From NCBI RefSeq assembly GCF_001921205.1, contig NZ_MSIE01000039.1, positions 1 through 64,000 of the forward strand: DNA of 64,000 bases. Direction: 5' to 3'. This DNA comes from Actinophytocola xanthii. Lineage in GTDB: Bacteria; Actinomycetota; Actinomycetes; Mycobacteriales; Pseudonocardiaceae. Below the pieces are notes generated by a model. The model was not told where the DNA came from, did no database searches, and saw nothing but the letters and a program-made list of their open reading frames with translations. Shown one piece after another: positions 1-64,000 of this stretch; the first letter of the stretch is position 1, and every line of letters starts with the position of its first letter. Both the position numbers and the translations under genes were made by a program.

Positions 1-624
1 CTCCAGCGTCCGGTACCGGGAGCCGCCGAGGATCAGCACCACCCCGAAGCTGGTCGCGCAGAACAGGAACACGACGGCGGCGGCCGAGGTCAGCGCGGGG
101 GTGAGGGCGGGCAGCGTCACCGAGGTGAACGCTCGCAGCGGGGACGCGCCGAGCGAGCGGGCCGCGTCCTGCGCCCTCCGGTCCAGGTGCGACCAGAGCC
201 CGGCCACCGTCCGGGCCACGACCGCGACGTTGAAGAAGCTGTTGGCCAGCACGATCGCCAGCACCCCGCCGTCGGGGAGCAGGGTGCGGAACGCGAGCCC
301 CACGACCACCGTCGGCAGCACGAACGGGACCAGGACCAGCACCCGGACCAGCCCCAGGCCCGGTAGCGAGGTCCGCGCCAGCAGGTAGGCCACCGGCAGT
401 CCGGCGACCACGGCGAGCGCGGTGGACGCCGCGGCCTGGCCCACGGTGAACGCGACCAGCTCCCAGGTGCGGGCCTGGCCGAGCACCGCGAGCACCCCGC
501 CCTCGGCGAGACCGAGTCGCAGGATCGCGACCACTGGCCAGACGAAGAACACCGCCAGGAAGGCCAGCGGGACCAGCGCGACCCCGACCAGCCCGGCGCT
601 CAGCCCTGGACGAGCGCGCGCCAC
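1..624 (-). CDS. Thiamine-type ABC transporter permease (3' end cut by window edge)
   Basis: This is an inner-membrane permease of a thiamine/iron-type ABC importer (ThiP-like). Only the first 208 codons are in the window; the C-terminal part lies beyond position 1. The visible part has about five hydrophobic segments, beginning around residue 10 after a short basic MARARPG-like N-terminus. It also carries the permease loop with a D-A-A-R-S-L-G-A-S-P pattern (EAA-like) that docks the ATPase. I chose the GTG start at 624, which lies inside the end of the upstream binding-protein gene and overlaps it by 25 bases, so the two are translationally coupled. Substrate is inferred from that neighbour and from the TPP riboswitch ahead of it. 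The ATPase gene is expected further left. Confidence 0.8.
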   Translation of the reverse strand, partial: MARARPGLSAGLVGVALVPLAFLAVFFVWPVVAILRLGLAEGGVLAVLGQARTWELVAFTVGQAAASTALAVVAGLPVAYLLARTSLPGLGLVRVLVLVPFVLPTVVVGLAFRTLLPDGGVLAIVLANSFFNVAVVARTVAGLWSHLDRRAQDAARSLGASPLRAFTSVTLPALTPALTSAAAVVFLFCATSFGVVLILGGSRYRTLE

Positions 625-1640
625 TCGTCGATCCAGCGCTCCCGGTTCCGGCTGATCTCGGCGGGATCCAGCTCCGCCGGGGCGTCGGGCAGCGGTGCCG
701 CCTTCTCCCAGGCCTCGGGCAGGTCCACGCCCTCACGGGCCGGATAGACGTACATCTGCTCGGGCACCTGGGCCTGGAACTCGGCGGAGAGCAGGAAGTC
801 CAGCACCTTCCGCGCGTCCTGCTCCTCGGCCGCGCCCTGGAGCACCCCGGCGTACTCGACCTGCCGGAAGCAGGTCCCGAGCACGGCCTTGGTGCGGGGC
901 GTGCCGTCCTCGGCCAGCTCGGCGGACGGTGAGGAGGCGTAGGAGACCACGATCGGCCGGGGGCCCTTGCCCGACGAGCCGGAGAACTCCTGGGTGTAGG
1001 CCTCCTCCCAGCCGCTCACGACCTGGACACCGCGCCCCTTGAGCGCCATCCAGTACTCCCGCCAGCCGTCGCCCAGCTCGGCGATCGTGCCCAGCAGGAA
1101 CGCGAGCCCGGGAGAGGAGGTGGCCGGGTCCTCCACGACCAGCATGTCCTGGTACTCGGCCTTGGTCAGGTCGGCGTAGGTGGTGGGCTCCGGCACCCCC
1201 TTCGCCGTCAACGCGGCGGGGTCGATGTTGACGCACACGTCGCCCACGTCGACGGCGGTCAGCCGGTTGGTGTCGTCGATCGCGTAGCGCTGCGGCCCCT
1301 GGTCGGCCTCCGGGCTCTCGTAGGGCGAGAACACGTCCTCGTCCAGCGCCCGGGAGGCGAACGTGGTGTCGACGCCGAAGGCGAGGTCGCCGACCGGGTT
1401 GTCCTTGGTGAGCACCAGCTGGTTGGTGAGCGCGCCCGCGTCGCCCAGCTTGCGGACGTCGATCCTGATGCCGGAGCGCTCGCGGAAGGCGTCGAGGACC
1501 TCCTCGCTCATGGCGAACGAGTCGTGGGTGACCAACACCACCCGGCGCTCCCCGTCCTCCGGCTCCTCGCCGGAGGACAGCGTGCACCCGGCCAGCGACA
1601 CCACCAGGACGGTCGCGGCGAAAACCCTGCGAAGTAACAC
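600..1640 (-). CDS. thiB: Thiamine ABC transporter substrate-binding lipoprotein
   Basis: Extracytoplasmic solute-binding protein that delivers thiamine (or thiamine phosphates) to the permease encoded directly downstream. The 346-residue product starts at a GTG at 1640, seven to eight bases after a strong GGAGGAGGAG ribosome site. Starts further upstream would lie inside the riboswitch. An N-terminal signal peptide ends in a lipobox (S-L-A-G-C, cysteine near residue 19), so the mature protein is a lipoprotein. The body reads as a type 2 periplasmic binding fold of the TbpA family: early LVTHDSF, and EDPATSSPGLAFL in the middle. A TPP riboswitch in the leader makes thiamine uptake the best call. 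Family is clear; the ligand is inferred from the leader. Confidence 0.88.
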   Translation of the reverse strand: MLLRRVFAATVLVVSLAGCTLSSGEEPEDGERRVVLVTHDSFAMSEEVLDAFRERSGIRIDVRKLGDAGALTNQLVLTKDNPVGDLAFGVDTTFASRALDEDVFSPYESPEADQGPQRYAIDDTNRLTAVDVGDVCVNIDPAALTAKGVPEPTTYADLTKAEYQDMLVVEDPATSSPGLAFLLGTIAELGDGWREYWMALKGRGVQVVSGWEEAYTQEFSGSSGKGPRPIVVSYASSPSAELAEDGTPRTKAVLGTCFRQVEYAGVLQGAAEEQDARKVLDFLLSAEFQAQVPEQMYVYPAREGVDLPEAWEKAAPLPDAPAELDPAEISRNRERWIDEWRALVQG

Positions 1641-1646
1641 GTCTCC

Positions 1647-1736
1647 TCCTCCCTGCGCCGGCATGACCCGGATCAGGTTCGACGGTCGAGGGCTGCGAGC
1701 CCTCCTCTCAGCCCGGCGCACACCGGACTCCCGTGG
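1647..1736 (-). promoter_or_regulatory. TPP (THI-box) riboswitch
   Basis: The leader of the thiamine importer holds the conserved TPP aptamer strings on the minus strand: GGGCTGAGAGG (P2/J2-4 side), then CCTGATCCGGGTCATGCC, and the closing GCGCAGGGAGGA. A GC-rich arm of variable length separates the two halves. The closing strand runs directly into the GGAGGAGGAG ribosome site of the binding-protein gene. Ligand binding would therefore be expected to mask translation initiation, as in other actinobacterial TPP switches. The aptamer core is read directly; the translational mechanism is inferred from the overlap. Confidence 0.93.
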
Positions 1737-1789
1737 TGATCGCCCAGCCTACCGGTGCGGCCCGCACGGGCAGGGGCCACCATGAGCAC

Positions 1790-2107
1790 ATGCCAGAACT
1801 GCTCAGTGACGAAGAAAAGGGAAAGGCCCTCGGCCGGCTCCAGGATTGGCGCCTGGTCGAGGGGTCGTTCGAGCGGACCCTCGAGCTCGCGGACTTCCCC
1901 CAGGCCATCCAGGTGGTGAACCGGGTGGCGGAGATCGCCGAGAGCCTCGACCACCACCCGGACATCGACATCCGCTGGCGGACGCTCACGTTCCGCTGCA
2001 TCACCCACTCGGTCAACGGCCTCACCGAGAACGACGTGACGCTGGCCGAGCGGATCGACGGGGTCCTCGCCGACGCGGCCGCCGGGCAGGCGGCGAGCGC
2101 GGGGTGA
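1790..2107 (+). CDS. Pterin-4a-carbinolamine dehydratase
   Basis: A 105-residue protein of the PCD/DCoH family, which dehydrates 4a-hydroxy-tetrahydropterin to the quinonoid dihydropterin so that pterin cofactors of aromatic hydroxylases can be recycled. The signature H-H-P-D-I (within ESLDHHPDIDIRW) and the downstream T-H-S-V-N-G-L-T segment are intact, and the length matches the family. I chose the ATG at 1790 because family members begin near the LSDEE motif that follows; an ATG eight bases upstream is out of frame. No aromatic hydroxylase gene is adjacent, so its partner enzyme is unknown; a moonlighting role is possible. Confidence 0.88.
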   Translation: MPELLSDEEKGKALGRLQDWRLVEGSFERTLELADFPQAIQVVNRVAEIAESLDHHPDIDIRWRTLTFRCITHSVNGLTENDVTLAERIDGVLADAAAGQAASAG

Positions 2108-2140
2108 GCACCGCCCGCCGGCCCCCACCGAAACTCCTGG

Positions 2141-3838
2141 TCAGGGCCGGCGGGACCGCCAACGCGCCCGCCGGCCAGGGGAGGCCGCGGGGTTGTTCGG
2201 GTCGTCGGTCAGCACCACCGTGGTCAGCGGCTTCAGCCGGGGCGCGAACCGGCCGCCCTCGGCCTGCTCGACGACCATCTCCGCATGCCGCCCCTTGATC
2301 CGCAGCGAGGCGATCGCGTTGCCGAAGAACGGGCCGGAGACCTTGCTCCACTCGACCGGCATCGGGTCGATGTGTGGCGAGCGGAACATCAGCCAGCGGA
2401 AGACCGCTGCCAGCGGGCGCCACCAGGCCAGCACGAACAGCGGCCGCATCAGCCGCTCGACCTGGTTGTGCACCGGCGAGCAGGTCAGCTGGAACACCGC
2501 GGCCTTGACCTCCTCGGGGAACGACGCCCTGGCCGCGTACACGTGGTGCACGTCACCGGAGAGCACGCTCACACTGGCCACGTCGCTCTTGGCGATGCGC
2601 AGGATCAGCCTGGTGAGCCGATCGGACGAGGCGCGGAAGGACGGCCAGTGCTCGAGGTCGCTGACCTGCCGGAACTTCTCGGCCAACCGGCCCCGCCAGC
2701 CCGGGCGCCGGCAGGCGACCTCGTTCATCGACTGGATGTGGCTGATCGCGTGCGGCATCAGCCACGGCAACGACGAGCCGATCAGCAGGTGGTCGTACGT
2801 GCCGTCGGCGTGCTGCTCGATCCACTCGAACTCGCCGTCGCCGACCATCGACCGCACGCCGCCGGACAGGATCCGGCCGGACCGGGTGTCGATCACCAGC
2901 ATCCGCACGTTGCCGAAGTCGCGCCGGTAGCTCCACCGGGTGCCCTTGCGCCCGTTGACCTCCTGCCGGGCCCGGTCGGCGAACTCGCGCAGCAGGTCGG
3001 CCGCGTCACCGTCGCGCCCCTGGGCCACCACCTTCTCGTAGATCTCGTCGTCGCCAAGGTCGTCCGGGGCGAGGTTGCCGATGTGCTGGTAGATCCAGTA
3101 GCTGGCCAGGGCGCCCCGCTCGCGGTCGTGCCACCAGGACGTCCGCTCTATCTCGTCCCGCCAGGCCTGCGAGGTGTTCCAGTCGTCCCGCACGTCGTGG
3201 TCGTCGAAGATCATCGACGTGGGCACGGTCGACATCAGCCATCGCGCCAGCGGCGAGGCCCAGGACTCGTGGTAGAGCCGGGTGTACTCCTCGAAGTCGG
3301 CGACCTCGCCGTAGGGCGGCTTGCTGATGTCGCGGCGCTTGCTGATCCACTCCTTGGTCGCCTTGGTGGTGTCGTCCGCGTAGACCTGGTCGCCGACCAG
3401 CAGCAGCGAGTCCGGCCAGTCCCGCTCGTCCTGCTCGTGCATGCGGGTGGCGTAGGCGGCGAGGGCGTCGGTGCCCATCGTCCGCATCTCCTTCGGGTCG
3501 TCGCTGTCCGGCATCCGGCAGGAGCCGAACAGCAACAGGAACTCCGGGTCGCCGCCTTCGGGGAAGGTGCGGATGCGGCTGGGCGGGTAGCTGCTGTCCG
3601 CCAGCGGCCAGACCTGCTCGTCGTCGAGCAGCACCTGGTACGGGGTGCTCGTCGCCGGCGTGAGGCCGGCTATCACGACCAACGCGTAGTGGTGCCCGGC
3701 GACGGTGAAGGTGTGAGCGGAGGGCGCCGGCTCCGGGCCGCTGACCGTGACGGTGCACGGCTGGTCGGTCTCCACCCAGATGGTGGCCGAGGTCGTGTCC
3801 GTATGTCTGAGCAGCGGACCGAGTAACAGCTTGGGCAT
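2141..3838 (-). CDS. PhoD-like alkaline phosphatase family protein
   Basis: A 565-residue metal-dependent phosphoesterase of the PhoD superfamily, which hydrolyses phosphomonoesters or diesters. An N-terminal fibronectin-like domain (residues about 1-100) precedes the catalytic domain. Metal-ligand motifs are visible: LLFGSCRMPDSDDP, LLVGDQVYADD, FDDHDVRDDWN and, near the C-terminus, LSGDVHHVY. The ATG at 3838 follows a CCGAGGAGA ribosome site, so the longer in-frame reading is not used. Unlike secreted PhoD enzymes I see no convincing Sec or Tat signal, which suggests a cytoplasmic enzyme of the PhoD-like subgroup. It lies tail to tail with the pterin dehydratase gene. Physiological substrate is unknown. 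Confidence 0.85.
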   Translation of the reverse strand: MPKLLLGPLLRHTDTTSATIWVETDQPCTVTVSGPEPAPSAHTFTVAGHHYALVVIAGLTPATSTPYQVLLDDEQVWPLADSSYPPSRIRTFPEGGDPEFLLLFGSCRMPDSDDPKEMRTMGTDALAAYATRMHEQDERDWPDSLLLVGDQVYADDTTKATKEWISKRRDISKPPYGEVADFEEYTRLYHESWASPLARWLMSTVPTSMIFDDHDVRDDWNTSQAWRDEIERTSWWHDRERGALASYWIYQHIGNLAPDDLGDDEIYEKVVAQGRDGDAADLLREFADRARQEVNGRKGTRWSYRRDFGNVRMLVIDTRSGRILSGGVRSMVGDGEFEWIEQHADGTYDHLLIGSSLPWLMPHAISHIQSMNEVACRRPGWRGRLAEKFRQVSDLEHWPSFRASSDRLTRLILRIAKSDVASVSVLSGDVHHVYAARASFPEEVKAAVFQLTCSPVHNQVERLMRPLFVLAWWRPLAAVFRWLMFRSPHIDPMPVEWSKVSGPFFGNAIASLRIKGRHAEMVVEQAEGGRFAPRLKPLTTVVLTDDPNNPAASPGRRARWRSRRP

Positions 3839-3940
3839 GGTTCTCCTCGGGTTCTCCGGCTCGTGCCACATCAAACACCGCCCTGGGTGAGTACGGCGTA
3901 GACCGTCGCACGGGTTCAGCCCTGTCGCGGACGCGGCTGG

Positions 3941-4369
3941 TCAGGTCTCCAGGTACCGGTGGAGGATCGTCGAGAGCAGCGCGGCGCAGTCGTCGTGGCG
4001 CTCGTACTCCCGTCGGGAGACCTTGTCCGCGGTCAGCCAGACCCCGCCGACCAGGCCGAACAGGTCACCGTTGGCCTCTCCCAACCAGGTCGCCGCGGTC
4101 TCGCCGAGGCGCTCGTTGGACTCGACGAGCCCGGCGACGAACAGTCCGCCCGGGGTGCGCCCGTCCTGTGTGGCGTAGAGCACGCAGCCGTTGAAGTCCA
4201 GGCCGTCCGTGCGGGCCAGCAGGTCGCGGTGGGCGTCGGCGAGAGGGGTGCCGGTGCGGGCCAGCCACCAGGCGTCGAGGCGGTCGAGCGCGCTCGGCTC
4301 GGCCGGTTTGTTGAGCTCCCAGCCCTGCGCCGCGACCTCGTCCAGCAGCCGGTCGAGTGGTTCGGTCAC
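3941..4369 (-). CDS. YrhA/SMI1-KNR4 (SUKH)-like protein
   Basis: A 142-residue acidic protein resembling YrhA-type members of the SMI1/KNR4 (SUKH) superfamily. Visible hallmarks are an early W (DEVAAQGWELN), the stretch TPLADAHRDLLARTDGLDFNG, and VLYAT followed by a short loop. SUKH proteins often act as immunity proteins against contact-dependent toxins, but no toxin gene is next to this one, so that role is only a possibility. The GTG start at 4369 follows an AAGGAG site. It is divergent from the NIPSNAP gene with a 110-base gap. Confidence 0.6.
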   Translation of the reverse strand: MTEPLDRLLDEVAAQGWELNKPAEPSALDRLDAWWLARTGTPLADAHRDLLARTDGLDFNGCVLYATQDGRTPGGLFVAGLVESNERLGETAATWLGEANGDLFGLVGGVWLTADKVSRREYERHDDCAALLSTILHRYLET

Positions 4370-4479
4370 GCGGAGCTCCTTCTGCCTGCGGCACATGTGA
4401 TCCGATCGACTCGCGATCGGTGCGCCCCAATAGGGTGTCGCTCACCCGAGTCTTCCACCGCGTAAGGAGCGGCGCCGCG

Positions 4480-5205
4480 ATGACCGAGGTTCTCGAGCTC
4501 CGGCAGTACACCCTGCACCCGGGTCAGCGCGACGTGCTGATCGAGCTGTTCGACCGGGAGTTCGTCGAGTCCCAGGAGGCGCTGGGCATGCGGCTGTACG
4601 GCCAGTTCCGCGACCTCGACGACCCCGACCGGTTCGTCTGGTTCCGTGGTTTCCCGGACATGGAGACGCGCGCCACCGCCCTCGCCGCGTTCTACGGCGG
4701 GCCGGTCTGGGCCGAGCACAAAGAGGTGGCGAACGCCACGATGGTGACGTTCGACGACGTCCTGCTGCTCCGCCCGGCCGCTCCGGACTGCGGATTCGAT
4801 CTGGCGGGCCGTACTCGGGCACCGGCCGGTGCCGACGTCGAGGACGCGGAGGTGTCGCTCGTCACCGTGACCCTGTACCACCTGCCACCCGACGGAGACG
4901 ACTTCGCCGAGTTCTTCCTCACCGAGGTCCGCCCGCTGCTGGTGGAGACCGGCGCACCGCCGCTGGCCTGCCTGCGCACCGAGACAGCCGAGAACAACTA
5001 CCCTGCGCTACCGGTTCGCGCCGACGCAAACGTTTTCGCCTGGGTGGCGGCCTATCCGGACCAGGAGGCCCACCTGGAGCACGTGCGCACGCTGGGCCGC
5101 TCCGCCCGGTGGACCCACGAGCTGTTGCCGCTGCTCACCAAGTATCTGGCGCGTCCGCCCGAGCAACTCCACCTGGCGCCGACGGACCGTTCGTTACTTC
5201 GCTGA
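4480..5205 (+). CDS. NIPSNAP family protein
   Basis: A 241-residue protein with two ferredoxin-like alpha/beta-barrel repeats of the NIPSNAP type. The first begins EVLELRQYTLHPGQRDVLIE and contains W-F-R-G-F-P-D-M. The second begins near VSLVTVTLYHLPPD. Such proteins form dimers related to Dabb-fold oxygenases, and their bacterial function is not settled. The ATG at 4480 is preceded by AAGGAG at suitable distance. No metabolic partner is adjacent, so I assign the family but not the reaction. Confidence 0.82.
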   Translation: MTEVLELRQYTLHPGQRDVLIELFDREFVESQEALGMRLYGQFRDLDDPDRFVWFRGFPDMETRATALAAFYGGPVWAEHKEVANATMVTFDDVLLLRPAAPDCGFDLAGRTRAPAGADVEDAEVSLVTVTLYHLPPDGDDFAEFFLTEVRPLLVETGAPPLACLRTETAENNYPALPVRADANVFAWVAAYPDQEAHLEHVRTLGRSARWTHELLPLLTKYLARPPEQLHLAPTDRSLLR

Positions 5206-5265
5206 CACTGCGTAACACGTGCGGCCATTCGGGCGACCCCCATCCGAGTGCATGGGAGGTGGCCC

Positions 5266-5496
5266 GTGGAGCCGCAAATGATTTGGGATGTTCCTGTTGT
5301 GGATGGACTGAACCGCCAGCGCAGCCTGGTGGTGACGGTGTCCGACGGCCGGGTGGCTGTGCTCCCGCCTCCGGGCGAGGGCTTCTACCTGCCGTCGCAG
5401 TCGATCTGGCAATTGCACGAGGCCATTCGTGCCGCCGCGCTGGTGGCGGCGGGGATGGACAGGGCGGCGGCGCAGCCGACCCGCATCGCTCGTTGA
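5266..5496 (+). CDS. Small conserved-type hypothetical protein
   Basis: A 76-residue protein that I do not recognise by function. It begins at a GTG (5266) placed six bases after a GGGAGG ribosome site and ends in QPTRIAR. The sequence has a short beta-rich start (MIWDVPVVDG), a PPPGEGFYLP turn and a predicted amphipathic helix rich in alanine, with no membrane segment or signal. A hairpin terminator follows, and the preceding NIPSNAP gene is 60 bases upstream, so it may be a short transcription unit of its own. Codon use matches its neighbours, supporting a real gene. Confidence 0.6.
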   Translation: MEPQMIWDVPVVDGLNRQRSLVVTVSDGRVAVLPPPGEGFYLPSQSIWQLHEAIRAAALVAAGMDRAAAQPTRIAR

Positions 5497-5593
5497 ACTC
5501 GCGCCGGCATGTACCGACGTGTTAACGCAGCGTATTCACATTCTCGTACAACCACCCATATGGGGGATCCTCAGGTAGACGTTCTCATGTAGA

Positions 5594-5626
5594 CAGTCCG
5601 GGTGGGTGACATGCCCGCCCGGACCG
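5594..5626 (+). terminator. Hairpin terminator after the 76-aa gene
   Basis: An 11-bp stem (GTCCGGGTGGG with CCCGCCCGGAC, one G-U pair) closes a seven-base TGACATG loop. There is no T-tract, as is common in GC-rich actinobacteria. It separates the small gene from the Roadblock operon downstream. Confidence 0.6.
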
Positions 5627-5739
5627 TCACGTGAACGTGTAATCACGGCCTGAACAACGCGCTGCTCGACATTTCGAGTTTTCGCGCGGCGTCGCCGTGC
5701 GCCCGCGGATCCCGGCAGGGAGAGAAGAAGGGTTTGACA

Positions 5740-6105
5740 GTGAACATCGACGACGCGTTGCACGAGGCGATGACGATCGAGGGTGCCGTTGGCGTGGCGC
5801 TTGTCGACTACGAGAGCGGGATGACCCTCGGGACCCGCGGCGGCGGCGCCCTGATGGACCTCGAGACCGCGGGTGCCGGCAACACCGAGGTCGTCCGGGC
5901 GAAGATGCGGACGATCCACGCGCTGCAGCTCAACGACCAGATCGAGGACATCCTCATCACGCTCGGCCGGCAGTACCACATCATCCGGCCCCTGATGGAG
6001 GCCAAGGGCGAGCTGTTCCTCTACTACGTCCTCGACCGCTCCAGGGCCAACCTCGCCCTGGCTCGGCGGCACCTGCGCCGCGTCGAGCAGCTCGTCGACG
6101 CATGA
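5740..6105 (+). CDS. Roadblock/LC7-domain protein (first of a pair)
   Basis: A roughly 121-residue single-domain protein of the Roadblock/LC7 fold, the family that regulates small Ras-like GTPases (as in MglB and Streptomyces conservons). It reads EAMTIEGAVGVALVDYESGMTLG, a GNTEVVRAKM helix and LFLYYVLDRSRANLALARRHL, all typical of this family. I prefer the GTG at 5740 because relatives begin M-N-I-x-x-A-L; a TTG six bases upstream is also possible, both behind a purine-rich GAGAAGAAGG site. It is coupled to a second Roadblock gene by an ATGA overlap. No GTPase, histidine kinase or DUF742 gene is nearby. Confidence 0.75.
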   Translation: MNIDDALHEAMTIEGAVGVALVDYESGMTLGTRGGGALMDLETAGAGNTEVVRAKMRTIHALQLNDQIEDILITLGRQYHIIRPLMEAKGELFLYYVLDRSRANLALARRHLRRVEQLVDA

Positions 6106-6563
6106 GCGTGCGAGCGGTCCACGTGCAGCTCCAGGACCCGGCCGCCGTCGCCGAACTGCTGCAGCGGATGCGGGCCACCGTCCGCGACATCGCCGGCGCC
6201 GTCGTGGCCAGCCACGACGGGCTGGTGGTCGCGTCCGACATCGACCCCGTGGTCGAGGTCGCGGCGAACGAGACGGTGGGCCGGCGGAGCCGGTCCGCCC
6301 CCGAGGACACGGCCCACAAGACCTCGGCGATGGCGGCGGTGGCGGCGGGACTGGGTGCCCAGTTCACCCAGGCCGCCGGCAGCGGCACCATGCAGGCCGT
6401 GACGTTCGAGGGCAACCGCGGCTGCACCGGGGTCTTCCCGCTGACCAGCGCGTTGCTACTGGTCCTGATCGGCGCACCCCAGGTGACGATGGGTCGGTTC
6501 GTGGTCGCCTCGAAGCAGGCGCTGGCCGCGATGCTCGGCCCCCAGCCGGACACGCAGCGCTGA
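6102..6563 (+). CDS. Roadblock/LC7-domain protein (second of a pair)
   Basis: A 153-residue Roadblock-like protein whose ATG overlaps the stop of the first Roadblock gene (ATGA), so the two are very likely made together. It contains VRDIAGAVVASHDGLVVASD, matching the first strands of the fold, a helix (HKTSAMAAVAAGLGAQF) and a final strand and helix (MGRFVVASKQALAAML). Its first half is longer than that of its partner, with a short insertion around VGRRSRSAPED. The two proteins probably form a heterodimer. The GTPase they would act on is not in the window. Confidence 0.72.
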   Translation: MSVRAVHVQLQDPAAVAELLQRMRATVRDIAGAVVASHDGLVVASDIDPVVEVAANETVGRRSRSAPEDTAHKTSAMAAVAAGLGAQFTQAAGSGTMQAVTFEGNRGCTGVFPLTSALLLVLIGAPQVTMGRFVVASKQALAAMLGPQPDTQR

Positions 6564-6564
6564 A

Positions 6565-6613
6565 GCCGAGGGCGGGGCGGGCGTCGGAGCGAACCGGCGT
6601 CGCCCCGCTCGGC
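6565..6613 (+). terminator. Hairpin between the Roadblock pair and ychF
   Basis: GCCGAGGGCGGGGCG pairs with CGCCCCGCTCGGC, leaving a two-base bulge, and starts just after the Roadblock stop codon. The neighbouring genes converge here, so it can serve both strands. Confidence 0.5.
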
Positions 6614-6657
6614 CGCGTCCGCCCCGGCGCGCCAGCCGTCCAGCGCGGCCGGCGCTG

Positions 6658-7740
<1,083 letters not shown>

Positions 7741-7748
7741 GTGCGGTA

Positions 7749-7754
7749 ATTCTA
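7749..7754 (-). promoter_or_regulatory. Leaderless -10 box of ychF
   Basis: TAGAAT on the minus strand ends eight bases before the GTG start, and no ribosome site lies between, so transcription should begin at or next to the start codon. Confidence 0.5.
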
Positions 7755-7992
7755 CGGTCAGCGTCGCGCCGGCTTTCGTGCGCCAACGGTTACCCCTGGC
7801 CGCGTAGCGAACGCGCTACTGCGAGCGACACTGTCTACGCCGGGGCTTCGGCGCTGTACCTGCGAGAAGGATTTAGCCCGTTTGGACGCTAGTCAGTTCC
7901 GGCATCGCTCAACAACACTCCGTGAGCGCTTGTGGACCGGTATACCCCCCGAGCGGTCCCTCCCCGGCCCGCTCGAGAACGAAGGACGTGGG

Positions 7993-10900
7993 ATGACCCA
8001 ACGTGACTCGCGCGGCCGAGGCAGAACCCGCCTCGCCGCGGCGCTGGCCGCCGCTGTGGTCGGCGCCTCGCTCGCCGCGCTTCCGGGCACCGCCGTGGCC
8101 GCCCCGCCCGAGGTGCCCGACCTCGGGACGGAGCTCGGCAAGCAGGACCGGGACCTGCTCGTGAAGGCCCGGCGGGAGGGCAAGACCACCGTCGAGATCC
8201 AGGTGATGGCCGACCAGGGGGTCGACGACCGGCTCGTGGCCGCCGGCGCCGAGATCCGGTACCGCGCCGACGAGCTCGGCTACCTGCGGGCCGAAGTGCC
8301 TATCGACGCGGTGGAGAAGATGGCCGCGTTCCCCGGCGTGGACGCGCTCAACGTCGACCGGGTGATCAAGTTCGAGGAGCCGCGCCCGCTGGGCATCGAC
8401 GACCCCACGCCCCAGCCCGCGCCCGGGCCGACGACACCCCGGGTCAACCCCTACATGCCCACCGGTGACATCGGCACCGCCCAGTTCGTGGAGGCCAACC
8501 CGAAGTACGACGGCCGCGGCGTCACCGTCGGCATCGTCGACACCGGCGTCGACCTGGCCCACCCGGCGCTCAACACGACCAGCACGGGCGAGGACAAGAT
8601 CGTTGACTGGGTGACCGCGACCGATCCGGCGTTCGACGAGGAGACGGGTCTCAACGAGGACGCGGACCCGACCTGGATCGACATGTCCAACCCGGCCCCC
8701 GGCCAGCCGACCGGCTACCGGTACGGCCTGTTCAACGAGCGCGACCCGCGCCTGGCGGGCGAGCTGGGCAACGACGTCAACCGCGACGGGAACCCGGCCG
8801 GCAGCATCGGCACGTTCGGCGTGCTGTGGGACCCGGCGACCAACACCGTCTGGGTCGACACCGACCAGGACAAGAGCTTCGCCGACGAGGCCGCGATGAC
8901 CGACTTCAAGGTCAAGCGGGACGTCGGCAGGTTCGGCCGGGACAACCCGGCCACGCCGGTGCACGAGTCGATGCCGTTCGTGGTGCAGACGAGCCCGGCC
9001 ACCGAGTCGGTGAACATCGGCATCGTCTCCGGCGCCCACGGCTCCCACGTGGCGGGCATCGTCGCGGCGAACAAGATGTTCGGCGGCACGATGAGCGGTG
9101 CGGCGCCCGGCGCCAAGCTGGTGTCCGTCCGCGCCTGCATGTTCCTCCCCGGCTGCACCAACCACGCCCTGGACGAGGGCATGATCTACGCGGCCAGGGA
9201 CGCCGACGTCGACGTGATCAACATGTCGATCGGCGGGCTCGAGCTGCTCAACCACGGCCAGACCGTGCGCGAGCTGCTCTACAACGAGCTGATCGAGACC
9301 TACGACGTGCAGATGTTCATCTCGGCGGGGAACTCGGGCCCCGGCATGAACACGGCCGGCACGCCGTCGCTCGCCGACAAGGTGATCAGCGTCGGCTCCT
9401 ACATCTCCCGGGCCACCTGGCAGCGCAACTACGGTTCCGACGCTGCCCAGGAGGACAACATGCACGGCTTCTCCTCCCGCGGGCCCCGTGAGGACGGCGG
9501 GTTCAAGCCCAACCTGATCGCGCCGGGCTCGGCGATCTCCCCGATCCCGATGTTCATGAACGGCAGTCCGCTGGTCGGCACCTACCCGCTGCCGCCGGGC
9601 TACGGCCATCTCAACGGCACCTCGATGGCCTCGCCGCAGACAGCCGGGGCGGCGGCCGTGCTGGTCAGCGCCGCGCTTCAGCGCAACGTCGAGCACAGCC
9701 CGGCGCAGCTGCGCCAGGCGCTCGTCTCCACCACCCGGTTCATCCCTGGCTACGACGCCTACGAGCAGGGCAACGGCCTTGTCGACACGCGGAAGGCCTG
9801 GAACGCGCTGAAGGCGAACATCGACACCGTCGACATCAGCTCCTCGGTGCCGGTGAACACGGTGCTGTCCGACTTCCTCGCCACACCGGACGTCGGCACC
9901 GGCATCTACGACCGCGAAGGCGTGAAGAAGGGCGATCGCTTCACCCGCGAGTACACGTTCAGGCGCACCTCGGGTCCGAACCACCCGCTCACCTACGCGG
10001 TGTCCTGGGTCGGCAACGACGGCACGTTCAGCTCCGGCAACTCGGTCACGCTGCCGAAGAACAGCGCCGTCAAGTTCCGCGTGACGGTCAACCCGCGCAC
10101 GGCCGGAGCCCACTCGGCGATCCTGAACCTGGACAGCCCGATGACCACCGGCATCGAGCACCAGACGATGAACACCGTCATCGCGGCCGAGGACTTCACC
10201 GCCGGCGGCGGGTACCAGGTCCGGCACGGCGGCCAGCTCGGTCGCAACGAGACCGACAGCTACTTCGTCCGGGTCCCGGCCGGGACGCCGGCACTCAAGG
10301 TCGACCTGCAGGGCGGCGGGACCGCCGAGGGCGCGGGCCAGATCCGCTTCCTGCGGTTCCACCCCTACGGCGTCGGCGTCGAGGGCAACTCCACGCCGAA
10401 CTGCTACAACCCACCGGTGCCCCCGGGCAACGCCTGCGACGCGGGCAGCCCGACCAGCCGCACGTTCACCAACCCGTTGGCCGGGGTGTGGGAGGTCGTG
10501 GTCGAGGCCAGGCGGACCTCGGACGCGGTACGCGCGCCCTACACGCTGACCGCCTCGATCCTCGGGGCGACCGTCGCACCGAACCCGGACGTGATCGCGT
10601 CGGCCCAGAGCGGCCAGCCGGTCGCCCGGCAGTACACGCTGACCAACGCGTTCGGTCCGTTCACCGGCCGCGCGGTGGGCACCCCACTGGGCAGCGCCCG
10701 GATCGCCACGCCGACCATCGCCGACGGTGCCCAGCAGCAGTACGGGGTGACCGTCGCGGCGGGTTCCCGACAGCTCCGCGCCAAGATCGGCAGGACGTCC
10801 GACCTGGGCGCGGACCTGGACCTGTTGGTGTTCAACTGCACCAGCGGAGCCTGCGTCGAGGCTGGCCGGGCGGCGGACGGCGACTCGGAGGAGGAGGTCA

Positions 10901-11199
10901 CGATCGCCAACCCGGCGGCCGGTGAGTGGGTCGTCCTGGTGGTCGGGTTCGCCGTACCGGCGGGCACGACGACCTACGACTACGTGGACGTGTTCTCCGG
11001 TCCCTCGTTCGGCGCGATCACCGTCAACGACGCGGACGCGCCACGGGCGGGTGGCTCGTCCTGGACGGTGTCCGGCACGGTCACCCCGGGCACGGCTCCG
11101 GCCGCTGGGCGTGTGCTGTACGGCAACGTCCAGGTCCGCACGGACACGAACGTGCTCGTCGGCACGGGTGACGTGATCGTCCGGTCGGTCACCCCGTAG
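7993..11199 (+). CDS. Large secreted subtilisin-family (S8) serine protease
   Basis: A 1068-residue secreted subtilase. An N-terminal signal peptide (basic start, Ala-rich core, A-V-A-A-P cleavage region near residue 36) precedes a propeptide-like segment. In the catalytic domain, Asp183 is in VGIVDTGVD, His349 in GAHGSHVAG and Ser544 in NGTSMASP, so the triad is intact. Asp and His are about 165 residues apart, much further than in ordinary subtilisins and reminiscent of tripeptidyl-peptidase II. The last 450 residues look beta-rich, with PPC-like and jelly-roll domains. The ATG at 7993 follows GAAGGACG. A strong terminator follows the gene. Substrates are unknown. Confidence 0.9.
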   Translation: MTQRDSRGRGRTRLAAALAAAVVGASLAALPGTAVAAPPEVPDLGTELGKQDRDLLVKARREGKTTVEIQVMADQGVDDRLVAAGAEIRYRADELGYLRAEVPIDAVEKMAAFPGVDALNVDRVIKFEEPRPLGIDDPTPQPAPGPTTPRVNPYMPTGDIGTAQFVEANPKYDGRGVTVGIVDTGVDLAHPALNTTSTGEDKIVDWVTATDPAFDEETGLNEDADPTWIDMSNPAPGQPTGYRYGLFNERDPRLAGELGNDVNRDGNPAGSIGTFGVLWDPATNTVWVDTDQDKSFADEAAMTDFKVKRDVGRFGRDNPATPVHESMPFVVQTSPATESVNIGIVSGAHGSHVAGIVAANKMFGGTMSGAAPGAKLVSVRACMFLPGCTNHALDEGMIYAARDADVDVINMSIGGLELLNHGQTVRELLYNELIETYDVQMFISAGNSGPGMNTAGTPSLADKVISVGSYISRATWQRNYGSDAAQEDNMHGFSSRGPREDGGFKPNLIAPGSAISPIPMFMNGSPLVGTYPLPPGYGHLNGTSMASPQTAGAAAVLVSAALQRNVEHSPAQLRQALVSTTRFIPGYDAYEQGNGLVDTRKAWNALKANIDTVDISSSVPVNTVLSDFLATPDVGTGIYDREGVKKGDRFTREYTFRRTSGPNHPLTYAVSWVGNDGTFSSGNSVTLPKNSAVKFRVTVNPRTAGAHSAILNLDSPMTTGIEHQTMNTVIAAEDFTAGGGYQVRHGGQLGRNETDSYFVRVPAGTPALKVDLQGGGTAEGAGQIRFLRFHPYGVGVEGNSTPNCYNPPVPPGNACDAGSPTSRTFTNPLAGVWEVVVEARRTSDAVRAPYTLTASILGATVAPNPDVIASAQSGQPVARQYTLTNAFGPFTGRAVGTPLGSARIATPTIADGAQQQYGVTVAAGSRQLRAKIGRTSDLGADLDLLVFNCTSGACVEAGRAADGDSEEEVTIANPAAGEWVVLVVGFAVPAGTTTYDYVDVFSGPSFGAITVNDADAPRAGGSSWTVSGTVTPGTAPAAGRVLYGNVQVRTDTNVLVGTGDVIVRSVTP

Positions 11200-11203
11200 G
11201 ACT

Positions 11204-11243
11204 GGCGAAGGCCGCCTCCGGTCCCCCGGGGGCGGCCTTCGCC
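11204..11243 (+). terminator. Strong hairpin terminator after the S8 protease
   Basis: A perfect 13-bp stem (GGCGAAGGCCGCC with GGCGGCCTTCGCC) closes a 14-base loop starting four bases after the stop codon. Confidence 0.85.
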
Positions 11244-11310
11244 ATGTCCGGGGGACCGTGGTGTCCGGATCCCGCTAGCCCGGGGGTGCCGCCGGCGGCA
11301 GCATGGGTGT

Positions 11311-12759
11311 GTGCGAATCGACGAGGAGCAGGGCTACCGGGCCTCGGCCTCCCGGGACGCGCGGTTCGACGGCCAGTTCGTCGTGGCCGTGCGCACCACC
11401 GGGATCTACTGCCGGCCGTCCTGTCCGGCCATCACCCCCAAGCGGCAGAACATGAGGTTCTACCCGACGGCGGCGGCAGCTCAGCAGGCCGGTTTCCGGG
11501 CGTGTCGTCGCTGCCTGCCGGACTCGGTGCCCGGCTCGCCCGAGTGGAACCTGCGGGCCGACCTCGCCGGCCGGGCGATGCGCCTGATCGGCGACGGGAT
11601 CGTCGAGCGGGAAGGCGTCCCCGGCCTGGCCCGGCGGGTCGGCTACTCGGAACGGCACCTCACCCGGGTGCTCTCCGCGGAGCTGGGCGCGGGCCCGCTC
11701 GCGCTGGCCAGGGCCCACCGGGCGCACTCGGCGAGGATGCTGATCGAGACCAGCGACCTGGGGTTCGCCGACATCGCGTTCGCCGCCGGGTTCGCGAGCG
11801 TCCGCCAGTTCAACGACACGATCCGCTCGGTGTTCGCCACGACCCCCTCCGGCCTGCGCCTCGCCGCCCGCCGCCGCTCCCGGACGGCCGGGCCGGCACC
11901 GGGCCGGGTGACCCTGCGCCTGCCCTACCGCGCGCCCTACGACGCCGTGGGGATCTTCGCGTTCCTGGCCGCCCGGGCCGTGCCCGGCGTGGAGTCCGTC
12001 GAGGACGGTGAGTACGCGCGCACGCTGCGGCTGCCCCACGGCACGGGCACGGCTCGGCTCCGTCCGGCCGACGGTCACCTGGAGTGCACGCTTCGCCTGA
12101 CCGACATGCGCGACCTCGGCATCGCCGTCGCCCGCCTGCGCCGCCTGTTCGACCTGGACGCCGACCCCAAGGCGGTCGCGGAGGTGCTCGGCGCCGACCC
12201 GGCGCTCGCCGCGTCGGTCGCGGCGGTGCCCGGCATCCGGCTGCCCGGCAGCGTCGACGCGGCCGAGGTAGTCACCAGGGCACTCGTGGGGCAACAGATC
12301 TCGGTTCCCGCGGCCCGGACCACCCTGGGCAGGCTGGCCGCCGCCCTCGGCGACCCCCTCCCCACCCCCGACGGCGCCCTGACCACGCTGTTCCCCACTC
12401 CGGCGGCCATCGCTGCCGGGGCCGCATCGGTCCTGACCGGCCCTCGCCGACGCATCGACACGGTGCTCGCGGTCAACGCCGCCCTGGCCTCGGGGGAGCT
12501 GGAACCGCACGTCGGCGCGGACGCCGACGAGCTGACGGCGCAGCTGCGGGCCTTCCCCGGGGTTGGCCCGTGGACCGCGGGCTACGTCCTGGTGCGGGTA
12601 CTGGGGGCACCGGACGTGCTGCTCGACACCGATCTCGCGCTGCGCAGGGGAGCGGCGGCCCTGGGCCTGCCCGCCGAGCCGGCGGCGCTGGTCGAGCGCA
12701 GCAGGGCCTGGCGCCCCTGGCGCTCCTATGCGGGCCTGCACCTGTGGCGGGCGAGCTGA
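11311..12759 (+). CDS. alkA: Ada/AraC/AlkA fusion: DNA-3-methyladenine glycosylase with Ada regulator domains
   Basis: A 482-residue fusion for alkylation-damage repair. Residues about 1-75 form the Ada metal-binding domain with Cys34, Cys38, Cys65 and Cys68 (TTGIYCRPSCP and CRRC); the first cysteine is the expected methyl-phosphotriester acceptor. An AraC-type helix-turn-helix region follows (about 85-180). The C-terminal part is an AlkA-type glycosylase with an N-terminal beta domain and helix-hairpin-helix (FPGVGPWTAGY). The catalytic Asp lies in LLDTDLALRRG. It would remove alkylated bases and may induce itself when methylated. The GTG at 11311 lies in a region with no clear ribosome site. 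It runs tail to tail with a LacI-type gene. Confidence 0.92.
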   Translation: MRIDEEQGYRASASRDARFDGQFVVAVRTTGIYCRPSCPAITPKRQNMRFYPTAAAAQQAGFRACRRCLPDSVPGSPEWNLRADLAGRAMRLIGDGIVEREGVPGLARRVGYSERHLTRVLSAELGAGPLALARAHRAHSARMLIETSDLGFADIAFAAGFASVRQFNDTIRSVFATTPSGLRLAARRRSRTAGPAPGRVTLRLPYRAPYDAVGIFAFLAARAVPGVESVEDGEYARTLRLPHGTGTARLRPADGHLECTLRLTDMRDLGIAVARLRRLFDLDADPKAVAEVLGADPALAASVAAVPGIRLPGSVDAAEVVTRALVGQQISVPAARTTLGRLAAALGDPLPTPDGALTTLFPTPAAIAAGAASVLTGPRRRIDTVLAVNAALASGELEPHVGADADELTAQLRAFPGVGPWTAGYVLVRVLGAPDVLLDTDLALRRGAAALGLPAEPAALVERSRAWRPWRSYAGLHLWRAS

Positions 12760-12769
12760 GTAGGGCCGC

Positions 12770-13852
12770 TCAGTCGCAGCCGCACGAGCGGCGGTGCATG
12801 AACGCCGTGGGCAAACGTTTGGTGACCGGGTTGCCGTCGGGATCGGCGATCCGCTCCAGGAGCAGGCGAACCGCCAGGGAGCCCATCTCCGCAAGCGGTT
12901 GCGCAACCGTTGTCATCGGGGGGTCGACGAGCTCCGCCCAGTCGACGTCGTCGTAGCCCACGACCGCGAGTTCGCTGCCCACCGTGACGCCCCGCCGCCG
13001 GCACTCGTGCAGCACGCCCCGGAGAACGGTGCTGTTCCCCGCGATCACCGCCGTGGGTGGGTCGGCCAACGCCAGCAGCGCGGTCAGCGCCTCGGCGACC
13101 GGGTCCTCGCCCTGCTCACCGGTCGCCTCGGGTGGCGGGTAACCGGTCGTGTCGCTGGCCGTGTCCCCGGTCAGGTCGTCCGCCGGGTCGGCTGAAACGC
13201 CGGCGACGACCAACGACTCGTCCCACCTCAGCCGTGACCGGCCCAGGCCGAGCCGGTACCCCAGCACCCGCTCGGAGGTGGTCGCGAGGCCGGTGGCGCC
13301 GCTGATCATCCCGATCCGCCGGTGCCCGTTCTCCGCGAGGTGGCGTACCAGCCCGGAGGTCGCGTAGACGTTCTCGGGCCCGACCTGGTCGATGTCCTGG
13401 CTGGTGGTCAGCCGGTCCAGCAGCACGACCGGGACACCGAGCCGCTTCAGCTCCGGCACCACGCTTCCCGAGTCCCGCGGCGACGGGGTGAGGACCAGCC
13501 CGTCCACCCGGCGCGACCGCAACATCCGCACCGCCGACCGCTCGGTCTCCGGATCGTCGTGCGTGTCGGCCAGGACGAGGGTGTACCCCGAGCGAGTGGC
13601 CTCGTGCTCGATGGCCCGGATGAGCTCGGCGAAGTGCGGGTTCGCCACCAGTGAGATCGCCACTCCCAGGGACTGCGTCCCACCGGTGACCAGCGAGCGG
13701 GCGATCGCGTCACCCGTGTAGCCGGTCTGCTCGATCGCGTCGAGTACCTTTGCCCTGGTCTCCGGGGCTACCGCCCTGGTTGAGTTGACCACGTGCGAGA
13801 CAGTGGTGATGGACACGCCGGCGAGCCGGGCGACGTCCCGCATGGTGACCAC
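12770..13852 (-). CDS. LacI-family transcriptional repressor
   Basis: A 360-residue LacI/GalR-type repressor. The N-terminal helix-turn-helix (MRDVARLAGVSITTVSHVVN) and hinge are followed by a periplasmic-binding-like effector domain (SLGVAISLVANPHFAELI to VAQPLAEMG) and a cysteine-containing end (RRSCGCD). The GTG at 13852 is seven bases after an AGGAG site; an ATG nine bases downstream is the alternative. It diverges from a two-kinase operon, and two palindromes with TTGCGCAA cores lie between them, so it very likely represses both units and is released by a sugar or sugar phosphate. An Asp/Thr/Gly-rich insertion (about residues 230-255) is unusual. Confidence 0.9.
   Translation of the reverse strand: MVTMRDVARLAGVSITTVSHVVNSTRAVAPETRAKVLDAIEQTGYTGDAIARSLVTGGTQSLGVAISLVANPHFAELIRAIEHEATRSGYTLVLADTHDDPETERSAVRMLRSRRVDGLVLTPSPRDSGSVVPELKRLGVPVVLLDRLTTSQDIDQVGPENVYATSGLVRHLAENGHRRIGMISGATGLATTSERVLGYRLGLGRSRLRWDESLVVAGVSADPADDLTGDTASDTTGYPPPEATGEQGEDPVAEALTALLALADPPTAVIAGNSTVLRGVLHECRRRGVTVGSELAVVGYDDVDWAELVDPPMTTVAQPLAEMGSLAVRLLLERIADPDGNPVTKRLPTAFMHRRSCGCD
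12896..12909. promoter_or_regulatory. Possible intragenic operator inside the LacI-type gene
   Basis: A perfect 14-bp palindrome, CGGTTGCGCAACCG, lies in the coding sequence for the effector domain and has the same TTGCGCAA core as the two sites in the divergent promoter. It forces unusual GTT and CTT codons in an otherwise GC3-rich gene. Confidence 0.4.
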
Positions 13853-13880
13853 GAGTGATCTCCTGCCATCGATAATGCCC

Positions 13881-13904
13881 GCAACCGCTTGCGCAAACGG
13901 TTGC
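13881..13904. promoter_or_regulatory. Operator 1 for the LacI-type repressor
   Basis: A 24-bp near-perfect palindrome centred on TTGCGCAA (centre 13892.5) with flanks AACCG and CGGTT and one mismatched pair. It lies 29 bases upstream of the repressor start, so it can autoregulate. Confidence 0.75.
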
Positions 13905-13928
13905 GACACGCTATCGCGGATCACTACC

Positions 13929-13940
13929 GTTTGCGCAAAC
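13929..13940. promoter_or_regulatory. Operator 2 for the LacI-type repressor
   Basis: A perfect 12-bp palindrome GTTTGCGCAAAC centred at 13934.5, exactly 42 bp (four helical turns) from operator 1 and just ahead of the GGAGG ribosome site of the kinase operon. Confidence 0.75.
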
Positions 13941-13962
13941 CGACGCGCCGTGGAGGTCCACA

Positions 13963-14019
13963 ATGCACCCGTCAGTGATCCTCCAGGGGGCGATCGTCCG
14001 GTGGGCGATCCCCCGGTGA
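13963..14019 (+). CDS. Putative 18-codon leader ORF coupled to the sugar kinase
   Basis: An ATG at 13963 sits six bases after a GGAGG ribosome site, the best in this region, and opens an 18-residue frame (MHPSVILQGAIVRWAIPR) whose TGA overlaps the GTG of the kinase gene (GTGA). The kinase itself has no good ribosome site. This arrangement suggests that kinase translation depends on ribosomes finishing the leader. No homologue can be judged from so short a peptide, so the evidence is positional only. Confidence 0.45.
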   Translation: MHPSVILQGAIVRWAIPR

Positions 14020-14861
14020 GCGTGGTCGTCGCCGTCGGCCTCTGCACGGTCGACCTGGTGCAGCGGGTGGACCGGCTGCCGGCGCCGGGGCAGAAGGTGC
14101 AGTCCCGATCGGTCGAGCTGGCGGCGGGTGGCCCGGCCGCGAACGCGGCGGTCGCGGTGGCCGCGCTGGGCGGCTCGGCGCGGCTGCGTACCGTGCTCGG
14201 CTCGCATCCGCTCGCCCGGCTGGCGCTGCGGGACCTGGCCGACTGCGGGGTCGAGGTGAGCGACGTGCTGCCGTACCGCGTCGCACCGCCCGCGGTGAGC
14301 GCGGTCTCGGTGCGCGAGTCCGACGGCGAACGCACGGTGGTCTCGCACAACGCCGCCGGTATGGCCGCCGCCGGGGACACGGACCTGACCGGCGCCGGCG
14401 CCCTGCTCGTCGACGGCCACCACCCCGAGCTCGCCCTGCGTGCGGCCACCGCGGCCCGTCGCCGCGGCGTACCCGTCGTGCTCGACGCGGGGAGCTGGAA
14501 GCCGGTGTTGGCCGAGCTGTTGCCGCTGGTCGACGTGTGTGCGTGCTCGGCGGCGTTCGAGCCACCGGAACCGCTGGCCAACCCGGTCGTGATCCGGACG
14601 GCCGGTCCGGCGCCGGTGCGCTGGCAGGCCGAGGGCGAATCCGGCGAGGTGGCCGTGCCCGACACCGAGGTGCGCGACACCGTCGGCGCGGGTGACGTCT
14701 GGCACGGGGCGGCGGCCCTGGCCGTGGCCCGCCTCGGCCGCGTGCCGGGGCCGGCGGAGCTGCCCGGGCTGATCGCGTTCGCCAACCGCGCGGCGGCGGT
14801 CCGGGTGGGACACGAGGGCGCCCGCGGCTGGGTCCTCCCCATGCGCGAGCTGGCCTCATGA
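14016..14861 (+). CDS. PfkB-family carbohydrate kinase
   Basis: A 281-residue ribokinase-type sugar kinase. The N-terminal glycine-rich substrate region reads ELAAGGPAANAAVAVAALGG. The C-terminal PfkB signature is EVRDTVGAGDVWHGAAAL, where the Asp of GAGD is the catalytic base. I chose the GTG at 14016, because upstream in-frame codons lie in the operator region and the residues before it do not resemble the family. It overlaps both the leader-ORF stop and, at its 3' end (ATGA), the following kinase gene. The sugar is not evident; control by the LacI-type repressor supports a catabolic substrate. Confidence 0.85.
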   Translation: MSVVVAVGLCTVDLVQRVDRLPAPGQKVQSRSVELAAGGPAANAAVAVAALGGSARLRTVLGSHPLARLALRDLADCGVEVSDVLPYRVAPPAVSAVSVRESDGERTVVSHNAAGMAAAGDTDLTGAGALLVDGHHPELALRAATAARRRGVPVVLDAGSWKPVLAELLPLVDVCACSAAFEPPEPLANPVVIRTAGPAPVRWQAEGESGEVAVPDTEVRDTVGAGDVWHGAAALAVARLGRVPGPAELPGLIAFANRAAAVRVGHEGARGWVLPMRELAS

Positions 14862-15475
14862 GGTTCGCGGAGCTGGTCGCCGAGGCGACCTCGCTGATGA
14901 CGGCCGACCGCGCGGTTCTCGGGATCTGCGGTCCGCCCGGCGCCGGCAAGTCCACGCTGGCGCAGCGCCTGGTGGCCGCGCTCGGCCCGGACTCCGTCCA
15001 CGTCGGGATGGACGGCTTCCACCTCGCGCAGGTGGAGCTGGCCAGGCTCGGCCGGACCGAACGCAAGGGCGCCCCGGACACCTTCGACGCCGCGGGCTAC
15101 GTCCACCTGCTCGCCCGCCTGGCCGCGCCCAACGACGACCCGGTCTACGCACCCCTGTTCCGCCGGGACCTGGAGGAGCCGATCGCCGGCGCGGTCCCGG
15201 TGCCGCGGGAGGTGCGGCTGGTGGTGACCGAGGGCAACTACCTGCTGCTCCCGGACCCGCCGTGGAGCGGGGTCCGGCCCCTGCTCACCCGGGCCTGGTT
15301 CCTCGCACCCGAGGAGGACCTGCGCCGCCGCTGGCTCCAGGCCCGCCACGAGGCCTACGGCCGCACCCCCGAACAGGCCCGCGACCGGACCCTCGGCTCC
15401 GACGAGCGCAACGCGCTCCTGATCAACGCGACCCGTTCCGCGGCCGACCTGGTCGTCTCCGCGGTGTCCTACTGA
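14858..15475 (+). CDS. P-loop nucleoside/sugar kinase (uridine kinase-like)
   Basis: A 205-residue P-loop kinase of the uridine kinase/pantothenate kinase-like fold. Walker A is GPPGAGKST (residues about 26-34). A DGFHL motif carries the catalytic Asp, and VTEGNYLLL is the strand and loop typical of this family. The ATG at 14858 overlaps the PfkB stop codon, so the two kinases form one coupled operon under the LacI-type repressor. Such tandem pairs may phosphorylate a sugar twice, but the actual substrate cannot be read from the sequence. It ends six bases before the convergent sbcC gene. Confidence 0.82.
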   Translation: MRFAELVAEATSLMTADRAVLGICGPPGAGKSTLAQRLVAALGPDSVHVGMDGFHLAQVELARLGRTERKGAPDTFDAAGYVHLLARLAAPNDDPVYAPLFRRDLEEPIAGAVPVPREVRLVVTEGNYLLLPDPPWSGVRPLLTRAWFLAPEEDLRRRWLQARHEAYGRTPEQARDRTLGSDERNALLINATRSAADLVVSAVSY

Positions 15476-15480
15476 GCCGC

Positions 15481-18400
15481 TCAGGCGATCAACTCCACAG
15501 AGGATCCCGTGCGCGACTTGCGGACCAGCAACCGCGTCGGGATGCGCTGTCGCAGCTCCTCCACATGCGACACCAGCCCGACCACGCGACCGCCGGCCCG
15601 CAGCTCGTCGAGGATGTTCATCACCTCGTCGAGGGTGTCCGCGTCGAGCATGCCGAACCCCTCGTCCACGAACAGGGTGTCGAGCAGCGCCCCACCGGTC
15701 TGACCGGCCACCACGTCGGCGAGCCCCAGTGCCAGCGCGAGCGAGGCGAGGAAGGTCTCACCGCCGGAGAGCGTCCTGGTCGGCCGCACCCGGCCGGAGT
15801 AGTCGTCGAGCACGTCCAGCCCCAGCCCACCGCGGGTACCCCGTGGGCCGGCGGCGTCGCTGTGCACGAACGAGAACCGGCCATCGCTCATCCGGCGCAG
15901 CCGAGCGCTCGCCGCCACCGCGACCTCCTCCAGCCGCGCGGCGAGTACGTAGGCCCGCAGCGACATCTTGCGCGCGTTCTGCCCCCGCCCGTTCACCACG
16001 TCGGTAAGCGCCGAGAGCTCCTCGTACTCGGCAACCGCCGGTGCGAGCTCCGCCCACACGGCCCGGAGCCGCTCGGCCAGCTCCGCCACGGCCGCCCGGG
16101 CCCGGCGTGCGGCATCCTCGGCCACCTTGGCCTGGTCGAACGCCTCCCGCGCCACCCGTGACGCCTCCGCTGCGGGGCCCAACGGCACCTCCCGCCCCGG
16201 GTCCACGTCGGGCAGCGAGGCCAGTACCTGCCGCGCGCCGGCCTCGCGCGCCTGCGCGTCGGCAAGCGTTCGCTCCAGCGTCCGGACCGCCTGCTCGCCG
16301 CGTGCCGCCCGCAGCGCCTCGTCGGCGTCGTCGAACCCTCCCTCGGTCAGGGCCGTCGACAGCGCCCGTCGCTGCTCGCCCTCGCGCTCCCGGACCGCGC
16401 CCAGCGCCGAGCTGGCCTCACCCGCGGCCTCCAGCCGCTCGGCCGTGGCGAGCAGAGCGGCCCGTCGAGCCGCGACGTCCTGGTAGGCACCGCGTGCTCC
16501 CTCCAGCCGGGCCGTCCGCTCCGCGACCCGGGCCAGCACCCCGGCGAGCTCCCGCTCGTAGCCCGCGACCTCCCGCTCGGCCGCGAGCCGCTGCTCGCCG
16601 AGCCGCTCGGCCTCCCGCTCCAGCCGCGTGACCCGCCCGGCCAGCCGGACCCGCCCGCCGGCGAGCTCCTCGGCCTGTTCGACGGCGGCGACCGCGTCCC
16701 GGAAGCTCGCCGCCGCGGTGTCCACGTCCCGGTCCCCGACCCGCTCGCGGAGTCCGTCGAGCACACGCACGGCCGCGTCGAGCTCCGTCCTCGCCGCCTC
16801 CCGGCCGGCCTGGGCACGCTGCTCACGCCGCACCGCGGCCCGCTCGTCCTCCGCCCCGACCTGGCCAGCGGTGCCGACAGCGGGCACCGGATGCTCCGCC
16901 GAGCCGCACACCGGGCACGGCGCGCCCTCGGCGAGCCGTCCGGCCAGCTCCGCGGCCATCCCGTCCAGCCGCCGCTGCCGCACGTCAAGCAGGGCCTCCC
17001 GCGCGTCCTGGTACGCGTCGACGGCCGCCGCGTGGGCCGCCTCCCGCTCCCGGACGACCTCGAGCGCCCCCGGAACCCGACGAAGGTCCTGGACCAGCGT
17101 GCCGGCCTCGTCCCTCGCGGCCGTGAGCCCCGGCAGGGCGTCCTCGGCCCGCACCGCCTCGGCGAGCCGCTCCCGAGCGTCCTCGAGCTCAGCCGGCACC
17201 TCCGCGAGCCGCGCCGCACAGCGGGCGATGACCTCGCGCCCCGCCCCGGCGAGCCGGCCCAGCTCGCGCTCGCGGTCCCGGTCCACGCGCTGCCGCCCCG
17301 CCTCCTCGACCAGCGAGGCCAGCGCGCCGGCCTCCTCCCGCAACCGCGCGGCCTCGCCCCGCGCGGCCCCGGCCAGGCGCGTCTCGGGACCCGCCGGCTC
17401 GCCCGGTACCGCTGTCTCCCGCCCCGCCCCGGCGTCTTCCGCCGGGGCGCCGTCCAGCTCGACCCACAGGTCCAGCCCGAGCTGTGCCTCTCCCGGTCCC
17501 GCCGCCGCGGGCTGGCTGCCGGCCGCGTCCGCCACGTCGTCGAACAGCCGGGAACGCACGTCGTCCGGCAGCGTCGCCAGGCGCCGTTCCAGCTCGGCCT
17601 CCGCACGCCGGGACAGCTCGGTGACCCGCTCCAGCTCCCGTGCCACCGGCACCACCGCGGCCGCTCGCCGCGCCGCTGCCAGCTCCTCGCGGGACCGTTC
17701 CCGCGCCAGTGCGCCGGCCGCGAGCTCGGCCAGCTCCTCGTGTGCCGTCCGCGCCCGCGCCACCTGCTCCGCCGTGGTCCGCAGCGCCAGGTACTCCGCC
17801 TCCGCCTCGTCCCGCACGGCCGCCGCGGCCAGCTCGGTCGTCACCGCCTCCGCCGCGGCCAGCTCGGTCCTCGCCACGAGCTCGTCGAGCCACGCCTCGT
17901 CCGCGTCCTGCGGCGGCTCCTCGCCCACGGCCTGCCCCAGCCGGGCCACCAGGCGCTCGCACTCCAGCCGTCCCTGCGCCAGCGCCTGCCCGCGCTCAAC
18001 GCGGCGCTCCCGGAACCACTGCTCGACCAGCGCGAAGTGCTGCGTCCCGAACAGCTTCTCGAGCAGCTTCTCGCGCTCGGTCGTCTCCGCGCAGAGGAAC
18101 CGCGCGAACTCGCCCTGCGGCAGCAGCACCACCTGGAAGAACTGCTCCTTGCTCATCCCCAGCAGCCGTTCGACGGTCCGGGCGACCTCGTCGATGCGGG
18201 TCAGGCCGTCGGGGGCGTGCCCGGCCGGCGCCGCCCCCACCCAGGTGAGCGACGCCCGGGCCTGCTGCTTGGTCGTACCTCCGCCCCGCTTCTTCGGCCG
18301 CGGGTACTCCGGCCCGCGCACCAGCAGCAGCCGGTGCCCACGAACGGTCAGCTCGAGCCGCACCTCGGTCGCCACGTCCGGGTCGGCGTAGTCACAGCGA

Positions 18401-18597
18401 AGGCGTTTGGCCTGGTCACGCAGGCCCGGCACGGCGCCGAAGAGGGCGAACGCCACCGCGTCGAGCAGGGTCGTCTTGCCGGCTCCGGTGTCGCCGTGGA
18501 GCAGGAACAGGCCGTCCGCGCCGAGCCGGTCGAAGTCGACCACCTCGTGGCCGGGGTAGGGCCCGAAGGCCCGCACCTCCAACCGGTGCAGCCTCAT
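15481..18597 (-). CDS. sbcC: Exonuclease SbcC (Rad50-like SMC ATPase)
   Basis: A 1038-residue SMC-type ATPase that forms the SbcCD nuclease complex, opening hairpins and protein-blocked DNA ends. Walker A is GDTGAGKTT (residues 35-43), and the Q-loop region reads VVLLPQGEFARFL. Two long coiled-coil arms surround a zinc hook, C561-P-V-C564, at the centre of the protein. The C-terminal half-site has the signature LSGGETFLASLAL and Walker B LFVDEGFGMLD. The ATG at 18597 overlaps the stop of sbcD (ATGA), so the two subunits are co-translated. The long reading that continues upstream of this ATG is antisense noise over sbcD. Confidence 0.95.
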   Translation of the reverse strand: MRLHRLEVRAFGPYPGHEVVDFDRLGADGLFLLHGDTGAGKTTLLDAVAFALFGAVPGLRDQAKRLRCDYADPDVATEVRLELTVRGHRLLLVRGPEYPRPKKRGGGTTKQQARASLTWVGAAPAGHAPDGLTRIDEVARTVERLLGMSKEQFFQVVLLPQGEFARFLCAETTEREKLLEKLFGTQHFALVEQWFRERRVERGQALAQGRLECERLVARLGQAVGEEPPQDADEAWLDELVARTELAAAEAVTTELAAAAVRDEAEAEYLALRTTAEQVARARTAHEELAELAAGALARERSREELAAARRAAAVVPVARELERVTELSRRAEAELERRLATLPDDVRSRLFDDVADAAGSQPAAAGPGEAQLGLDLWVELDGAPAEDAGAGRETAVPGEPAGPETRLAGAARGEAARLREEAGALASLVEEAGRQRVDRDRERELGRLAGAGREVIARCAARLAEVPAELEDARERLAEAVRAEDALPGLTAARDEAGTLVQDLRRVPGALEVVREREAAHAAAVDAYQDAREALLDVRQRRLDGMAAELAGRLAEGAPCPVCGSAEHPVPAVGTAGQVGAEDERAAVRREQRAQAGREAARTELDAAVRVLDGLRERVGDRDVDTAAASFRDAVAAVEQAEELAGGRVRLAGRVTRLEREAERLGEQRLAAEREVAGYERELAGVLARVAERTARLEGARGAYQDVAARRAALLATAERLEAAGEASSALGAVREREGEQRRALSTALTEGGFDDADEALRAARGEQAVRTLERTLADAQAREAGARQVLASLPDVDPGREVPLGPAAEASRVAREAFDQAKVAEDAARRARAAVAELAERLRAVWAELAPAVAEYEELSALTDVVNGRGQNARKMSLRAYVLAARLEEVAVAASARLRRMSDGRFSFVHSDAAGPRGTRGGLGLDVLDDYSGRVRPTRTLSGGETFLASLALALGLADVVAGQTGGALLDTLFVDEGFGMLDADTLDEVMNILDELRAGGRVVGLVSHVEELRQRIPTRLLVRKSRTGSSVELIA

Positions 18598-19775
18598 GCG
18601 GCGCGGTTTCCGCGCTGCCCGGCCAGCTCGGCCCGCTCGTGGTTGGCCACGGCCGCCAGTGCCTCCCGCAGCAGCGCCGACTCGGTCTCCGACGGCCCGG
18701 CGCCCCGGCAGTCCTCGACGAACTGGCACGCGACGTCGTGGTCGGAGCGCCGGTGCACGACCTTGGAGTAGGTCAGCGACGCGGCGAGCGTCCCGCCGTC
18801 GGGCCGCCAGTCCAGGTGCACGGCGTGCGGGAACCGCTGCTGCAGCCTGCGCAGCGCGTCGGTCGGCCGCACCCGGTCGGTCAGCTCCACCGAGAGGTAC
18901 CGGTCCACCAGCGTCTCGTGTGCCGGCTCGGTCAGCAGGTCCTCGAGCCGGCCGGTGACCGTCGCGAGCCGGCGCGGCACCGGCAGCTCCCGCCGTTCCA
19001 CCCCGGCGAGCCCGGCGGCGTCCAGCTCCACCAGCCAGACCGACTTGCGGTGCCGCGCCTCGGAGAACGAGTAGGCCAGCGGGCTGCCGGAGTACCGGAG
19101 GTTCTCGGCCAGCCGCTGCGGGCCGTGCAGGTGTCCGAGGGCGACGTAGTCCACGCCGCCGAACACCGCGCCGGGGACCTGCTCGACGCCGCCGACCGCG
19201 ATCGTCCGCTCCGAGGCGCTGGCGCTGCCGCCGGTCACGAAGGCGTGGGCGAGCACGACCGACCGGGTGCCCTCGGCCCTGCCGGCGAGGTCGGCCCGCA
19301 CGCGCCGCATGGCCTCGGTGAGCACCTCGGCGTGCCCGCACGCGTCGAGCGAGAGGGCGTGCCGCGCCGGCTCCGGTTCCAGGTACGGCACGCCGTACAG
19401 GGCGACCGGGCCGTGTCGGTCCTCGAGCAGCACGGGACGGTCCAGCTCGGCCACGCGGGTGCGCAGGTGGAGCCCGCCGGCCGCGGCGAACTCGGCGAAC
19501 GCGCCGAGCCGCGGGGCGGAGTCGTGGTTGCCGGAGGTGATGACGAGTTGGGCGCCGGCCGCCCTGATCCGGTCCAGGATGCGAGTGCAGGCGCTGACCG
19601 CCTCCCCGGAGGGCACGGCGCGGTCGTACAGGTCGCCGGCCACGACCACCACGTCCACCCGCTCGTCGACGACCAGGTCGGCCAGCCCGCCCAGCACGGA
19701 CTCCTGGTCGGCGAGCAGGTCCCGGCCGTGGAAGGTCCGGCCGACGTGCCAGTCGGAGGTGTGCAGCACCCGCAT
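18594..19775 (-). CDS. sbcD: Exonuclease SbcD (Mre11-like nuclease)
   Basis: A 393-residue calcineurin-like nuclease, the catalytic partner of SbcC. The five phosphoesterase motifs are present: TSDWHVGR (residues about 6-13), VVAGDLYDR, SGNHDS, LAHAF and YVALGHLHGPQ. A C-terminal capping domain follows. The ATG at 19775 is chosen because the MRVLHTSDWH start is invariant in this family and a TAACTT box lies eight bases upstream, giving a leaderless start. The message continues into sbcC through an ATGA overlap. Confidence 0.96.
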   Translation of the reverse strand: MRVLHTSDWHVGRTFHGRDLLADQESVLGGLADLVVDERVDVVVVAGDLYDRAVPSGEAVSACTRILDRIRAAGAQLVITSGNHDSAPRLGAFAEFAAAGGLHLRTRVAELDRPVLLEDRHGPVALYGVPYLEPEPARHALSLDACGHAEVLTEAMRRVRADLAGRAEGTRSVVLAHAFVTGGSASASERTIAVGGVEQVPGAVFGGVDYVALGHLHGPQRLAENLRYSGSPLAYSFSEARHRKSVWLVELDAAGLAGVERRELPVPRRLATVTGRLEDLLTEPAHETLVDRYLSVELTDRVRPTDALRRLQQRFPHAVHLDWRPDGGTLAASLTYSKVVHRRSDHDVACQFVEDCRGAGPSETESALLREALAAVANHERAELAGQRGNRAA

Positions 19776-19783
19776 GGCCGCCA

Positions 19784-19789
19784 AAGTTA
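19784..19789 (-). promoter_or_regulatory. Leaderless -10 box of sbcDC
   Basis: TAACTT on the minus strand, eight bases before the sbcD ATG, with no ribosome site between. Confidence 0.5.
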
Positions 19790-19888
19790 GGGCCGCCGGC
19801 CCGCCGAGTGCGGGAGGCACGCCACAGGGATTGTCGGTACCCCCGGTCATGATTGGCTCACTGCCCGTCCAGGAGAGGAGACGCCGAG

Positions 19889-20878
19889 GTGGCCGCTGTG
19901 TTCGGCACCGCAGCCGTCGTGCTGTTGCTGCTGGTGATCGCGGGTGCGGTGCTGTTCCACCGGCTCTGGGCGGACGGCCAGCGCAGGCTGGACGCGGCGA
20001 TGCTCGCCGTGCAGCGGGAACGCGAGCGCACCGACGCCCACGCCGCGGCGCTGCGCCGGTACGAGGTGACCTTCGCCTCCATCCACGGCCGCGGCGAGCT
20101 CGGCGAACGTGCCCTGGTCGAGACGGCCCGCGCGCTCGGCCTACGCGAGGGCCTGCACTTCTCCCTGCAGACCGACGTCGGCGGCGGCGGTTCGGTGCGC
20201 CCCGACATGCTTCTCCTGGTCGGCGACGGCCGCCGGGTACCGGTCGACGCCAAGATGAGCATCGCCTGCTGGATCGAGGCGGTGGAGACCGAGGACGCCG
20301 ACGAGCGGCTCGACGCGTTGCGCGTGCACGTGCGCAACATCCGCTCGCGGGCCGCCGAGCTGGCCGGCAAGGGCTACCAGCGCTGGGCGGACGCGATCTA
20401 CGGCACGGTCATGTTCGTCCCGTCGGACGCGGCGGTCGTCGCCGCCCTGGACGCCGACCCCGACCTGCTGCGCTGGCTGCTGGACCGGCGGGTGTTCGTC
20501 TGCGGACCCACCGGCTTCGCCGTGATCGCCTCCGCCGCGATGCTCGCCGCGAGCGAGCGGGTGGTGGCCGAGGACATCGAGGCCGTTCGGGCTCATGCGT
20601 CGGCGGCGCACCGGGCCGCCGAAGGAGCCATCGACGCGGTGAACGTCTCGAGCACGCACCTGCAGCGGTTCCTGCAGGCCCGCCGGCGGGAGCTGGACGC
20701 GTTGACCCAGTTCACCACCGCGGTCACCCCGCTTACCGAGGCGTCCGGCAGCCCGAGCGCTCTCCCGCCGGTGCGCCGCTCCGACGAGGTGATGGTCCCT
20801 GGCGGGGCGTCGGCGGCCGCCATCGCCGCTGCCGCCGGCGAGCAGCCCTACGCAGCGGAGCCGGAGCCGCCTTTCTGA
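19889..20878 (+). CDS. rmuC: DNA recombination protein RmuC
   Basis: A 329-residue RmuC-family protein, thought to be a membrane-anchored nuclease-like factor limiting recombination at inverted repeats. A single N-terminal membrane segment (VVLLLLVIAGAVLF) leads into a coiled coil (QRRLDAAMLAVQRERERTD). The PD-(D/E)XK-like core follows, with GxxGE (HGRGELGE) and the VDAKMS strand. The GTG at 19889 is preceded by GGAG at good distance. The C-terminus is Ala-rich and variable. It is divergent from sbcDC, placing three DNA-repair genes side by side, although they are not in one operon. Confidence 0.92.
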   Translation: MAAVFGTAAVVLLLLVIAGAVLFHRLWADGQRRLDAAMLAVQRERERTDAHAAALRRYEVTFASIHGRGELGERALVETARALGLREGLHFSLQTDVGGGGSVRPDMLLLVGDGRRVPVDAKMSIACWIEAVETEDADERLDALRVHVRNIRSRAAELAGKGYQRWADAIYGTVMFVPSDAAVVAALDADPDLLRWLLDRRVFVCGPTGFAVIASAAMLAASERVVAEDIEAVRAHASAAHRAAEGAIDAVNVSSTHLQRFLQARRRELDALTQFTTAVTPLTEASGSPSALPPVRRSDEVMVPGGASAAAIAAAAGEQPYAAEPEPPF

Positions 20879-20965
20879 CCCGCCGGGTGTGCTCTGGTTC
20901 ACATCTTGGAGTGGACTCCCCGGGAGCGTTTCCAGAACGGCGGTCAGCAGGGGTGACAGACCTAC

Positions 20966-20971
20966 TAACGT
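20966..20971 (+). promoter_or_regulatory. Leaderless -10 box of the DUF6542 gene
   Basis: TAACGT ends seven bases before the GTG at 20979, with no ribosome site between. Confidence 0.45.
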
Positions 20972-20978
20972 GTGCGCC

Positions 20979-21722
20979 GTGACCGCGACCCGCGATCGCC
21001 GGAGCGATCCAGCAGAAGACGCCGACATGGCGTGGGACGACCGCCCGATCCTCGGCACGTTTCGTGGCCTGCCGTGGTGGGGAGCCGTCCTCCTCGCCTT
21101 CGGCCTGGCGGCGGTGGCCGCGGTGGTGGAGATGCAGGTGCAGGGCTCTCTCGGGAAGATCTACCAGGGTGCCTACCTGCTCGGTTGTGTCGCCGCGATC
21201 TGCCTGGTCCGCCGGCGCAGCCTCTTCGGCCCCATGGTCCAGCCCCCGCTCGTGTTCGCGGTCACCGCGATCGGTGCGGTCATCATCTTCGGCGAGGACG
21301 GCGGGAGCGGCCTGAAGCAGCTCATCTTCTCCGTGGCGCTCCCGCTGACCAGCAACTTCCCCACGATGGCGATCACGACCGCCCTCACCGTGGCGCTCGG
21401 CCTGTACCGCCTCTGGAAACAACGCGACCCGAACCCCCCGGTGCGCGCCACCCGCCCCGCCGCGGACACCTCCCCACCCGCGTCCCCGCAGAAGAAGCGC
21501 CCCACCAACCGCCCCACCCCGCCCGAGGACGAGTCCTCCCCACGGCGCGGCAACCGCCCCGCCCGGGACCGGAACCAGGGCCCCCGTGACCGCGCCCGTT
21601 CCCGCGACCAGGACCAACCCCGCCGGCGCGACACCGAAACCCCCCGCCCGCGCCGCGACCAACCCGACCGCGACGGCCCTTCGAGCCGCCCCCGCCGCAG
21701 GCCGCCGGACCAGCGCCGCTGA
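20979..21722 (+). CDS. DUF6542 membrane protein with basic Pro/Arg-rich tail
   Basis: A 247-residue protein of unknown function. After a short charged start, residues about 30-150 hold four hydrophobic segments (WGAVLLAFGLAAVAAVV, YLLGCVAAICLV, PLVFAVTAIGAVIIF and MAITTALTVALGLY) characteristic of DUF6542. The remaining 100 residues are a low-complexity, Arg/Pro/Asp-rich cytoplasmic tail. In M. tuberculosis the corresponding gene (Rv1111c, recalled) also lies between ychF and ispH, supporting a conserved but uncharacterised role. The GTG at 20979 is the only start just before the domain and has a leaderless-type promoter. Confidence 0.78.
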   Translation: MTATRDRRSDPAEDADMAWDDRPILGTFRGLPWWGAVLLAFGLAAVAAVVEMQVQGSLGKIYQGAYLLGCVAAICLVRRRSLFGPMVQPPLVFAVTAIGAVIIFGEDGGSGLKQLIFSVALPLTSNFPTMAITTALTVALGLYRLWKQRDPNPPVRATRPAADTSPPASPQKKRPTNRPTPPEDESSPRRGNRPARDRNQGPRDRARSRDQDQPRRRDTETPRPRRDQPDRDGPSSRPRRRPPDQRR

Positions 21723-21943
21723 GTGCCCGGCCGTCGAGCCGACCTAGGGCGCGTCCGCAGAGTCCTGGTCGATGGGCTTGGTGATCCAGGTCGTCGCTGG
21801 CAAGTCGGAGGGCAGGCCTCGTACCGGGTTGTACTCGGTCTGTCCGACAACGCTGCCAGCGGCGGGCTGGGCGCGAAGACCGCGATCGAGGGCTGTGCGG
21901 ACGTGCCCTAGCTATCGCTGGTCGGCCACGGCACCGGAACCAC
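21723..21943. other. Gap between convergent genes; possible gene remnant on the minus strand
   Basis: This 221-base gap has slightly lower GC than its flanks. On the minus strand a frame without a convincing start reads about 55 residues, ends in WITKPIDQDSADAP and stops at a TAG near 21744. It is preceded by a stop and could be the tail of a decayed gene. I recognise no family and see no RNA gene. No clear terminator is visible either. Confidence 0.25.
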
Positions 21944-22897
21944 TCAGCTGGCGTTCTCCTGGAGCGCCTTCCGCAGCTCCCGCGGCAACGCGAACGCGAC
22001 CTTCTCGTTCGCCGTCGTCACCTCGTGGACGTCGGCGTAGCCGCGGTCCGCCAGCCAGGCCAGCAGGTCCATCACCAGGATGTCCGGCACCGACGCCCCG
22101 CTGGTCACGCCCACCGTCGACACGCCAGAAAGCCACGCCGGGTCGACCTCGCGCGCGTAGTCGACCAGGTACGACGCCCGCGCCCCCGCCTGGAGCGCCA
22201 CCTCGACCAGCCGCTTCGAGTTCGACGAGTTCGTGGACCCCACCACCAGCACCAGATCGCACTCCGGCGCCATCGCCTTCACCGCGACCTGCCGGTTCTG
22301 CGTCGCGTAGCAGATGTCGTCGCTCGGCGGGTCCTGCAGTTCGGGGAAGCGGCCCTTCAGCTGGTTCACCCGCTCGAGGGTCTCGTCCACCGACAGGGTG
22401 GTCTGCGACAGCCACACGACCTTGCTCGGGTCGCGTACCGCCACCTTGTCCACGTCCTCCGCCGTGTCCACCAGCTGTACGTGGTCGGGCGCCTCACCGG
22501 CGGTGCCCTCGACCTCCTCGTGGCCCTCGTGGCCGACGAGCAGGATGTCGTAGTCCTCCCGCGCGAACCGCCTCGCTTCCTGGTGGACCTTGGTCACCAG
22601 CGGGCACGTCGCATCGATCGTCCGCAGGTTCCTCGCGGCCGCCTGCTCGTGCACCGCGGGCGCCACCCCGTGCGCGGAGAAGACCACGAGCGCGCCCTCC
22701 GGCACCTCGTCGGCCTCCTCGACGAAGATCGCACCGCGCTCGGAGAGCGTCTGCACCACGTGCTTGTTGTGCACGATCTCCTTGCGCACGTACACGGGCG
22801 CGCCGTAGGTCTCCAGCGCCTTCTCGACGGTCACGACCGCCCGGTCGACGCCGGCGCAGTAGCCGCGGGGTTTCGCCAGGAGGACTCGTTTCGTCAT
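21944..22897 (-). CDS. ispH: 4-hydroxy-3-methylbut-2-enyl diphosphate reductase
   Basis: A 317-residue iron-sulfur enzyme performing the last step of the MEP isoprenoid pathway: reduction of HMBPP to IPP and DMAPP. The three cluster ligands are Cys14 ([12 protein letters not shown]), Cys98 (DATCPLV) and Cys196 ([10 protein letters not shown]). Substrate-binding motifs HNKHVV, SAHGVAP, GHEGHEE and [10 protein letters not shown] are also intact. The ATG at 22897 is at the family's normal position and is preceded six bases upstream by a TAGGCT box, giving a leaderless start. It is divergent from the lipid-droplet-type gene and xseAB, as in other actinobacteria. Confidence 0.97.
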
Positions 22898-22903
22898 ATC
22901 CCC

Positions 22904-22909
22904 AGCCTA
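22904..22909 (-). promoter_or_regulatory. Leaderless -10 box of ispH
   Basis: TAGGCT on the minus strand, six bases before the ATG. Confidence 0.5.
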
Positions 22910-22961
22910 CGGACCGGACCGGCCGGTAGGCATATCGATTGGACTGAGGCAGGCTAGAGCC

Positions 22962-23588
22962 ATGAAGTCGATCCCGCTCCCGGTTCGGGTGGCCGCCGGC
23001 CTCGCCGCCACCGCCCTGGAGCAAGCCCGCACCCTCCCCACCAAGCTCGCCGGCCTGCCCGTCACCGTCGTCAGCCAGGCCCTTCAGGTCTCGATGCGGG
23101 TCCAGCAGCAGGTCACCGAGCTGGCCATCCGGGGCGACGAGGTGCTCGCCGGCCTGCGCCCGGTCGAGGAGACGCCGGAGTGGGCGACGTTCGACGAGGA
23201 CCTCGACGACGACACCGCGGCGGCACCCCGTCCGTCGGCGTTCGACCGGGTCTCGACCGAGACCGCCGAGACCGCCGAGGACGACGATGTGACGGAGCTC
23301 GCCGACGTCACCGACCTCACCCGGCGGACCAACGGTTTCGTCGGCGCGGACCCCTGGGTGCAGGAGGAACGCGCGCTCGTGGAGGAGGCCGGCGCGCGCG
23401 AGCTCGACCTCGTCACCGCCGAGAACTACGACCACCTGTCGCTGCCCCAGCTGCGGGCCCGGCTCCGTCGCTTCTCCGTCGAGGAGCTCACCGAGCTGCT
23501 CGAGTACGAGCGCGCGCACGGCAACCGTCCCTCGTTCGTGGGCATGCTGACCCGCCGGATCGCGACAGTGCGCGACAGCGGTGAGTGA
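22962..23588 (+). CDS. Lipid-droplet-associated-type protein (Rv1109c-like)
   Basis: A 208-residue protein resembling the actinobacterial lipid-droplet-associated family encoded between ispH and xseA. An amphipathic N-terminal region (residues 1-65, [21 protein letters not shown]) could coat a lipid surface. An acidic linker follows ([12 protein letters not shown] through DDDVTEL). The conserved C-terminal module contains [28 protein letters not shown] and [11 protein letters not shown]. It overlaps xseA by eight bases. No ribosome site is visible before the ATG; a weak CAGGCT box six bases upstream suggests a leaderless start. Function is assigned by family and synteny only. Confidence 0.7.
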
Positions 23589-24837
23589 ACCGACCACCTC
23601 CCCCGAGAAGCCCTGGCCGGTCCGGACGGTCGCACGCAAGATCGCCGACTGGATCAACCGGCTGGGCGACATCTGGGTGGAGGGCCAGGTCACCCAGATC
23701 TCCAACCGCCCAGGCACCGGCACCGCGTTCCTCACGCTGCGGGACCCGGCGGCCGACGTCTCGATGACCGTGACCTGCGCCACGGGCCTCCTGCGCGAGC
23801 AGCCGCTCTCCGACGGCACCCGGGTCGTCGTGCACGCCCGCCCGGCCTTCTTCATCGGCCGCGGCACGCTCAGCCTGCGCGCCGACGAGATCCGCGCGGT
23901 GGGTATCGGCGAGCTGCTCGCCCGCATCGAGCGGTTGCGCAAGCTGCTCGCCGCCGAGGGGATCTTCGACCCGCGGCGCAAGCGCCGGCCGCCGTTCCTG
24001 CCGCACACGGTCGGGCTGGTCACCGGCCGCGCCTCGGCCGCGGAGAAGGACGTGCTGACCAACGCCAGGGCGCGCTGGCCGGCGGTCCGGTTCCGGGTGG
24101 AGAACGTCGCCGTGCAGGGCGCGCTCGCGGTGCCGCAGATCGTCGACGCCCTGTCCGCACTCGACCGGGACAGGAACGTGCAGGTCATCGTGATCGCCCG
24201 GGGCGGCGGCAGCGTGGAGGACCTGCTGCCGTTCTCCGACGAGACGCTATGCCGCGCGGTCGCGGACTGCCGCACGCCGGTGCTCAGCGCGATCGGCCAC
24301 GAGCAGGACACCCCGTTGCTCGACCACGTCGCCGACGTCCGCTGCTCCACGCCCACCGACGCCGGCAAACGGGTCGTGCCCGACATCGCCGAGGAGTCGG
24401 CACGGGTCCGCCAGCTGCGCGACCGGGCGCGGCGAGCCCTGCACGGGTGGGTGGACCGGGAGCGCCGCCTGCTCGCCGCCCTGTGCAGCCGTCCCGTCCT
24501 GGCCGACCCGCTGACCCCGCTCGAACAGCGGAGCGCACAGGTGGACGCGCTCGTCGAGCGGTCACGTCGTGCCGTCCGCGGGTTGGTGGCCACGGAGCGT
24601 TCCGCCCTGGACCACACGCGTGCCCGCTTGACGACGTTGGGACCAGCCGCCACGCTTGCCCGCGGGTACGCGGTTGTGCAGCGGGTAGCCGAGGACGGGC
24701 ACCCGCGGGTGCTCCGCTCGACCCAGGAGGCGCCGGAGGGGGCCCGACTTCGGGTCCGGGTCGCGGACGGCGCGGTGCACGCAACGGTGTCCCGGCGCGA
24801 GCCGAGCGCGAGTGGAGGTAGCGGTGCCGAGGCTTGA
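23581..24837 (+). CDS. xseA: Exodeoxyribonuclease VII large subunit
   Basis: A 418-residue catalytic subunit of exonuclease VII, which degrades single-stranded DNA from both ends. The N-terminal OB fold (residues about 15-105, [20 protein letters not shown]) is followed by the nuclease core. There the conserved [35 protein letters not shown] and [19 protein letters not shown] are all visible. The C-terminal coiled coil is present. The GTG at 23581 overlaps the preceding gene's stop. The next gene starts inside the end of xseA, so the operon is tightly coupled. Confidence 0.96.
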
Positions 24838-25261
24838 GCGTGACCCCACCTTCCTGCCGTTGACCATCAGCGCCACGTCCACGGTCGCCAGGGCCGTCGC
24901 CCGCACGCCCGACCTGCGTGCGACGGCCGAGCTGGTCCGCGACAGCGCCCGCCGCGCCGACGCCGCGGCGGCCGAGTGCTGGGCGGCGCTGTGCGCGGGC
25001 TGTGACGCGCCGGGACGGCGGGTGCTGCCCAACCGCCTGCGTGAGCTGTCCGAGGCGACCTCGGCCTACGCCGGCACCCGCTGGTGGTTCGGTCGCGGCT
25101 CGCAGCAACGGGAGCGGGTGTCGAGCGCGCTGGCGCGCATCGAGGAGGCCGTCGCCGAGCGGGACGGGGCCGACTTCGCCGAGGCGTTCGTCGGCTACGA
25201 CCAGGCGGTGGCTACGGTGCTGGTGAACTCCCACTCCCGATTGGAGACCCCGGCTCAGTGA
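24824..25261 (+). CDS. Unknown protein coupled between xseA and xseB
   Basis: A 145-residue, mostly helical protein that I do not recognise. It starts at a GTG (24824) five bases after GGAGG and overlaps the end of xseA by 14 bases; its TGA overlaps the GTG of xseB. It has two long amphipathic helical regions ([23 protein letters not shown] and [21 protein letters not shown]) joined by a Cys-containing loop ([16 protein letters not shown]). There is no signal or membrane segment. Its position between the two exonuclease VII subunits and the double overlap suggest a role with that enzyme, but this is inference. Confidence 0.65.
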
Positions 25262-25497
25262 CCGACGATCTGAACTACGAGCAGGCTCGCGACGAGCTGG
25301 CCGAGGTGGTCGCCAGGCTGGAGACGGGCGGGTTGTCGCTCGAGGACTCGCTCGCGCTCTGGGAGCGCGGCGAGGCGCTCGCCAAGATCTGCGACCAGCA
25401 CCTGGCCGGCGCCCGCGAGCGCATCGAGAGCGCCCTCGCCGCCGCCGAGTCGGAGGGCTCAGCGGCGGCTGAGGGGTCGGGCGTCAGCGCCCGGTGA
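25258..25497 (+). CDS. xseB: Exodeoxyribonuclease VII small subunit
   Basis: A 79-residue coiled-coil subunit of exonuclease VII. The family pattern [36 protein letters not shown] is complete. The variable C-terminus ([15 protein letters not shown]) is longer than usual. The GTG at 25258 overlaps the previous stop codon (GTGA). The last 14 bases overlap the 3' end of the convergent enoyl-CoA hydratase gene. Confidence 0.94.
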
Positions 25498-26263
25498 ACG
25501 TGGGCTCGCGCTTGGCCACGAACGCGTCCACGGCCTCCCGGTGGTCCGACGTCCCGCCGAGCAGGTTCTGACCGGCGCCCTCGCAGGCCAGCGCGCTCTC
25601 CAGGTCCGCACCCGCACCCACCAGCAGCGCCTCCTTGATCTTGCCGTAGCCCGTCGTCGGGCCGGTGGCCATCCGCGCGGCCAGCTCGTGCGCCGTGGCC
25701 AGGGCGTCGTCGGCGACCTGGGTGATCATGCCGACGGCCAGGGCCTGCTCCGCGGTCACCGGATTGGCCAGCAGCATCAGCTCCATGGCCCGGCCGTAGC
25801 CGACCAGCCGGGGCAGGGTCCAGGACGCCCCTGAGTCCGCGGTCAGCCCGATCGTGGCGAAGGCCATCAGGAACTTCGCCGACGGGGCCGCGACCCGCAG
25901 GTCGCAGGCGTAGGCGAAGGACGCGCCGGCGCCGGCGGCCATCCCGTTGACCGCCGCGATCACCGGCTTGGGCATCCCGGTGAGCGCGCGCACGATCGGG
26001 TTGTAGTGCTTGGCCACGGTCTCGAACGGCGTCGGGTCCTCGGCCCGCAGCGCGGCGACGTGCTCCTTGAGGTCCTGGCCCGCGCAGAACGCCTTGCCGG
26101 CACCGGTGAGCACGACCGCGCGCACCGACGGGTCGGTCCCGGCCTCGGTCAGCGCGGCCAGCAGCAGCTCCTTGAGCTCGACGGTCAGCGAGTTGAACGA
26201 CTCCGGCCGGTTCAGCGTGAGCGTGCGGACTCCGTCGCGGTCGTCGACCAGAAGAGCGGGCAA
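25484..26263 (-). CDS. Enoyl-CoA hydratase/isomerase family protein
   Basis: A 259-residue crotonase-fold protein. The oxyanion-hole segments are [12 protein letters not shown] (residues about 60-71) and [18 protein letters not shown]. The region that in hydratases carries the second catalytic Glu reads [14 protein letters not shown], with Asp in the position used by PaaG-type isomerases, so an isomerase of ring-1,2-epoxyphenylacetyl-CoA type is plausible. The TTG start at 26263 follows GGAGG at about nine bases. A PaaX-type repressor gene lies just upstream in the same direction with a 19-base gap. No other phenylacetate genes are present, so the pathway remains open. Confidence 0.85.
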
Positions 26264-26282
26264 GGTGTCCTACCTCCACGTG

Positions 26283-27083
26283 TCATGCGCTGGATCGCGC
26301 GCGGGTACCTCGGGTCAGGCAGTCGGTGAGGAAGGTCTCGGCGGCACCGGCCAGCCGCGCGGTCTCCCCGTCGAAGAACTCGGCCGCCGCGGTCCCCGGC
26401 CAGTCCTGCGGCAGCAGCGACGGGGGCAGGCCCGGGTCGCGGAACAGGAACTTGCGCCAGGCGTGCAGCAGCCGCTGGGAGGCGGCGAACGCCGCCGCCG
26501 GCACCGAGCCGTCTACTGCGGACAGCTCGGGTCGCCACCGGGTCACGAACGCGGCGTAGTCGGCGCCCAGCGCCGGCAGGTCCCACGCCCGCGCGGCCAG
26601 CTCGGCGTCGTCGCCGTCGTGCTCGCCGAGGAAGGCGCGGACGGTCAGCCCTTCCGCTGCCAGGACCTCTTCCAGCTCGGCCGACGGACGCGGCGCCACC
26701 CAGGTCGCCGGGCCGAGCGGTCCGTAGCCGAGCAGTCGCAGCGACGAGTCGAGGCGCTCCCTGGCCGTGCGCGACGGGAGCTCCTCGAGCACCAGCACCT
26801 GCCACCGCCCATCCCAAGTAGAGGGTCGGGTGCGGTAGATGCGTGCGGCGGCCTCGTCCAGCCGGCGTTCGGCCCGCCTGGTCAGCGCGTAACCCGGGCC
26901 GTCGGCCAGCCGTACGGGGCGCAACCAGTCCTGACGGACCATTCTGGACACGGCGGTGCGGATCGCCGGGGCCTCGAACCCCAGCGGCTCGAGCAGGCGC
27001 ACCAGTGCGGCGATGGCGGCCGAGCCACCTCGCGCCCGGAGGTAGCTGCCGTAGACGTCGAACAGCGCGGACCTGGCTCGCAC
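26283..27083 (-). CDS. paaX: PaaX-family transcriptional repressor
   Basis: A 266-residue regulator of the PaaX type, which represses phenylacetate catabolism and responds to phenylacetyl-CoA. The N-terminal winged helix reads ALFDVYGSYLRARGG and IRTAVSRMVRQDWLRP. The PaaX-like central and C-terminal domains follow (WQVLVLEELPSRTARERL, LHAWRKFLFRDPGLPPSLLPQDWPG). The GTG at 27083 is the family's usual start region. It lies directly upstream of a PaaG-like gene, suggesting local control of that enzyme. Effector and full regulon cannot be read here. Confidence 0.86.
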   Translation of the reverse strand: MRARSALFDVYGSYLRARGGSAAIAALVRLLEPLGFEAPAIRTAVSRMVRQDWLRPVRLADGPGYALTRRAERRLDEAAARIYRTRPSTWDGRWQVLVLEELPSRTARERLDSSLRLLGYGPLGPATWVAPRPSAELEEVLAAEGLTVRAFLGEHDGDDAELAARAWDLPALGADYAAFVTRWRPELSAVDGSVPAAAFAASQRLLHAWRKFLFRDPGLPPSLLPQDWPGTAAAEFFDGETARLAGAAETFLTDCLTRGTRARSSA

Positions 27084-27256
27084 GATTTTCGAGTCTGTCA
27101 GCCGTCACGCTGCCCGCGCCAGTGCATAACGGCCGGTCATCGACACGCAGTTGATCGGTTCGATTTCACCGGCGAGATGGCATGGGGGAGAATGTCGTCG
27201 TCTTCGGCCGGGTCGGCCCCGTCCGAAGCGGCAGGCTATGACGGAGGGAGCACGCT

Positions 27257-27424
27257 ATGGCGGCCATGAAGCCCCGGACCGGTGACGGTCCCCTCGAGGT
27301 GACCAAGGAGGGTAGGGGCATCGTGATGCGCGTCCCGCTCGAGGGTGGTGGACGCCTCGTCGTCGAAATGTCGGCGGAGGAGGCAAGCGCTCTCGGGGAC
27401 GCGCTGAAGGCCGCCGCGGGCTGA
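27257..27424 (+). CDS. DUF3117 protein (55 aa)
   Basis: A 55-residue protein of the actinobacterial DUF3117 family. It begins MAAMKPRTGDGPLEVTKEGR and ends EEASALGDALKAAAG, the conserved pattern for nearly the whole length. The ATG at 27257 follows GGAGGGAG. Recalled synteny with M. tuberculosis Rv1211, next to the glycogen synthase gene, fits its position here ahead of glgA/glgC. Function is unknown; the compact beta-beta-alpha sequence has no membrane segment. Confidence 0.85.
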   Translation: MAAMKPRTGDGPLEVTKEGRGIVMRVPLEGGGRLVVEMSAEEASALGDALKAAAG

Positions 27425-27477
27425 GTCGTGTCCGGAGTGGAGGGCAGGGCCTGGCGCTTCGTGGAGTAGGAGGAGAC

Positions 27478-28983
27478 GTGGTTTCGTCGGTGCCCGCCGT
27501 GCCGACGGCGCTTCCCCAGGTAGAGGTCGTCCCCACCGTCCGGCGGGCCGATCCGCTGGCGGTCGTCGTGAACGCGGCCGACCGCTCGGTCCCCGGCCGG
27601 GAGGCCGACCTTACCGAGGAGTGGGCCGACACCGTCGGGCTGACCGGCAAGGCCGGCGAGGTCCACGCCGGACCGGTGGGCTCCGCAGTGCGCTGGGTCG
27701 TCGGGGTGGGGGAGGGAGAACCCGGTGACTGGCGTTGCGCGGGCGGGGCCCTGGCCAGGTCGGTGAACGCCGCCATCGCGAGCGACGACGCCGCCGGTCG
27801 CTCCGCGGTGCGGGTCCTCACACTCGAGCTCCCGGACGGGGTGGGCGCCGAGGAGGTCGGACAGCTCGTGCTCGGGCTTCGACTGGGCGGCTACGCGTAC
27901 GTGATCGGCGCGGAGGCGGCCACGCCGCGGCTGCGCACGGTCCGGCTCGTCGCCGGCGACCGCGACCTCGCCCCCATCGTCGACCGCGCGTCGACGCTGG
28001 CCAGGGCGACCGCGCTGGCCAGGGACCTGGCCAACACCCCGTCCAACGTCAAGGACCCGGCCTGGCTGGCCAGGATGGCCGAGCGCACCGCGGGCCGTGC
28101 GCCCGGCGTGCGGGTCACCGTCCACGACGAGCGCTGGCTCGCCGAGCAGGGCTTCGGCGGGGTGCTCGCGGTCGGCGGCGGGTCGACCCGTCCGCCGCGG
28201 CTGGTCGAGCTGACCTACGCCTCCCGCCGTGACGCCCCGCACGTCGTCCTGGTCGGCAAGGGCATCACGTTCGACACCGGTGGCATCTCGGTGAAGCCCG
28301 CCGACGGGATGCACCTGATGCGCACCGACATGGCGGGTGGGGCCGCGGTGATCGCCGCGGTCGAGGCGCTCGCCGCGCTCGCCCCGGACGTGCGGGTGAC
28401 CGCGCTGGTGCCGTGTGCGGAGAACCACCTGTCCGGCTCGGCCTACCGCCCCGGTGACGTCGTCCGGCACTTCGGCGGGCGAACGACCGCGGTCACCAAC
28501 ACCGACGCCGAGGGGCGGATGGTCATGGCCGACGCGATCGCCTACGCGGTGGCCCGGCTGTCCCCCGACCTGCTCGTGGACGTGGCGACGCTGACCGGGG
28601 CGATGAAGGTCTCACTCGGCCTGCGCACCGGCGGGGTGTTCGCCAGCGAGGACGGGGTCTGGGAGCGGGTGTCCTCGGCGGGCTCCCGAGCCGGCGAGCG
28701 CTGGTGGCGGATGCCGCTCGGCTCGGACGCCGTCACGGTCGCGGACGAGTTCGCCGAGACGGTGCACGACGCCGGCATCGCCGACGTCGCCCAGTCGCCG
28801 CAGGGCCCGGGCGCCATCGCGGCGGCCATGTTCCTGCGTGAGTTCACCGGCGGGCTGCCGTGGGCGCACCTGGACATCGCGGGGCCGGCCCGCGCCGAGC
28901 GGCCCTACGACGAGGTGGCGGCCGGTGCGACCGGGTTCGCCGCCCGGACCCTGGTGGAGCTGGTGGCGGCGTACGAGGGGTGA
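27478..28983 (+). CDS. pepA: Leucyl aminopeptidase (M17 family)
   Basis: A 501-residue dimetal aminopeptidase of family M17 that removes N-terminal residues from peptides in the cytoplasm. The catalytic domain has VGKGITFDTGGISVKP with metal and catalytic ligands, MRTDMAGGAAVIA, and the family signature NTDAEGRMVMADA (residues about 341-353). The N-terminal macro-like domain is divergent, as expected. The GTG at 27478 follows AGGAGGAG. Its last 79 bases overlap the 3' end of the convergent GtrA gene. Confidence 0.94.
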   Translation: MVSSVPAVPTALPQVEVVPTVRRADPLAVVVNAADRSVPGREADLTEEWADTVGLTGKAGEVHAGPVGSAVRWVVGVGEGEPGDWRCAGGALARSVNAAIASDDAAGRSAVRVLTLELPDGVGAEEVGQLVLGLRLGGYAYVIGAEAATPRLRTVRLVAGDRDLAPIVDRASTLARATALARDLANTPSNVKDPAWLARMAERTAGRAPGVRVTVHDERWLAEQGFGGVLAVGGGSTRPPRLVELTYASRRDAPHVVLVGKGITFDTGGISVKPADGMHLMRTDMAGGAAVIAAVEALAALAPDVRVTALVPCAENHLSGSAYRPGDVVRHFGGRTTAVTNTDAEGRMVMADAIAYAVARLSPDLLVDVATLTGAMKVSLGLRTGGVFASEDGVWERVSSAGSRAGERWWRMPLGSDAVTVADEFAETVHDAGIADVAQSPQGPGAIAAAMFLREFTGGLPWAHLDIAGPARAERPYDEVAAGATGFAARTLVELVAAYEG

Positions 28984-29402
28984 GCGAACGCCCGCTCGAA
29001 CAGGGCGAACTTCACCAGGAACACCGGCCCGCTCGCGGCCAGGTAGCTGACCGCCAGCATCACCGCGCGCCAGCCCTGCTCGGTCACCATCGGCAGCAGC
29101 GCCTCCTCGGCGAGCGTGGTCAACCCGATCGAGGCCACGCCGCTGAGCAGGGTCACGGTGAAGTAGGTGGTGAGCTGGCTGCCGAGGCGGGCCGGCTCGG
29201 TGTCCCGCCAGGCCCAGTACCGCACCATCAGGAAGTGCGGGACGGAGCCGGCGAGGAACGCGATCGTGCTGGCCGTGGTCGCCCCGTCGCTCCAGCCGGT
29301 CCAGTAGAGGGTCAACAGGACCAACTGGCTGATGCCGGTGGCGATCGCGGACGCCACCGTGAACCGCGCCAGGCGGATGCGGAGCCGTGATCTCTGTGCC
29401 AC
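28905..29402 (-). CDS. GtrA family membrane protein
   Basis: A 165-residue membrane protein of the GtrA family, usually involved in moving lipid-linked sugars or in cell-surface polysaccharide modification. Four hydrophobic segments are visible: FTVASAIATGISQLVLL, TASTIAFLAGSVPHFLM, YFTVTLLSGVASIGL and AVMLAVSYLAASGPVFLVKFALF. The family motif region PHFLMVRYWAW is intact. The C-terminal 26 codons are low-complexity and lie antisense to the end of pepA. A GTG at 29402 is six bases from a TAGCTT box, giving a leaderless start. No glycosyltransferase partner is in the same operon. Confidence 0.8.
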   Translation of the reverse strand: MAQRSRLRIRLARFTVASAIATGISQLVLLTLYWTGWSDGATTASTIAFLAGSVPHFLMVRYWAWRDTEPARLGSQLTTYFTVTLLSGVASIGLTTLAEEALLPMVTEQGWRAVMLAVSYLAASGPVFLVKFALFERAFAHPSYAATSSTRVRAANPVAPAATSS

Positions 29403-29408
29403 ACGGCC

Positions 29409-29414
29409 AAGCTA
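29409..29414 (-). promoter_or_regulatory. Leaderless -10 box of the GtrA gene
   Basis: TAGCTT on the minus strand, six bases before the GTG start; no ribosome site is present. Confidence 0.5.
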
Positions 29415-29482
29415 GTGGCTGCCCGCTGAACACGCTCTCAGGAACAACCCCGGGTTCACCCGGTACGCGTCCCCGAGGGACC

Positions 29483-30643
29483 TCAGGGCAGCACGGACCG
29501 GTAGACCTCGACGGTCCTGGCCGCGGCACCGGCCCAGGAGAACTCGCGCTCGGCCCGCTCGCGGCCGGCGGCACCCATCGCCCGCGCCCGGTCCGGGTCG
29601 GCCAGCAGCTCGTTCACCGCATCGGCCAGGCCCACCCGGAAGGTGGACTCGTCCTCCCGGTCGTAGTGCACCAGCAGGCCCGTCCGCCCGTCCTCGACGA
29701 CCTCGGGGATGCCCCCCACGTCGGAGGCGACCACCGCTGTGCCGCAGGCCATCGCCTCGAGGTTGACGATGCCGAGCGGCTCGTAGACCGACGGGCACAC
29801 GAACACCGTCGCGTGGCTGAGCAGCTGGCGCACCTCCGCCGGCTGCAGCATCTTCTGCAGCCAGAACACTCCGGGCCGCGCGGCCGCGAGCTCGGAGACG
29901 GCGGTGCGGGTCTCCTCGGCGATCTCCGGGGTGTCCGGGGCGCCGGCGCAGAGCACGAGCTGGGCGCCCTGGTCGATCTGGTGTGCCGCGGCGATCAGGT
30001 GCGCGAGGCCCTTCTGACGGGTGATCCGCCCCACGAACACGACGAGCGGCCGGTTGGGGTCGACGCCGTGGTGACGCAGCGCGTCGTCCTCGGTCACCGG
30101 GTGGTAGGCGGTCGAGTCGATGCCGTTGCGGACCACCCGCACCCGGTCGGGGTCCAGCGCCGGGTAGCAGTCGAGCACGTCGGCCCGCATGCCCTCGCTG
30201 ACCGCGATCACCGCGTCGGCCGCCTCGTAGCAGGTCCGCTCCACCCAGGAGGAGAGCCGGTAGCCGCCGCCGAGCTGCTCGGCCTTCCAGGGCCGGCGCG
30301 GCTCCAGCGAGTGCGCGGTGACCACGTGCGGGATGTCATAGAGGAGCTTGGCAAGGTGACCTGCGAGGTTGGCGTACCAGGTGTGCGAGTGCACGAGGTC
30401 GAGGCCCTCGGCGGCGGCGGCGATGGACAGGTCCGCCGAGAGCGTGCGCAGTGCCTGGTTGGCGTGCTCGAGCCCGGCCGCCGGGTTGTGCGAGTGGACA
30501 CCCTCCGCCGAACGCGGCGCGCCGAACGCGTGGACGTCGACGTCGACCAGCTCGCGCAACCGCGGCACGAGGAACTCGACGTGAACACCCGCCCCGCCGT
30601 AGACCTCGGGCGGGAACTCTCTTGTTAGCAGACCAACACGCAC
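29483..30643 (-). CDS. glgA: Glycogen synthase / alpha-maltose-1-phosphate synthase (GlgA/GlgM type)
   Basis: A 386-residue GT-B glycosyltransferase (GT4-like) of the actinobacterial glycogen synthase group; the M. tuberculosis homologue (Rv1212c, GlgM) makes maltose-1-phosphate from ADP-glucose for the GlgE pathway. The N-terminal acceptor domain starts VRVGLLTREFPPEVYGGAGVH. The C-terminal domain contains FVGRITRQKG and the nucleotide-sugar motif PSVYEPLGIVNLEAMACGTAVV. I start at the GTG at 30643 because relatives begin M-R-V and a TACCTT box is seven bases upstream. It is divergent from glgC, which supplies ADP-glucose. Confidence 0.93.
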   Translation of the reverse strand: MRVGLLTREFPPEVYGGAGVHVEFLVPRLRELVDVDVHAFGAPRSAEGVHSHNPAAGLEHANQALRTLSADLSIAAAAEGLDLVHSHTWYANLAGHLAKLLYDIPHVVTAHSLEPRRPWKAEQLGGGYRLSSWVERTCYEAADAVIAVSEGMRADVLDCYPALDPDRVRVVRNGIDSTAYHPVTEDDALRHHGVDPNRPLVVFVGRITRQKGLAHLIAAAHQIDQGAQLVLCAGAPDTPEIAEETRTAVSELAAARPGVFWLQKMLQPAEVRQLLSHATVFVCPSVYEPLGIVNLEAMACGTAVVASDVGGIPEVVEDGRTGLLVHYDREDESTFRVGLADAVNELLADPDRARAMGAAGRERAEREFSWAGAAARTVEVYRSVLP

Positions 30644-30650
30644 AAGGCTC

Positions 30651-30656
30651 AAGGTA
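30651..30656 (-). promoter_or_regulatory. Leaderless -10 box of glgA/glgM
   Basis: TACCTT on the minus strand, seven bases before the GTG start. Confidence 0.5.
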
Positions 30657-30678
30657 GCCCTGATCGGCCACGCACGGT

Positions 30679-30684
30679 TAGGGT
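30679..30684 (+). promoter_or_regulatory. Leaderless -10 box of glgC
   Basis: TAGGGT ends six bases before the glgC GTG. It lies 22 bases from the opposing glgA/glgM box, so the two promoters share one short region. Confidence 0.5.
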
Positions 30685-30690
30685 CAGCTC

Positions 30691-31908
30691 GTGAAGGGCC
30701 AGCCGCACGTGCTCGCGATCGTGCTCGCCGGTGGCGAGGGGAAGCGGCTGTGGCCGCTGACCGCCGACCGGGCGAAGCCCGCGGTCCCCTTCGGGGGCAA
30801 CTACCGGCTCATCGACTTCGTCCTGTCGAACCTCGTCAACGCCGGCTACCACCGCCTGTGCGTGCTGACCCAGTACAAGTCGCACTCGCTGGACCGGCAC
30901 ATCTCCACGACCTGGCGGCTGTCCAGCGTGCTCGGGCAGTACATCACGCCGGTACCGGCCCAGCAGCGGCTCGGCCCGCGCTGGTACACCGGCAGCGCCG
31001 ACGCCATCTACCAGTCGCTCAACCTCGTCTACGACGAGCGACCCGACCAGATCGTGGTGTTCGGCGCCGACCACGTCTACCGGATGGACCCCTCGCAGAT
31101 GGTCGCCCAGCACGTCGACTCCGGCGCGGGGGTGACCGTGGCCGGGATCCGGGTGCCGCGGGCGGAGGCCAAGGCGTTCGGCTGCATCGACTCCGACGAG
31201 CACGGGCGGATCACCCGCTTCCTGGAGAAGCCGAGCGACCCGCCGCACGTCCCGGACGACCCCGAGGTCACGTTCGCCTCGATGGGCAACTACGTCTTCC
31301 GCACCGAGGTGCTGCTCGACGCCCTGCGCGCGGACGCCGCGAACCCCGAGTCCATGCACGACATGGGCGGCGACATCATCCCGATGCTGGTCGGCGAGGG
31401 GGCGGCGATGGTCTACGACTTCGACGAGAACGAGGTGCCCGGCGCCACCGAGCGTGACCGGGGCTACTGGCGCGACGTCGGGACCCTCGACGCCTACTAC
31501 GAGTCCCACCTGGACCTGGTGTCGGTGCACCCGGTGTTCAACCTGTACAACCACCGCTGGCCGATCCGAACCGCGACCCCGCCGCTGCCGCCGGCCAAGT
31601 TCGTCAACTCGGGAACCGCGGTCGAGTCCATGGTCGGGCCGGGCTCGATCATCTCCGGTGCGACCGTGCGGGAGTCCGTGATCAGCGCGGACGTCGTGAT
31701 CGACGACGGCGCGACGGTCGAGGGCAGCGTGCTGCTCCCCGGGGCCAGGGTGGGCAAGGGCGCGGTCGTACGCCGCGCGATCCTGGACAAGAACGTCTCG
31801 GTGCTCGACGGAGCGCAGATCGGCGTCGACCTGGCCGCCGACCGGCACCGGTTCACGGTCAGCCCGGGCGGGATCGTCGTTCTCGGCAAGGGCGAAAGAG
31901 CGGAATAG
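30691..31908 (+). CDS. glgC: Glucose-1-phosphate adenylyltransferase
   Basis: A 405-residue ADP-glucose pyrophosphorylase, making ADP-glucose from ATP and glucose-1-phosphate. The N-terminal nucleotide-binding loop is [32 protein letters not shown]. Further catalytic segments are [18 protein letters not shown]-type ([10 protein letters not shown]) and [15 protein letters not shown]. The C-terminal left-handed beta helix is visible ([25 protein letters not shown]). The GTG start at 30691 has no ribosome site but a TAGGGT box at leaderless distance. It feeds the divergent glucan synthase. Confidence 0.97.
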
Positions 31909-31931
31909 ACCCCCCGGGCGCGGTCAGCCGA

Positions 31932-31937
31932 TACCGT
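31932..31937 (+). promoter_or_regulatory. Leaderless -10 box of the 121-aa membrane protein gene
   Basis: TACCGT ends six bases before the ATG at 31944. Confidence 0.5.
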
Positions 31938-31943
31938 GGGTGC

Positions 31944-32309
31944 ATGCCGGACGACCCGCCGCCCGAGCCCCCGTCCGCCGACCCCGCGCAGCCCTCCTGG
32001 ACCCAGCCCCCGGAGCAGGCCCCGCAGCCCTCGCAGCAGGCCGACCCGTTCGGGGCCGTCTGGAGCATGTCCCCGGTCGCCGACGCCCGCGCCGCCGGTC
32101 GGGCCGGCCGGCGGCGCAGCGACCTGCGGCTCGGCGCCGGTCTCGTCGGCGGACTGTTGATCTTCTTCCCGTTCGGCCTGATCGCGACCATCCTGTGGGG
32201 CTGGTGGGAAGGCGAGGCGAACTGGGGCAGCGGGGGCTGGGTCAACGTGCTGATCGGCGCGGCTGCCGGCTTCGCCGTCGGCGCGGTGGTCGCGTCCTCC
32301 CAGGACTGA
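31944..32309 (+). CDS. Small two-segment membrane protein with Pro-rich N-terminus
   Basis: A 121-residue protein that I do not recognise. A Pro/Gln-rich, probably cytoplasmic N-terminus (about 45 residues) and a basic patch (RAAGRAGRRRSD) precede two hydrophobic segments: LGAGLVGGLLIFFPFGLIATILWGW and VNVLIGAAAGFAVGAVV. It lies between glgC and an O-methyltransferase gene, converging on the latter with a 13-base gap. The ATG has a leaderless-type TACCGT box. A structural or stress role at the membrane is possible but not shown. Confidence 0.65.
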   Translation: MPDDPPPEPPSADPAQPSWTQPPEQAPQPSQQADPFGAVWSMSPVADARAAGRAGRRRSDLRLGAGLVGGLLIFFPFGLIATILWGWWEGEANWGSGGWVNVLIGAAAGFAVGAVVASSQD

Positions 32310-32322
32310 GCCGCTTCGTCGC

Positions 32323-32973
32323 TCAGTGGTTCTTCGCGGCGAGCAGCAGTCCGTCGCCGAGCGGAAGCATGACTGGGACCAGTCGGTCGTCCTCGCGGAC
32401 GGCCCTGGCGACCTCGCGCAGGGCGACGGTCTCCGCGTCGCGCCGGGCGGGGTTGGCCACCCGCCCGGACCACAGCACGCTGTCGAACGCGATCACGCCG
32501 CCCGGCCGGAGCAGGCGCACCCCCTGCTCGTGGTAGCTGGGGTACTCGGGTTTGGCGGCGTCGACGTAGAGCAGGTCGTAGGCCTCCTCGGTCAGCCGGG
32601 GCAGCACGTCCAACGCCCGGCCCATGATCAGGCGGGTGCGGCCAGGGCCGACGCCGGCGTCGGCGAACGCGCGCTTGGCCGCGCTCTGGTGTTCCGGCTC
32701 GACGTCGATCGAGGTCAGCACGCCGTCCGCCGTCATGCCGCGCAGCAGGTAGAGGCCGCTGACCCCGGAGCCCGTGCCGATCTCGACGACCGCCTTGGCC
32801 TTCAGTGCGGTCGCCAGGAAGCGCAGCGCCGCCCCGCCGCCGGGGGAGATGGGCGAGCAGCCGAGCTCGACGCCCCTGGCCCGGGCGGTGACCAGCGTGT
32901 CGTCCTCGGACAGGTAGCCCTCGACGTAGGCGTTGAGGGCGTCCGAGGCGATCGTCGGCGAATCGGGAGCCAC
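32323..32973 (-). CDS. Class I SAM-dependent O-methyltransferase
   Basis: A 216-residue methyltransferase of the caffeoyl-CoA/catechol O-methyltransferase type. The SAM-binding motif VVEIGTGSGVSGLYLL is followed by the acidic ribose-binding end SIDVEPEH. The metal-site Asp region YDLLYVDAAKPEYPSYHE is also intact. The methyl acceptor is unknown. It is divergent from sigE, the same arrangement as Rv1220c-sigE in M. tuberculosis (recalled), so it may share stress control. The GTG at 32973 is eight bases from a TAACCT box and lacks a ribosome site. Confidence 0.9.
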   Translation of the reverse strand: MAPDSPTIASDALNAYVEGYLSEDDTLVTARARGVELGCSPISPGGGAALRFLATALKAKAVVEIGTGSGVSGLYLLRGMTADGVLTSIDVEPEHQSAAKRAFADAGVGPGRTRLIMGRALDVLPRLTEEAYDLLYVDAAKPEYPSYHEQGVRLLRPGGVIAFDSVLWSGRVANPARRDAETVALREVARAVREDDRLVPVMLPLGDGLLLAAKNH

Positions 32974-32981
32974 GGAGTGTG

Positions 32982-32987
32982 AGGTTA
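32982..32987 (-). promoter_or_regulatory. Leaderless -10 box of the O-methyltransferase gene
   Basis: TAACCT on the minus strand, eight bases before the GTG. Confidence 0.45.
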
Positions 32988-33039
32988 GCGTTGTCCGGCG
33001 TAGATCGGGTGCACCCGCGGCTACCGGCGGCCGGTCGTT

Positions 33040-33073
33040 TCTCAGGGGGCTCTCAGGCGGTTCTCACTACCTT
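33040..33073 (+). promoter_or_regulatory. Triple 11-bp direct repeat and -10 box upstream of sigE
   Basis: TCTCAGG occurs at 33040 and 33051, and a variant TCTCACT at 33062, each exactly 11 bp apart. The third copy runs into a TACCTT -10-like box (33068-33073). Head-to-tail repeats at one-turn spacing are typical of OmpR-family response regulators. The TCTCAGG half site resembles the MprA box that controls sigE in mycobacteria (recalled). The repeats are read directly; the regulator is inferred. Confidence 0.55.
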
Positions 33074-33164
33074 CACATGGGGGTCGCGCAGTATCCATGT
33101 TTGACGGGGATCGACCAGCGGTACAGGGGCCGCGTAACCGCGGAGGCACAGGGGTGGGAACACG

Positions 33165-33812
33165 ATGAGCAGCGTCGACGTTGAGCACGGCAGTGGGGCT
33201 GAAAGCCCTGAGGAGGTGGCAACCCGCCCGATGCACACGCAGTCGACCGAGATCGTGGCCGAGCCCGTCCAGCTGGACGAGGCCGCCTGGACGCCGCCGT
33301 CGTGGGACGAGGTCGTGCGCGAGCACGCCGACCGCGTCTACCGGCTTGCCTACCGTCTGACCGGCAACGCCCACGATGCCGAGGACCTCACCCAGGAGAC
33401 GTTCATCCGGGTGTTCCGGTCGCTCGCCAGCTACAAGCCGGGCACCTTCGAGGGCTGGCTGCACCGCATCACCACCAACCTGTTCCTCGACATGGCCCGC
33501 CGCCGCTCGCGGCTGCGCATGGAGGGCCTGCCCGAGGACACCGACCGGCTCGCGGGCGACGACCCGAGCCCGGAGCAGGTGTACGTCGAGACGCACCTCG
33601 ACCCCGATCTGCAGGCCGCGCTGGACGAGCTGCCCCCGGAGTTCCGTGCGGCGGTCGTGCTCTGTGACGTGGAGGGCCTCTCCTACGAGGAGATCGGTGC
33701 CACCCTCGGCGTGAAGTTGGGTACTGTTCGAAGCAGGATCCACCGGGGGCGGCAGGCGTTGCGCGCGTCGCTGGAGCGGCGCAGAGAACTGGTACGGGAG
33801 GGTAGGTCGTGA
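33165..33812 (+). CDS. sigE: ECF sigma factor SigE
   Basis: A 215-residue extracytoplasmic-function sigma factor. Region 2 reads [37 protein letters not shown], and region 4 is [44 protein letters not shown]. An N-terminal extension of about 50 residues resembles SigE of mycobacteria. The order O-methyltransferase, sigE, rseA, htrA, tatB is the mycobacterial SigE block, which is why I use this name; SigE directs surface and envelope stress responses. The stop overlaps the start of the anti-sigma gene (GTGA). Confidence 0.95.
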
Positions 33813-34396
33813 CCGACGAGCGCGGTTGGGGTCTGTCCGAGCAGCATCTTCTTCCGGACGTCGTGGTGGCGTTCGTCGACGGCGAGCTGTCGGCGACCGC
33901 GCACGACCGCGTGGCGGCCCACATGGCCCGGTGCTCGCAGTGCCTGGCCGACATCGTCGCCCAGCGACAGGCCGCCTCGGCGGTCCAGTCCGCCCACGCG
34001 CCGGTCGTGCCGGCCGGTTTACTCGCGACGCTGCGGGCGATACCCCAGCAGGTCGAGATCCCGGCGGCGCCGGACGGCCTCGCGATGACCGAGGACGGGC
34101 AGCTGGTCGCGGTGCAACGGCCGGAAGCGATGCCGGCCCCTTTCGGTTCCAGCGCCCCGCTCGGGTCCTCCGCCAAGCTCGGTGAGGGCCGGGCGATACT
34201 GGGCCGGCGGCCCAGCCGCCGCACCGCCCAGGGTGCCGGGGTCGTGGTGTCCGGGCTCGTGCTCGGCGCGCTGGCGCTGGTCAGCACCAGCGGTGGCGAG
34301 GAGGAGCCCACGCCGGCGACCCCTGAGCCGGATCACCCGGCCGTGTCCGACGCCCAGCTCCAGCAGGCCGGCTACGTGCTGTACACCGGCCGCTGA
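33809..34396 (+). CDS. rseA: Anti-sigma-E factor RseA (zinc-finger type)
   Basis: A 195-residue anti-sigma factor that should hold SigE inactive until stress. The ZAS-type motif His38-x3-Cys42-x2-Cys45 (HMARCSQC) lies in an HC2 zinc-finger domain. Downstream is a single hydrophobic segment ([20 protein letters not shown], about residues 142-160) and a short outer tail. That topology is longer than the soluble RseA of M. tuberculosis and suggests membrane anchoring. The GTG at 33809 overlaps the sigE stop codon, ensuring balanced synthesis. Confidence 0.92.
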
Positions 34397-34518
34397 CCTC
34401 AGCGTCTGGCAAGACTTACCCCCCACACGGCGCCTTTCCCGCGGTCTGCGCGAGGGAGGCGCCGGTTTCATTTCTCCGCTACGCGCACTTCACCGGTCTT
34501 CAGGCAGGCTGAGCAGCG

Positions 34519-36039
34519 ATGAACGAGCAGCAGACGCCCGAGTCGCCGGGCGACCGGCCACGACTCGGGCCGCGTCCGCTGAACCGACCCCCGGTCGACC
34601 CGTCGGCCGCCGCCGCGTTCGGCCGGCCGGTCGGCGTGGACGGTGCGTTCTCCCCGCCGCCGGGCGGCCCCTCGGCCGCACGGACGGCGTTCGGTGAGCT
34701 GCGCGGCGCGCCGCCGCCGGCGGAGTCGCTGGCGAACGCGTTCGGCCGCCCCTCGGGGACGACCGAGCTGCTCCAGCGTCCTCCGGTCGAGGACGCGCCG
34801 GACGGGGTCGACCCGTGGGACGACGAGTCGGCACACGACCCGTGGCGCGACCCAGCCGCAGGCGCGGTGATCGGTCCGCCGGCACTCGGCGCCGACGACG
34901 CGGGCGGCCGCGGCGACGGCAAGCGGAAGTCCACCCGCCCGCCCGGCGAGCTGCTCAGCCTGCCCGAGCTGGTGTTCGGCCGCCGGGTGAAGGTGACCGC
35001 GCTGCTCACGCTCATGCTGGTGGCCCTGCTGGTCGGTGCCGCCGGCGGGGTGGCGGGCTGGTTCATCGCCCGCGGCGGCGAACGGCTGAACCAGGACGTG
35101 ACGCTGGCCGAGGTGACGGCCGGCAAGGAGCGCCCGGCCGGGTCCATCGCCGACATCGCCCGGCGCGTGCGGCCAGCCGTGGTCACGATCGTGGTCAGCG
35201 ACGGCACCACCGCGGTCTCCGGCTCCGGTGCGGTGATCGACAGCAACGGCTACATCGTCACCAACGAGCACGTGGTCACGATCGGTGGCGCGGTGACCAA
35301 GGGCCAGGACATCGACGTCGTGTTCAACGAGGGCACCCGCACCAGCGCGGAGCTCGTCGGCATGGACGCGAAGACCGACCTCGCGGTGATCAAGGTGGAC
35401 GTTCAGAACCCGACGGTCATCCAGCTCGGTCGCTCCTCGGAGCTCCAGGTCGGCGACACCGTGATCGCGATCGGCTCGCCACTGGGTCGCAACGACTCGG
35501 TCACCGAGGGGATCGTGAGCGCGCTGAACCGCCCGATGCTCGCCGGCGAGGAGGACGGCGAGCCGGCCGTCTACGACGCCATCCAGACCGACGCCGCCAT
35601 CAACCAGGGCAACTCGGGTGGGCCGTTGGTCGACTCGACCGGTGCCCTGGTCGGCATCAACTCGTCGATCGCGACCGCCGGGTCGGCGGGCAACGTCGGC
35701 CTTGGGTTCGCGATCCCGATCGACTACGCCCGCGGCATTGTCGAGAGCCTGATCCGCGACGGCAAGGTGAACCACGCCGACCTGGGCGTGAACGTGGCCT
35801 CGGTCTCGGCCCAGACGGCCGAGGGGGCCCGGGTGCAGAACGTGCGCGACGGCGGTGCGGCGAGCAAGGCCGGTATCCGGCAGGGCGACGTGCTGCGCAA
35901 GGTCGCGGACCGACCGATCGCGGACGCCGCCGAGCTGATCGTGGCGGTGCGCTCGCACCAGATCGGCGAACGGGTCGCGGTCGTACTCGCCCGCGAAGGG
36001 CGCGAGCTGACCGTTCAGGTGACCCTGCAGTCGGACTGA
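34519..36039 (+). CDS. htrA: HtrA/DegP-type serine protease with PDZ domain
   Basis: A 506-residue membrane-anchored envelope protease for misfolded proteins. A long Pro-rich cytoplasmic region (1-150) is followed by one membrane segment (about 157-183, VTALLTLMLVALLVGAAGGVAGWF). In the trypsin-like domain the triad is His251 (TNEHVV), Asp287 (AKTDLAVIK) and Ser366 (GNSGGPL). A C-terminal PDZ domain starts near residue 410. It is the third gene of the sigE-rseA-htrA-tatB set, so it is probably induced by envelope stress. The gap from rseA is 122 bases. Confidence 0.95.
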   Translation: MNEQQTPESPGDRPRLGPRPLNRPPVDPSAAAAFGRPVGVDGAFSPPPGGPSAARTAFGELRGAPPPAESLANAFGRPSGTTELLQRPPVEDAPDGVDPWDDESAHDPWRDPAAGAVIGPPALGADDAGGRGDGKRKSTRPPGELLSLPELVFGRRVKVTALLTLMLVALLVGAAGGVAGWFIARGGERLNQDVTLAEVTAGKERPAGSIADIARRVRPAVVTIVVSDGTTAVSGSGAVIDSNGYIVTNEHVVTIGGAVTKGQDIDVVFNEGTRTSAELVGMDAKTDLAVIKVDVQNPTVIQLGRSSELQVGDTVIAIGSPLGRNDSVTEGIVSALNRPMLAGEEDGEPAVYDAIQTDAAINQGNSGGPLVDSTGALVGINSSIATAGSAGNVGLGFAIPIDYARGIVESLIRDGKVNHADLGVNVASVSAQTAEGARVQNVRDGGAASKAGIRQGDVLRKVADRPIADAAELIVAVRSHQIGERVAVVLAREGRELTVQVTLQSD

Positions 36040-36090
36040 TTGGCTACGCTGTGCAGTAGTTGGGCGAGAGTGGGGCGGAGGAAGGCCACA

Positions 36091-36513
36091 GTGTTCGACA
36101 GCATCGGCTGGGCCGAGATCCTCATCATCATCGTTGCGGGTCTGTTCATCCTGGGGCCGGAACGTCTGCCGTCGGCGGCCGCCTGGCTCGGCCGCAACGT
36201 CCGGAAGGTGCGCGAGTACGCCACCGGCGCCCGGGAACAGCTGCGCAACGAGATGGGCGACGACTTCGACGAGCTGCGCAAACCGCTGGAGGACCTGCAG
36301 CAGCTGCGCAACTTCGACCCTCGCCGGGCCGTGACGCGTCACCTCTTCGACGATGTGGACGTCTCCAACGGGCACACCAAGCCCAACGGCTACACGCCGC
36401 CACCGCCCGCGCAGGAGACCCCCGCTGCCCGGGAGCCGGCCAAGCCCACCCCGGCCGAGCCGCCGGCCGCCTCGGCCGACAAACCCTCGCCGTTCGACCC
36501 CGATGCCACCTGA
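36091..36513 (+). CDS. tatB: Sec-independent translocase subunit TatB
   Basis: A 140-residue Tat translocase component that recognises twin-arginine substrates together with TatC. One N-terminal membrane helix ([23 protein letters not shown], with the conserved Glu near its start and the G-P-x-x-L-P hinge) leads into an amphipathic helix. A Pro/Ala-rich tail ends the protein. The GTG at 36091 follows GGAGGAAGG. A TACGCT box near 36048 may give it a promoter besides read-through from htrA. A shared hairpin separates it from the convergent mrp gene. Confidence 0.94.
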
Positions 36514-36677
36514 CGCTGCGCTAGCCGGGCCGAAAAGCTCCTCGCAGGCAGCGCCGCGGAACTGGGTACTGCTCAGCTGACGAGGTGTCGGGCGAACCGG
36601 CATCGGCGAATGTCGCTCAGCTCGCGACCAGCGCTCCGGCAGGCCAGCCGCCCTGCTCCGGCCTCACCAGGCAGGGT

Positions 36678-36705
36678 GCGGGCCCGACGTCAGCGCCGGG
36701 CCCGC
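36678..36705. terminator. Bidirectional terminator between tatB and mrp
   Basis: GCGGGCCCG and CGGGCCCGC form a perfect 9-bp stem with a 10-base loop between two convergent genes. Confidence 0.7.
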
Positions 36706-36713
36706 GGAGCGCG

Positions 36714-37859
36714 TCAGGCCGGCGAGACCGACAGCATCCGGCCGGCCAGGCCCCTGGCCCTGGTGGTCAGCCGGCCGGCGATGTCGGACACCACCTTCGA
36801 TGCCGGTGCGTCCGGGACCGCCGTGACCAGTGGGTTGCCGGCGTCGCCCGCCTCCACGAGCCGCGGGTCCATCGGCACCTTGCCCAGCAGCGGCACCTCC
36901 GCGCCCAGCGCCCTGGACAGCGAGTCGGCCACGGTCTGCCCGCCGCCCGAGCCCCAGGGCTCCATCCGCGAACCGTCGGGCAGCTCCAGCCACGACATGT
37001 TCTCGATCACGCCGGCCAGCCGCTGCCGGGTCTGCATCGCGATCGCCCCGGCGCGCTCGGCGACCTCCGCTGCCGCCTGCTGTGGCGTCGTGACCACGAG
37101 GATCTCCGCGTTCGGGATGAGCTGGGCCACCGAGATGGCGATGTCGCCGGTGCCGGGCGGCAGGTCCAGCAGCAGCACGTCCAGGTCACCCCAGAACACG
37201 TCGGCGAGGAACTGCTGGAGTGCCCGGTGCAGCATCGGCCCGCGCCACACGACCGGGGTGTTGCCCTGGGTGAACATCGCGATCGAGATGACCTTCACGC
37301 CGTGCGCGTCCGGCGGGAGGATCATCTTCTCCACCCGCGTCGGCCGGCCCCGCACTCCCAGCATGCGGGGCACCGAGTGCCCGTAGATGTCGGCATCGAC
37401 GACGCCGACCGACAGGCCCCGCGCGGCCATGGCCACGGCGAGGTTCACCGTCAGGCTCGACTTGCCGACGCCGCCCTTCCCGGACGCCACGCAGTACACG
37501 CGGGTCAGCGACCCCGGTTCGGCGAACGGGATCCGCGGCTCCTCCGCGTCACCGCGGAGGCTGCGGCGCAGTTCGCTCCGCTGCTGGTCGCTCATCACGT
37601 CCATCTCGACAGTGACATGGCGCACACCGGGGACGGCCGACACGGCCGCGGTCACGTCGTTGGTGATCTTGTCGCGGAGGGGACAGCCCGACACCGTCAG
37701 GAAGATCTCGACGTGAACAGCGCCGTTGTCGCCAATCGTCACGTTCTTGACCATGCCGAGGTCGGTGATCGGCTTGTGGATCTCCGGGTCCTGCACGCCG
37801 GCCAACGCCGCACGCACGGCCTCGACGTCGGGAACCCGAGTTGGCTCGCTGGTCGTCAC
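36714..37859 (-). CDS. mrp: Mrp/NBP35 family iron-sulfur carrier ATPase
   Basis: A 381-residue P-loop protein of the Mrp/ApbC type that carries and delivers iron-sulfur clusters. An N-terminal MIP18-like domain (residues about 6-90, VQDPEIHKPITDLGMVKNV, VSGCPLRDKI) precedes the deviant Walker A GKGGVGKSS and the switch segment VVDADIYGHSVPRMLG. The usual C-terminal CxxC pair is not evident (that region reads ENMSWLELPDGS), so cluster chemistry may differ from ApbC. I use the GTG at 37859, seven bases from a TAGCAT box; an ATG nine bases upstream is the alternative. Confidence 0.92.
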   Translation of the reverse strand: MTTSEPTRVPDVEAVRAALAGVQDPEIHKPITDLGMVKNVTIGDNGAVHVEIFLTVSGCPLRDKITNDVTAAVSAVPGVRHVTVEMDVMSDQQRSELRRSLRGDAEEPRIPFAEPGSLTRVYCVASGKGGVGKSSLTVNLAVAMAARGLSVGVVDADIYGHSVPRMLGVRGRPTRVEKMILPPDAHGVKVISIAMFTQGNTPVVWRGPMLHRALQQFLADVFWGDLDVLLLDLPPGTGDIAISVAQLIPNAEILVVTTPQQAAAEVAERAGAIAMQTRQRLAGVIENMSWLELPDGSRMEPWGSGGGQTVADSLSRALGAEVPLLGKVPMDPRLVEAGDAGNPLVTAVPDAPASKVVSDIAGRLTTRARGLAGRMLSVSPA

Positions 37860-37866
37860 ACATCCC

Positions 37867-37872
37867 ATGCTA
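37867..37872 (-). promoter_or_regulatory. Leaderless -10 box of mrp
   Basis: TAGCAT on the minus strand, seven bases before the GTG at 37859. Confidence 0.45.
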
Positions 37873-37939
37873 CGGCTATTCCTCCCCCGCCCGTTCCGTG
37901 ACCGCCGCGGCGCTGGTGCATGTGGACACACGCATTCCG

Positions 37940-37945
37940 TAACAT
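37940..37945 (+). promoter_or_regulatory. Leaderless -10 box of the MarR gene
   Basis: TAACAT ends seven bases before the GTG at 37953. Confidence 0.5.
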
Positions 37946-37952
37946 CGGCGCT

Positions 37953-38405
37953 GTGGCGGAACCAGCCGTGAACCGGTTGCCGACCGGGACCGAGCTCGAC
38001 GCGTGGCGCTCGTTCCTGCGCGCCCACGCGCGGCTCGTCCGCGTGCTCGAGACCGAGCTCGTCGCCGAGCACCCGGTCTCCCTCGGCGGCTACGACGTGC
38101 TGGTCCAGCTCGCGGAGGCACCCGACCGGCGGCTGCGGATGGCCGAGCTCGCCGACGCCGTACTGCTGTCCCGGTCCGGGGTCACCCGGCTCGTCGACCG
38201 GCTCGAGCTGGCCGGGATGGTCACCCGCGAGCGGTTCACCGGCGACGGCCGCGGCGTCGTCGCCGTGCTCACCACCAAGGGCGTGGACACCCTGCGTGCT
38301 GCCTCGCGCACCCACCTCGCCGGCGTGGTCCGGCATTTCGTCGACCACTTCGACGACAAGGAGCTGACCGCCTTCGGCGAGCTGTGCTCCCGCCTCAGCG
38401 GCTGA
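37953..38405 (+). CDS. MarR-family transcriptional regulator
   Basis: A 150-residue winged-helix regulator. The DNA-binding domain is plain: LRMAELADAVLLSRSGVTRLVDRLELAGMVTRE, followed by the wing (DGRGVVAVLTTKG). Flanking helices form the dimer. It lies divergent from mrp and tail to tail with the DUF1003 gene. The 93-base gap to mrp probably holds its target site. The inducing ligand is unknown. Confidence 0.9.
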   Translation: MAEPAVNRLPTGTELDAWRSFLRAHARLVRVLETELVAEHPVSLGGYDVLVQLAEAPDRRLRMAELADAVLLSRSGVTRLVDRLELAGMVTRERFTGDGRGVVAVLTTKGVDTLRAASRTHLAGVVRHFVDHFDDKELTAFGELCSRLSG

Positions 38406-38417
38406 GCCCGCGGCCGC

Positions 38418-38942
38418 TCAGGCGTCGGACCAGCGGGCGTCCTCCCGGATGGCCTCGGCGCTCGGGCGCCGCTTGTGGTCCTTGAGGTCCTTGCGGAGCC
38501 GGTCGAGCTCACCGCGCAGGTAGTCGCGGGTGGCGACCTCCCCGACGGCCAGCCGCAGCGCGGCCAGCTCCCGGGCGAGGAACTCGGTGTCCTCCTTGGT
38601 CTGCGCGGCGCGGGCCCGGTCCTCCTCCAGCGACACCCGGTCGCGGTTGTCCTGCCGGTTCTGCGCCAACAGGATGAGCGGCGCGGCGTACGCCGCCTGG
38701 GTCGAGAAGGCCAGGTTCAGCAGGATGAACGGGTACGGATCCCAGCGCAGCGAGACCGCGAACAGGTTGAGCGTGATCCAGATGATCACCAGCAGCGTCT
38801 GCCAGAACAGGAACTTGCCGGTTCCGAGGAACCGGGCGAGGCGCTCGGAGAGCCGACCGAACATCTCCGGGTCCACCGAGAGCCGCAGCCGGATCCGGCG
38901 GGTCGACCGCGGCTGGTCGAGACGGCGGCGGGGCTCAGGCAT
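38418..38942 (-). CDS. DUF1003 membrane protein
   Basis: A 174-residue membrane protein of the DUF1003 family. Two hydrophobic segments are visible (FLFWQTLLVIIWITLNLFAV and PFILLNLAFSTQAAYAAPLILL) with the family motif QAAYAAPLILLAQNRQ. A charged coiled-coil tail (SLEEDRARAAQTKEDTEFLARELAALR) follows. It overlaps the stop of the upstream MgtE-like gene by eight bases, so the two are translated together. Recalled synteny matches Rv1231c-Rv1232c. Function is not known; a partnership with the CBS/MgtE-domain protein in metal or membrane homeostasis is inferred. Confidence 0.88.
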   Translation of the reverse strand: MPEPRRRLDQPRSTRRIRLRLSVDPEMFGRLSERLARFLGTGKFLFWQTLLVIIWITLNLFAVSLRWDPYPFILLNLAFSTQAAYAAPLILLAQNRQDNRDRVSLEEDRARAAQTKEDTEFLARELAALRLAVGEVATRDYLRGELDRLRKDLKDHKRRPSAEAIREDARWSDA

Positions 38943-40236
38943 CGGAGGTCTCGCCTTCGGTCATGCCGTGGTTCGGCTCCCAGATCCCGTCGTCCCGCCA
39001 GCCCGACGGCAGCAGGTGGTCCAGCACGTCGTCGACGGTGACCGCCCCGAGCAGGTGGTCGGTGTCGTCGACGACCGGCGCGCACACCAGGTCGTAGGCG
39101 GCGAAGTACCGGGTGACGTCGGCCAGCGTGGCGGTCGGTGGAAGCCGGGCCAGCTCGGTGTCCAGTGCGCCGGCGACCAGCTCGCCCGGGGGCTCGCGCA
39201 GGAGCCGCTGGAGGTGCACGCAGCCGAGGTAGCGCCCGGTGGGCGTGGCCGAGGGCGGCCGGCTGACGAACACCATGCTCGCCAGTGCGGGGGTGAGGTC
39301 GGGGTTGCGCGCCATCGCCAGCGCCTCGGCGATGGTCGCGTCCGGGCTGAGCACGATCGGTTCGGAGGTCATCAGGCCGCCCGCGGTGTCGGCCGAGTAG
39401 GCCATCAGCCGGCGTACGGGGTCGGACTCCTCGGCCTCCATCAGTTGGAGCAGGCGGTCCTGGTCGAACTCCGACAGCTCGCCGAGCAGGTCGGCGGCGT
39501 CGTCGGGGTCCATCGCCTCGAGGATGTCGGCCGCCCGCTCCTCGTCGAGGTGCGCCAGCAGGTCCTTCTGGACCTTCTCCGGAAGCTCCTCGAACACGTC
39601 GGCGAGCCGCTCGTCGTCGAGCCCGTCGGCCACCTCGTAGCGGCGCTTGGCCGGCAGTTCCCGCAGGGCCGCGGCCACGTCGGCGGCGCGCATGGTGTCG
39701 AAGACGGCCAGCAGCTGGGCCGTGCCCTGGGGCAGCCGGGCGAGGTCGCTGACACCGGGCCCGCGGATGTCCTCCCACCGCAGCACCTGCACCGGGCCCC
39801 GCCGGCCCAACCGGCCCAGCCGGCCGGTGCGCACCTGGACGGCGACGCGGCCCAGCAGCCAGTCCCGAGTCCGTGACAGCTCCATGGCAGCGTCCACCAC
39901 GACGGCGCCCTGCCCGTCCGCGCCGAGCGTGACCCGGGCGTCGAGCAGCTGCCCGACGACGAGGATCTCGTTGGGGCGTTGGGTGAAGCGGCGCAGGTTG
40001 ACCGACCCGGTGGCGAGCGTGACCGCCGTGGCGTCGATGGAGGTGACCCGGAGCATCGGGACGAAGATGCGCCGCCGGGTGGCGAGCTCCACCACCGCGC
40101 CCAGCACCCGGGGCGGCAGGTAGTCGCTGCGCAAGGTCACCACGACGTCGCGGATCTTGCCGATCGACTCGCCGTCCGGGCCGTACACCGGTAGGCCGGT
40201 CAGCTGCGCGACGAAGACCCTGTTGACGGCACCCAC
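38935..40236 (-). CDS. MgtE N-domain/CBS-domain protein (no transport domain)
   Basis: A 433-residue soluble protein. Residues about 1-150 hold two PRC-barrel-like segments (PVYGPDGESIGKIRDVVV). Next comes an MgtE intracellular N-domain (about 165-270: LLAVFDTMRAADVAAALRELP, DEERAADILEAMDPDDAADLL). Two CBS domains follow (MTSEPIVLSPDATIAEALAMA and VCAPVVDDTDHLLGAVTVDDVLDHLLP). The membrane domain of real MgtE channels is missing. It may sense magnesium or a nucleotide and act through the coupled DUF1003 protein, which is inference. The GTG at 40236 is seven bases from a TAGCCT box. Confidence 0.88.
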   Translation of the reverse strand: MGAVNRVFVAQLTGLPVYGPDGESIGKIRDVVVTLRSDYLPPRVLGAVVELATRRRIFVPMLRVTSIDATAVTLATGSVNLRRFTQRPNEILVVGQLLDARVTLGADGQGAVVVDAAMELSRTRDWLLGRVAVQVRTGRLGRLGRRGPVQVLRWEDIRGPGVSDLARLPQGTAQLLAVFDTMRAADVAAALRELPAKRRYEVADGLDDERLADVFEELPEKVQKDLLAHLDEERAADILEAMDPDDAADLLGELSEFDQDRLLQLMEAEESDPVRRLMAYSADTAGGLMTSEPIVLSPDATIAEALAMARNPDLTPALASMVFVSRPPSATPTGRYLGCVHLQRLLREPPGELVAGALDTELARLPPTATLADVTRYFAAYDLVCAPVVDDTDHLLGAVTVDDVLDHLLPSGWRDDGIWEPNHGMTEGETSDA

Positions 40237-40243
40237 GGCGATC

Positions 40244-40249
40244 AGGCTA
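40244..40249 (-). promoter_or_regulatory. Leaderless -10 box of the MgtE-like gene
   Basis: TAGCCT on the minus strand, seven bases before the GTG start. Confidence 0.45.
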
Positions 40250-40437
40250 TCCGCCCGGAGCCCTGATCACCCGCTCGCGGGAGCTGGCCGACCGCTGCCA
40301 GGCCATCCGCATGGTTCATCGCCGTTGGCAATCCCCTTGCCTGGCCCGGGAACGCGTGGCCTTGGTGACATGAGTACGGCGACCCGGCTCCTCCGCCCCT
40401 AGGGTTACCGGCAGGTAGCACACGGTTGGAGGCAACG

Positions 40438-41493
40438 ATGCGCTCACCGAAGGACTTCTTCCGCCCGCTGGCGGTCGGCGCGCCGGAACCGGTGCGGCAG
40501 ATCCCGCTCGGCCCGTCGCGGATGATCCACTTCTTCGACCCGGGCAACGAGAAGATGGTCGCCAAGCTTCCCGGCATGGCCGGCACGGACGTCCTGCTCG
40601 GCAACCTCGAGGACGCGGTCGCGGCCGACCGCAAGGAGGCCGCGCGTGCCGGGTTGGTCCGGGTCGCGCGGGAGGTCGACCTCGGCGAGAGCCAGCTGTG
40701 GACGCGGGTCAACAGCCTCGACTCGCCCTGGGTGCTCGACGACCTGGTCACGCTGGTGACCGAGGTCGGCGACAAGCTCGACGTGATCATGATCCCGAAG
40801 GTCGAGGGCCCGGAGGACATCCACTACGTCGACCGGCTGCTCGCCCAGCTCGAGGCCCGCGCGGGGTTGCGCTGGCCCCTGCTCGTGCACGCGATCCTGG
40901 AGACGGCGAGCGGCGTCGCGCGCGTCGAGGAGATCGCGACGGCCAGCCCCCGGATGCAGGGCATCTCGCTCGGCCCGGCCGATCTGGCCGCGAGTCGTCG
41001 GATGAAAACCACCCGTGTGGGTGGGGGACACCCCGGTTACCTCGTCCGTACCGATCCGGTGGGCGAGGACCTCACCGCCGGGCGCACGACCTACCAGCAG
41101 GACCTCTGGCACTACACCGTGGCACGCATGGTGGACGCCTGCGCGGCGGCGGGGATCCTGCCCTACTACGGCCCGTACGGCGACATCCGTGACACCGTCG
41201 GCTGCGAGGACCAGTTCCGCAACGCCTACCTGCTCGGCTGCGTCGGGGCCTGGAGCCTGCACCCCGCGCAGATCGCGATCGCCAGGAAGGTGTTCTCGCC
41301 GGCACCGGAGGAGGTCGCCTGGGCCCGGCGGGTCCTCGCCGCCATGGGCGACGGCACCGGCGCGGTGATGCTGGACGGCAAGATGCAGGACGACGCGACG
41401 GTCAAGCAGTGCCAGGTGGTCGCCTCGCTCGCCGACGAGCTCGCCGCCCGGGATCCGGAGCTGGCCGAGGCCTACCGGGGGGCAGGCGCATGA
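40438..41493 (+). CDS. HpcH/HpaI (CitE-like) CoA-ester lyase, malyl-CoA lyase type
   Basis: A 351-residue TIM-barrel lyase of the HpcH/HpaI family. It reads like L-malyl-CoA/beta-methylmalyl-CoA lyases: [36 protein letters not shown] and the loop [23 protein letters not shown]. These carry the conserved acidic and basic residues for magnesium and CoA-ester binding. It should cleave or form malyl-CoA-type esters, or act as a thioesterase. The ATG at 40438 follows TTGGAGG. Its TGA overlaps the ATG of a second, shorter CitE-like gene, so both are made together. Confidence 0.88.
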
Positions 41494-42344
41494 GGCCGCG
41501 CCGCTCGGTGCTGTACATGCCCGGGGCGAACGAGCGGGCGCTGGAGAAGGCCAAGACGCTGCCCGCGGACGCGCTGATCCTGGACCTGGAGGACGCCGTC
41601 GCGCCGGACGCGAAGCCCTCGGCGCGGGACCGGGTCGCCGCGGCGGCGGCCTCCGGTGGGTACGGCGACCGTGAGGTGGCCATCCGGGTCAACGCCGCCG
41701 GCACGCCCTGGCATGCCGACGACCTGCGTGCCGCGGCGCAGGCAGGTCCGGCGGCGGTCGTGGTGCCCAAGGTCGACTCGGCCGCGGCCGTGCACGCGGT
41801 GGAGAGCGCGCTGGCCGGCGCTCCGGACCACACGGCCATCTGGGCGATGATCGAGACGCCGGCGGCGGTGTTGCGCTGTGCCGAGATCGCCGCCGCCAGC
41901 GAGCGGCTGACCGTGCTGGTGCTCGGCACCAACGACCTCGCCAAGGAACTGCTCGTCGAGCAGGTGCCGGGCCGGGCGCCGCTGCTCGGTCCACTCTCGA
42001 TGTGCGTCCTGGCCGCTCGGGCCACCGGGCGGGCGATCCTCGACGGCGTCTACAACGACGTCCGGGACGCCCCCGGTTTCGCCGCGGAATGCCTCCAGGG
42101 CAAGCAGTTCGGGTTCGACGGCAAGACCCTGATCCACCCCGCCCAGATCGAGCCGTGCAACCGGGTCTTCGCACCGTCCGAAGAGGACGTGACGTTCGCC
42201 CGGCGGGTCATCGAGGCGTTCGAGGCGGCGCGGACCGAGGGGCGGGGGGTGGCCACCGTGGACGGCCGGATGGTGGAGAACCTCCACGTGGACAACGCTC
42301 GCCGAGTGCTCGCACTGGCCGAGGCCGTTGCCCGACTCGGGTGA
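41490..42344 (+). CDS. CitE-like HpcH/HpaI CoA-ester lyase
   Basis: A 284-residue CitE-like protein, paralogous in fold to the gene just upstream. Conserved segments are [17 protein letters not shown] (residues about 5-21), [17 protein letters not shown] with the metal-binding acids, [16 protein letters not shown] and [16 protein letters not shown]. Relatives cleave citramalyl- or malyl-CoA. The ATG at 41490 overlaps the previous stop codon. Two coupled lyases of different subgroup imply successive steps, or a heteromeric enzyme in C4/C5 dicarboxylate CoA metabolism; the substrate is not evident. Confidence 0.88.
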
Positions 42345-42475
42345 CGCACGGACGGGTGCCGGCCCGCGTCGGATCGCGGTCGTTCGATCACTCACCGTGT
42401 AAGCGTCGGCGAGGTTGCGGTGATATAACGCACAGATAACGGCGCCGCGGGCAGGTTTCGAGTCACAGTGTCGGC

Positions 42476-42646
42476 ATGGCAAAGCATCGGATCAGCAAGG
42501 AGCGGCGGGGCCTGTTCGGCCGCTCGTCCCGTGACGACTTGTTCGAGCGGAGCTTCCGGTCCTGCCGCCGGTGTGGCCAGGACGTCTACGTGCTCGCCGA
42601 CGGCTGCCGCGGCTGCGGCTCCCGGGTGGAGGCCCGCATCGGCTGA
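42476..42646 (+). CDS. Small zinc-ribbon-like protein (56 aa)
   Basis: A basic 56-residue protein with two Cys-x2-Cys knuckles (RSCRRCGQ and GCRGCGSR) 14 residues apart, a typical zinc-ribbon layout. The N-terminus is rich in Arg and Lys (MAKHRISKERRGLFGRSS), suggesting nucleic-acid or ribosome binding. No ribosome site precedes the ATG, so a leaderless start is likely. It lies 97 bases before the acyl-CoA dehydrogenase gene. I do not recognise a named family. Confidence 0.65.
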   Translation: MAKHRISKERRGLFGRSSRDDLFERSFRSCRRCGQDVYVLADGCRGCGSRVEARIG

Positions 42647-42742
42647 ACCGTGCAAGTGGTGCTGCGCACCTTCCCGGCGCGAACGGCCGTTAACCGCGCG
42701 ATACTGACCGGTAACCAGTGTCGCCCGGAGGGAGCGCCCACC

Positions 42743-43939
42743 ATGGCCCGCCTTGCCCAGACCGCCGGACTGACCGACGTGCAGGAGGAGATCCTCGCGA
42801 CTGTCCGGGACTTCGTGGACAAGGAGATCATCCCGCACGCGCAGCACCTGGAGCACGAGGACGCCTACCCCAGTGACATCGTCGCCGGGATGAGGGAGAT
42901 GGGCCTGTTCGGCCTGACCATCCCGGAGGAGTACGGCGGCCTCGGCGAGTCCCTGCTCACCTACGCGCTGGTGGTGGAGCAGATCGCCCGCGGCTGGATG
43001 AGCGTCTCCGGCGTGATCAACACCCACTTCATCGTCGCCCACATGGTCCGCCACCACGGCACCGAGGCGCAGAAGCAGGGCCTGCTCCCGCGGATGGCCA
43101 CCGGCGAGGTCCGCGGCAGCTTCTCGATGTCGGAACCGGACCTCGGCTCCGACGTCGCCGCGATCAAGACCCGCGCCCGCCGGGACGGGGACGACTACGT
43201 GGTCGACGGCGCCAAGATGTGGCTCACCAACGGCGGCAGCTCGAACCTGATCGCCCTGTTGGTGCGGACCGACGAGGGCGCGGAGCGGGCGCACCAGAAC
43301 CTGACCGCGTTCCTGGTCGAGAAGCCGGAGGGCTTCGGCGAGGTCGCGCCGGGCCTGACGATCCCCGGCAAGATCGACAAGATGGGGTACAAGGGCGTCG
43401 ACACGACCGAGGCCGTCTTCGACGGCTTCCGGGTCCCGGCCGACGCCGTGCTGGGTGCCGCACCCGGGCGTGGGTTCGCGCAGATGATGGACGGTGTCGA
43501 GGTCGGCCGGGTGAACGTGGCCGCCCGCGCCTGCGGCATCGCGATCCGGGCCTTCGAGCTGGCCGTGGAGTACGCCCAGCAGCGGCGCACCTTCGGCAAG
43601 CCCATCGCCGAGCACCAGGCGATCGCGTTCAAGCTGGCCGAGATGGCCACCAAGGTCGAGGCCGCCCACCTGATGATGGTCAACGCCGCGCGGCTGAAGG
43701 ACTCCGGCGCACGCAACGACGTCGAGGCCGGCATGGCGAAGCTGCTCGCCTCGGAGTACTGCGCCGAGGTGACCCAGGAGAGCTTCCGCATCCACGGCGG
43801 CTACGGCTACTCCAAGGAGTACGAGATCGAGCGCCTGATGCGTGAGGCGCCGTTCCTGCTGATCGGTGAGGGCACCAGCGAGATCCAGAAGACGATCATC
43901 AGCCGGGGTCTGCTGCGCGAGTACCGCAGCCGGAGCTGA
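42743..43939 (+). CDS. Acyl-CoA dehydrogenase
   Basis: A 398-residue FAD-dependent acyl-CoA dehydrogenase. Visible are the substrate and flavin segments FSMSEPDLGSDVAAIKTRA, the hinge region YAQQRRTFGKPIAEHQAIAFKLAEM, and the C-terminal ESFRIHGGYGYSKEYEIERLMREA. The catalytic Glu of short-chain enzymes fits LLIGEGTSEIQK. The ATG at 42743 follows GGAGGGAG. With the two CitE-like lyases upstream it may serve one carboxylic-acid degradation route, though it has its own ribosome site and a gap of 96 bases to the zinc-ribbon gene. Confidence 0.93.
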   Translation: MARLAQTAGLTDVQEEILATVRDFVDKEIIPHAQHLEHEDAYPSDIVAGMREMGLFGLTIPEEYGGLGESLLTYALVVEQIARGWMSVSGVINTHFIVAHMVRHHGTEAQKQGLLPRMATGEVRGSFSMSEPDLGSDVAAIKTRARRDGDDYVVDGAKMWLTNGGSSNLIALLVRTDEGAERAHQNLTAFLVEKPEGFGEVAPGLTIPGKIDKMGYKGVDTTEAVFDGFRVPADAVLGAAPGRGFAQMMDGVEVGRVNVAARACGIAIRAFELAVEYAQQRRTFGKPIAEHQAIAFKLAEMATKVEAAHLMMVNAARLKDSGARNDVEAGMAKLLASEYCAEVTQESFRIHGGYGYSKEYEIERLMREAPFLLIGEGTSEIQKTIISRGLLREYRSRS

Positions 43940-44050
43940 GCCGTTCTACCCAGGGGCGTCGGTATCGTCGCCTGATCGTCGGGCAGGGTTAGCACCTCGT
44001 GGCGGATGTTGGCAGGATGGTGTCAACTTGGGCGAACGAGGTGAGCAACG

Positions 44051-44572
44051 GTGACCGGTGCGTTCTCCGGCTCGGGACGAGGGAATCAGGGCCTTCCCAA
44101 GGTGCCCACGCCGCCGTCGGGTTGGCCGATCGGGTCCTACAGCACGTACAAGGAGGCCCACAAGGCGGTCGAGTACCTGGCCGGCAACGAGTTCCCGGTC
44201 CAGGAGGTCACGATCGTCGGGGTCGACCTGATGCTGGTCGAGCGGGTGATCGGGCGGCTCAGCTGGCCGAAGGTGCTCGGTACCGGGGCGCTGTCCGGGG
44301 CCTGGTTCGGCTTGTTCGTGGGGTTGCTGCTCGGCCTGTTCAACTCCTCGGCGATGTCGTTCGCGCCGATTCTGGTGGGTTTGTCCTCCGGCGTGGTTTT
44401 CGGTTTGGTCTTCGCCGCGGTGGGGTATGCGACCACGCGCAGCTCCGGCCGCGAAATCGCCTCCTCGAGCCAGCTCGTGGCCGGTCGGTACGACGTCCTC
44501 GCGCAGCCGCGTCACGCCGAGAAGGGCCGTGACCTGCTGGCGAAACTCGCCATGCGCCCATCCATGGACTGA
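44051..44572 (+). CDS. General stress protein 17M-like membrane protein (Rv1234-like)
   Basis: A 173-residue protein. A YflT/GSP17M-type domain (residues about 25-65: PIGSYSTYKEAHKAVEYLAGNEFPVQEVTIVGVDL) is followed by two hydrophobic segments (LSGAWFGLFVGLLLGLFN and FAPILVGLSSGVVFGLVFAAVGY). A short cytoplasmic end (YDVLAQPRHAEKGRDLLAKL) completes it. It lies just before the lpqY-sugABC operon, as Rv1234 does in M. tuberculosis (recalled). Function is unknown; the membrane location is read from the sequence. Confidence 0.82.
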   Translation: MTGAFSGSGRGNQGLPKVPTPPSGWPIGSYSTYKEAHKAVEYLAGNEFPVQEVTIVGVDLMLVERVIGRLSWPKVLGTGALSGAWFGLFVGLLLGLFNSSAMSFAPILVGLSSGVVFGLVFAAVGYATTRSSGREIASSSQLVAGRYDVLAQPRHAEKGRDLLAKLAMRPSMD

Positions 44573-44759
44573 TTCGCGCCCGGCGTTACGGGCTTGTCTG
44601 AATCGTTGTCGGAGTGGCTTGCGGGCCGTGATCATCGGGCCTAGGTTCGGTGCACCAACGCATCAGGGTGGCGTTACACGCGTTCCCGGTGGCACGTAGG
44701 GGTGCGGTTTTTCCGGCCAGGGACCTCCCGTGCCCAGCGGGAGGGAAGGCAGGATTTTG

Positions 44760-46082
44760 ATGGGCAGTACCCGGACGGGTGGCCGGGGCGTGGTCCGCTG
44801 GCGTGCGCTCGCCGCGACCTGCGCCGCGCTCGTCGCCTCGCCGGCCGTCGCGGCCTGCGGGTCCGACAGCGGCATGCAGATCAATGTGTACTACGCGCCG
44901 GAGCAGAACTTCCAGACCGTCATCGACGCCTGCAACGAAAGAGCGAACGGGCGCTACGAGATCGTCTACCGCAAGCTGCCGCGTGACGCGGACGGACAGC
45001 GCGAGCAGATGGTCCGGCGGCTCGCGGCGGGCGACACCGACCTGGACATCCTCGGCCTGGACGTGACCTGGGTCCCGGAGTTCGCCGAGGCCGAGTGGCT
45101 CGCGGAGTGGACGGGCGAGAACAAGTCCGACGCCGAGGCCGGTGTCCTGGAAGGGCCGCTGGAGACGGCTCGGTGGAACGACCGGCTCTACGCGGCCACG
45201 AAGAACACGAACGTGCAGCTGCTCTGGTACGACGAGCGGGTCACCCCGGAGCCGCCGGAGACCTGGCGCGAGATGATCGACATGGCCAGGCAGCTCAAGG
45301 CGGACGGCGAGCCATACGAGATCCTGTTCACCGCCGCCCAGTACGAGGGCCTCGTGGTCACCTACAACACGCTCGTGGCCTCCGCCGGGGGCCTGATCCT
45401 GTCCGAGGACGGCAAGAGCGTGGTCATGGACGAGGGCGCGATCGAGGCCCTGGAGCTCCTCAAGGAGGTCGCGAGCTCCGGTCTCACCGACCCGTCGCTC
45501 ACCAACGCACAGGAGCAGCAGGTCCAGCAGGCGTTCGAGGCGCCGGACAGCAACTCGGCGTTCGAGCTCAACTGGCCCTACGTCTACTCGGCGATACAGA
45601 CGGCCAACCCGGAGCGCGCGGCGCACCTCAAGTGGGCCCGCTACCCGGGGATCGACGGTCCGGGCAAGGTCACGGTGGGCGGCTACAACCTCGCGGTGAG
45701 CGCCTACTCCCAGCACAAGCCGGAGGCCTTCGAGGCGGCGCTGTGCCTGCGCAGCCCGGATCAGCAGAAGTTCTCCGCCATCAAGGACGGTGTGCCCCCG
45801 ACCATCGAGTCGGTCTACACCGACGACCGCCCGCTCGACCCCTCCAAGCCGGAGGACGCGGCGGAGAACCCGAGCATGGCGACTGCCTACCCGATGCGGG
45901 AGACGATCCTGGAGTCGCTCCAGGACGCCGCGGTCCGCCCGCTCACCGTCGTGTACCAGAACCTGTCCACGATCACCTCGAAGGTGCTCTCGCCACCGCA
46001 GGACATCGACCCGCGGTCCACAGCGGACGAACTGCGTGACGGGCTGCAGAAGGCGCTCGAGTCGAAGGGAGTGCTTCCGTGA
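44760..46082 (+). CDS. lpqY: Trehalose-type ABC transporter substrate-binding lipoprotein
   Basis: A 440-residue lipoprotein of the type 1 sugar-binding family. The signal peptide ends in lipobox V-A-A-C33. Sugar-binding-protein features include MVRRLAAGDTDLDILGLDVTWVPEFAEAEWL, NTNVQLLWYDERV and a long C-terminal helical region. In mycobacteria LpqY-SugABC retrieves trehalose released during mycolate transfer; the same gene order here supports trehalose as ligand. The ATG at 44760 follows AGGA. Just upstream is a small hairpin (CTCCCG/CGGGAG, 44725-44743) of unclear role. It overlaps sugA by four bases. Confidence 0.9.
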   Translation: MGSTRTGGRGVVRWRALAATCAALVASPAVAACGSDSGMQINVYYAPEQNFQTVIDACNERANGRYEIVYRKLPRDADGQREQMVRRLAAGDTDLDILGLDVTWVPEFAEAEWLAEWTGENKSDAEAGVLEGPLETARWNDRLYAATKNTNVQLLWYDERVTPEPPETWREMIDMARQLKADGEPYEILFTAAQYEGLVVTYNTLVASAGGLILSEDGKSVVMDEGAIEALELLKEVASSGLTDPSLTNAQEQQVQQAFEAPDSNSAFELNWPYVYSAIQTANPERAAHLKWARYPGIDGPGKVTVGGYNLAVSAYSQHKPEAFEAALCLRSPDQQKFSAIKDGVPPTIESVYTDDRPLDPSKPEDAAENPSMATAYPMRETILESLQDAAVRPLTVVYQNLSTITSKVLSPPQDIDPRSTADELRDGLQKALESKGVLP

Positions 46083-47026
46083 GCCAGACGCTGGAGAGCG
46101 AGGCACCCGCAACACCCCCGCCGGCCAAGAAGGGGAAGCCGGCGCTGAGCGAGGGCAAGAAGGCCGAGCGGCGGCTCGGGCTGCTGCTGTGCGCGCCGGC
46201 CGCGATCGTCATGCTGGCGGTCACCGGCTGGCCGATCATCTACTCGGTCTGGCTGTCGCTGCAGCGTTACGACCTGAGGTTCCCGGACCAGCGTGAGTTC
46301 GTCGGGCTGGACAACTACATCGCCGTGCTGACCGACGGCTACTGGTGGACGGCCTTCGGCATCACCACGCTGATCACCGCGGTGTCGGTGGTGATCGAGC
46401 TCGTGCTCGGCATGCTGCTGGCGTTGGCGATGCACCGGACGCTGGTCGGGCGCGGGCTGATCCGGACGGTCTCGCTGATCCCGTACGGGATCGTCACGGT
46501 CGTCGCGGCGTTCTCCTGGTTCTACGCCTGGAACGCCGACACCGGCTACCTGGCCGACCTGTTCGGCGCGGAGGCGCCGCTGACCCAGCAGATCCCGTCA
46601 CTGCTGATCATCATCCTCGCCGAGGTCTGGAAGACGACGCCGTTCATGGCCCTGCTGCTGATGGCGGGCCTGGCGCTGGTTCCTGACGACCTGTTGAAGG
46701 CCGCGTCGATGGACGGCGCGACGGCGTGGCAGCGGTTCACCAAGGTGATCGTGCCGGTGATGAAGCCGGCGATCCTGGTGGCGCTGCTGTTCCGCACGCT
46801 GGACGCGTTCCGCATCTTCGACAACATCTTCGTGCTCACCAAGGGCGCGAACGACACGTCGTCGGTGTCCATGCAGACCTACAACAACCTGATCAGGGGC
46901 CTGAACCTCGGGATCGGATCCACCATGTCGGTGTTGATCTTCATCGCGGTGGCGATCATCGCGTTCGTGTTCGTCAAGTTGTTCGGCGCCGCGGCGCCCG
47001 GCAACGACCCTGGAGGGAAGCGCTGA
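46079..47026 (+). CDS. sugA: Trehalose-type ABC transporter permease SugA
   Basis: A 315-residue inner-membrane permease of the MalF type. After a 35-residue cytoplasmic start there are six hydrophobic segments, the first being [29 protein letters not shown]. The EAA loop that contacts the ATPase is [22 protein letters not shown]. The GTG at 46079 overlaps the lpqY stop codon; its own TGA shares one base with the sugB ATG. With SugB it forms the channel for disaccharide uptake. Confidence 0.93.
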
Positions 47027-47868
47027 TGGCCGTCATCGGTGGCAGTACCACCGGCCGGAAGGTGCGGTGGACCATTGTCGACATCGCGATCGTCGCGTAC
47101 GCGTTGATCCCGGTGCTGTGGACGCTCTCCCTCTCGTTCAAGACGGCGGAGAGCCAGACGGACAAGAAGTTCTTCCCGAGCGAGTGGACGTTCCAGAACT
47201 ACCGGGACATCTTCAGCACGAACGAGTTCGTCCGTGCGCTGGTGAACTCGATCGGCATCGCGCTGATCGCGACGCTGATCGCGGTGGTGCTCGGCACGAT
47301 GGCCGCGTACGCGATCGCCCGCCTGGACTTCCCGGGCAAGCAGGTACTGGTCGGCGTGTCGTTGCTGATCGCGATGTTCCCGCAGGTGTCGCTGGTGTCG
47401 CCGCTGTTCGAGATGGAGCGTCAGCTGGGCATCTTCGACACCTGGCCGGGCCTGATCCTGCCGTACATCACGTTCGCGCTGCCGCTGGCGATCTACACGC
47501 TGTCGGCGTTCTTCCGCGAGATCCCGTGGGAGCTGGAGAAGGCGGCCAAGATGGACGGTGCGACGCCGGCGCAGGCGTTCCGCCGGGTCATCGCACCCCT
47601 GGCCGCGCCGGGGGTGTTCACCACCGCGATCCTGGTGTTCATCTTCTGCTGGAACGACTTCCTGTTCGCCATCTCGCTGACCTCGACGGAGGCGTCGCGG
47701 ACGGTGCCGGCGGCGCTGTCGTTCTTCACCGGTGCCTCCCAGTTCGAGGCGCCGACCGGGACGATCTCCGCGGCCGCCGTGGTGATCACCATCCCCATCA
47801 TCGTGTTCGTGTTGTTCTTCCAGCGCCGCATCGTTGCGGGGCTGACGTCCGGTGCCGTGAAGGGCTGA
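47026..47868 (+). CDS. sugB: Trehalose-type ABC transporter permease SugB
   Basis: A 280-residue permease of the MalG type, partner of SugA. Six hydrophobic segments run from [21 protein letters not shown] to [14 protein letters not shown]. The EAA loop reads [29 protein letters not shown]. The ATG at 47026 overlaps the sugA stop (TGATG). The sugC gene starts six bases after its stop, so all four genes are co-transcribed. Confidence 0.93.
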
Positions 47869-47873
47869 GGTAA

Positions 47874-49055
47874 ATGGCAGAGATCGTCCTTGACAAGCTG
47901 ACCAAGCGGTACCCCGACGGTGCCCTTGCGGTGTCCGAAGTAGACATGAAGATCGCGGACGGTGAGTTCATCATCCTGGTCGGCCCGTCCGGCTGTGGGA
48001 AGTCCACGATGCTGAACATGATTGCCGGCCTTGAGGACATCACGTCCGGCGAGCTGCGCATCGACGGCCAGCGCGTGAACGAGAAGGCCCCCAAGGACCG
48101 CGACATCGCGATGGTGTTCCAGTCCTACGCGCTCTACCCGCACATGAGCGTGCGGGAGAACATGGCGTTCCCGCTGCGCCTGGCCAAGGTGGACGACGCG
48201 ACGGTGAAGTCCAAGGTGGAGGAAGCCGCGCAGATCCTCGACCTCACCCAGCATCTCGACCGCAAGCCGGCGAACCTGTCCGGCGGGCAGCGCCAGCGGG
48301 TTGCGATGGGTCGAGCGATCGTCCGCAACCCCAAGGCGTTCCTCATGGACGAGCCATTGTCCAACCTGGACGCCAAGCTCCGCGTGCAGATGCGCACCTC
48401 CGTGTCGAAGCTCCAGAAGCAGCTGGCGACGACGACGGTGTACGTCACCCACGACCAGACCGAGGCGATGACCCTCGGCGACCGGGTAGTGGTGCTGCGT
48501 GGCGGCGTGGTGCAGCAGATCGGTTCCCCCCAGTTCCTCTACGAGAACCCGGCCAATCTGTTCGTGGCGGGCTTCATCGGTTCCCCCGCGATGAACTTCC
48601 TCCCCGGCACCCTGGAGAACGGTCAGCTCTCGACGGGCCTGGGTGCCCTGACCCTCTCCGACCGCGTCCGCCGCCTGGCGGAGGAGGCGAAGGCGCCCCG
48701 CGAGGTGATCGCCGGCATTCGTCCCGAACACTTCGAGGACGCGAACCTGATGGACGACTCCGCCAAGTCCGGCGGCTCCACGTTCACCGCGACGGTGGAC
48801 GTGCTGGAGTCGATGGGCTCGGACAAGTTCGTGTACTTCACCGTGGAGGGCGAGGCCGCGACGTCCGCCGAGCTCGACGAGCTGGCGGCGGACGCCGGCT
48901 CCCACGAACTGTCCGACAGCGGGTCCCAGCTGGTGACCCGCCTGTCCGCGTCCTCCGCGGCCGCCGAGGGCCACCCGGTCGACGTGTGGTTCGACGCGGA
49001 CAAGGTGCAGCTGTTCGACCCGAAGACCGGCAAGAACCTGACCTACGCGGAATAG
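47874..49055 (+). CDS. sugC: Trehalose-type ABC transporter ATP-binding protein SugC
   Basis: A 393-residue ATPase of the MalK/UgpC type that powers the SugAB channel. Walker A is GPSGCGKST (37-45), the Q-loop is at [10 protein letters not shown], the signature LSGGQRQ starts at 135, Walker B FLMDEP ends at 161, and the switch His is His193 (VTHDQTEA). The C-terminal regulatory MOP-like domain (from about 245) is longer than in MalK, with an Ala/Glu/Ser-rich insertion ([20 protein letters not shown]) near residue 325. A very strong terminator ends the operon. Confidence 0.95.
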
Positions 49056-49070
49056 TTCGTCGGTCCCACC

Positions 49071-49108
49071 CGAACCGCCCGCCGCGCACCCTCGCGGCGG
49101 GCGGTTCG
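49071..49108 (+). terminator. Strong hairpin terminator of the lpqY-sugABC operon
   Basis: A perfect 16-bp GC-rich stem (CGAACCGCCCGCCGCG with its complement) closes a six-base loop, starting 15 bases after the sugC stop. Confidence 0.9.
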
Positions 49109-49357
49109 GCGTTTCTGGGGCAGATTATTCTGCGCTGGCCAAATGTCCTCACCGCAGTGTCCACTTTTCGTCCGTCTGCTCTTCCGCCGTAACAAGCTCC
49201 CCTTTTCTCACGATGTGCTGTTCATCTTTCAACCAGCTCGCGCAGGGGAATGCGAGGAGACATGCCGGGAAAAGCCGAGGTCAAACGAGTTCGCGGGAGA
49301 AAGCGTGGGCCATGGCCCCTGGCCGCGGGCCCAGCGCCCGCACCCCAGATCATCACG
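49109..49357 (+). other. AT-richer spacer upstream of the Pro-rich lipoprotein gene
   Basis: After the terminator the sequence becomes clearly less GC-rich (around 49120-49240, with runs such as TTATTCTGC and CTTTTCTCACG), typical of a promoter or of a boundary between blocks. I find no gene, RNA or convincing paired -35/-10 set. A purine-rich AGGAGA lies near 49256, ahead of a possible longer start of the next gene. Confidence 0.3.
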
Positions 49358-49852
49358 ATGCCATTACCGATGGCGTCGCCCCGCCGCCCCACCCTTACCG
49401 CCCTGCTGGCGGCCGCCGTCCTGACAACCGGATGCATCCCCACCTCGGACGAGGACTCCCCGGAGATCGGCACCGCCACCGCGGTACCGGCGTCAACCCC
49501 GGCCCCGGCCACGTCTTCCTCGCCTCCCCGCGTCACGCTGTCCGTGCCCCCGCGCCCAGAGCTCTCGGCCTCGATCCCCGCCACACCCCTCCCCGCCTCC
49601 CCGCCCCCCGACGAGTTGTCCCCCCAACCCCAACCAGCCGCCCCGCGCGGCTCTGTTCTCGCCCCCGCCCCAGCATCCTCACCCCGAAGCACCAACCCCC
49701 CGGCCCGAAAGCCCTCGATTCCCGCCCCGCGTCCGCTGACCGACACGAGAAGCCGCGGCCTGTCCCTCCCCCCGCCTCCGCCGTCACCGGCACCGCTGGA
49801 GGCCCTCCGCGCCCCACGCCCCAACGACGGCCACTGCGAGGAGAGCCGCTGA
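49358..49852 (+). CDS. Putative Pro-rich secreted lipoprotein
   Basis: A 164-residue protein without recognisable family. A signal peptide with a basic start and hydrophobic core (SPRRPTLTALLAAAVLTTGC) ends in a lipobox-like L-T-T-G-C, so it is probably membrane-anchored. The remainder is almost entirely Pro, Ser, Ala and Thr, like a wall-spanning linker, and ends with a lone Cys (DGHCEESR). The start is uncertain: ATGs at 49358 and 49370 are both possible, and the frame is open further upstream. Low-complexity composition means the gene call itself is moderate. Confidence 0.5.
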   Translation: MPLPMASPRRPTLTALLAAAVLTTGCIPTSDEDSPEIGTATAVPASTPAPATSSSPPRVTLSVPPRPELSASIPATPLPASPPPDELSPQPQPAAPRGSVLAPAPASSPRSTNPPARKPSIPAPRPLTDTRSRGLSLPPPPPSPAPLEALRAPRPNDGHCEESR

Positions 49853-49945
49853 CTCCGCGTCCGCGTGCCGGTTCAGCCGCCGCCCCGCCGGCCCCTGCCA
49901 ACCGCGTTCGACGTCTCGCCACGGGCGGAGGTGTTCTCCGTCGTG

Positions 49946-50851
49946 TCAGTGGCGGGAGGCCGCGCGGAAGAGGCGGCGCTCCGCGGCGTGCGGGGTGGCT
50001 CGCGAGGTGGCCTCCGGGTGGTGGCGGGCCAGCATGACCACGCCGAACACGGCGACCAGGGCGCCTGCGACCAGGCCCAGGCCGGTCACGCCGCCCGCGT
50101 TCGCTGTTTCGTTCAGCAGGCCCATGGCGATGGCGGTGGCGACCATGGGGCTCAGCACGGTCTGGCAGCCGACGACGATGTCGGGAGGTCCGCTCGCGTA
50201 GGCGAGTTGGATAAACCACGAGCCCACCGCGAACGCGGCCACCAGGCCCGTCGCCGACAGGGGTGACACACCGGCGAAACCGTTGGTCTGGAAGGTGTAC
50301 GTCACGTCGCGGACCAGCACCGACACCAGCCCGTAGGCGGCACCGGCGCCCGTGGAGAGCATGACGCAGCGGACGATCCCCTCCCGCAACGCGCCGATCA
50401 CCCCGAACAACACCACCGCGCCGGCGACGATCTGGCAGGCCAGCAGCACCGCCGAGTCCGGGAACGTCACCGCCGTCGCGCGGCCGGACGCGAGCGCGAC
50501 GAACACGGCGACACCGAGCGTGCTCGCGATGACGGCGACCGTCGCGGTGGCGTCGAGGCGGGCGCCGACGGTGCGGGCGTTGAGCACGGCGACCGCGGGC
50601 AGGGCCAGCACCACGATCGGCGCCACGATCGTCACCGGAGCCAACGCCAGCGCCAGGATCTGCAGGATGGCGCACGCGGTGAGCACGGCGACCCCCAGCA
50701 GCCACCGCCGGTTGTGGACCAGCCGGCCGATGCCGCGCAGGCCGAGGTCCCGGTCCTGGGTCTCGCTGCGCACCCCCTGGTGCTGCAACTGAGCCCCGAC
50801 AGCGCTGCACAACGCGCCCAGCACGGCGAACGTGATCGCGAGCGCAATCAT
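49946..50851 (-). CDS. DMT-superfamily (EamA-like) transporter
   Basis: A 301-residue membrane protein with about nine to ten hydrophobic segments arranged as an inverted repeat, as in the drug/metabolite transporter superfamily. Examples are ALAITFAVLGALCSAVGAQL, LTACAILQILALALAPVTIVAPIVVLALPAVAVL and GVTGLGLVAGALVAVFGVVML. The cargo is unknown. The ATG at 50851 overlaps the TGA of the reading frame that would end the upstream DUF998-like gene (TGATG), indicating coupling of the two membrane proteins. The C-terminus is short and basic. Confidence 0.8.
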   Translation of the reverse strand: MIALAITFAVLGALCSAVGAQLQHQGVRSETQDRDLGLRGIGRLVHNRRWLLGVAVLTACAILQILALALAPVTIVAPIVVLALPAVAVLNARTVGARLDATATVAVIASTLGVAVFVALASGRATAVTFPDSAVLLACQIVAGAVVLFGVIGALREGIVRCVMLSTGAGAAYGLVSVLVRDVTYTFQTNGFAGVSPLSATGLVAAFAVGSWFIQLAYASGPPDIVVGCQTVLSPMVATAIAMGLLNETANAGGVTGLGLVAGALVAVFGVVMLARHHPEATSRATPHAAERRLFRAASRH

Positions 50852-51599
50852 CAGATGGCCTCGACTCTCGCTGGCTGCGGACCCTCCCGCGCGGCGATGA
50901 CAGCGACCCGCAGCAGGCGTCCGCGAGCGCCATCAACATCAGCATCTCAAGCCCGAACAGCGACCGCTGGACGAGACCGGAGATTCCCCGCCCGTCCAGC
51001 ACACCAGGAATCGAGAGGCTGGGGAAGATGTCGGGTAACCGTGTTGCGAGATAGGTGGCTGCCAATCCCATCGCGACCATCGCCATCCACCGCACGCCCC
51101 GCGCCGTGCGAGCCCACCGCTCGTCCCCGGCCAGCCGCCTGGCCAGCGCCAGCCCGGCCAGCGGCAGGCTGACGAACAGCGAGGCGCCCGCCACCTGGTG
51201 GATGAGCCCGGAGGTGCTGACGATCGACTTGCCGTTGTCGGTCGGGAACACCGCGCACAGGACGAGGCTCGTGCACCAGATCGCGAACAGCACCGTCACC
51301 CGGCCGCCCACCCGGACCCCCGCCACGCGCATCCCGGTCAGCATCAGCGCGGTGCCGACCGCCAGCACGGTCACCGCCACCGCGAACTCCTGGCGGCCGT
51401 CCCCGTAGAAGACGTAGTAGCTGACCGCACGCGAAAACGGGTCGACCTCGTGCGCGAAATGGATGTTCAGGTAGGTCATGGCGACCAACGACCTGATCAG
51501 TGCCAAGATCGACAGCAGCGAGAGAACCGTTGACAGCGCCAGGAACCCGCGTAACCACCCACCGTGGCCGGCCCCTGGCTCTCCAGGACCGCCGTGCAT
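50851..51599 (-). CDS. DUF998-like membrane protein with probable frameshift near its 3' end
   Basis: A membrane protein of about 245 residues with six to seven hydrophobic segments (LALSTVLSLLSILALIRSL, VTVLAVGTALMLTGM, VTVLFAIWCTSLVLCAVFPTDNG), resembling DUF998. The ATG at 51599 follows GGGGGGAG. The frame stays open far past the expected end and would run through the next gene. Shifting by one base around 50915-50930 gives ALARGRLLRVAVIAAREG and a TGA at 50853-50851 that overlaps the ATG of the transporter gene. That ending is more natural, so one base appears to be missing here, from mutation or sequence error. Confidence 0.6.
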
Positions 51600-51684
51600 T
51601 GCTCCCCCCACGGTTTCAACCGTTTCTTCCTAGATCAACGCTTGCACCCCCTCACAGATTCCCGCACCCCACCTGAGAAACGCC

Positions 51685-52062
51685 TCAGTGCTCCCAGATC
51701 TGCACCCCCCGAACGACATACGGCCCCTCCGGCACGAACGTGCCCCCGCCCGGGTACGTGTCGAACTCGCCCTCGGTCGCGCAGTCGCGGCCCTGGTACA
51801 CGGTGACCGGCCGGGAGCCCCGGTTGGCGAAGGAGCGCGCGTCGAAACCCGCCGGCATCGACACGCACTCCCCGGGACTGGAGCTCTCGAGCGCGACCCG
51901 CCGAACCTCGCCCGCGTACCCCTCGCCACGCCACAGACAGAACTCACCGCGCTCGCACTGTTTCGGCTTGGCCACGCCGGCTCCGGCGACCCCCGCTCCG
52001 GCGACAAGCGCGACCCCGACGACCGTCGCGACCCCGACCAAACGCAGGCTGATATTCCTCAT
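51685..52062 (-). CDS. Secreted peptidase-inhibitor family I36-like protein
   Basis: A 125-residue secreted protein. The signal peptide (RLVGVATVVGVALVAGAGVAGAGVA) is followed by a small beta-gamma-crystallin-like domain with KQCERGEFCLWRGEGYAGEVRRV, NRGSRPVTVYQGRDC and a final beta strand (PYVVRGVQIWEH). This is the pattern of actinobacterial I36 inhibitors such as SMI; target proteases are unknown. The ATG at 52062 follows GGGAAAGGAC, which can be masked by an RNA fold in the leader. It sits downstream of a ParB-like gene in the same direction. Confidence 0.78.
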   Translation of the reverse strand: MRNISLRLVGVATVVGVALVAGAGVAGAGVAKPKQCERGEFCLWRGEGYAGEVRRVALESSSPGECVSMPAGFDARSFANRGSRPVTVYQGRDCATEGEFDTYPGGGTFVPEGPYVVRGVQIWEH

Positions 52063-52070
52063 TGGACTGT

Positions 52071-52127
52071 CCTTTCCCTGCCCGGGCCGGCGGTGGTGCC
52101 GGCTGTGTCCGAGCGTGCCGGGAAAGG
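52071..52127 (-). promoter_or_regulatory. Predicted SD-sequestering RNA fold in the leader of the I36-like gene
   Basis: On the minus strand CCTTTCCC (52127-52120) pairs exactly with GGGAAAGG (52078-52071), which overlaps the Shine-Dalgarno sequence. Between them GCCGGC/GCCGGC forms a second stem with a six-base loop. The complementarity is read directly; a regulatory role is inferred. Confidence 0.45.
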
Positions 52128-52144
52128 GCGAACGGGCCAAATGG

Positions 52145-52173
52145 CTGTCCACAGGGCGGGGAAGTTGTCCACA
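52145..52173 (+). other. Two DnaA-box-like sequences in direct repeat
   Basis: CTGTCCACA (52145-52153) and TTGTCCACA (52165-52173) match the actinobacterial DnaA box and lie in the same orientation, 20 bases apart, in the gap between the I36-like and ParB-like genes. Only two are present, so this is not an origin of replication. Confidence 0.4.
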
Positions 52174-52197
52174 TCGCGCCGGTCAGGCGGCTGGGCG

Positions 52198-53043
52198 TTA
52201 CCGCCGTTTTTGCTCCTGGATCGCGTTGATCACGTCGTCGTCCCAGCGGTGGCTGCGAATCAACCGGTACCGCTCGCAGGCGACCGACATGTAGGCCTTG
52301 ACCTCGCTCTCGGTCTCGATCAACGCCGCCTGCCGCAACATCCGCACGACCGGCTGGAACTCCTCCTCGTACCACCGCCGGGCGACGGTGGCCCGGTCGA
52401 GGAACTGGCCCTCGTCCTGCATCAGCCGGAAACCCCACGCCTCGATGTTCTCCGCCAGGTCCCCGTACTCCTCCGGCTCGCTGAGCGCGATCGACCGCCG
52501 GGCCTCGCCGGTCAGCGGCACCCGCTCGAGGAACACCCGGCGGTAGTCCTTCACCAGCAGGTCTCCGCGGTAGCGGACGCCCTCGGCGGACAGGCGCGTC
52601 ATCACCTCGGTCACGTAGGCGTCGATCGTCTTGAGGCTGAGCGCGTGCGCGACCGAGACCCGGTGGTGGCCGTCGAGCACGAAGTGCATGTCGCCAATGC
52701 GGTACACCTCGATCGGCGGGATCGACTCGCCGCGGCGCTGCGCGAGCGCCAACCGCTGCCAGCGCTCGCGGACCAGGCCCGACGTGGGCCGGAACCGGCG
52801 GTCGAACTCACGGCTGCGGTCGACGCTGCCGACGATCGAGTCCAGCGTGATCACCTGCAGGCCCAGGCGCCGTTCACCGGCGTGGCCGAGGGCGGAGACC
52901 ACCTCGTCGAACGGGAGCATGATGTTGACGTCGTCCGGCGCGCGCCGCATCCACGCCGCCAGCCGCGACATCACCTGCTGGCGCCGCACCCGCAGGAAGT
53001 CGTTCTCCGCGTCGGCGACGGGGAACCCCGTGTCACGGTTCAC
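52198..53043 (-). CDS. ParB/Srx-fold domain protein
   Basis: A 281-residue protein with an N-terminal ParB/sulfiredoxin-like domain. The ParB box reads FVLDGHHRVSVAHAL (residues about 122-136), in which GHHR replaces the usual GERR/GHRR, and IPPIEVYRIGD precedes it. The second half is helical and lacks an obvious helix-turn-helix. This is not the chromosomal partition ParB, which is longer and paired with ParA. ParB-fold relatives can be CTPases, nucleases or kinases, so activity is open. Its GTG overlaps the stop of the metallophosphoesterase gene by 11 bases, so the two are made together. Confidence 0.7.
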   Translation of the reverse strand: MNRDTGFPVADAENDFLRVRRQQVMSRLAAWMRRAPDDVNIMLPFDEVVSALGHAGERRLGLQVITLDSIVGSVDRSREFDRRFRPTSGLVRERWQRLALAQRRGESIPPIEVYRIGDMHFVLDGHHRVSVAHALSLKTIDAYVTEVMTRLSAEGVRYRGDLLVKDYRRVFLERVPLTGEARRSIALSEPEEYGDLAENIEAWGFRLMQDEGQFLDRATVARRWYEEEFQPVVRMLRQAALIETESEVKAYMSVACERYRLIRSHRWDDDVINAIQEQKRR

Positions 53044-53716
53044 TTCTCGCCTCCCCCTGAGCCGGTAGATCCAGGATCCGGTGCCCGACGGTGTTCACGA
53101 TGCGGGTGTCGCCAAGCTCACGGTCGGGGACGGGCTGGCCGTGCGGGTGGATGTGGCCGTGCAGCAGCAACGCCGGCCGCATGCGCTCGACAGCCGTGCG
53201 AAGGCAGGCGAAGCCGCGGTGGGGCGCGTCGTCGCGGTCGCCGAGGCCGAGCGGAGGGGAGTGGGTGAGCAGCACGTCCACCCGCCGCCCGTCGCGGCGG
53301 CGCCGCCGGGACGCCGAGCGGCTGACCCGGGCCGCCCGGCGGGCCTGCTGCCGCTCCGTCCACTGGTTGGGACCGCCGTTGTACCGGATCGAGCCGCCGA
53401 GTCCTGCGATCCGGACGCCGGCGACGTCCACCACGCGGCCGTCCGCGTTCACCCAACCGGCCGGACCGGGGTAGTCCGAGGGGAGGCCGTCCCGCATCGA
53501 CATCCCGCGCGAGCGGGAGTAGCCGGACAGGTCCAGGTCGTGGTTGCCGGGGACGAACACGCAGGGCCGGTCGAGCGCGTCGGCCAGGTACTCGAGATAG
53601 TCGAACGGCAGGTCACCGGCCGCGAGCACGAGGTCGACGTCGCCTGCGCGCTTGTGGACCCACTCGGTCCACAGCGAATCGACCACCTCGTCGGCGACGG
53701 TGAGCACCTTGGGCAC
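53033..53716 (-). CDS. Calcineurin-like metallophosphoesterase
   Basis: A 227-residue metallophosphoesterase. Motifs in order are LAAGDLPFDYLEYL (residues about 31-44), VPGNHD (about 55-60), LLTHSPPLGLGD, and LLLHGHIHPHG, giving the metal ligands. The usual first DxH motif is replaced by VLTVADEVVDS, so one metal ligand is unconventional. An Arg-rich loop (RRAARVSRSASRRRRRDGRR) may bind nucleic acid. The GTG at 53716 is six bases from a TACGCT box. It forms a two-gene operon with the ParB-like gene and is divergent from the ESX cargo genes. Confidence 0.82.
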   Translation of the reverse strand: MPKVLTVADEVVDSLWTEWVHKRAGDVDLVLAAGDLPFDYLEYLADALDRPCVFVPGNHDLDLSGYSRSRGMSMRDGLPSDYPGPAGWVNADGRVVDVAGVRIAGLGGSIRYNGGPNQWTERQQARRAARVSRSASRRRRRDGRRVDVLLTHSPPLGLGDRDDAPHRGFACLRTAVERMRPALLLHGHIHPHGQPVPDRELGDTRIVNTVGHRILDLPAQGEARSEP

Positions 53717-53722
53717 CCAGCC

Positions 53723-53728
53723 AGCGTA
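53723..53728 (-). promoter_or_regulatory. Leaderless -10 box of the metallophosphoesterase/ParB-like operon
   Basis: TACGCT on the minus strand, six bases before the GTG at 53716. Confidence 0.5.
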
Positions 53729-53861
53729 CGTCCGCGCGGAGCTGCGGCAGGACCGGATGGGAGCGCATACACGGCGTCCGGTCGGGCTAGTGCCGACTGC
53801 GCAGTCAACCCATTACCCTCAGGCACGAAAGGCTCGGGGATCAGAGGGAGCGCTGACACGA

Positions 53862-54992
53862 ATGGGTGGTCAGACGGCCGACTCCAGTGACTACTACGTC
53901 AACGGGGGCGTGAACTGGGCGGCGTTCAGCCTGGCGGAACTGGTGGCGATGGTGTCCGACCAGGCCAGCGTCCCCCAGCTCGTCCGCCTCGCCCAGGACT
54001 GGCGCGAGACCGGCGACGGCGTGGTGGCCGCGGCCGACGAGCTCGGCGAGGCGCTCGACGACCTCATGTACTACTGGACGGGAGCCTCCGCCGAGAAGGC
54101 GAGGCACGCCGTGGCGCTGAACGCCCAGTGGGTCGCCGACCTCGGTACCACCGCCCACCAGATGGGTGATCCCATCGAGGAGGCGGCCGGTGCCCTGAAG
54201 GCCGCGCAGGAGGCCATGCCCCCGCTCCCGGCCACCCCGGCCAGCCCGTTCCCCGGAGCCGCGCCACATGGGGCGGCCGAGACCGGTGCGCTCACCCAGA
54301 GCTCCCTCGGTGCTGCCGTCGGTGCCACGGCGGAGAGCGCGGACGGCGGGTTCGCCGCGCAGGCGGAGCAGGAGGAGCTGAAGCGCGTCGCGGTGGAGAC
54401 CATGCAGCGCTTCGAGGCGGCGGCGCTCGGCATCGACCGGACGATCCCGCGGTTCCTCGGGCAGGACACGGTGCTGCGGCCGGACCCGGACGACTCGGTG
54501 GTCGACGAGGGTCCGGAGCGAGACCTGGGCGGCGGGTCGTCATGGGTCAAGAAGGTCACCCAGACCGCCGGGGTCGACCAGCGCTGGCAGGTGCTCACCG
54601 GGATGGGCGACCAGGCGACCGGGGCCGCCGCCCAACCCGTGGGTGCCGGTAGCGGCGGCGACGGTGTCGGCGGCAGGGGCTTCGGTGCGGTGTCGGGCGG
54701 TGTCGGCGGCGGCATGCTCGCCGCCGGCCCCGGGGCGGGAGCCGGGCCCGGTCCGGGAGGCGGCGGTGTTCGGCCGGGTATCGGTCTGCCCGGCCGCGTG
54801 GCGCCCGCCGGCCCCGGCGCGGTGCCGGCGGGCGCGTCCGGCGGCGCCGCCGCCCCGATCGGTGGGGCGCCGATGGGCGCCGGCCTCGGTACGGGCAGCG
54901 ACGCACAGCAGCACCGCAGACGGTTCCCGTTCGACGCCGAGGACCCGTTCGACCCAGGGCAGAAGGCGTCGCCACCGGTCATCGGCCTCTGA
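53862..54992 (+). CDS. PPE-like type VII secretion substrate, module A
   Basis: A 376-residue ESX substrate. A helical N-terminal domain (about 1-120) contains the W-x-G turn at Trp72-Thr-Gly74 (YYWTGASAEKA), as in WXG100/PPE proteins. A second conserved block (KRVAVETMQRFEAAALGIDRT, about 170-190) is followed by RWQVLTGMG, a Gly/Pro/Ala-rich linker and an acidic end finishing DPGQKASPPVIGL. The same blocks occur in the module B paralogue. It is expected to pair with the next gene's product and be guided by EspG. The ATG at 53862 follows GGGAG. It has no catalytic domain that I can see. Confidence 0.8.
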   Translation: MGGQTADSSDYYVNGGVNWAAFSLAELVAMVSDQASVPQLVRLAQDWRETGDGVVAAADELGEALDDLMYYWTGASAEKARHAVALNAQWVADLGTTAHQMGDPIEEAAGALKAAQEAMPPLPATPASPFPGAAPHGAAETGALTQSSLGAAVGATAESADGGFAAQAEQEELKRVAVETMQRFEAAALGIDRTIPRFLGQDTVLRPDPDDSVVDEGPERDLGGGSSWVKKVTQTAGVDQRWQVLTGMGDQATGAAAQPVGAGSGGDGVGGRGFGAVSGGVGGGMLAAGPGAGAGPGPGGGGVRPGIGLPGRVAPAGPGAVPAGASGGAAAPIGGAPMGAGLGTGSDAQQHRRRFPFDAEDPFDPGQKASPPVIGL

Positions 54993-55018
54993 GCCGCCAG
55001 CAGGGCACGAGGGAAGCG

Positions 55019-56227
55019 ATGGAACAGGAGCAGGTCGGGAACATGGCCGCGGCCGAGCAGGACGTGGTGGCGACCGGGGGCGAGGCGCCGCCGCCGATGC
55101 CGGTCACCACCGCGACGCCCGCCCCGAGCACGCCCGAGTACGGCTGGGCGGTGGACCCGGACCGGATGCGCGCGTTCGTCGGTTCGGTCACCCGGGCCCG
55201 ATCGTTCCTGGACGCGGTGCAGGCGAAGGTGTCGCGGATGCAGGGCGCCGACTTCACGCCCCAGCTCGGCACCAGCCCGGTGGGCCAGCAGCTGGCGAAG
55301 AAGTTCGACGACCGGCTCAACTCGACGTCGGGCCTGCGAGCGATGCTCGAGGAGGCCATGCGCCGCATGCAGACGTTCATCGCGAGTGCGGAGGCCGCGG
55401 CCCGCTCGTACAACGAGATGGACGAGACGGCCAAGGCGAAGTTCGACGGCATCCTCCCGGACGTGGGCGGTTTGCTGAAGGACGTGGTCGCCGACCTCGC
55501 GACCAGCGGCCCGGGCGGCACCACCAAGGACAACCCCTACGACGACCACGGCACCTACGGCGACCACGACCACCACGACGACCACGACGAGGCCGGTGAC
55601 GACCAGGGTGGGGGCCCGGCTGGTGGCGAGGACAAGCCTGGCAGTGGGCCTCCGGCTGGTGGCGACGGTCAGGACGGCGCTGGTGGCAAGGACCAGGACG
55701 AGGCCGGTTCGGGTCAGGACAAGCCTGGCAGTGGGCGTCCGGCTGGTGGCGACGGTCAGGACGGCGCCGGTGACAAGGACCAGGACGAGGCCGGTTCGGG
55801 CCAGGACAAGCCTGACAGCGAGCCTCCGGTCGACGGCGAGGGCGGCGACCAGGCTGGTGGCGGCGGTCAGGACGACGCCGACGGCGAAGATCAGCATGAG
55901 GCTGGTGTGCGCCCGGACCAGGCCGGCGGCGGGCGTCCGACAGGTGGCCAGGGCAGCGACCAGCCTGGCAGCGATGCTCAGAACGGCGAAGACCAGGGCG
56001 AGACCGAGCCTCCGCCAGCTGACGACGGCGACGACCAGACCGGTGCCATCGGTCAGGACCAGGCCGAGGGCCAGAACGGAACCGGTGCGGCCCCCAGCGG
56101 CGACAAGGGCGATGACCGCGACGAGAGCCAGCGCCAGAACCAGAGCGGGCACGAGACCGCCGGCATGACCCCGGCTCGCGGAACCGACGGCCCCACCCCG
56201 ACCGACACCCGGTACCGGTCGAACTAG
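55019..56227 (+). CDS. PE-like/WXG100-like ESX substrate with long acidic repeat tail, module A
   Basis: A 402-residue protein with a helical hairpin of about 100 residues (45-145). It has the conserved turn LGTSPVGQ (83-90) and the type VII signal Tyr131-x3-Asp135 (YNEMD). It lacks W-x-G, so it plays the PE role opposite the PPE-like protein upstream. From residue 175 a His/Asp-rich stretch leads into a 220-residue tail of Gly, Asp, Gln and Pro, partly built of 29-residue repeats. The ATG at 55019 follows GAGGGAAG. The paralogue in module B ends right after the signal and has no tail. Confidence 0.8.
   Translation: MEQEQVGNMAAAEQDVVATGGEAPPPMPVTTATPAPSTPEYGWAVDPDRMRAFVGSVTRARSFLDAVQAKVSRMQGADFTPQLGTSPVGQQLAKKFDDRLNSTSGLRAMLEEAMRRMQTFIASAEAAARSYNEMDETAKAKFDGILPDVGGLLKDVVADLATSGPGGTTKDNPYDDHGTYGDHDHHDDHDEAGDDQGGGPAGGEDKPGSGPPAGGDGQDGAGGKDQDEAGSGQDKPGSGRPAGGDGQDGAGDKDQDEAGSGQDKPDSEPPVDGEGGDQAGGGGQDDADGEDQHEAGVRPDQAGGGRPTGGQGSDQPGSDAQNGEDQGETEPPPADDGDDQTGAIGQDQAEGQNGTGAAPSGDKGDDRDESQRQNQSGHETAGMTPARGTDGPTPTDTRYRSN
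55631..55804 (+). repeat. 87-bp in-frame tandem repeats in the PE-like gene
   Basis: Two nearly identical 87-bp units (55631-55717 and 55718-55804) encode 29 residues beginning DKPGSG and ending EAGSGQ. A third, degenerate copy starts at 55805 (DKPDSE). The unit is a multiple of three, so copy number can change without breaking the frame. Confidence 0.85.
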
Positions 56228-57019
56228 ATGGTCATCGCGCGGGCGGCCGTCGCGCCGGAGGAGGCGGATCTGCTGTGTGCAGCGGCGAACTGCCCGCCGC
56301 CCTTTCCGTTGCGTGTGCCCGACCACGGGCGGACCGTCAACGAGCGCCGGTCCGTCCTCCGCGCGGCCGGGGAACGGCTCGCCGCCCGCGGGCTGGCCGA
56401 CGAGCGCGGCCCCCTCGACGTCGCCGAGGCGTTCGCCCATCTCCTGCAGGACTCCACGCTCGCCCTGGACGTGCAGCTCTCCGTCGGCACCGACGTGTTC
56501 GCCGTGGTGCTCCTCGCCCGCCGGGACGTCGCCGTCCTGACGACCCAACGCCTCACCGGCGGCGACCCCACCCTGCGCATGGCCGAGCTGTCCCTCGACG
56601 ACGCCGTCGGCGAGCTGCTCGCGGGCATCCCCGCCCACCCGGCCGCCCTGACCGCGCCGTTCTCCCTGCCAAGCGGCGCGATAGGCCGCCTCTACCGAGA
56701 GCTCCGCTCCCGCGGCGACATCGGCCCGGCGGAATGGGAGGAGCTCCTCGCCGCGCACGGCGTCACCGACCGCCTGGCCCGGCGGCTCGTCACCCACCTG
56801 CAGCCCGTCCTCGGCAACGGCAACGCCGGCCTCGCGACCCGCGGCGGGTACGCCGGCGCCTGGCGCCGCACCGGCCCCGAACTCCGCTGGCTGGACACCG
56901 AACGCGGCCGGTTCCAGCTCGTCCCGGCCGACGACGGTGAGTGGCTGAGCGTCAACCCGATGCACCCGCCGGACCTGGCAGCCGCCCTGCGCGGACTGGT
57001 CGGCGCCCTCCGGCGCTAG
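56228..57019 (+). CDS. ESX secretion-associated protein EspG, module A
   Basis: A 263-residue cytoplasmic chaperone of the EspG family, which binds the tip of PPE-type substrates and delivers them to the EccC ATPase. Family features include AERLAARGLADERGPLDVAEAF-type helices (about 55-75), TAPFSLPSGAIG, LQPVLGNGNAG and ELRWLDTERGRFQLV with a final WLSVNP. The last blocks are shared almost word for word with the module B copy. The ATG at 56228 begins directly after the TAG of the PE-like gene (TAGATG), so they are coupled. Confidence 0.85.
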   Translation: MVIARAAVAPEEADLLCAAANCPPPFPLRVPDHGRTVNERRSVLRAAGERLAARGLADERGPLDVAEAFAHLLQDSTLALDVQLSVGTDVFAVVLLARRDVAVLTTQRLTGGDPTLRMAELSLDDAVGELLAGIPAHPAALTAPFSLPSGAIGRLYRELRSRGDIGPAEWEELLAAHGVTDRLARRLVTHLQPVLGNGNAGLATRGGYAGAWRRTGPELRWLDTERGRFQLVPADDGEWLSVNPMHPPDLAAALRGLVGALRR

Positions 57020-57129
57020 GGCATTTGCCAGCGGAAACTTCCCCACGCGATTGTTCGATGAGTCTCCCTAGTGTCAGACCCATCCGATACCGTGACGGTC
57101 GGAGCCGATGATCGTGGGGAGCTAAAGGC

Positions 57130-58452
57130 GTGGGCGTCTTCGAGCAGATCATCCAGCAGGCGTTGGATGCCAAGAACCGGGCAGTGCAGGCCGCCCAGCA
57201 GGCAGAACAGGAGCGTCGCCGCCGTCGCGAGGAGAACGACCTCTACGTCACCGGCGGCGTGCACTGGAACGGCTACGGCCTCGAGTCGCTGATCAGGATG
57301 GTGGCCGAACGCTCCAACCCGGGCCAGCTGGACGCGTTGGCCGGCGAGTGGAGCCTGCACGGCCGGGCCGTCGTCACCACCTCCGAGAACCTGCGTCGCT
57401 CGCTGTCGACGCTGATGCAGTACTGGTCCGGCTCCGCCGCCGACCTCGCCGTCCAGAAGGTCAGCAACAACGTCGCCTGGATCGCCGAGCTCGGCGGCAC
57501 GGCGCAGCAGATGGCCGGGCCCATCCAGGACGCCAGCGGTGCGCTCCGCTCGGCCCAGGACACCATGCCGGGCATGCCGAAGAACAACTGGCTCGCCTCG
57601 GCGGGCGGTGGCGCCGCGGCCGGAATGATGATCGGCGGCCCGATCGGCGCGGCGTTCGGCGCGGCCCTCGGCGGTATCGCCAGCGCCTTCGGCTTCGGCA
57701 ACAAGAAGAAGAAGATGAAGCGCAAGGCCGTGCAGACCATGCAGCGCTACGAGGGCGCCCTGCTCGGCATCGACCAGACCACGCCACAGTTCGGCCTGCC
57801 CGCGGACGGGGTGAACCCCGGCGACGGCCCGGTCGGCCGACCCGACCCGGGCATCGGCACCCCGGGCGTTCCGGCTCCGCCTCCTGGCACGGGCACCGGT
57901 CCCGGAACCAGTCGTCCCGGCCTGCCGGCCCCCGGCCCGGTCCCGCCCTTCGACTGGGCACCGACGGACCCCTCGTTCGCCGGCACCCCCGAGGGTCGCT
58001 GGCAGTCGCTGACCGGGCTCGGCCAGAACGCGGTCGGCGGCGGCGGTGGACCCACCGCCGGCGGCGGCAACCTCGGTCTCGGCGCGCTCCCGCCCGGCGT
58101 GCTCGCCGGCAGCGCCCGGCCGGGAACCATGGGCGGTGCGTACGGCGCGGGTCGCGGTGGTGCCTACGGCGGTCGGGGGGTCGGCGCCGGCGCGAGGGGC
58201 GCGGCCGGTGGTTACCCCGGCGGGATGGGCGGTGCGGCCGGCGGACGTGGCGACCGGGAGTACCGCGGTCGCGGCCGGTTCAGCCGCACCGGAGCGCTCA
58301 CCGGCGGTGGACGCGGCGGCTACGGCATGGGCGGGGTGCCCGCCGGGCGGGGTGAGGAGGAGCGCGACGGTGAGCACCGCAGGCGCGTCCCGCTCGAGGA
58401 CGATCCGTTCTCCACGGACATGAAGGCCGCGCCGCCGGTCATCGGTATCTGA
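57130..58452 (+). CDS. PPE-like type VII secretion substrate, module B
   Basis: A 440-residue paralogue of the module A PPE-like protein. A charged N-terminal extension (1-35) precedes the helical domain with Trp99-Ser-Gly101 (QYWSGSAADLA). A glycine-rich hydrophobic stretch (about 157-185, GMMIGGPIGAAFGAALGGIASAF) follows. It leads into the shared block KRKAVQTMQRYEGALLGIDQT, RWQSLTGLGQ, a long Gly/Arg-rich linker and the tail PFSTDMKAAPPVIGI. The module A copy lacks the hydrophobic stretch. The GTG at 57130 follows GGGGAG. A TACCGT box near 57090 suggests its own promoter. Confidence 0.8.
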   Translation: MGVFEQIIQQALDAKNRAVQAAQQAEQERRRRREENDLYVTGGVHWNGYGLESLIRMVAERSNPGQLDALAGEWSLHGRAVVTTSENLRRSLSTLMQYWSGSAADLAVQKVSNNVAWIAELGGTAQQMAGPIQDASGALRSAQDTMPGMPKNNWLASAGGGAAAGMMIGGPIGAAFGAALGGIASAFGFGNKKKKMKRKAVQTMQRYEGALLGIDQTTPQFGLPADGVNPGDGPVGRPDPGIGTPGVPAPPPGTGTGPGTSRPGLPAPGPVPPFDWAPTDPSFAGTPEGRWQSLTGLGQNAVGGGGGPTAGGGNLGLGALPPGVLAGSARPGTMGGAYGAGRGGAYGGRGVGAGARGAAGGYPGGMGGAAGGRGDREYRGRGRFSRTGALTGGGRGGYGMGGVPAGRGEEERDGEHRRRVPLEDDPFSTDMKAAPPVIGI

Positions 58453-58466
58453 GAGGGGACGACCAG

Positions 58467-58820
58467 ATGTATGTCGACGACGCGACCGCGTCCTCCGGCG
58501 CCGGTGGCTGGCAGGTCGAGCCCGAGCAGGTTCGCGAGTTCGCCCGCGCTGTCGAGGCGGTCCGCGCCGATCTCGAGGCGATCACGCGTGAGGTGGAGGA
58601 CCTGTCCACGCCGAACTACGCGCCGCTGCTCGGCACCAGCCCCGTCGGCCAGGAGCTGGCGGAGAAGTTCACCGACCGCATGGGAAGCGAGCGCGGGCTG
58701 CGCGGCCAGCTGAACGTCGCGCTGGAGCGCATGGAGGAGTTCATCTCCAGCGCGGAGAAGACCGCCTCCCAGTACCTCCAGACCGACGACGACAACGCCA
58801 GCAAGCTCAGGTTCGTGTAG
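58467..58820 (+). CDS. PE-like/WXG100-like ESX substrate, module B
   Basis: A 117-residue helical-hairpin protein, the size of a classic WXG100/PE protein. It has the turn LGTSPVGQ (55-62) and the secretion signal Tyr103-x3-Asp107 (YLQTD), and ends soon after. There is no W-x-G. It is paralogous to the first 145 residues of the module A partner and should form a four-helix heterodimer with the PPE-like protein upstream. The ATG at 58467 follows GAGGGGAC; its TAG shares one base with the GTG of the EspG gene. Confidence 0.82.
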   Translation: MYVDDATASSGAGGWQVEPEQVREFARAVEAVRADLEAITREVEDLSTPNYAPLLGTSPVGQELAEKFTDRMGSERGLRGQLNVALERMEEFISSAEKTASQYLQTDDDNASKLRFV

Positions 58821-59647
58821 TGGAGCTGCGCGCCGACCTCGGCGAGCCGCTGCTGCCGGTGGAGGTCGACCTGCTGTGCGCGTTCGCCGAGGTGGAGGCG
58901 CCGTTCCCGCTCGAGGTACCGGCGTCGGGCCAGACCGAGATCGAGCGCCGCTACCGGTACCGGGAGGCTCGCGAGCAGCTGACCGCCCGGGGTCTCGCCG
59001 ACGAGAACGGCCCGCTCGGCGTCGCCGAGGACTTCGTGTTCCTCGTTCGGTCCGGGACCGGCGTGCTCGACCTGGTGCTGGCCACCGAGAAGGTCTCCTT
59101 CGCCGCGGCCGTGCTGACCCACCGCGACGAGTCGTTGCTGGTCACCCAGGACTTCGCCGACCCGGACGGCGTCATCAGGATGAAGGCGGCCACGCTCGAC
59201 GACGCCGTCGACGACCTGATGAAGCTCGTCCCGCGGGTCGAGGCGCCGATGATCGCGCCGTTCAGCCTGCCGCGCCGGGCGCTCGAGGACGCGTTCACAG
59301 CGATGATGGCCAGGATGCCCGAGGACGGCGGCAGACCGGAGCAGATGACCGCGCAGGAGGTCGACGACCTGCTGCGCTCCCACGGCGTCGACGACCGGGT
59401 CGCGCGCCGCATGGTGTCGGTGCTGCAGCCGGTGCTGGGCAACGGCCAGGCCGGCAACGCCCGCCGCGACGACTCCGAGGACCAGTGGCAGCGCCTCGGC
59501 GAGGAGCTGCGCTGGCTCGACACCGAGCGCGGCCGGTTCAAGCTGGCCGGTGACGACGCCTGGATGAGCGTGAACCCGCTCTCCCGGGAGGAGATCCGCA
59601 AGGAGCTGCGCTCGATGGCCACCCGGACCCGCTCGCGTTCGCGCTGA
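58820..59647 (+). CDS. ESX secretion-associated protein EspG, module B
   Basis: A 275-residue EspG-family chaperone, paralogous to the one in module A. Shared segments are EQLTARGLADENGPLGVAEDF, APFSLPRRALED, LQPVLGNGQAGNA and ELRWLDTERGRFKL with WMSVNPL. It differs most in the middle (MMARMPEDGGRPEQMTAQEV), the part expected to face the client protein. The GTG at 58820 overlaps the preceding TAG. Its 3' end lies 12 bases from the convergent mycP gene. Confidence 0.87.
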   Translation: MELRADLGEPLLPVEVDLLCAFAEVEAPFPLEVPASGQTEIERRYRYREAREQLTARGLADENGPLGVAEDFVFLVRSGTGVLDLVLATEKVSFAAAVLTHRDESLLVTQDFADPDGVIRMKAATLDDAVDDLMKLVPRVEAPMIAPFSLPRRALEDAFTAMMARMPEDGGRPEQMTAQEVDDLLRSHGVDDRVARRMVSVLQPVLGNGQAGNARRDDSEDQWQRLGEELRWLDTERGRFKLAGDDAWMSVNPLSREEIRKELRSMATRTRSRSR

Positions 59648-59659
59648 CCACCGCGGACG

Positions 59660-61114
59660 TCACGACAGGTCGGGCCGGTCTCCCCGCTGACGGCGAACGG
59701 TGTGCACGACGAACAGCGTCAGCAGCAGCAGCCCCAGCCCGCCGGCCGACCCGATGACCGCCACCTGCACCGGTGCCCAGTCGCGCTCGTGCGGCGGCGG
59801 CATCTCGAACGGCACCTCGACCGCCTCGTCGGGGGGGATGTTCTCCTCGGCGGGAATCATCGTGGTCAGCGCCGAGACCGGGTTGACCATGCCGTAACCG
59901 ACCTGGATGTTGTGCCCGCCGTTCGCCGCCGGGTGCGCGGCCGTGATCTTGATGCGCTCCATGATCTGCTTGGCGGTCAGCGGCTGGCCCAGCTTTTCGA
60001 ACCGTTCCCGGACCAGCGCCGCGAGGCCGGCCACGTAGGGCGCGGCGAAGCTGGTGCCCTGGATCGGGGTCTGCTCGCCCTTCTCGTCCGCTGTCACGTT
60101 CACCAGGCCGTCCCGGTCGCCGGGGTTCAGGGAGATGATCTCCGTTCCGGGAGCGGCGACGCTCACCCAGGGGCCGTGCATGGAGAACCCGGCGGGATCG
60201 CCGCTGCGGTCCACCGCGGCCACCGACAGCACGTACTCGGAGAACCAGGGTGGGCTGACGATGAAGCGCGGGTTGGCCGGGTCCGAGTTGTTCTGCTCCC
60301 GGCAGTTCGGGCCGGGGATGTTGCCGGCCGAGGAGACCAGCACGACGTCCTTCTCCTCGACCGCGTACCGCAGCGCCCGCTGGAGGTTCCGCTCGGACGC
60401 GGTGATCGGCACGTTGGCGGCGGCGCGACAGGTGTCGACGGACATGTTGATCACGTCGACGTTCCGGTCCGCTGCCTCGACGACCGCCTCGGCGAGCGTG
60501 TCGAGACTGCCTGCGGATGCTCGCCCCTCTTCCTGGGAGCCCTGCGGTGGCTTGTACTCGTAGAACTCGCTCGACTGCCGGATGCTGAGGATCTTCGCGT
60601 CGGGGGCGATCCCGCGGAAGCCGATGTCGTCCGAGGGCGGCTTGGCCGCGATGATCCCGGCGACCTGGGTGCCGTGCCCGTCGCAGTCGGACAGCCCGTC
60701 GCCGCCCGCCTCGACGTAGTCCCCGCCGCCCTCCAGCCGGCCCGCCAGGTAGTCGTGCTGGTTGACCCCGGTGTCGATGACCGCGACGGTCTGGTTTGCA
60801 CCGGTGGCGAACGCGCTCAGGTCCTGGAAGCGCAGTACGTCCTGGCCCCACGCCTTTTCCTGGAGCTGCACGTTGCCGTCCAGCGAGGTGACACAGCCGA
60901 CCGAGGTCCGGGTGTAGGGCCGGTCGGGCTGGCCGTCGTTCTCCGGCTTGATCCGGTCGGTCAGCGGTGGTGGGGTCGGCCCCGCGTCCTGCTCGGCCTG
61001 GGTCCCGTTCGGCTGGGAGTCCTGGGGTTGCGCGCCGGCCACCGGGGCGGCCGGCACCAGCACGGCCAGCAGCGTGGCCGCGAGGAGGCGGGCGGTCGTC
61101 GTCGTGCCGTTCAT
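59660..61114 (-). CDS. mycP: Type VII secretion-associated serine protease, mycosin
   Basis: A 484-residue membrane-anchored subtilase of the ESX system. Signal peptide at 1-28; catalytic Asp114 (VIDTGV), His147 (DGHGTQVAG) and Ser355 (GTSFAAP). Mycosin-type N-terminal extension wraps the domain (CVTSLDG cysteine), and a proline-rich linker leads to a C-terminal membrane helix (about 452-474, VQVAVIGSAGGLGLLLLTLFVVH) with a basic tail. It processes substrates and stabilises the ESX membrane complex. The ATG at 61114 shares a base with the eccD stop (TGATG). Confidence 0.94.
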   Translation of the reverse strand: MNGTTTTARLLAATLLAVLVPAAPVAGAQPQDSQPNGTQAEQDAGPTPPPLTDRIKPENDGQPDRPYTRTSVGCVTSLDGNVQLQEKAWGQDVLRFQDLSAFATGANQTVAVIDTGVNQHDYLAGRLEGGGDYVEAGGDGLSDCDGHGTQVAGIIAAKPPSDDIGFRGIAPDAKILSIRQSSEFYEYKPPQGSQEEGRASAGSLDTLAEAVVEAADRNVDVINMSVDTCRAAANVPITASERNLQRALRYAVEEKDVVLVSSAGNIPGPNCREQNNSDPANPRFIVSPPWFSEYVLSVAAVDRSGDPAGFSMHGPWVSVAAPGTEIISLNPGDRDGLVNVTADEKGEQTPIQGTSFAAPYVAGLAALVRERFEKLGQPLTAKQIMERIKITAAHPAANGGHNIQVGYGMVNPVSALTTMIPAEENIPPDEAVEVPFEMPPPHERDWAPVQVAVIGSAGGLGLLLLTLFVVHTVRRQRGDRPDLS

Positions 61115-62517
61115 CAGTTGGCGGGCAGGATGTTGACGTGGCGCAACGTGCTGTAGAGGTTCATCACGGCCAGCGCGAGCGGTAGCAGCAGCGCGATGCA
61201 GATGGCCTCGATGATCTCCACCGTCCGCCGCAGCGGCGGGGAGAACCGCTGCTCGGGGAAGATCACGCCGAGCACCAGCGCCGCGGCCGCGAGCAGCACC
61301 AGCGAGCCGAACACCCACAGCAGCCGGTCGACGGTGTCGGCCCCGATCAGCCAGCCGATCACGATCCCCGCGGCGGACAGCATGCCGGTCGCCAGCAGGG
61401 CGATGGCCTGGCTGCCGTTGGCGTAGGTGCGGGCCCGCAGCAGCAGGACCAGCGTGGCGGTGATGGCCATCGCGATCGCCCACAGATCGCCCTTGCCGGC
61501 GGTGATGATCGCCGAGATGGCGGCCGCGCTCCCGCAGCCGATGATCATGCCGGTCATGTACTCGTGCGCGAGGCCGGCCCGCCGCTCGATCGAACGGTAG
61601 TCCGGGAAGCCGGTGTCCTCCTTGAGGTCCTCGGCGCTTCCCGGCACGTTCGGCAGCGGCAACCGAGCCAGCTGGATCGTCAGCCTGGGCAGTACCGACA
61701 ACCCGGCGAGCGCGACCGCGGCGGTCCCCGCGGCGATGCCGGGAGCGGGGTGCGCGATCAGCGTCCCGATCGTGAAGGCCACCACACCGATCAGCGCCGC
61801 GCTGCCAGCGGCGACGAACGTCGTGACACCCGAGCCGATCAGCATGATCGAGGCGGCGGCGAAGATCAGCACCAGTGCGCTCGCCAGCAGCAGGCTGGGG
61901 CGCCCGGTCGCGCCGGGAACGATGTAGAGGCCGGCGACGAACGCCATCGGCAGGCCCCCCGCCGCGGCGATCAGCACCCCGGCGGTCTTGGCCTGGTAGG
62001 CCCGGGCGATCACCGCGCCGAGCGCGACCGCGACGACGGCACCCGCGCCCGCCGTGACCGACGCGCCGATCTGGGAGCCGCCGAACAGTGGACCGCTCAG
62101 CAGCACCGTGATCGCGGCCATGACCAGGGCCAGCGCGCCCGCGATGTACCCGATGCGGTTCGCGGTCTGCTTGGTCCACGGCCGGTAGCTGTCCGGGGAC
62201 GCCTCGGCGATCGCGTCGACCACGTCGTCGTACAGCGGGGGCGGCGGGTTCTCGGCGCGCTTGCGCAGCTGGAGCAGGTCACCGTCCACCACGCCGAGCG
62301 AGGCGAGCGTGCGGCTCGGGTCGAGCGGTGCGTCGCCCAGCTTGGCCAGGCACCATCCGCCGTGGCGCGCGCCACCGTCCGGTGTCGCCTCCTTGGCCAT
62401 CTCCAGCAGCATCGGCAGCAGGTCGGCCACCGCTACCCCGGCCGGCAGCGCCACGTCGATCCGCGTCCTCGGTGCCACCACCGTCACCCGGCTGAACACC
62501 GTCGTCCCGGTTGCCAC
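61114..62517 (-). CDS. eccD: Type VII secretion integral membrane protein EccD
   Basis: A 467-residue channel component of ESX. An N-terminal ubiquitin-like (YukD) domain (residues 1-90, FSRVTVVAPRTRIDVALPAG to LLQLRKR) is followed by eleven hydrophobic segments from IGYIAGALALVMAAITVLL to IEAICIALLLPLALAVMNL. I prefer the GTG at 62517 because it is seven bases after GAGGGG; an in-frame GTG five codons upstream is the alternative. It is coupled to mycP and divergent from eccC. Confidence 0.93.
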   Translation of the reverse strand: MATGTTVFSRVTVVAPRTRIDVALPAGVAVADLLPMLLEMAKEATPDGGARHGGWCLAKLGDAPLDPSRTLASLGVVDGDLLQLRKRAENPPPPLYDDVVDAIAEASPDSYRPWTKQTANRIGYIAGALALVMAAITVLLSGPLFGGSQIGASVTAGAGAVVAVALGAVIARAYQAKTAGVLIAAAGGLPMAFVAGLYIVPGATGRPSLLLASALVLIFAAASIMLIGSGVTTFVAAGSAALIGVVAFTIGTLIAHPAPGIAAGTAAVALAGLSVLPRLTIQLARLPLPNVPGSAEDLKEDTGFPDYRSIERRAGLAHEYMTGMIIGCGSAAAISAIITAGKGDLWAIAMAITATLVLLLRARTYANGSQAIALLATGMLSAAGIVIGWLIGADTVDRLLWVFGSLVLLAAAALVLGVIFPEQRFSPPLRRTVEIIEAICIALLLPLALAVMNLYSTLRHVNILPAN

Positions 62518-62672
62518 CGCTGTACCCCTCACCTGTCACGTCTGCCGATAACGCCCCCTGGCTGTCGGGGGCGGCCCCTAGTATGGCCGTACCGGGACCG
62601 GCGCGTGCGCGGGTTCCGCGGATAGAGGCAGATACGGATCGACACGCTCGAGCACGACGGGGGCAGACACCG

Positions 62673-64000
62673 GTGAGCACGCTTCAGTTCAAGCGGTCAC
62701 CCCGCTTGGCGGCGCCACGCCAGCCCGGCGGCGAGGTTCACCTCGAACCGCCGCCGGAGGTGCCCCGCGTCATCCCGGGCAACATCCTGATGAAGCTGAT
62801 GCCGGTCATCATGATCATCGCGATGCTCGGCATGATGGCGCTGCTGTTCACCGCGGGCGGCGCCCTCGGCCGCAACCCGGTCACCCTGCTGTTCCCGATG
62901 ATGATGATGATCTCGATGGTCGGGATGTTCGGCCAGGGGCGCGGCGGCGGCCAGAAGAAGGCCGAGATGAACGAGGACCGCAAGGACTACCTGCGCTACC
63001 TCGGCCAGATGCGCGACCGGGCCCGCGAGGCCTCGCTCGACCAGCGCGCCGCGTTGGAGTGGGTGCACCCCGACCCGCAGGCGCTGTGGTCGATCGCCAC
63101 CAGCAGGCGGATGTGGGAGCGCCGCCAGTCCGACCCCGACTTCTGCCACCTGCGCGCGGGGCGGGGCTCGCAGCGCCTGGCCACCCGCCTGGTGCCGCCG
63201 CAGACCGGCCCGGTCGACGAGCTCGAGCCGATCGCCACGCTGGCGCTGCGCCGCTTCGTCCGGGCGCACTCGATCGTGCCGGAGCTGCCGATCCAGATCG
63301 CCATCCGCGGGTTCGCCGCCGTGGGCCTGGCCGGCGAGAAAGAGCTGACCAGGGGCCTCGCCCGCGCGCTGATCGCCCAGTTGGTGACCTTCCACACCCC
63401 CGACGACGTCCTGGTGGCGATCGTCACCTCCGGCCGGACCAAGGAGGAGTGGGAGTGGGCGAAGTGGCTGCCGCACGTCCAGCACCCCACGATGGTCGAC
63501 GGCATCGGCCAGCTGCGGATGATGGCCGGCTCCCTGGCCCAGGTCGAGGCCTGGCTGGACGAGGAGCTGCGCGACCGGCAGCGGTTCACCCGCAACGCCC
63601 CGCCGCAGCCCGACCAGCCGCAGGTGCTGATCGTGATCGACGACGGCGAGGTCAGCCGCGAGGAGCAGATCGTCCTCGAGGAGGGGCTGGTCGGCGTCAC
63701 GCTGATGGACCTGTCCGACAGCCTCGGCAACCTCACCGCCCGCCGCGGCCTGCGCCTGGTGGTCGAGAAGGACCGGCTCGGCGCGCGCAGCGCGAGCGGC
63801 GTGGAGTGGTTCGCCAAGCCCGACTCGATGACCGTGGCCGAGGCCGAGGCGCTGGCCCGCAAGCTCTCCCCGTACCGGCTCGGCGCCGCCGCGGCCGACG
63901 AGGGCGGCGAGGAGCCGCTGCTGTCCAACCCGACACTGCTCGAGCTGCTCGGCATCCCCGGCGACCCGATGACCTTCGACGTCCAGCAGGCCTGGCGCCC
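62673..64000 (+). CDS. eccC: Type VII secretion ATPase EccC (N-terminal part, cut by window edge)
   Basis: The first 442 codons of the FtsK/SpoIIIE-type motor of ESX. A cytoplasmic start is followed by two membrane segments (LMPVIMIIAMLGMMALLFT and VTLLFPMMMMISMVGMFG). The stalk domain follows (DRKDYLRYLGQMRDRAREASLDQRAALEWVHPDP), then the first ATPase-like (DUF) domain (WERRQSDPDFCHLRAGRG, GLAGEKELTRGLARALIAQL). The Walker motifs of the main ATPase modules lie beyond the right edge. The GTG at 62673 is at the usual distance before the first membrane segment. The 155-base gap to eccD contains a TAGTAT box near 62580. Confidence 0.93.
   Translation, partial: MSTLQFKRSPRLAAPRQPGGEVHLEPPPEVPRVIPGNILMKLMPVIMIIAMLGMMALLFTAGGALGRNPVTLLFPMMMMISMVGMFGQGRGGGQKKAEMNEDRKDYLRYLGQMRDRAREASLDQRAALEWVHPDPQALWSIATSRRMWERRQSDPDFCHLRAGRGSQRLATRLVPPQTGPVDELEPIATLALRRFVRAHSIVPELPIQIAIRGFAAVGLAGEKELTRGLARALIAQLVTFHTPDDVLVAIVTSGRTKEEWEWAKWLPHVQHPTMVDGIGQLRMMAGSLAQVEAWLDEELRDRQRFTRNAPPQPDQPQVLIVIDDGEVSREEQIVLEEGLVGVTLMDLSDSLGNLTARRGLRLVVEKDRLGARSASGVEWFAKPDSMTVAEAEALARKLSPYRLGAAAADEGGEEPLLSNPTLLELLGIPGDPMTFDVQQAWR

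Follow-up and report, generated by a model that had tools for sequence, protein, structure and literature searches.

The two gene sets described here raise the question of why three adjoining genes for a PPE-like protein, a PE-like protein and an EspG chaperone should occur twice in succession beside an ESX core, and whether this arrangement represents two chaperone-client sets served by one machine. The window, the whole stretch of 64,000 nucleotides of Actinophytocola xanthii that was analyzed (contig NZ_MSIE01000039.1, positions 1 to 64,000), contains both modules together with part of the core.

Two modules in succession

A sequence-only reading of the window had proposed two consecutive modules with the gene order PPE-PE-EspG and with short sequence blocks shared between the paralogs. 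All six open reading frames are present (Table 1), forming module A (53862-57019) and module B (57130-59647); their positions bear out the order in both, and the blocks LGTSPVGQ, LRWLDTERGRF and PPVIG are found in both members of the PE-like, EspG and PPE-like pairs, respectively. The accompanying statement that each gene overlaps or nearly touches the next holds inside the modules, where the PPE-PE and PE-EspG spacings are 26 bp and 0 bp in A and 14 bp and a 1-bp overlap in B, but not at the A/B junction, where 110 bp separate the two. A scan for promoters and terminators gave a single promoter-like site, on the minus strand, and a single terminator-like site; neither was usable.

Table 1. 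Features of the two modules and the adjoining ESX core in the window.
Feature	Position	Strand	Remarks
PPE-like protein A	53862..54992	+	376 aa; WxG hairpin, Gly-rich linker, tail ASPPVIGL, without glycine zipper
PPE A C-terminal VIG tail	54900..54989	+	51.1 bits
PE-like protein A	55019..56227	+	402 aa; YxxxD core and long D/G/Q-rich low-complexity C-terminal extension
EspG chaperone A	56228..57019	+	263 aa; PF14011, 124.2 bits
PPE-like protein B	57130..58452	+	440 aa; charged-residue-rich N-terminal helix, WxG hairpin, glycine zipper, Gly-rich linker, tail AAPPVIGI
PPE B glycine-zipper and lysine-rich segment	57571..57726	+	residues about 148-199, after long hairpin helix; absent in A
PPE B C-terminal VIG tail	58360..58449	+	56.7 bits
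PE-like protein B	58467..58820	+	117 aa, YxxxD; length about that of single-module genera
EspG chaperone B	58820..59647	+	275 aa; PF14011, 102.1 bits
Rearrangement junction, EspG B/mycP (convergent genes)	59648..59659	.	synteny
mycP (mycosin)	59660..61114	-	TIGR03921, 353 bits, above NCBIfam cut-off
eccD	61114..62532	-	TIGR03920, 303 bits, above NCBIfam cut-off; start may be 62499
eccC	62673..64000, on to contig position 66671	+	named from N-terminal sequence and relatives, not by profile

The members of each pair are genuine paralogs, with 46% identity over 261 aa for the EspGs (E 2e-64), 43% over 103 aa for the PE-like proteins (E 3e-25) and 39% over 209 aa for the PPE-like proteins (E 4e-33). 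Both EspGs exceed the PF14011 cut-off of 27 bits. PPE A passes PF00823 (33.1 bits against a cut-off of 26) and PPE B falls slightly below it at 24.9 bits; the tryptophan and glycine of the WxG between the long helices are invariant in 22 PPE domains from B and single modules and in 16 from A. PPE proteins carry an N-terminal Pro-Pro-Glu motif, and since this is missing from the N termini of PPE A and PPE B we name them PPE-like only. At E≤1 the Pfam PE family gives no match to PE A or PE B, and for this reason they are called PE-like; PE B has a sub-threshold EspC match (16.6 bits against a cut-off of 23.5), and YxxxD/E follows the hairpin in all 24 aligned PEs. Nine of the twelve A-type PEs were called at 247 aa or more. 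Genes were called with our own codon-usage script, which gives approximate start positions; for a few PEs the start is wrong, and how far PE A of Actinokineospora extends at its N terminus is uncertain.

Duplication history and the adjoining ESX core

The concatenated tree, built from 30 of an initial 38 modules (28 of the window type and two outgroup modules), supports A at 100, B at 99 and A+B at 100; on the first two values we rejected independent duplications in the two genera that carry both modules. Single-gene trees of EspG, PE and PPE each recover the A modules as a clade (support 100, 97 and 67), the EspG tree leaving out EspG pieces under 180 aa; for PPE and PE, B does not resolve as a clade. 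These phylogenies show that the modules derive from a single block duplication that predates the split between Actinophytocola and Actinokineospora. We rejected an A-type assignment for the single module of Labedaea, which the EspG-only tree favors (support 99) and the concatenated tree opposes.

Both modules occur in five of six Actinophytocola genomes (in one case split over two contig ends) and in 12 of 13 Actinokineospora species among the matches listed (one split). Kibdelosporangium, Actinocrispum, Labedaea, Umezawaea and Streptoalloteichus carry a single window-type module, and these single-module genera resemble B; no window-type module was found at 45% identity or more in G113, which bears the genus code of Kibdelosporangium/Actinocrispum, or in G006, which bears that of Streptoalloteichus. 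One Actinophytocola genome (G002) has kept A and lost B except for an EspG B remnant of 119 aa, and Actinokineospora iranica has A and no B. With one genome per genus lacking B, the A/B pair is not obligatory and B is not essential there.

The mean dN/dS values for A and B are 0.375 and 0.383 for EspG, 0.316 and 0.319 for PPE and 0.460 and 0.463 for PE, with individual pairs ranging from 0.20 to 0.80 and controls of 0.16 for eccD and 0.54 for mycP; these come from a simple Nei-Gojobori count on four to six genomes. Modules A and B are under similar purifying selection, and both have retained the hairpin, the signal and the tail. The proposal of two complete, separately conserved chaperone-client sets is supported, as is the co-inheritance of the three genes. 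That one module might be a decayed copy, the outcome named beforehand as fatal to that proposal, does not apply in most species seen. A reading of one module as a decaying duplicate could draw on the two genomes reduced to module A, with or without an EspG B fragment, and on a PPE B frame without the tail in one metagenome-assembled genome; set against the retention of both modules in 5/6 and 12/13 genomes and the equal dN/dS, it is hardly credible.

Past eccC lie an Rv3446c-type gene with an Hsp70 domain, two small WXG-type genes, rplM, rpsI and glmM (the last names given by eye; the WXG-type pair, rplM and rpsI were named from sequence and relatives, not by profile). The modules adjoin this core in all six Actinophytocola genomes and only in that genus, lying away from the core in the other genera examined, because of a reciprocal rearrangement of which both junctions were found: one between EspG B and mycP, and the other between 55083 and 55298 on contig C127 of the same genome (G000:C127). 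On that contig, the other side of the rearrangement, is eccB (PF05108, 367 bits), which now adjoins the old CorA neighbor of the module; eccE, like eccB, is on another contig than the modules. Adjacency to mycP, eccD and eccC is the product of this later rearrangement and not the origin of the pair, and a conserved two-module ESX locus is ruled out by the synteny and the reciprocal junction. In answer to the suggested survey of one versus two modules beside eccD/mycP, most Actinophytocola and Actinokineospora genomes hold two modules, which lie beside the core in Actinophytocola only. The notion of a compact two-set system belonging to one ESX locus is not supported, given this restricted adjacency and the presence of 14 EspGs and two EccD-bearing systems in this genome.

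Client tip, chaperones and VIG tail

The PPE-like proteins differ between the modules. A glycine zipper with a lysine-rich end is present in 8/8 B and 11/11 single modules scored and in 0/12 A modules, and a KKK/KKR run in 19/19 B and single-module segments and 0/12 A segments; maximum segment hydropathy is 0.62-1.22 in A and 1.20-1.71 in B and single modules, ranges that touch. This scoring covers eight of ten B modules (one PPE was cut at a contig edge and one was absent from its contig) and rows that have both the anchors and a PPE, those set aside being mostly distant modules. In a PDB profile search the profile of 16 PPE A domains matches PPE41 (E 0.0096), aligning with its residues 28-106; the PPE B profile matches PPE41 only at E 0.23 and ESAT-6 at E 0.011. 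Further matches of the PPE B profile are to gp45, a phage cargo protein, to an OmpA-family protein and to prion chains; we attribute them to its Gly/Ala segment. On the PPE41 alignment, the zipper segment would follow the predicted location of the EspG-binding tip, the part of PPE that EspG contacts in mycobacteria; this mapping is indirect, and over the segment the AlphaFold2 model of PPE B has low confidence, with residues 152-189 below pLDDT 50. The EspG-binding domain of PPE sets system specificity in M. marinum, according to PMC5311947.

The comparison with single-module genera indicates that A is the derived module, its PPE having lost the zipper and lysine-rich segment, and that B retains the state of those genera. 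Since B kept the zipper while A lost it and has a long PE extension in most species seen, a division of labor is likely, in which the B client would be membrane-active or membrane-anchoring and the A client soluble or surface-extended; the client tip is likely the part that diverged.

We propose that each module probably encodes an exported PE-like/PPE-like pair with its dedicated EspG, and that the two arose by block duplication, diverged at the client tip and were later joined to the core. In the cytosol, EspG would cover the hydrophobic end of the PPE hairpin; the YxxxD/E signal on the PE partner would bring the trimer to EccC, and the PE/PPE pair would be exported on release of EspG; the Gly-rich linker could then present the VIG tail for docking on a partner common to such PPEs.

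The chaperones themselves diverged little in a class-specific manner. The AlphaFold2 model of EspG B is a confident alpha/beta fold (pLDDT 92, pTM 0.86); the EspG sequence profile matched no solved EspG in the PDB, which makes interface mapping indirect, and a PDB profile search with PE gave nothing useful. Only five EspG positions are class-fixed differently in A and B, and at three of them the state of the single modules is that of A, so the two EspGs may be interchangeable. Pooled escorts would then serve all PPE clients, and the duplication would have added a second client, for dosage or novelty, with no sorting. The persistence of A without B in two genomes and the median of ten EspGs per genome of one family fit such pooling as well. 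Against it, the trees of EspG, PE and PPE place the same modules in A, with no mixed module seen, and in both losses of B the client went together with most or all of the chaperone, observations that linkage alone could explain; the EspGs are, besides, just 46% identical. We regard a shared pool as somewhat unlikely.

The tail, of the form ...F..D...APPVIG, is common to EspG-linked PPEs across the family: of 1,124 called proteins, 70 bear the tail, and 68 of these look T7SS-type, as judged by tail and neighborhood rather than each by profile. A text search of an open-access collection for PPVIG or 'VIG motif' gave no relevant paper, and none among the matches listed for type VII secretion, Pseudonocardiaceae and EspG combined all three. 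Alternatively, module A could be a derived adaptor rather than cargo, bringing other substrates to the machine by means of the VIG tail and the charged extension of its PE. There is a precedent in PPE68, whose C-terminal ten residues are needed for secretion of EspE, not of PPE68 itself, in M. marinum (PMC9765416); a tail-bearing neighbor is found at 13 of the 14 EspG loci of this genome, and an RHS-repeat protein with sub-threshold similarity to a T7SS signal clusters with another of its EspG modules. No effector gene was recognized beside A or B, however, and B has the same tail, so we consider an adaptor role unlikely and retain the reading of both modules as cargo.

Exporting machine and relation to known systems

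Among 150 genomes of the family (Pseudonocardiaceae), 147 carry EspG, with medians of ten EspGs and two EccDs per genome; with usually 16 candidates scored per genome the EspG counts are lower bounds, as are those of the other surveys (mycP 10, mycobacterial-type family 13, tail 40 candidates per genome). In mycobacteria there is about one EspG for each ESX system, and in family f7, which we take to be the mycobacterial family, 26 of 32 EspG-bearing genomes hold two to five.

The exporter is most likely the ESX-4-like core. A second T7SS on contig C57, with its own eccD, EccB (309.7 bits), FtsK/SpoIIIE-type ATPase and subtilase, could instead export the clients, alone or as one of several systems, and the position of the modules away from the core in other genera examined would suit this. 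On the other hand, a single EccD match is found in 57 of the 150 genomes, 43 of which carry at least five EspGs, and EspGs are few where the match to this mycP is weak or absent (0-3 in 11 such genomes, a level seen in 10 of the 139 others), an association that rests on two genera and is broken by G039, which has a good mycP match and no EspG. Export by the second system appears distinctly unlikely.

There is a broader reading, which we hold tentatively and with some doubt: in Pseudonocardiaceae many chaperones would serve one machine, about ten EspG/PE/PPE modules per genome feeding one or two ESX machines, with a lineage-wide C-terminal VIG tag on each client docking on one common receptor, and remodeling of the A/B tip after duplication, from a membrane-inserting to a soluble client, would have split the traffic. 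If so, the pair is a natural experiment in the remodeling of an EspG-binding tip. In mycobacteria a client is linked to a single ESX machine by its EspG-binding domain (PMC5311947); given many EspGs with one or two EccDs, EspG is here hardly a machine selector alone, and may serve to sort clients, or to stage them, for a single machine. A and B stem from one duplication and have diverged chiefly in their clients, which makes them well suited to clean tests of binding and swapping in soil bacteria; the VIG tail, short and open to testing, is a candidate docking motif.

The modules resemble mycobacterial PE-PPE-EspG sets such as EspG1 with PE35-PPE68_1 and EspG5 with PE25-PPE41 (PMC5311947) in their Pfam EspG, WxG PPE hairpin, small YxxxD/E partner and adjoining genes; they differ in the order PPE-PE-EspG, the lack of an N-terminal PE/PPE motif, the zipper after the hairpin in B, the VIG tail and the high ratio of EspGs to EccDs. 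As in the LXG toxins TelE and EsxX, a T7SS hairpin is followed by a glycine zipper; in those toxins the zipper is reported to be a C-terminal toxic part, whereas here it comes after the hairpin, with another helix and a long linker beyond it.

According to PMC4791881, espG/pe/ppe were gained on a plasmid, later than the divergence of Corynebacterium and Rhodococcus, and ESX-4EVOL is reported there in mycolic-acid producers; the presence of EspG in nearly all genomes of this family bears on that model of plasmid gain within mycolic-acid bacteria. A search of 72,556 plasmid records for a plasmid origin of this EspG type gave no match, which says little. As in the ESX-4 and ESX-4EVOL loci described there, mycP, eccD, eccC, an Rv3446c-type gene and a WXG-type pair lie beside rplM/rpsI, and as in ESX-4EVOL an ESX-4-like core occurs together with EspG, PPE and PE genes; unlike ESX-4EVOL, the EspG modules reached this core by rearrangement, and eccB and eccE lie outside the cluster on another contig.

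Distribution, age and maintenance of the module pair

Our ORF reading of the window, which belongs to a genome of 8.3 Mb, gives two modules of PPE-like, PE-like and EspG genes in succession, all on the + strand. Modules A and B share 39% identity between their PPEs, 43% between their PEs and 46% between their EspGs. The two consecutive modules claimed by the sequence-only reading are borne out, and they form a real, old and maintained pair. To place them, 150 Pseudonocardiaceae genomes were searched with EspG B, an identity of 45% or more being taken as window-type, and modules were counted from fetched regions and 27 named loci, two sets whose genomes largely overlap. Window-type EspG is present in 23/150 genomes. 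Both modules occur in five of six Actinophytocola genomes (the window genome, algeriensis, oryzae, a MAG, and xinjiangensis, where the pair is divided between two contig ends); the sixth, G002, holds module A and a 119-aa EspG_B remnant. The search returned 13 Actinokineospora species, of which 12 carry both, with the pegani pair split; in Actinokineospora iranica module A stands alone. Where a window-type module is present in Kibdelosporangium, Actinocrispum, Labedaea, Umezawaea, Streptoalloteichus and one further genus, it is single, and at 45% identity or more none was found in two members of single-module genera (G113 and G006). In Labedaea (L041/L078) a second, distantly related PPE/PE/EspG module lies past the CorA-like gene, near the window-type one; here modules adjoin without recent duplication.

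A concatenated tree of 30 modules supports A at 100, B at 99 and A+B at 100, and each clade divides by genus. In separate trees A is a single clade (EspG 100, PE 97, PPE 67); B is a clade for EspG (99), and the PPE and PE trees do not resolve it. The A stem is longer than the B stem. These phylogenies, with A as one clade for every gene, indicate a single duplication of the complete module that preceded the separation of Actinophytocola and Actinokineospora. The alternative that one module is a decayed copy is contradicted for most species by mean dN/dS within Actinophytocola, which is equal in A and B (EspG 0.375/0.383, PPE 0.316/0.319, PE 0.460/0.463; individual pairs 0.20-0.80) and argues that the pair is maintained. 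Against yardsticks of 0.16 for eccD and 0.54 for mycP, the rate of the modules exceeds that of the core gene eccD and does not exceed that of mycP.

Joining of the modules to the ESX core

Features of the module locus and related loci in the window genome (ribosomal gene, glmM and truA names assigned by eye)
Feature	Contig	Position	Strand	Match
Module A (PPE-like, PE-like, EspG)	C138	53862-57019	+	
Module B (PPE-like, PE-like, EspG)	C138	57130-59647	+	
mycP, eccD	C138	3' of module B	-	
eccC	C138	past mycP-eccD	+	
Hsp70-domain gene (Rv3446c type), two small WXG-type genes, rplM, rpsI, glmM	C138	past window end		
L010: WXG100-like small gene, 754-aa protein, small genes	C138	74223-77816, 3' of glmM		754-aa protein: N-terminal WXG100 similarity, below threshold
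CorA gene	C127	ends 55083		199.5 bits
WXG gene	C127	starts 55298, next to CorA gene		
103-aa gene, eccB, eccE, then truA-rpoA side	C127	past WXG gene		eccB 367 bits, eccE 99.5 bits
L089: EccB, EccD, FtsK/SpoIIIE-type ATPase, subtilase	C57			EccB 309.7 bits, EccD 207 bits
L015: region with an EspG/PE/PPE module	C172	150000-169000		

An ESX core next to rplM/rpsI occupies the usual ESX-4 position. The mycP-eccD-eccC-esx run leads toward rplM/rpsI in the fetched regions of three further genera; the region from a fourth stops short of rplM. The L010 genes beyond glmM may form a further set of T7SS effectors.

In the other genera examined, the modules mostly adjoin the same phosphoesterase/ParB-like genes and then a CorA-like gene, and they are apart from the ESX core, by 1.5 Mb for instance in the genome with a contig matching A. 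fastidiosa. The core order there is rpoA, rplQ, truA (named by eye), subtilase, unknown gene, eccE, eccB, 104-aa gene, WXG gene, mycP-eccD-eccC ... rplM. A single rearrangement joining EspG B to mycP was predicted to leave eccB on the CorA side, and this arrangement is present on C127 of the window genome, the one genome searched for the reciprocal junction. Both breakpoints fall between convergent genes, and the event separated eccB and eccE from mycP-eccD-eccC. That second junction identifies the joining of the modules to the core as derived. The sequence-only reading had put forward the pair beside eccD/mycP for survey in related genomes; among the genera examined, the EspG B-mycP joining is confined to Actinophytocola (6/6). 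Its compact two-cargo ESX locus stands only in part: the pair is real, old and maintained, but the locus was made by rearrangement, and the genome runs many modules.

Tandem duplicated mycP genes lie beside eccD in the Actinophytocola MAG (L025/L062) and in a Labedaea-type genome (G033, L092).

Client divergence and the probable exporting machine

In PPE B and the single-module PPEs, the long WxG helix is separated from the conserved helix after it by a segment such as GGGAAAGFAVGGPIGAAFGAAIGGIASAFGFG and then a run rich in lysine; this was scored in 8/8 B, 11/11 single and 0/12 A proteins, with the named loci concordant. The profile alignment of PPE A to PPE41 extends to residue 106, which would locate the segment at the tip region. 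An AlphaFold2 model of PPE B has a hairpin of helices 64-96 and 102-145, with residues 152-189 unresolved. Two papers report that residue 125 of PPE68 and PPE68_1, within the EspG-binding domain, is required for secretion (PMC9765416, PMC5311947). Among the PEs, 9/12 from module A are called at 247 aa or longer, with Pro-rich or Asp/Gly/Gln-rich extensions, and B and single PEs at 96-140 aa. Only five class-fixed differences separate EspG A from EspG B, the single-module state siding with A at three. The clear A/B change thus sits in the clients.

The window genome has 14 EspGs and two EccDs, the second EccD belonging to a separate T7SS locus with its own EccB (L089); the EspG search of this genome gave no match on that contig. 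Medians over the 150 family genomes are 10 EspG and 2 EccD, the counts being lower bounds. EspGs outnumber EccDs in 135/150, a single EccD match is found in 57, 43 of them with five or more EspGs, and the two counts correlate weakly (rho 0.23). Among 199 genomes sampled across the order, EspG is present in 36/37 Pseudonocardiaceae, in 32 genomes of f7, taken for the mycobacterial family (26/32 with 2-5 EspGs), and in 11 of other families, mostly as weak matches. Eleven genomes in which window mycP has a weak match (E above 1e-60) or none carry 0-3 EspGs, as do 10/139 of the others; the association of few EspGs with weak or absent window-type mycP is suggestive, because all eleven come from two genera. 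Genera g5 and g40 combine few EspGs (0-3) with a weak or absent mycP match, so that machine type and modules may have been lost together.

Elsewhere in the window genome, the cluster around the EspG/PE/PPE module of L015 includes small genes of T7SS type and an RHS-repeat protein of 1,579 aa, likely a polymorphic effector, whose T7SS-signal and WXG matches are both sub-threshold. Three of the orphan EspG modules (L013, L018, L022) adjoin DUF3558 proteins (PF12079) whose N termini resemble those of lipoproteins.

Taken together, the data best support a model in which a chaperone-client module was duplicated. After duplication the clients would have diverged at the predicted EspG-binding tip, and the PPE/PE clients of A and B would leave through an ESX-4-like machine alongside those of many other modules. 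Within this model we infer binding specificity, the identity of the machine and a role for the C-terminal tail.

The VIG tail

At 13/14 EspG loci of the window genome, a motif of P-x-x-I-G type lies close to the C terminus of a neighbouring protein; the remaining locus, L014, lacks a PPE-type neighbour. The motif lies within the last 34 residues of 70/1,124 distinct called proteins, of which 68 look T7SS-type, as judged by tail and neighbourhood; the others are an aquaporin-like and a 144-aa protein. The PPE B frame of the MAG (L062, on the same contig as L025) lacks the tail as called, through either a sequencing error or real loss.

Searched with a tail profile, 36/37 of the family genomes sampled hold 3-11 copies, and the tail-free one (G009) is also without EspG. 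Outside the family, 14/162 genomes give one match each (E 8e-6 to 0.009). Over 35 genomes the number of tails correlates with the number of EspGs (rho 0.81, phylogeny not removed). In f7, EspG occurs without the tail (weak tail matches in 3/32 EspG-bearing genomes), which shows that EspG as such does not require the tail. Nor is it confined to EspG neighbours, since clusters L047 and L058 hold a second tail-bearing protein with no EspG adjoining. Text searches of an open-access library returned no relevant paper on the motif. A functional PPE C terminus has a precedent in PPE68, whose last 10 residues are required for EspE secretion (PMC9765416).
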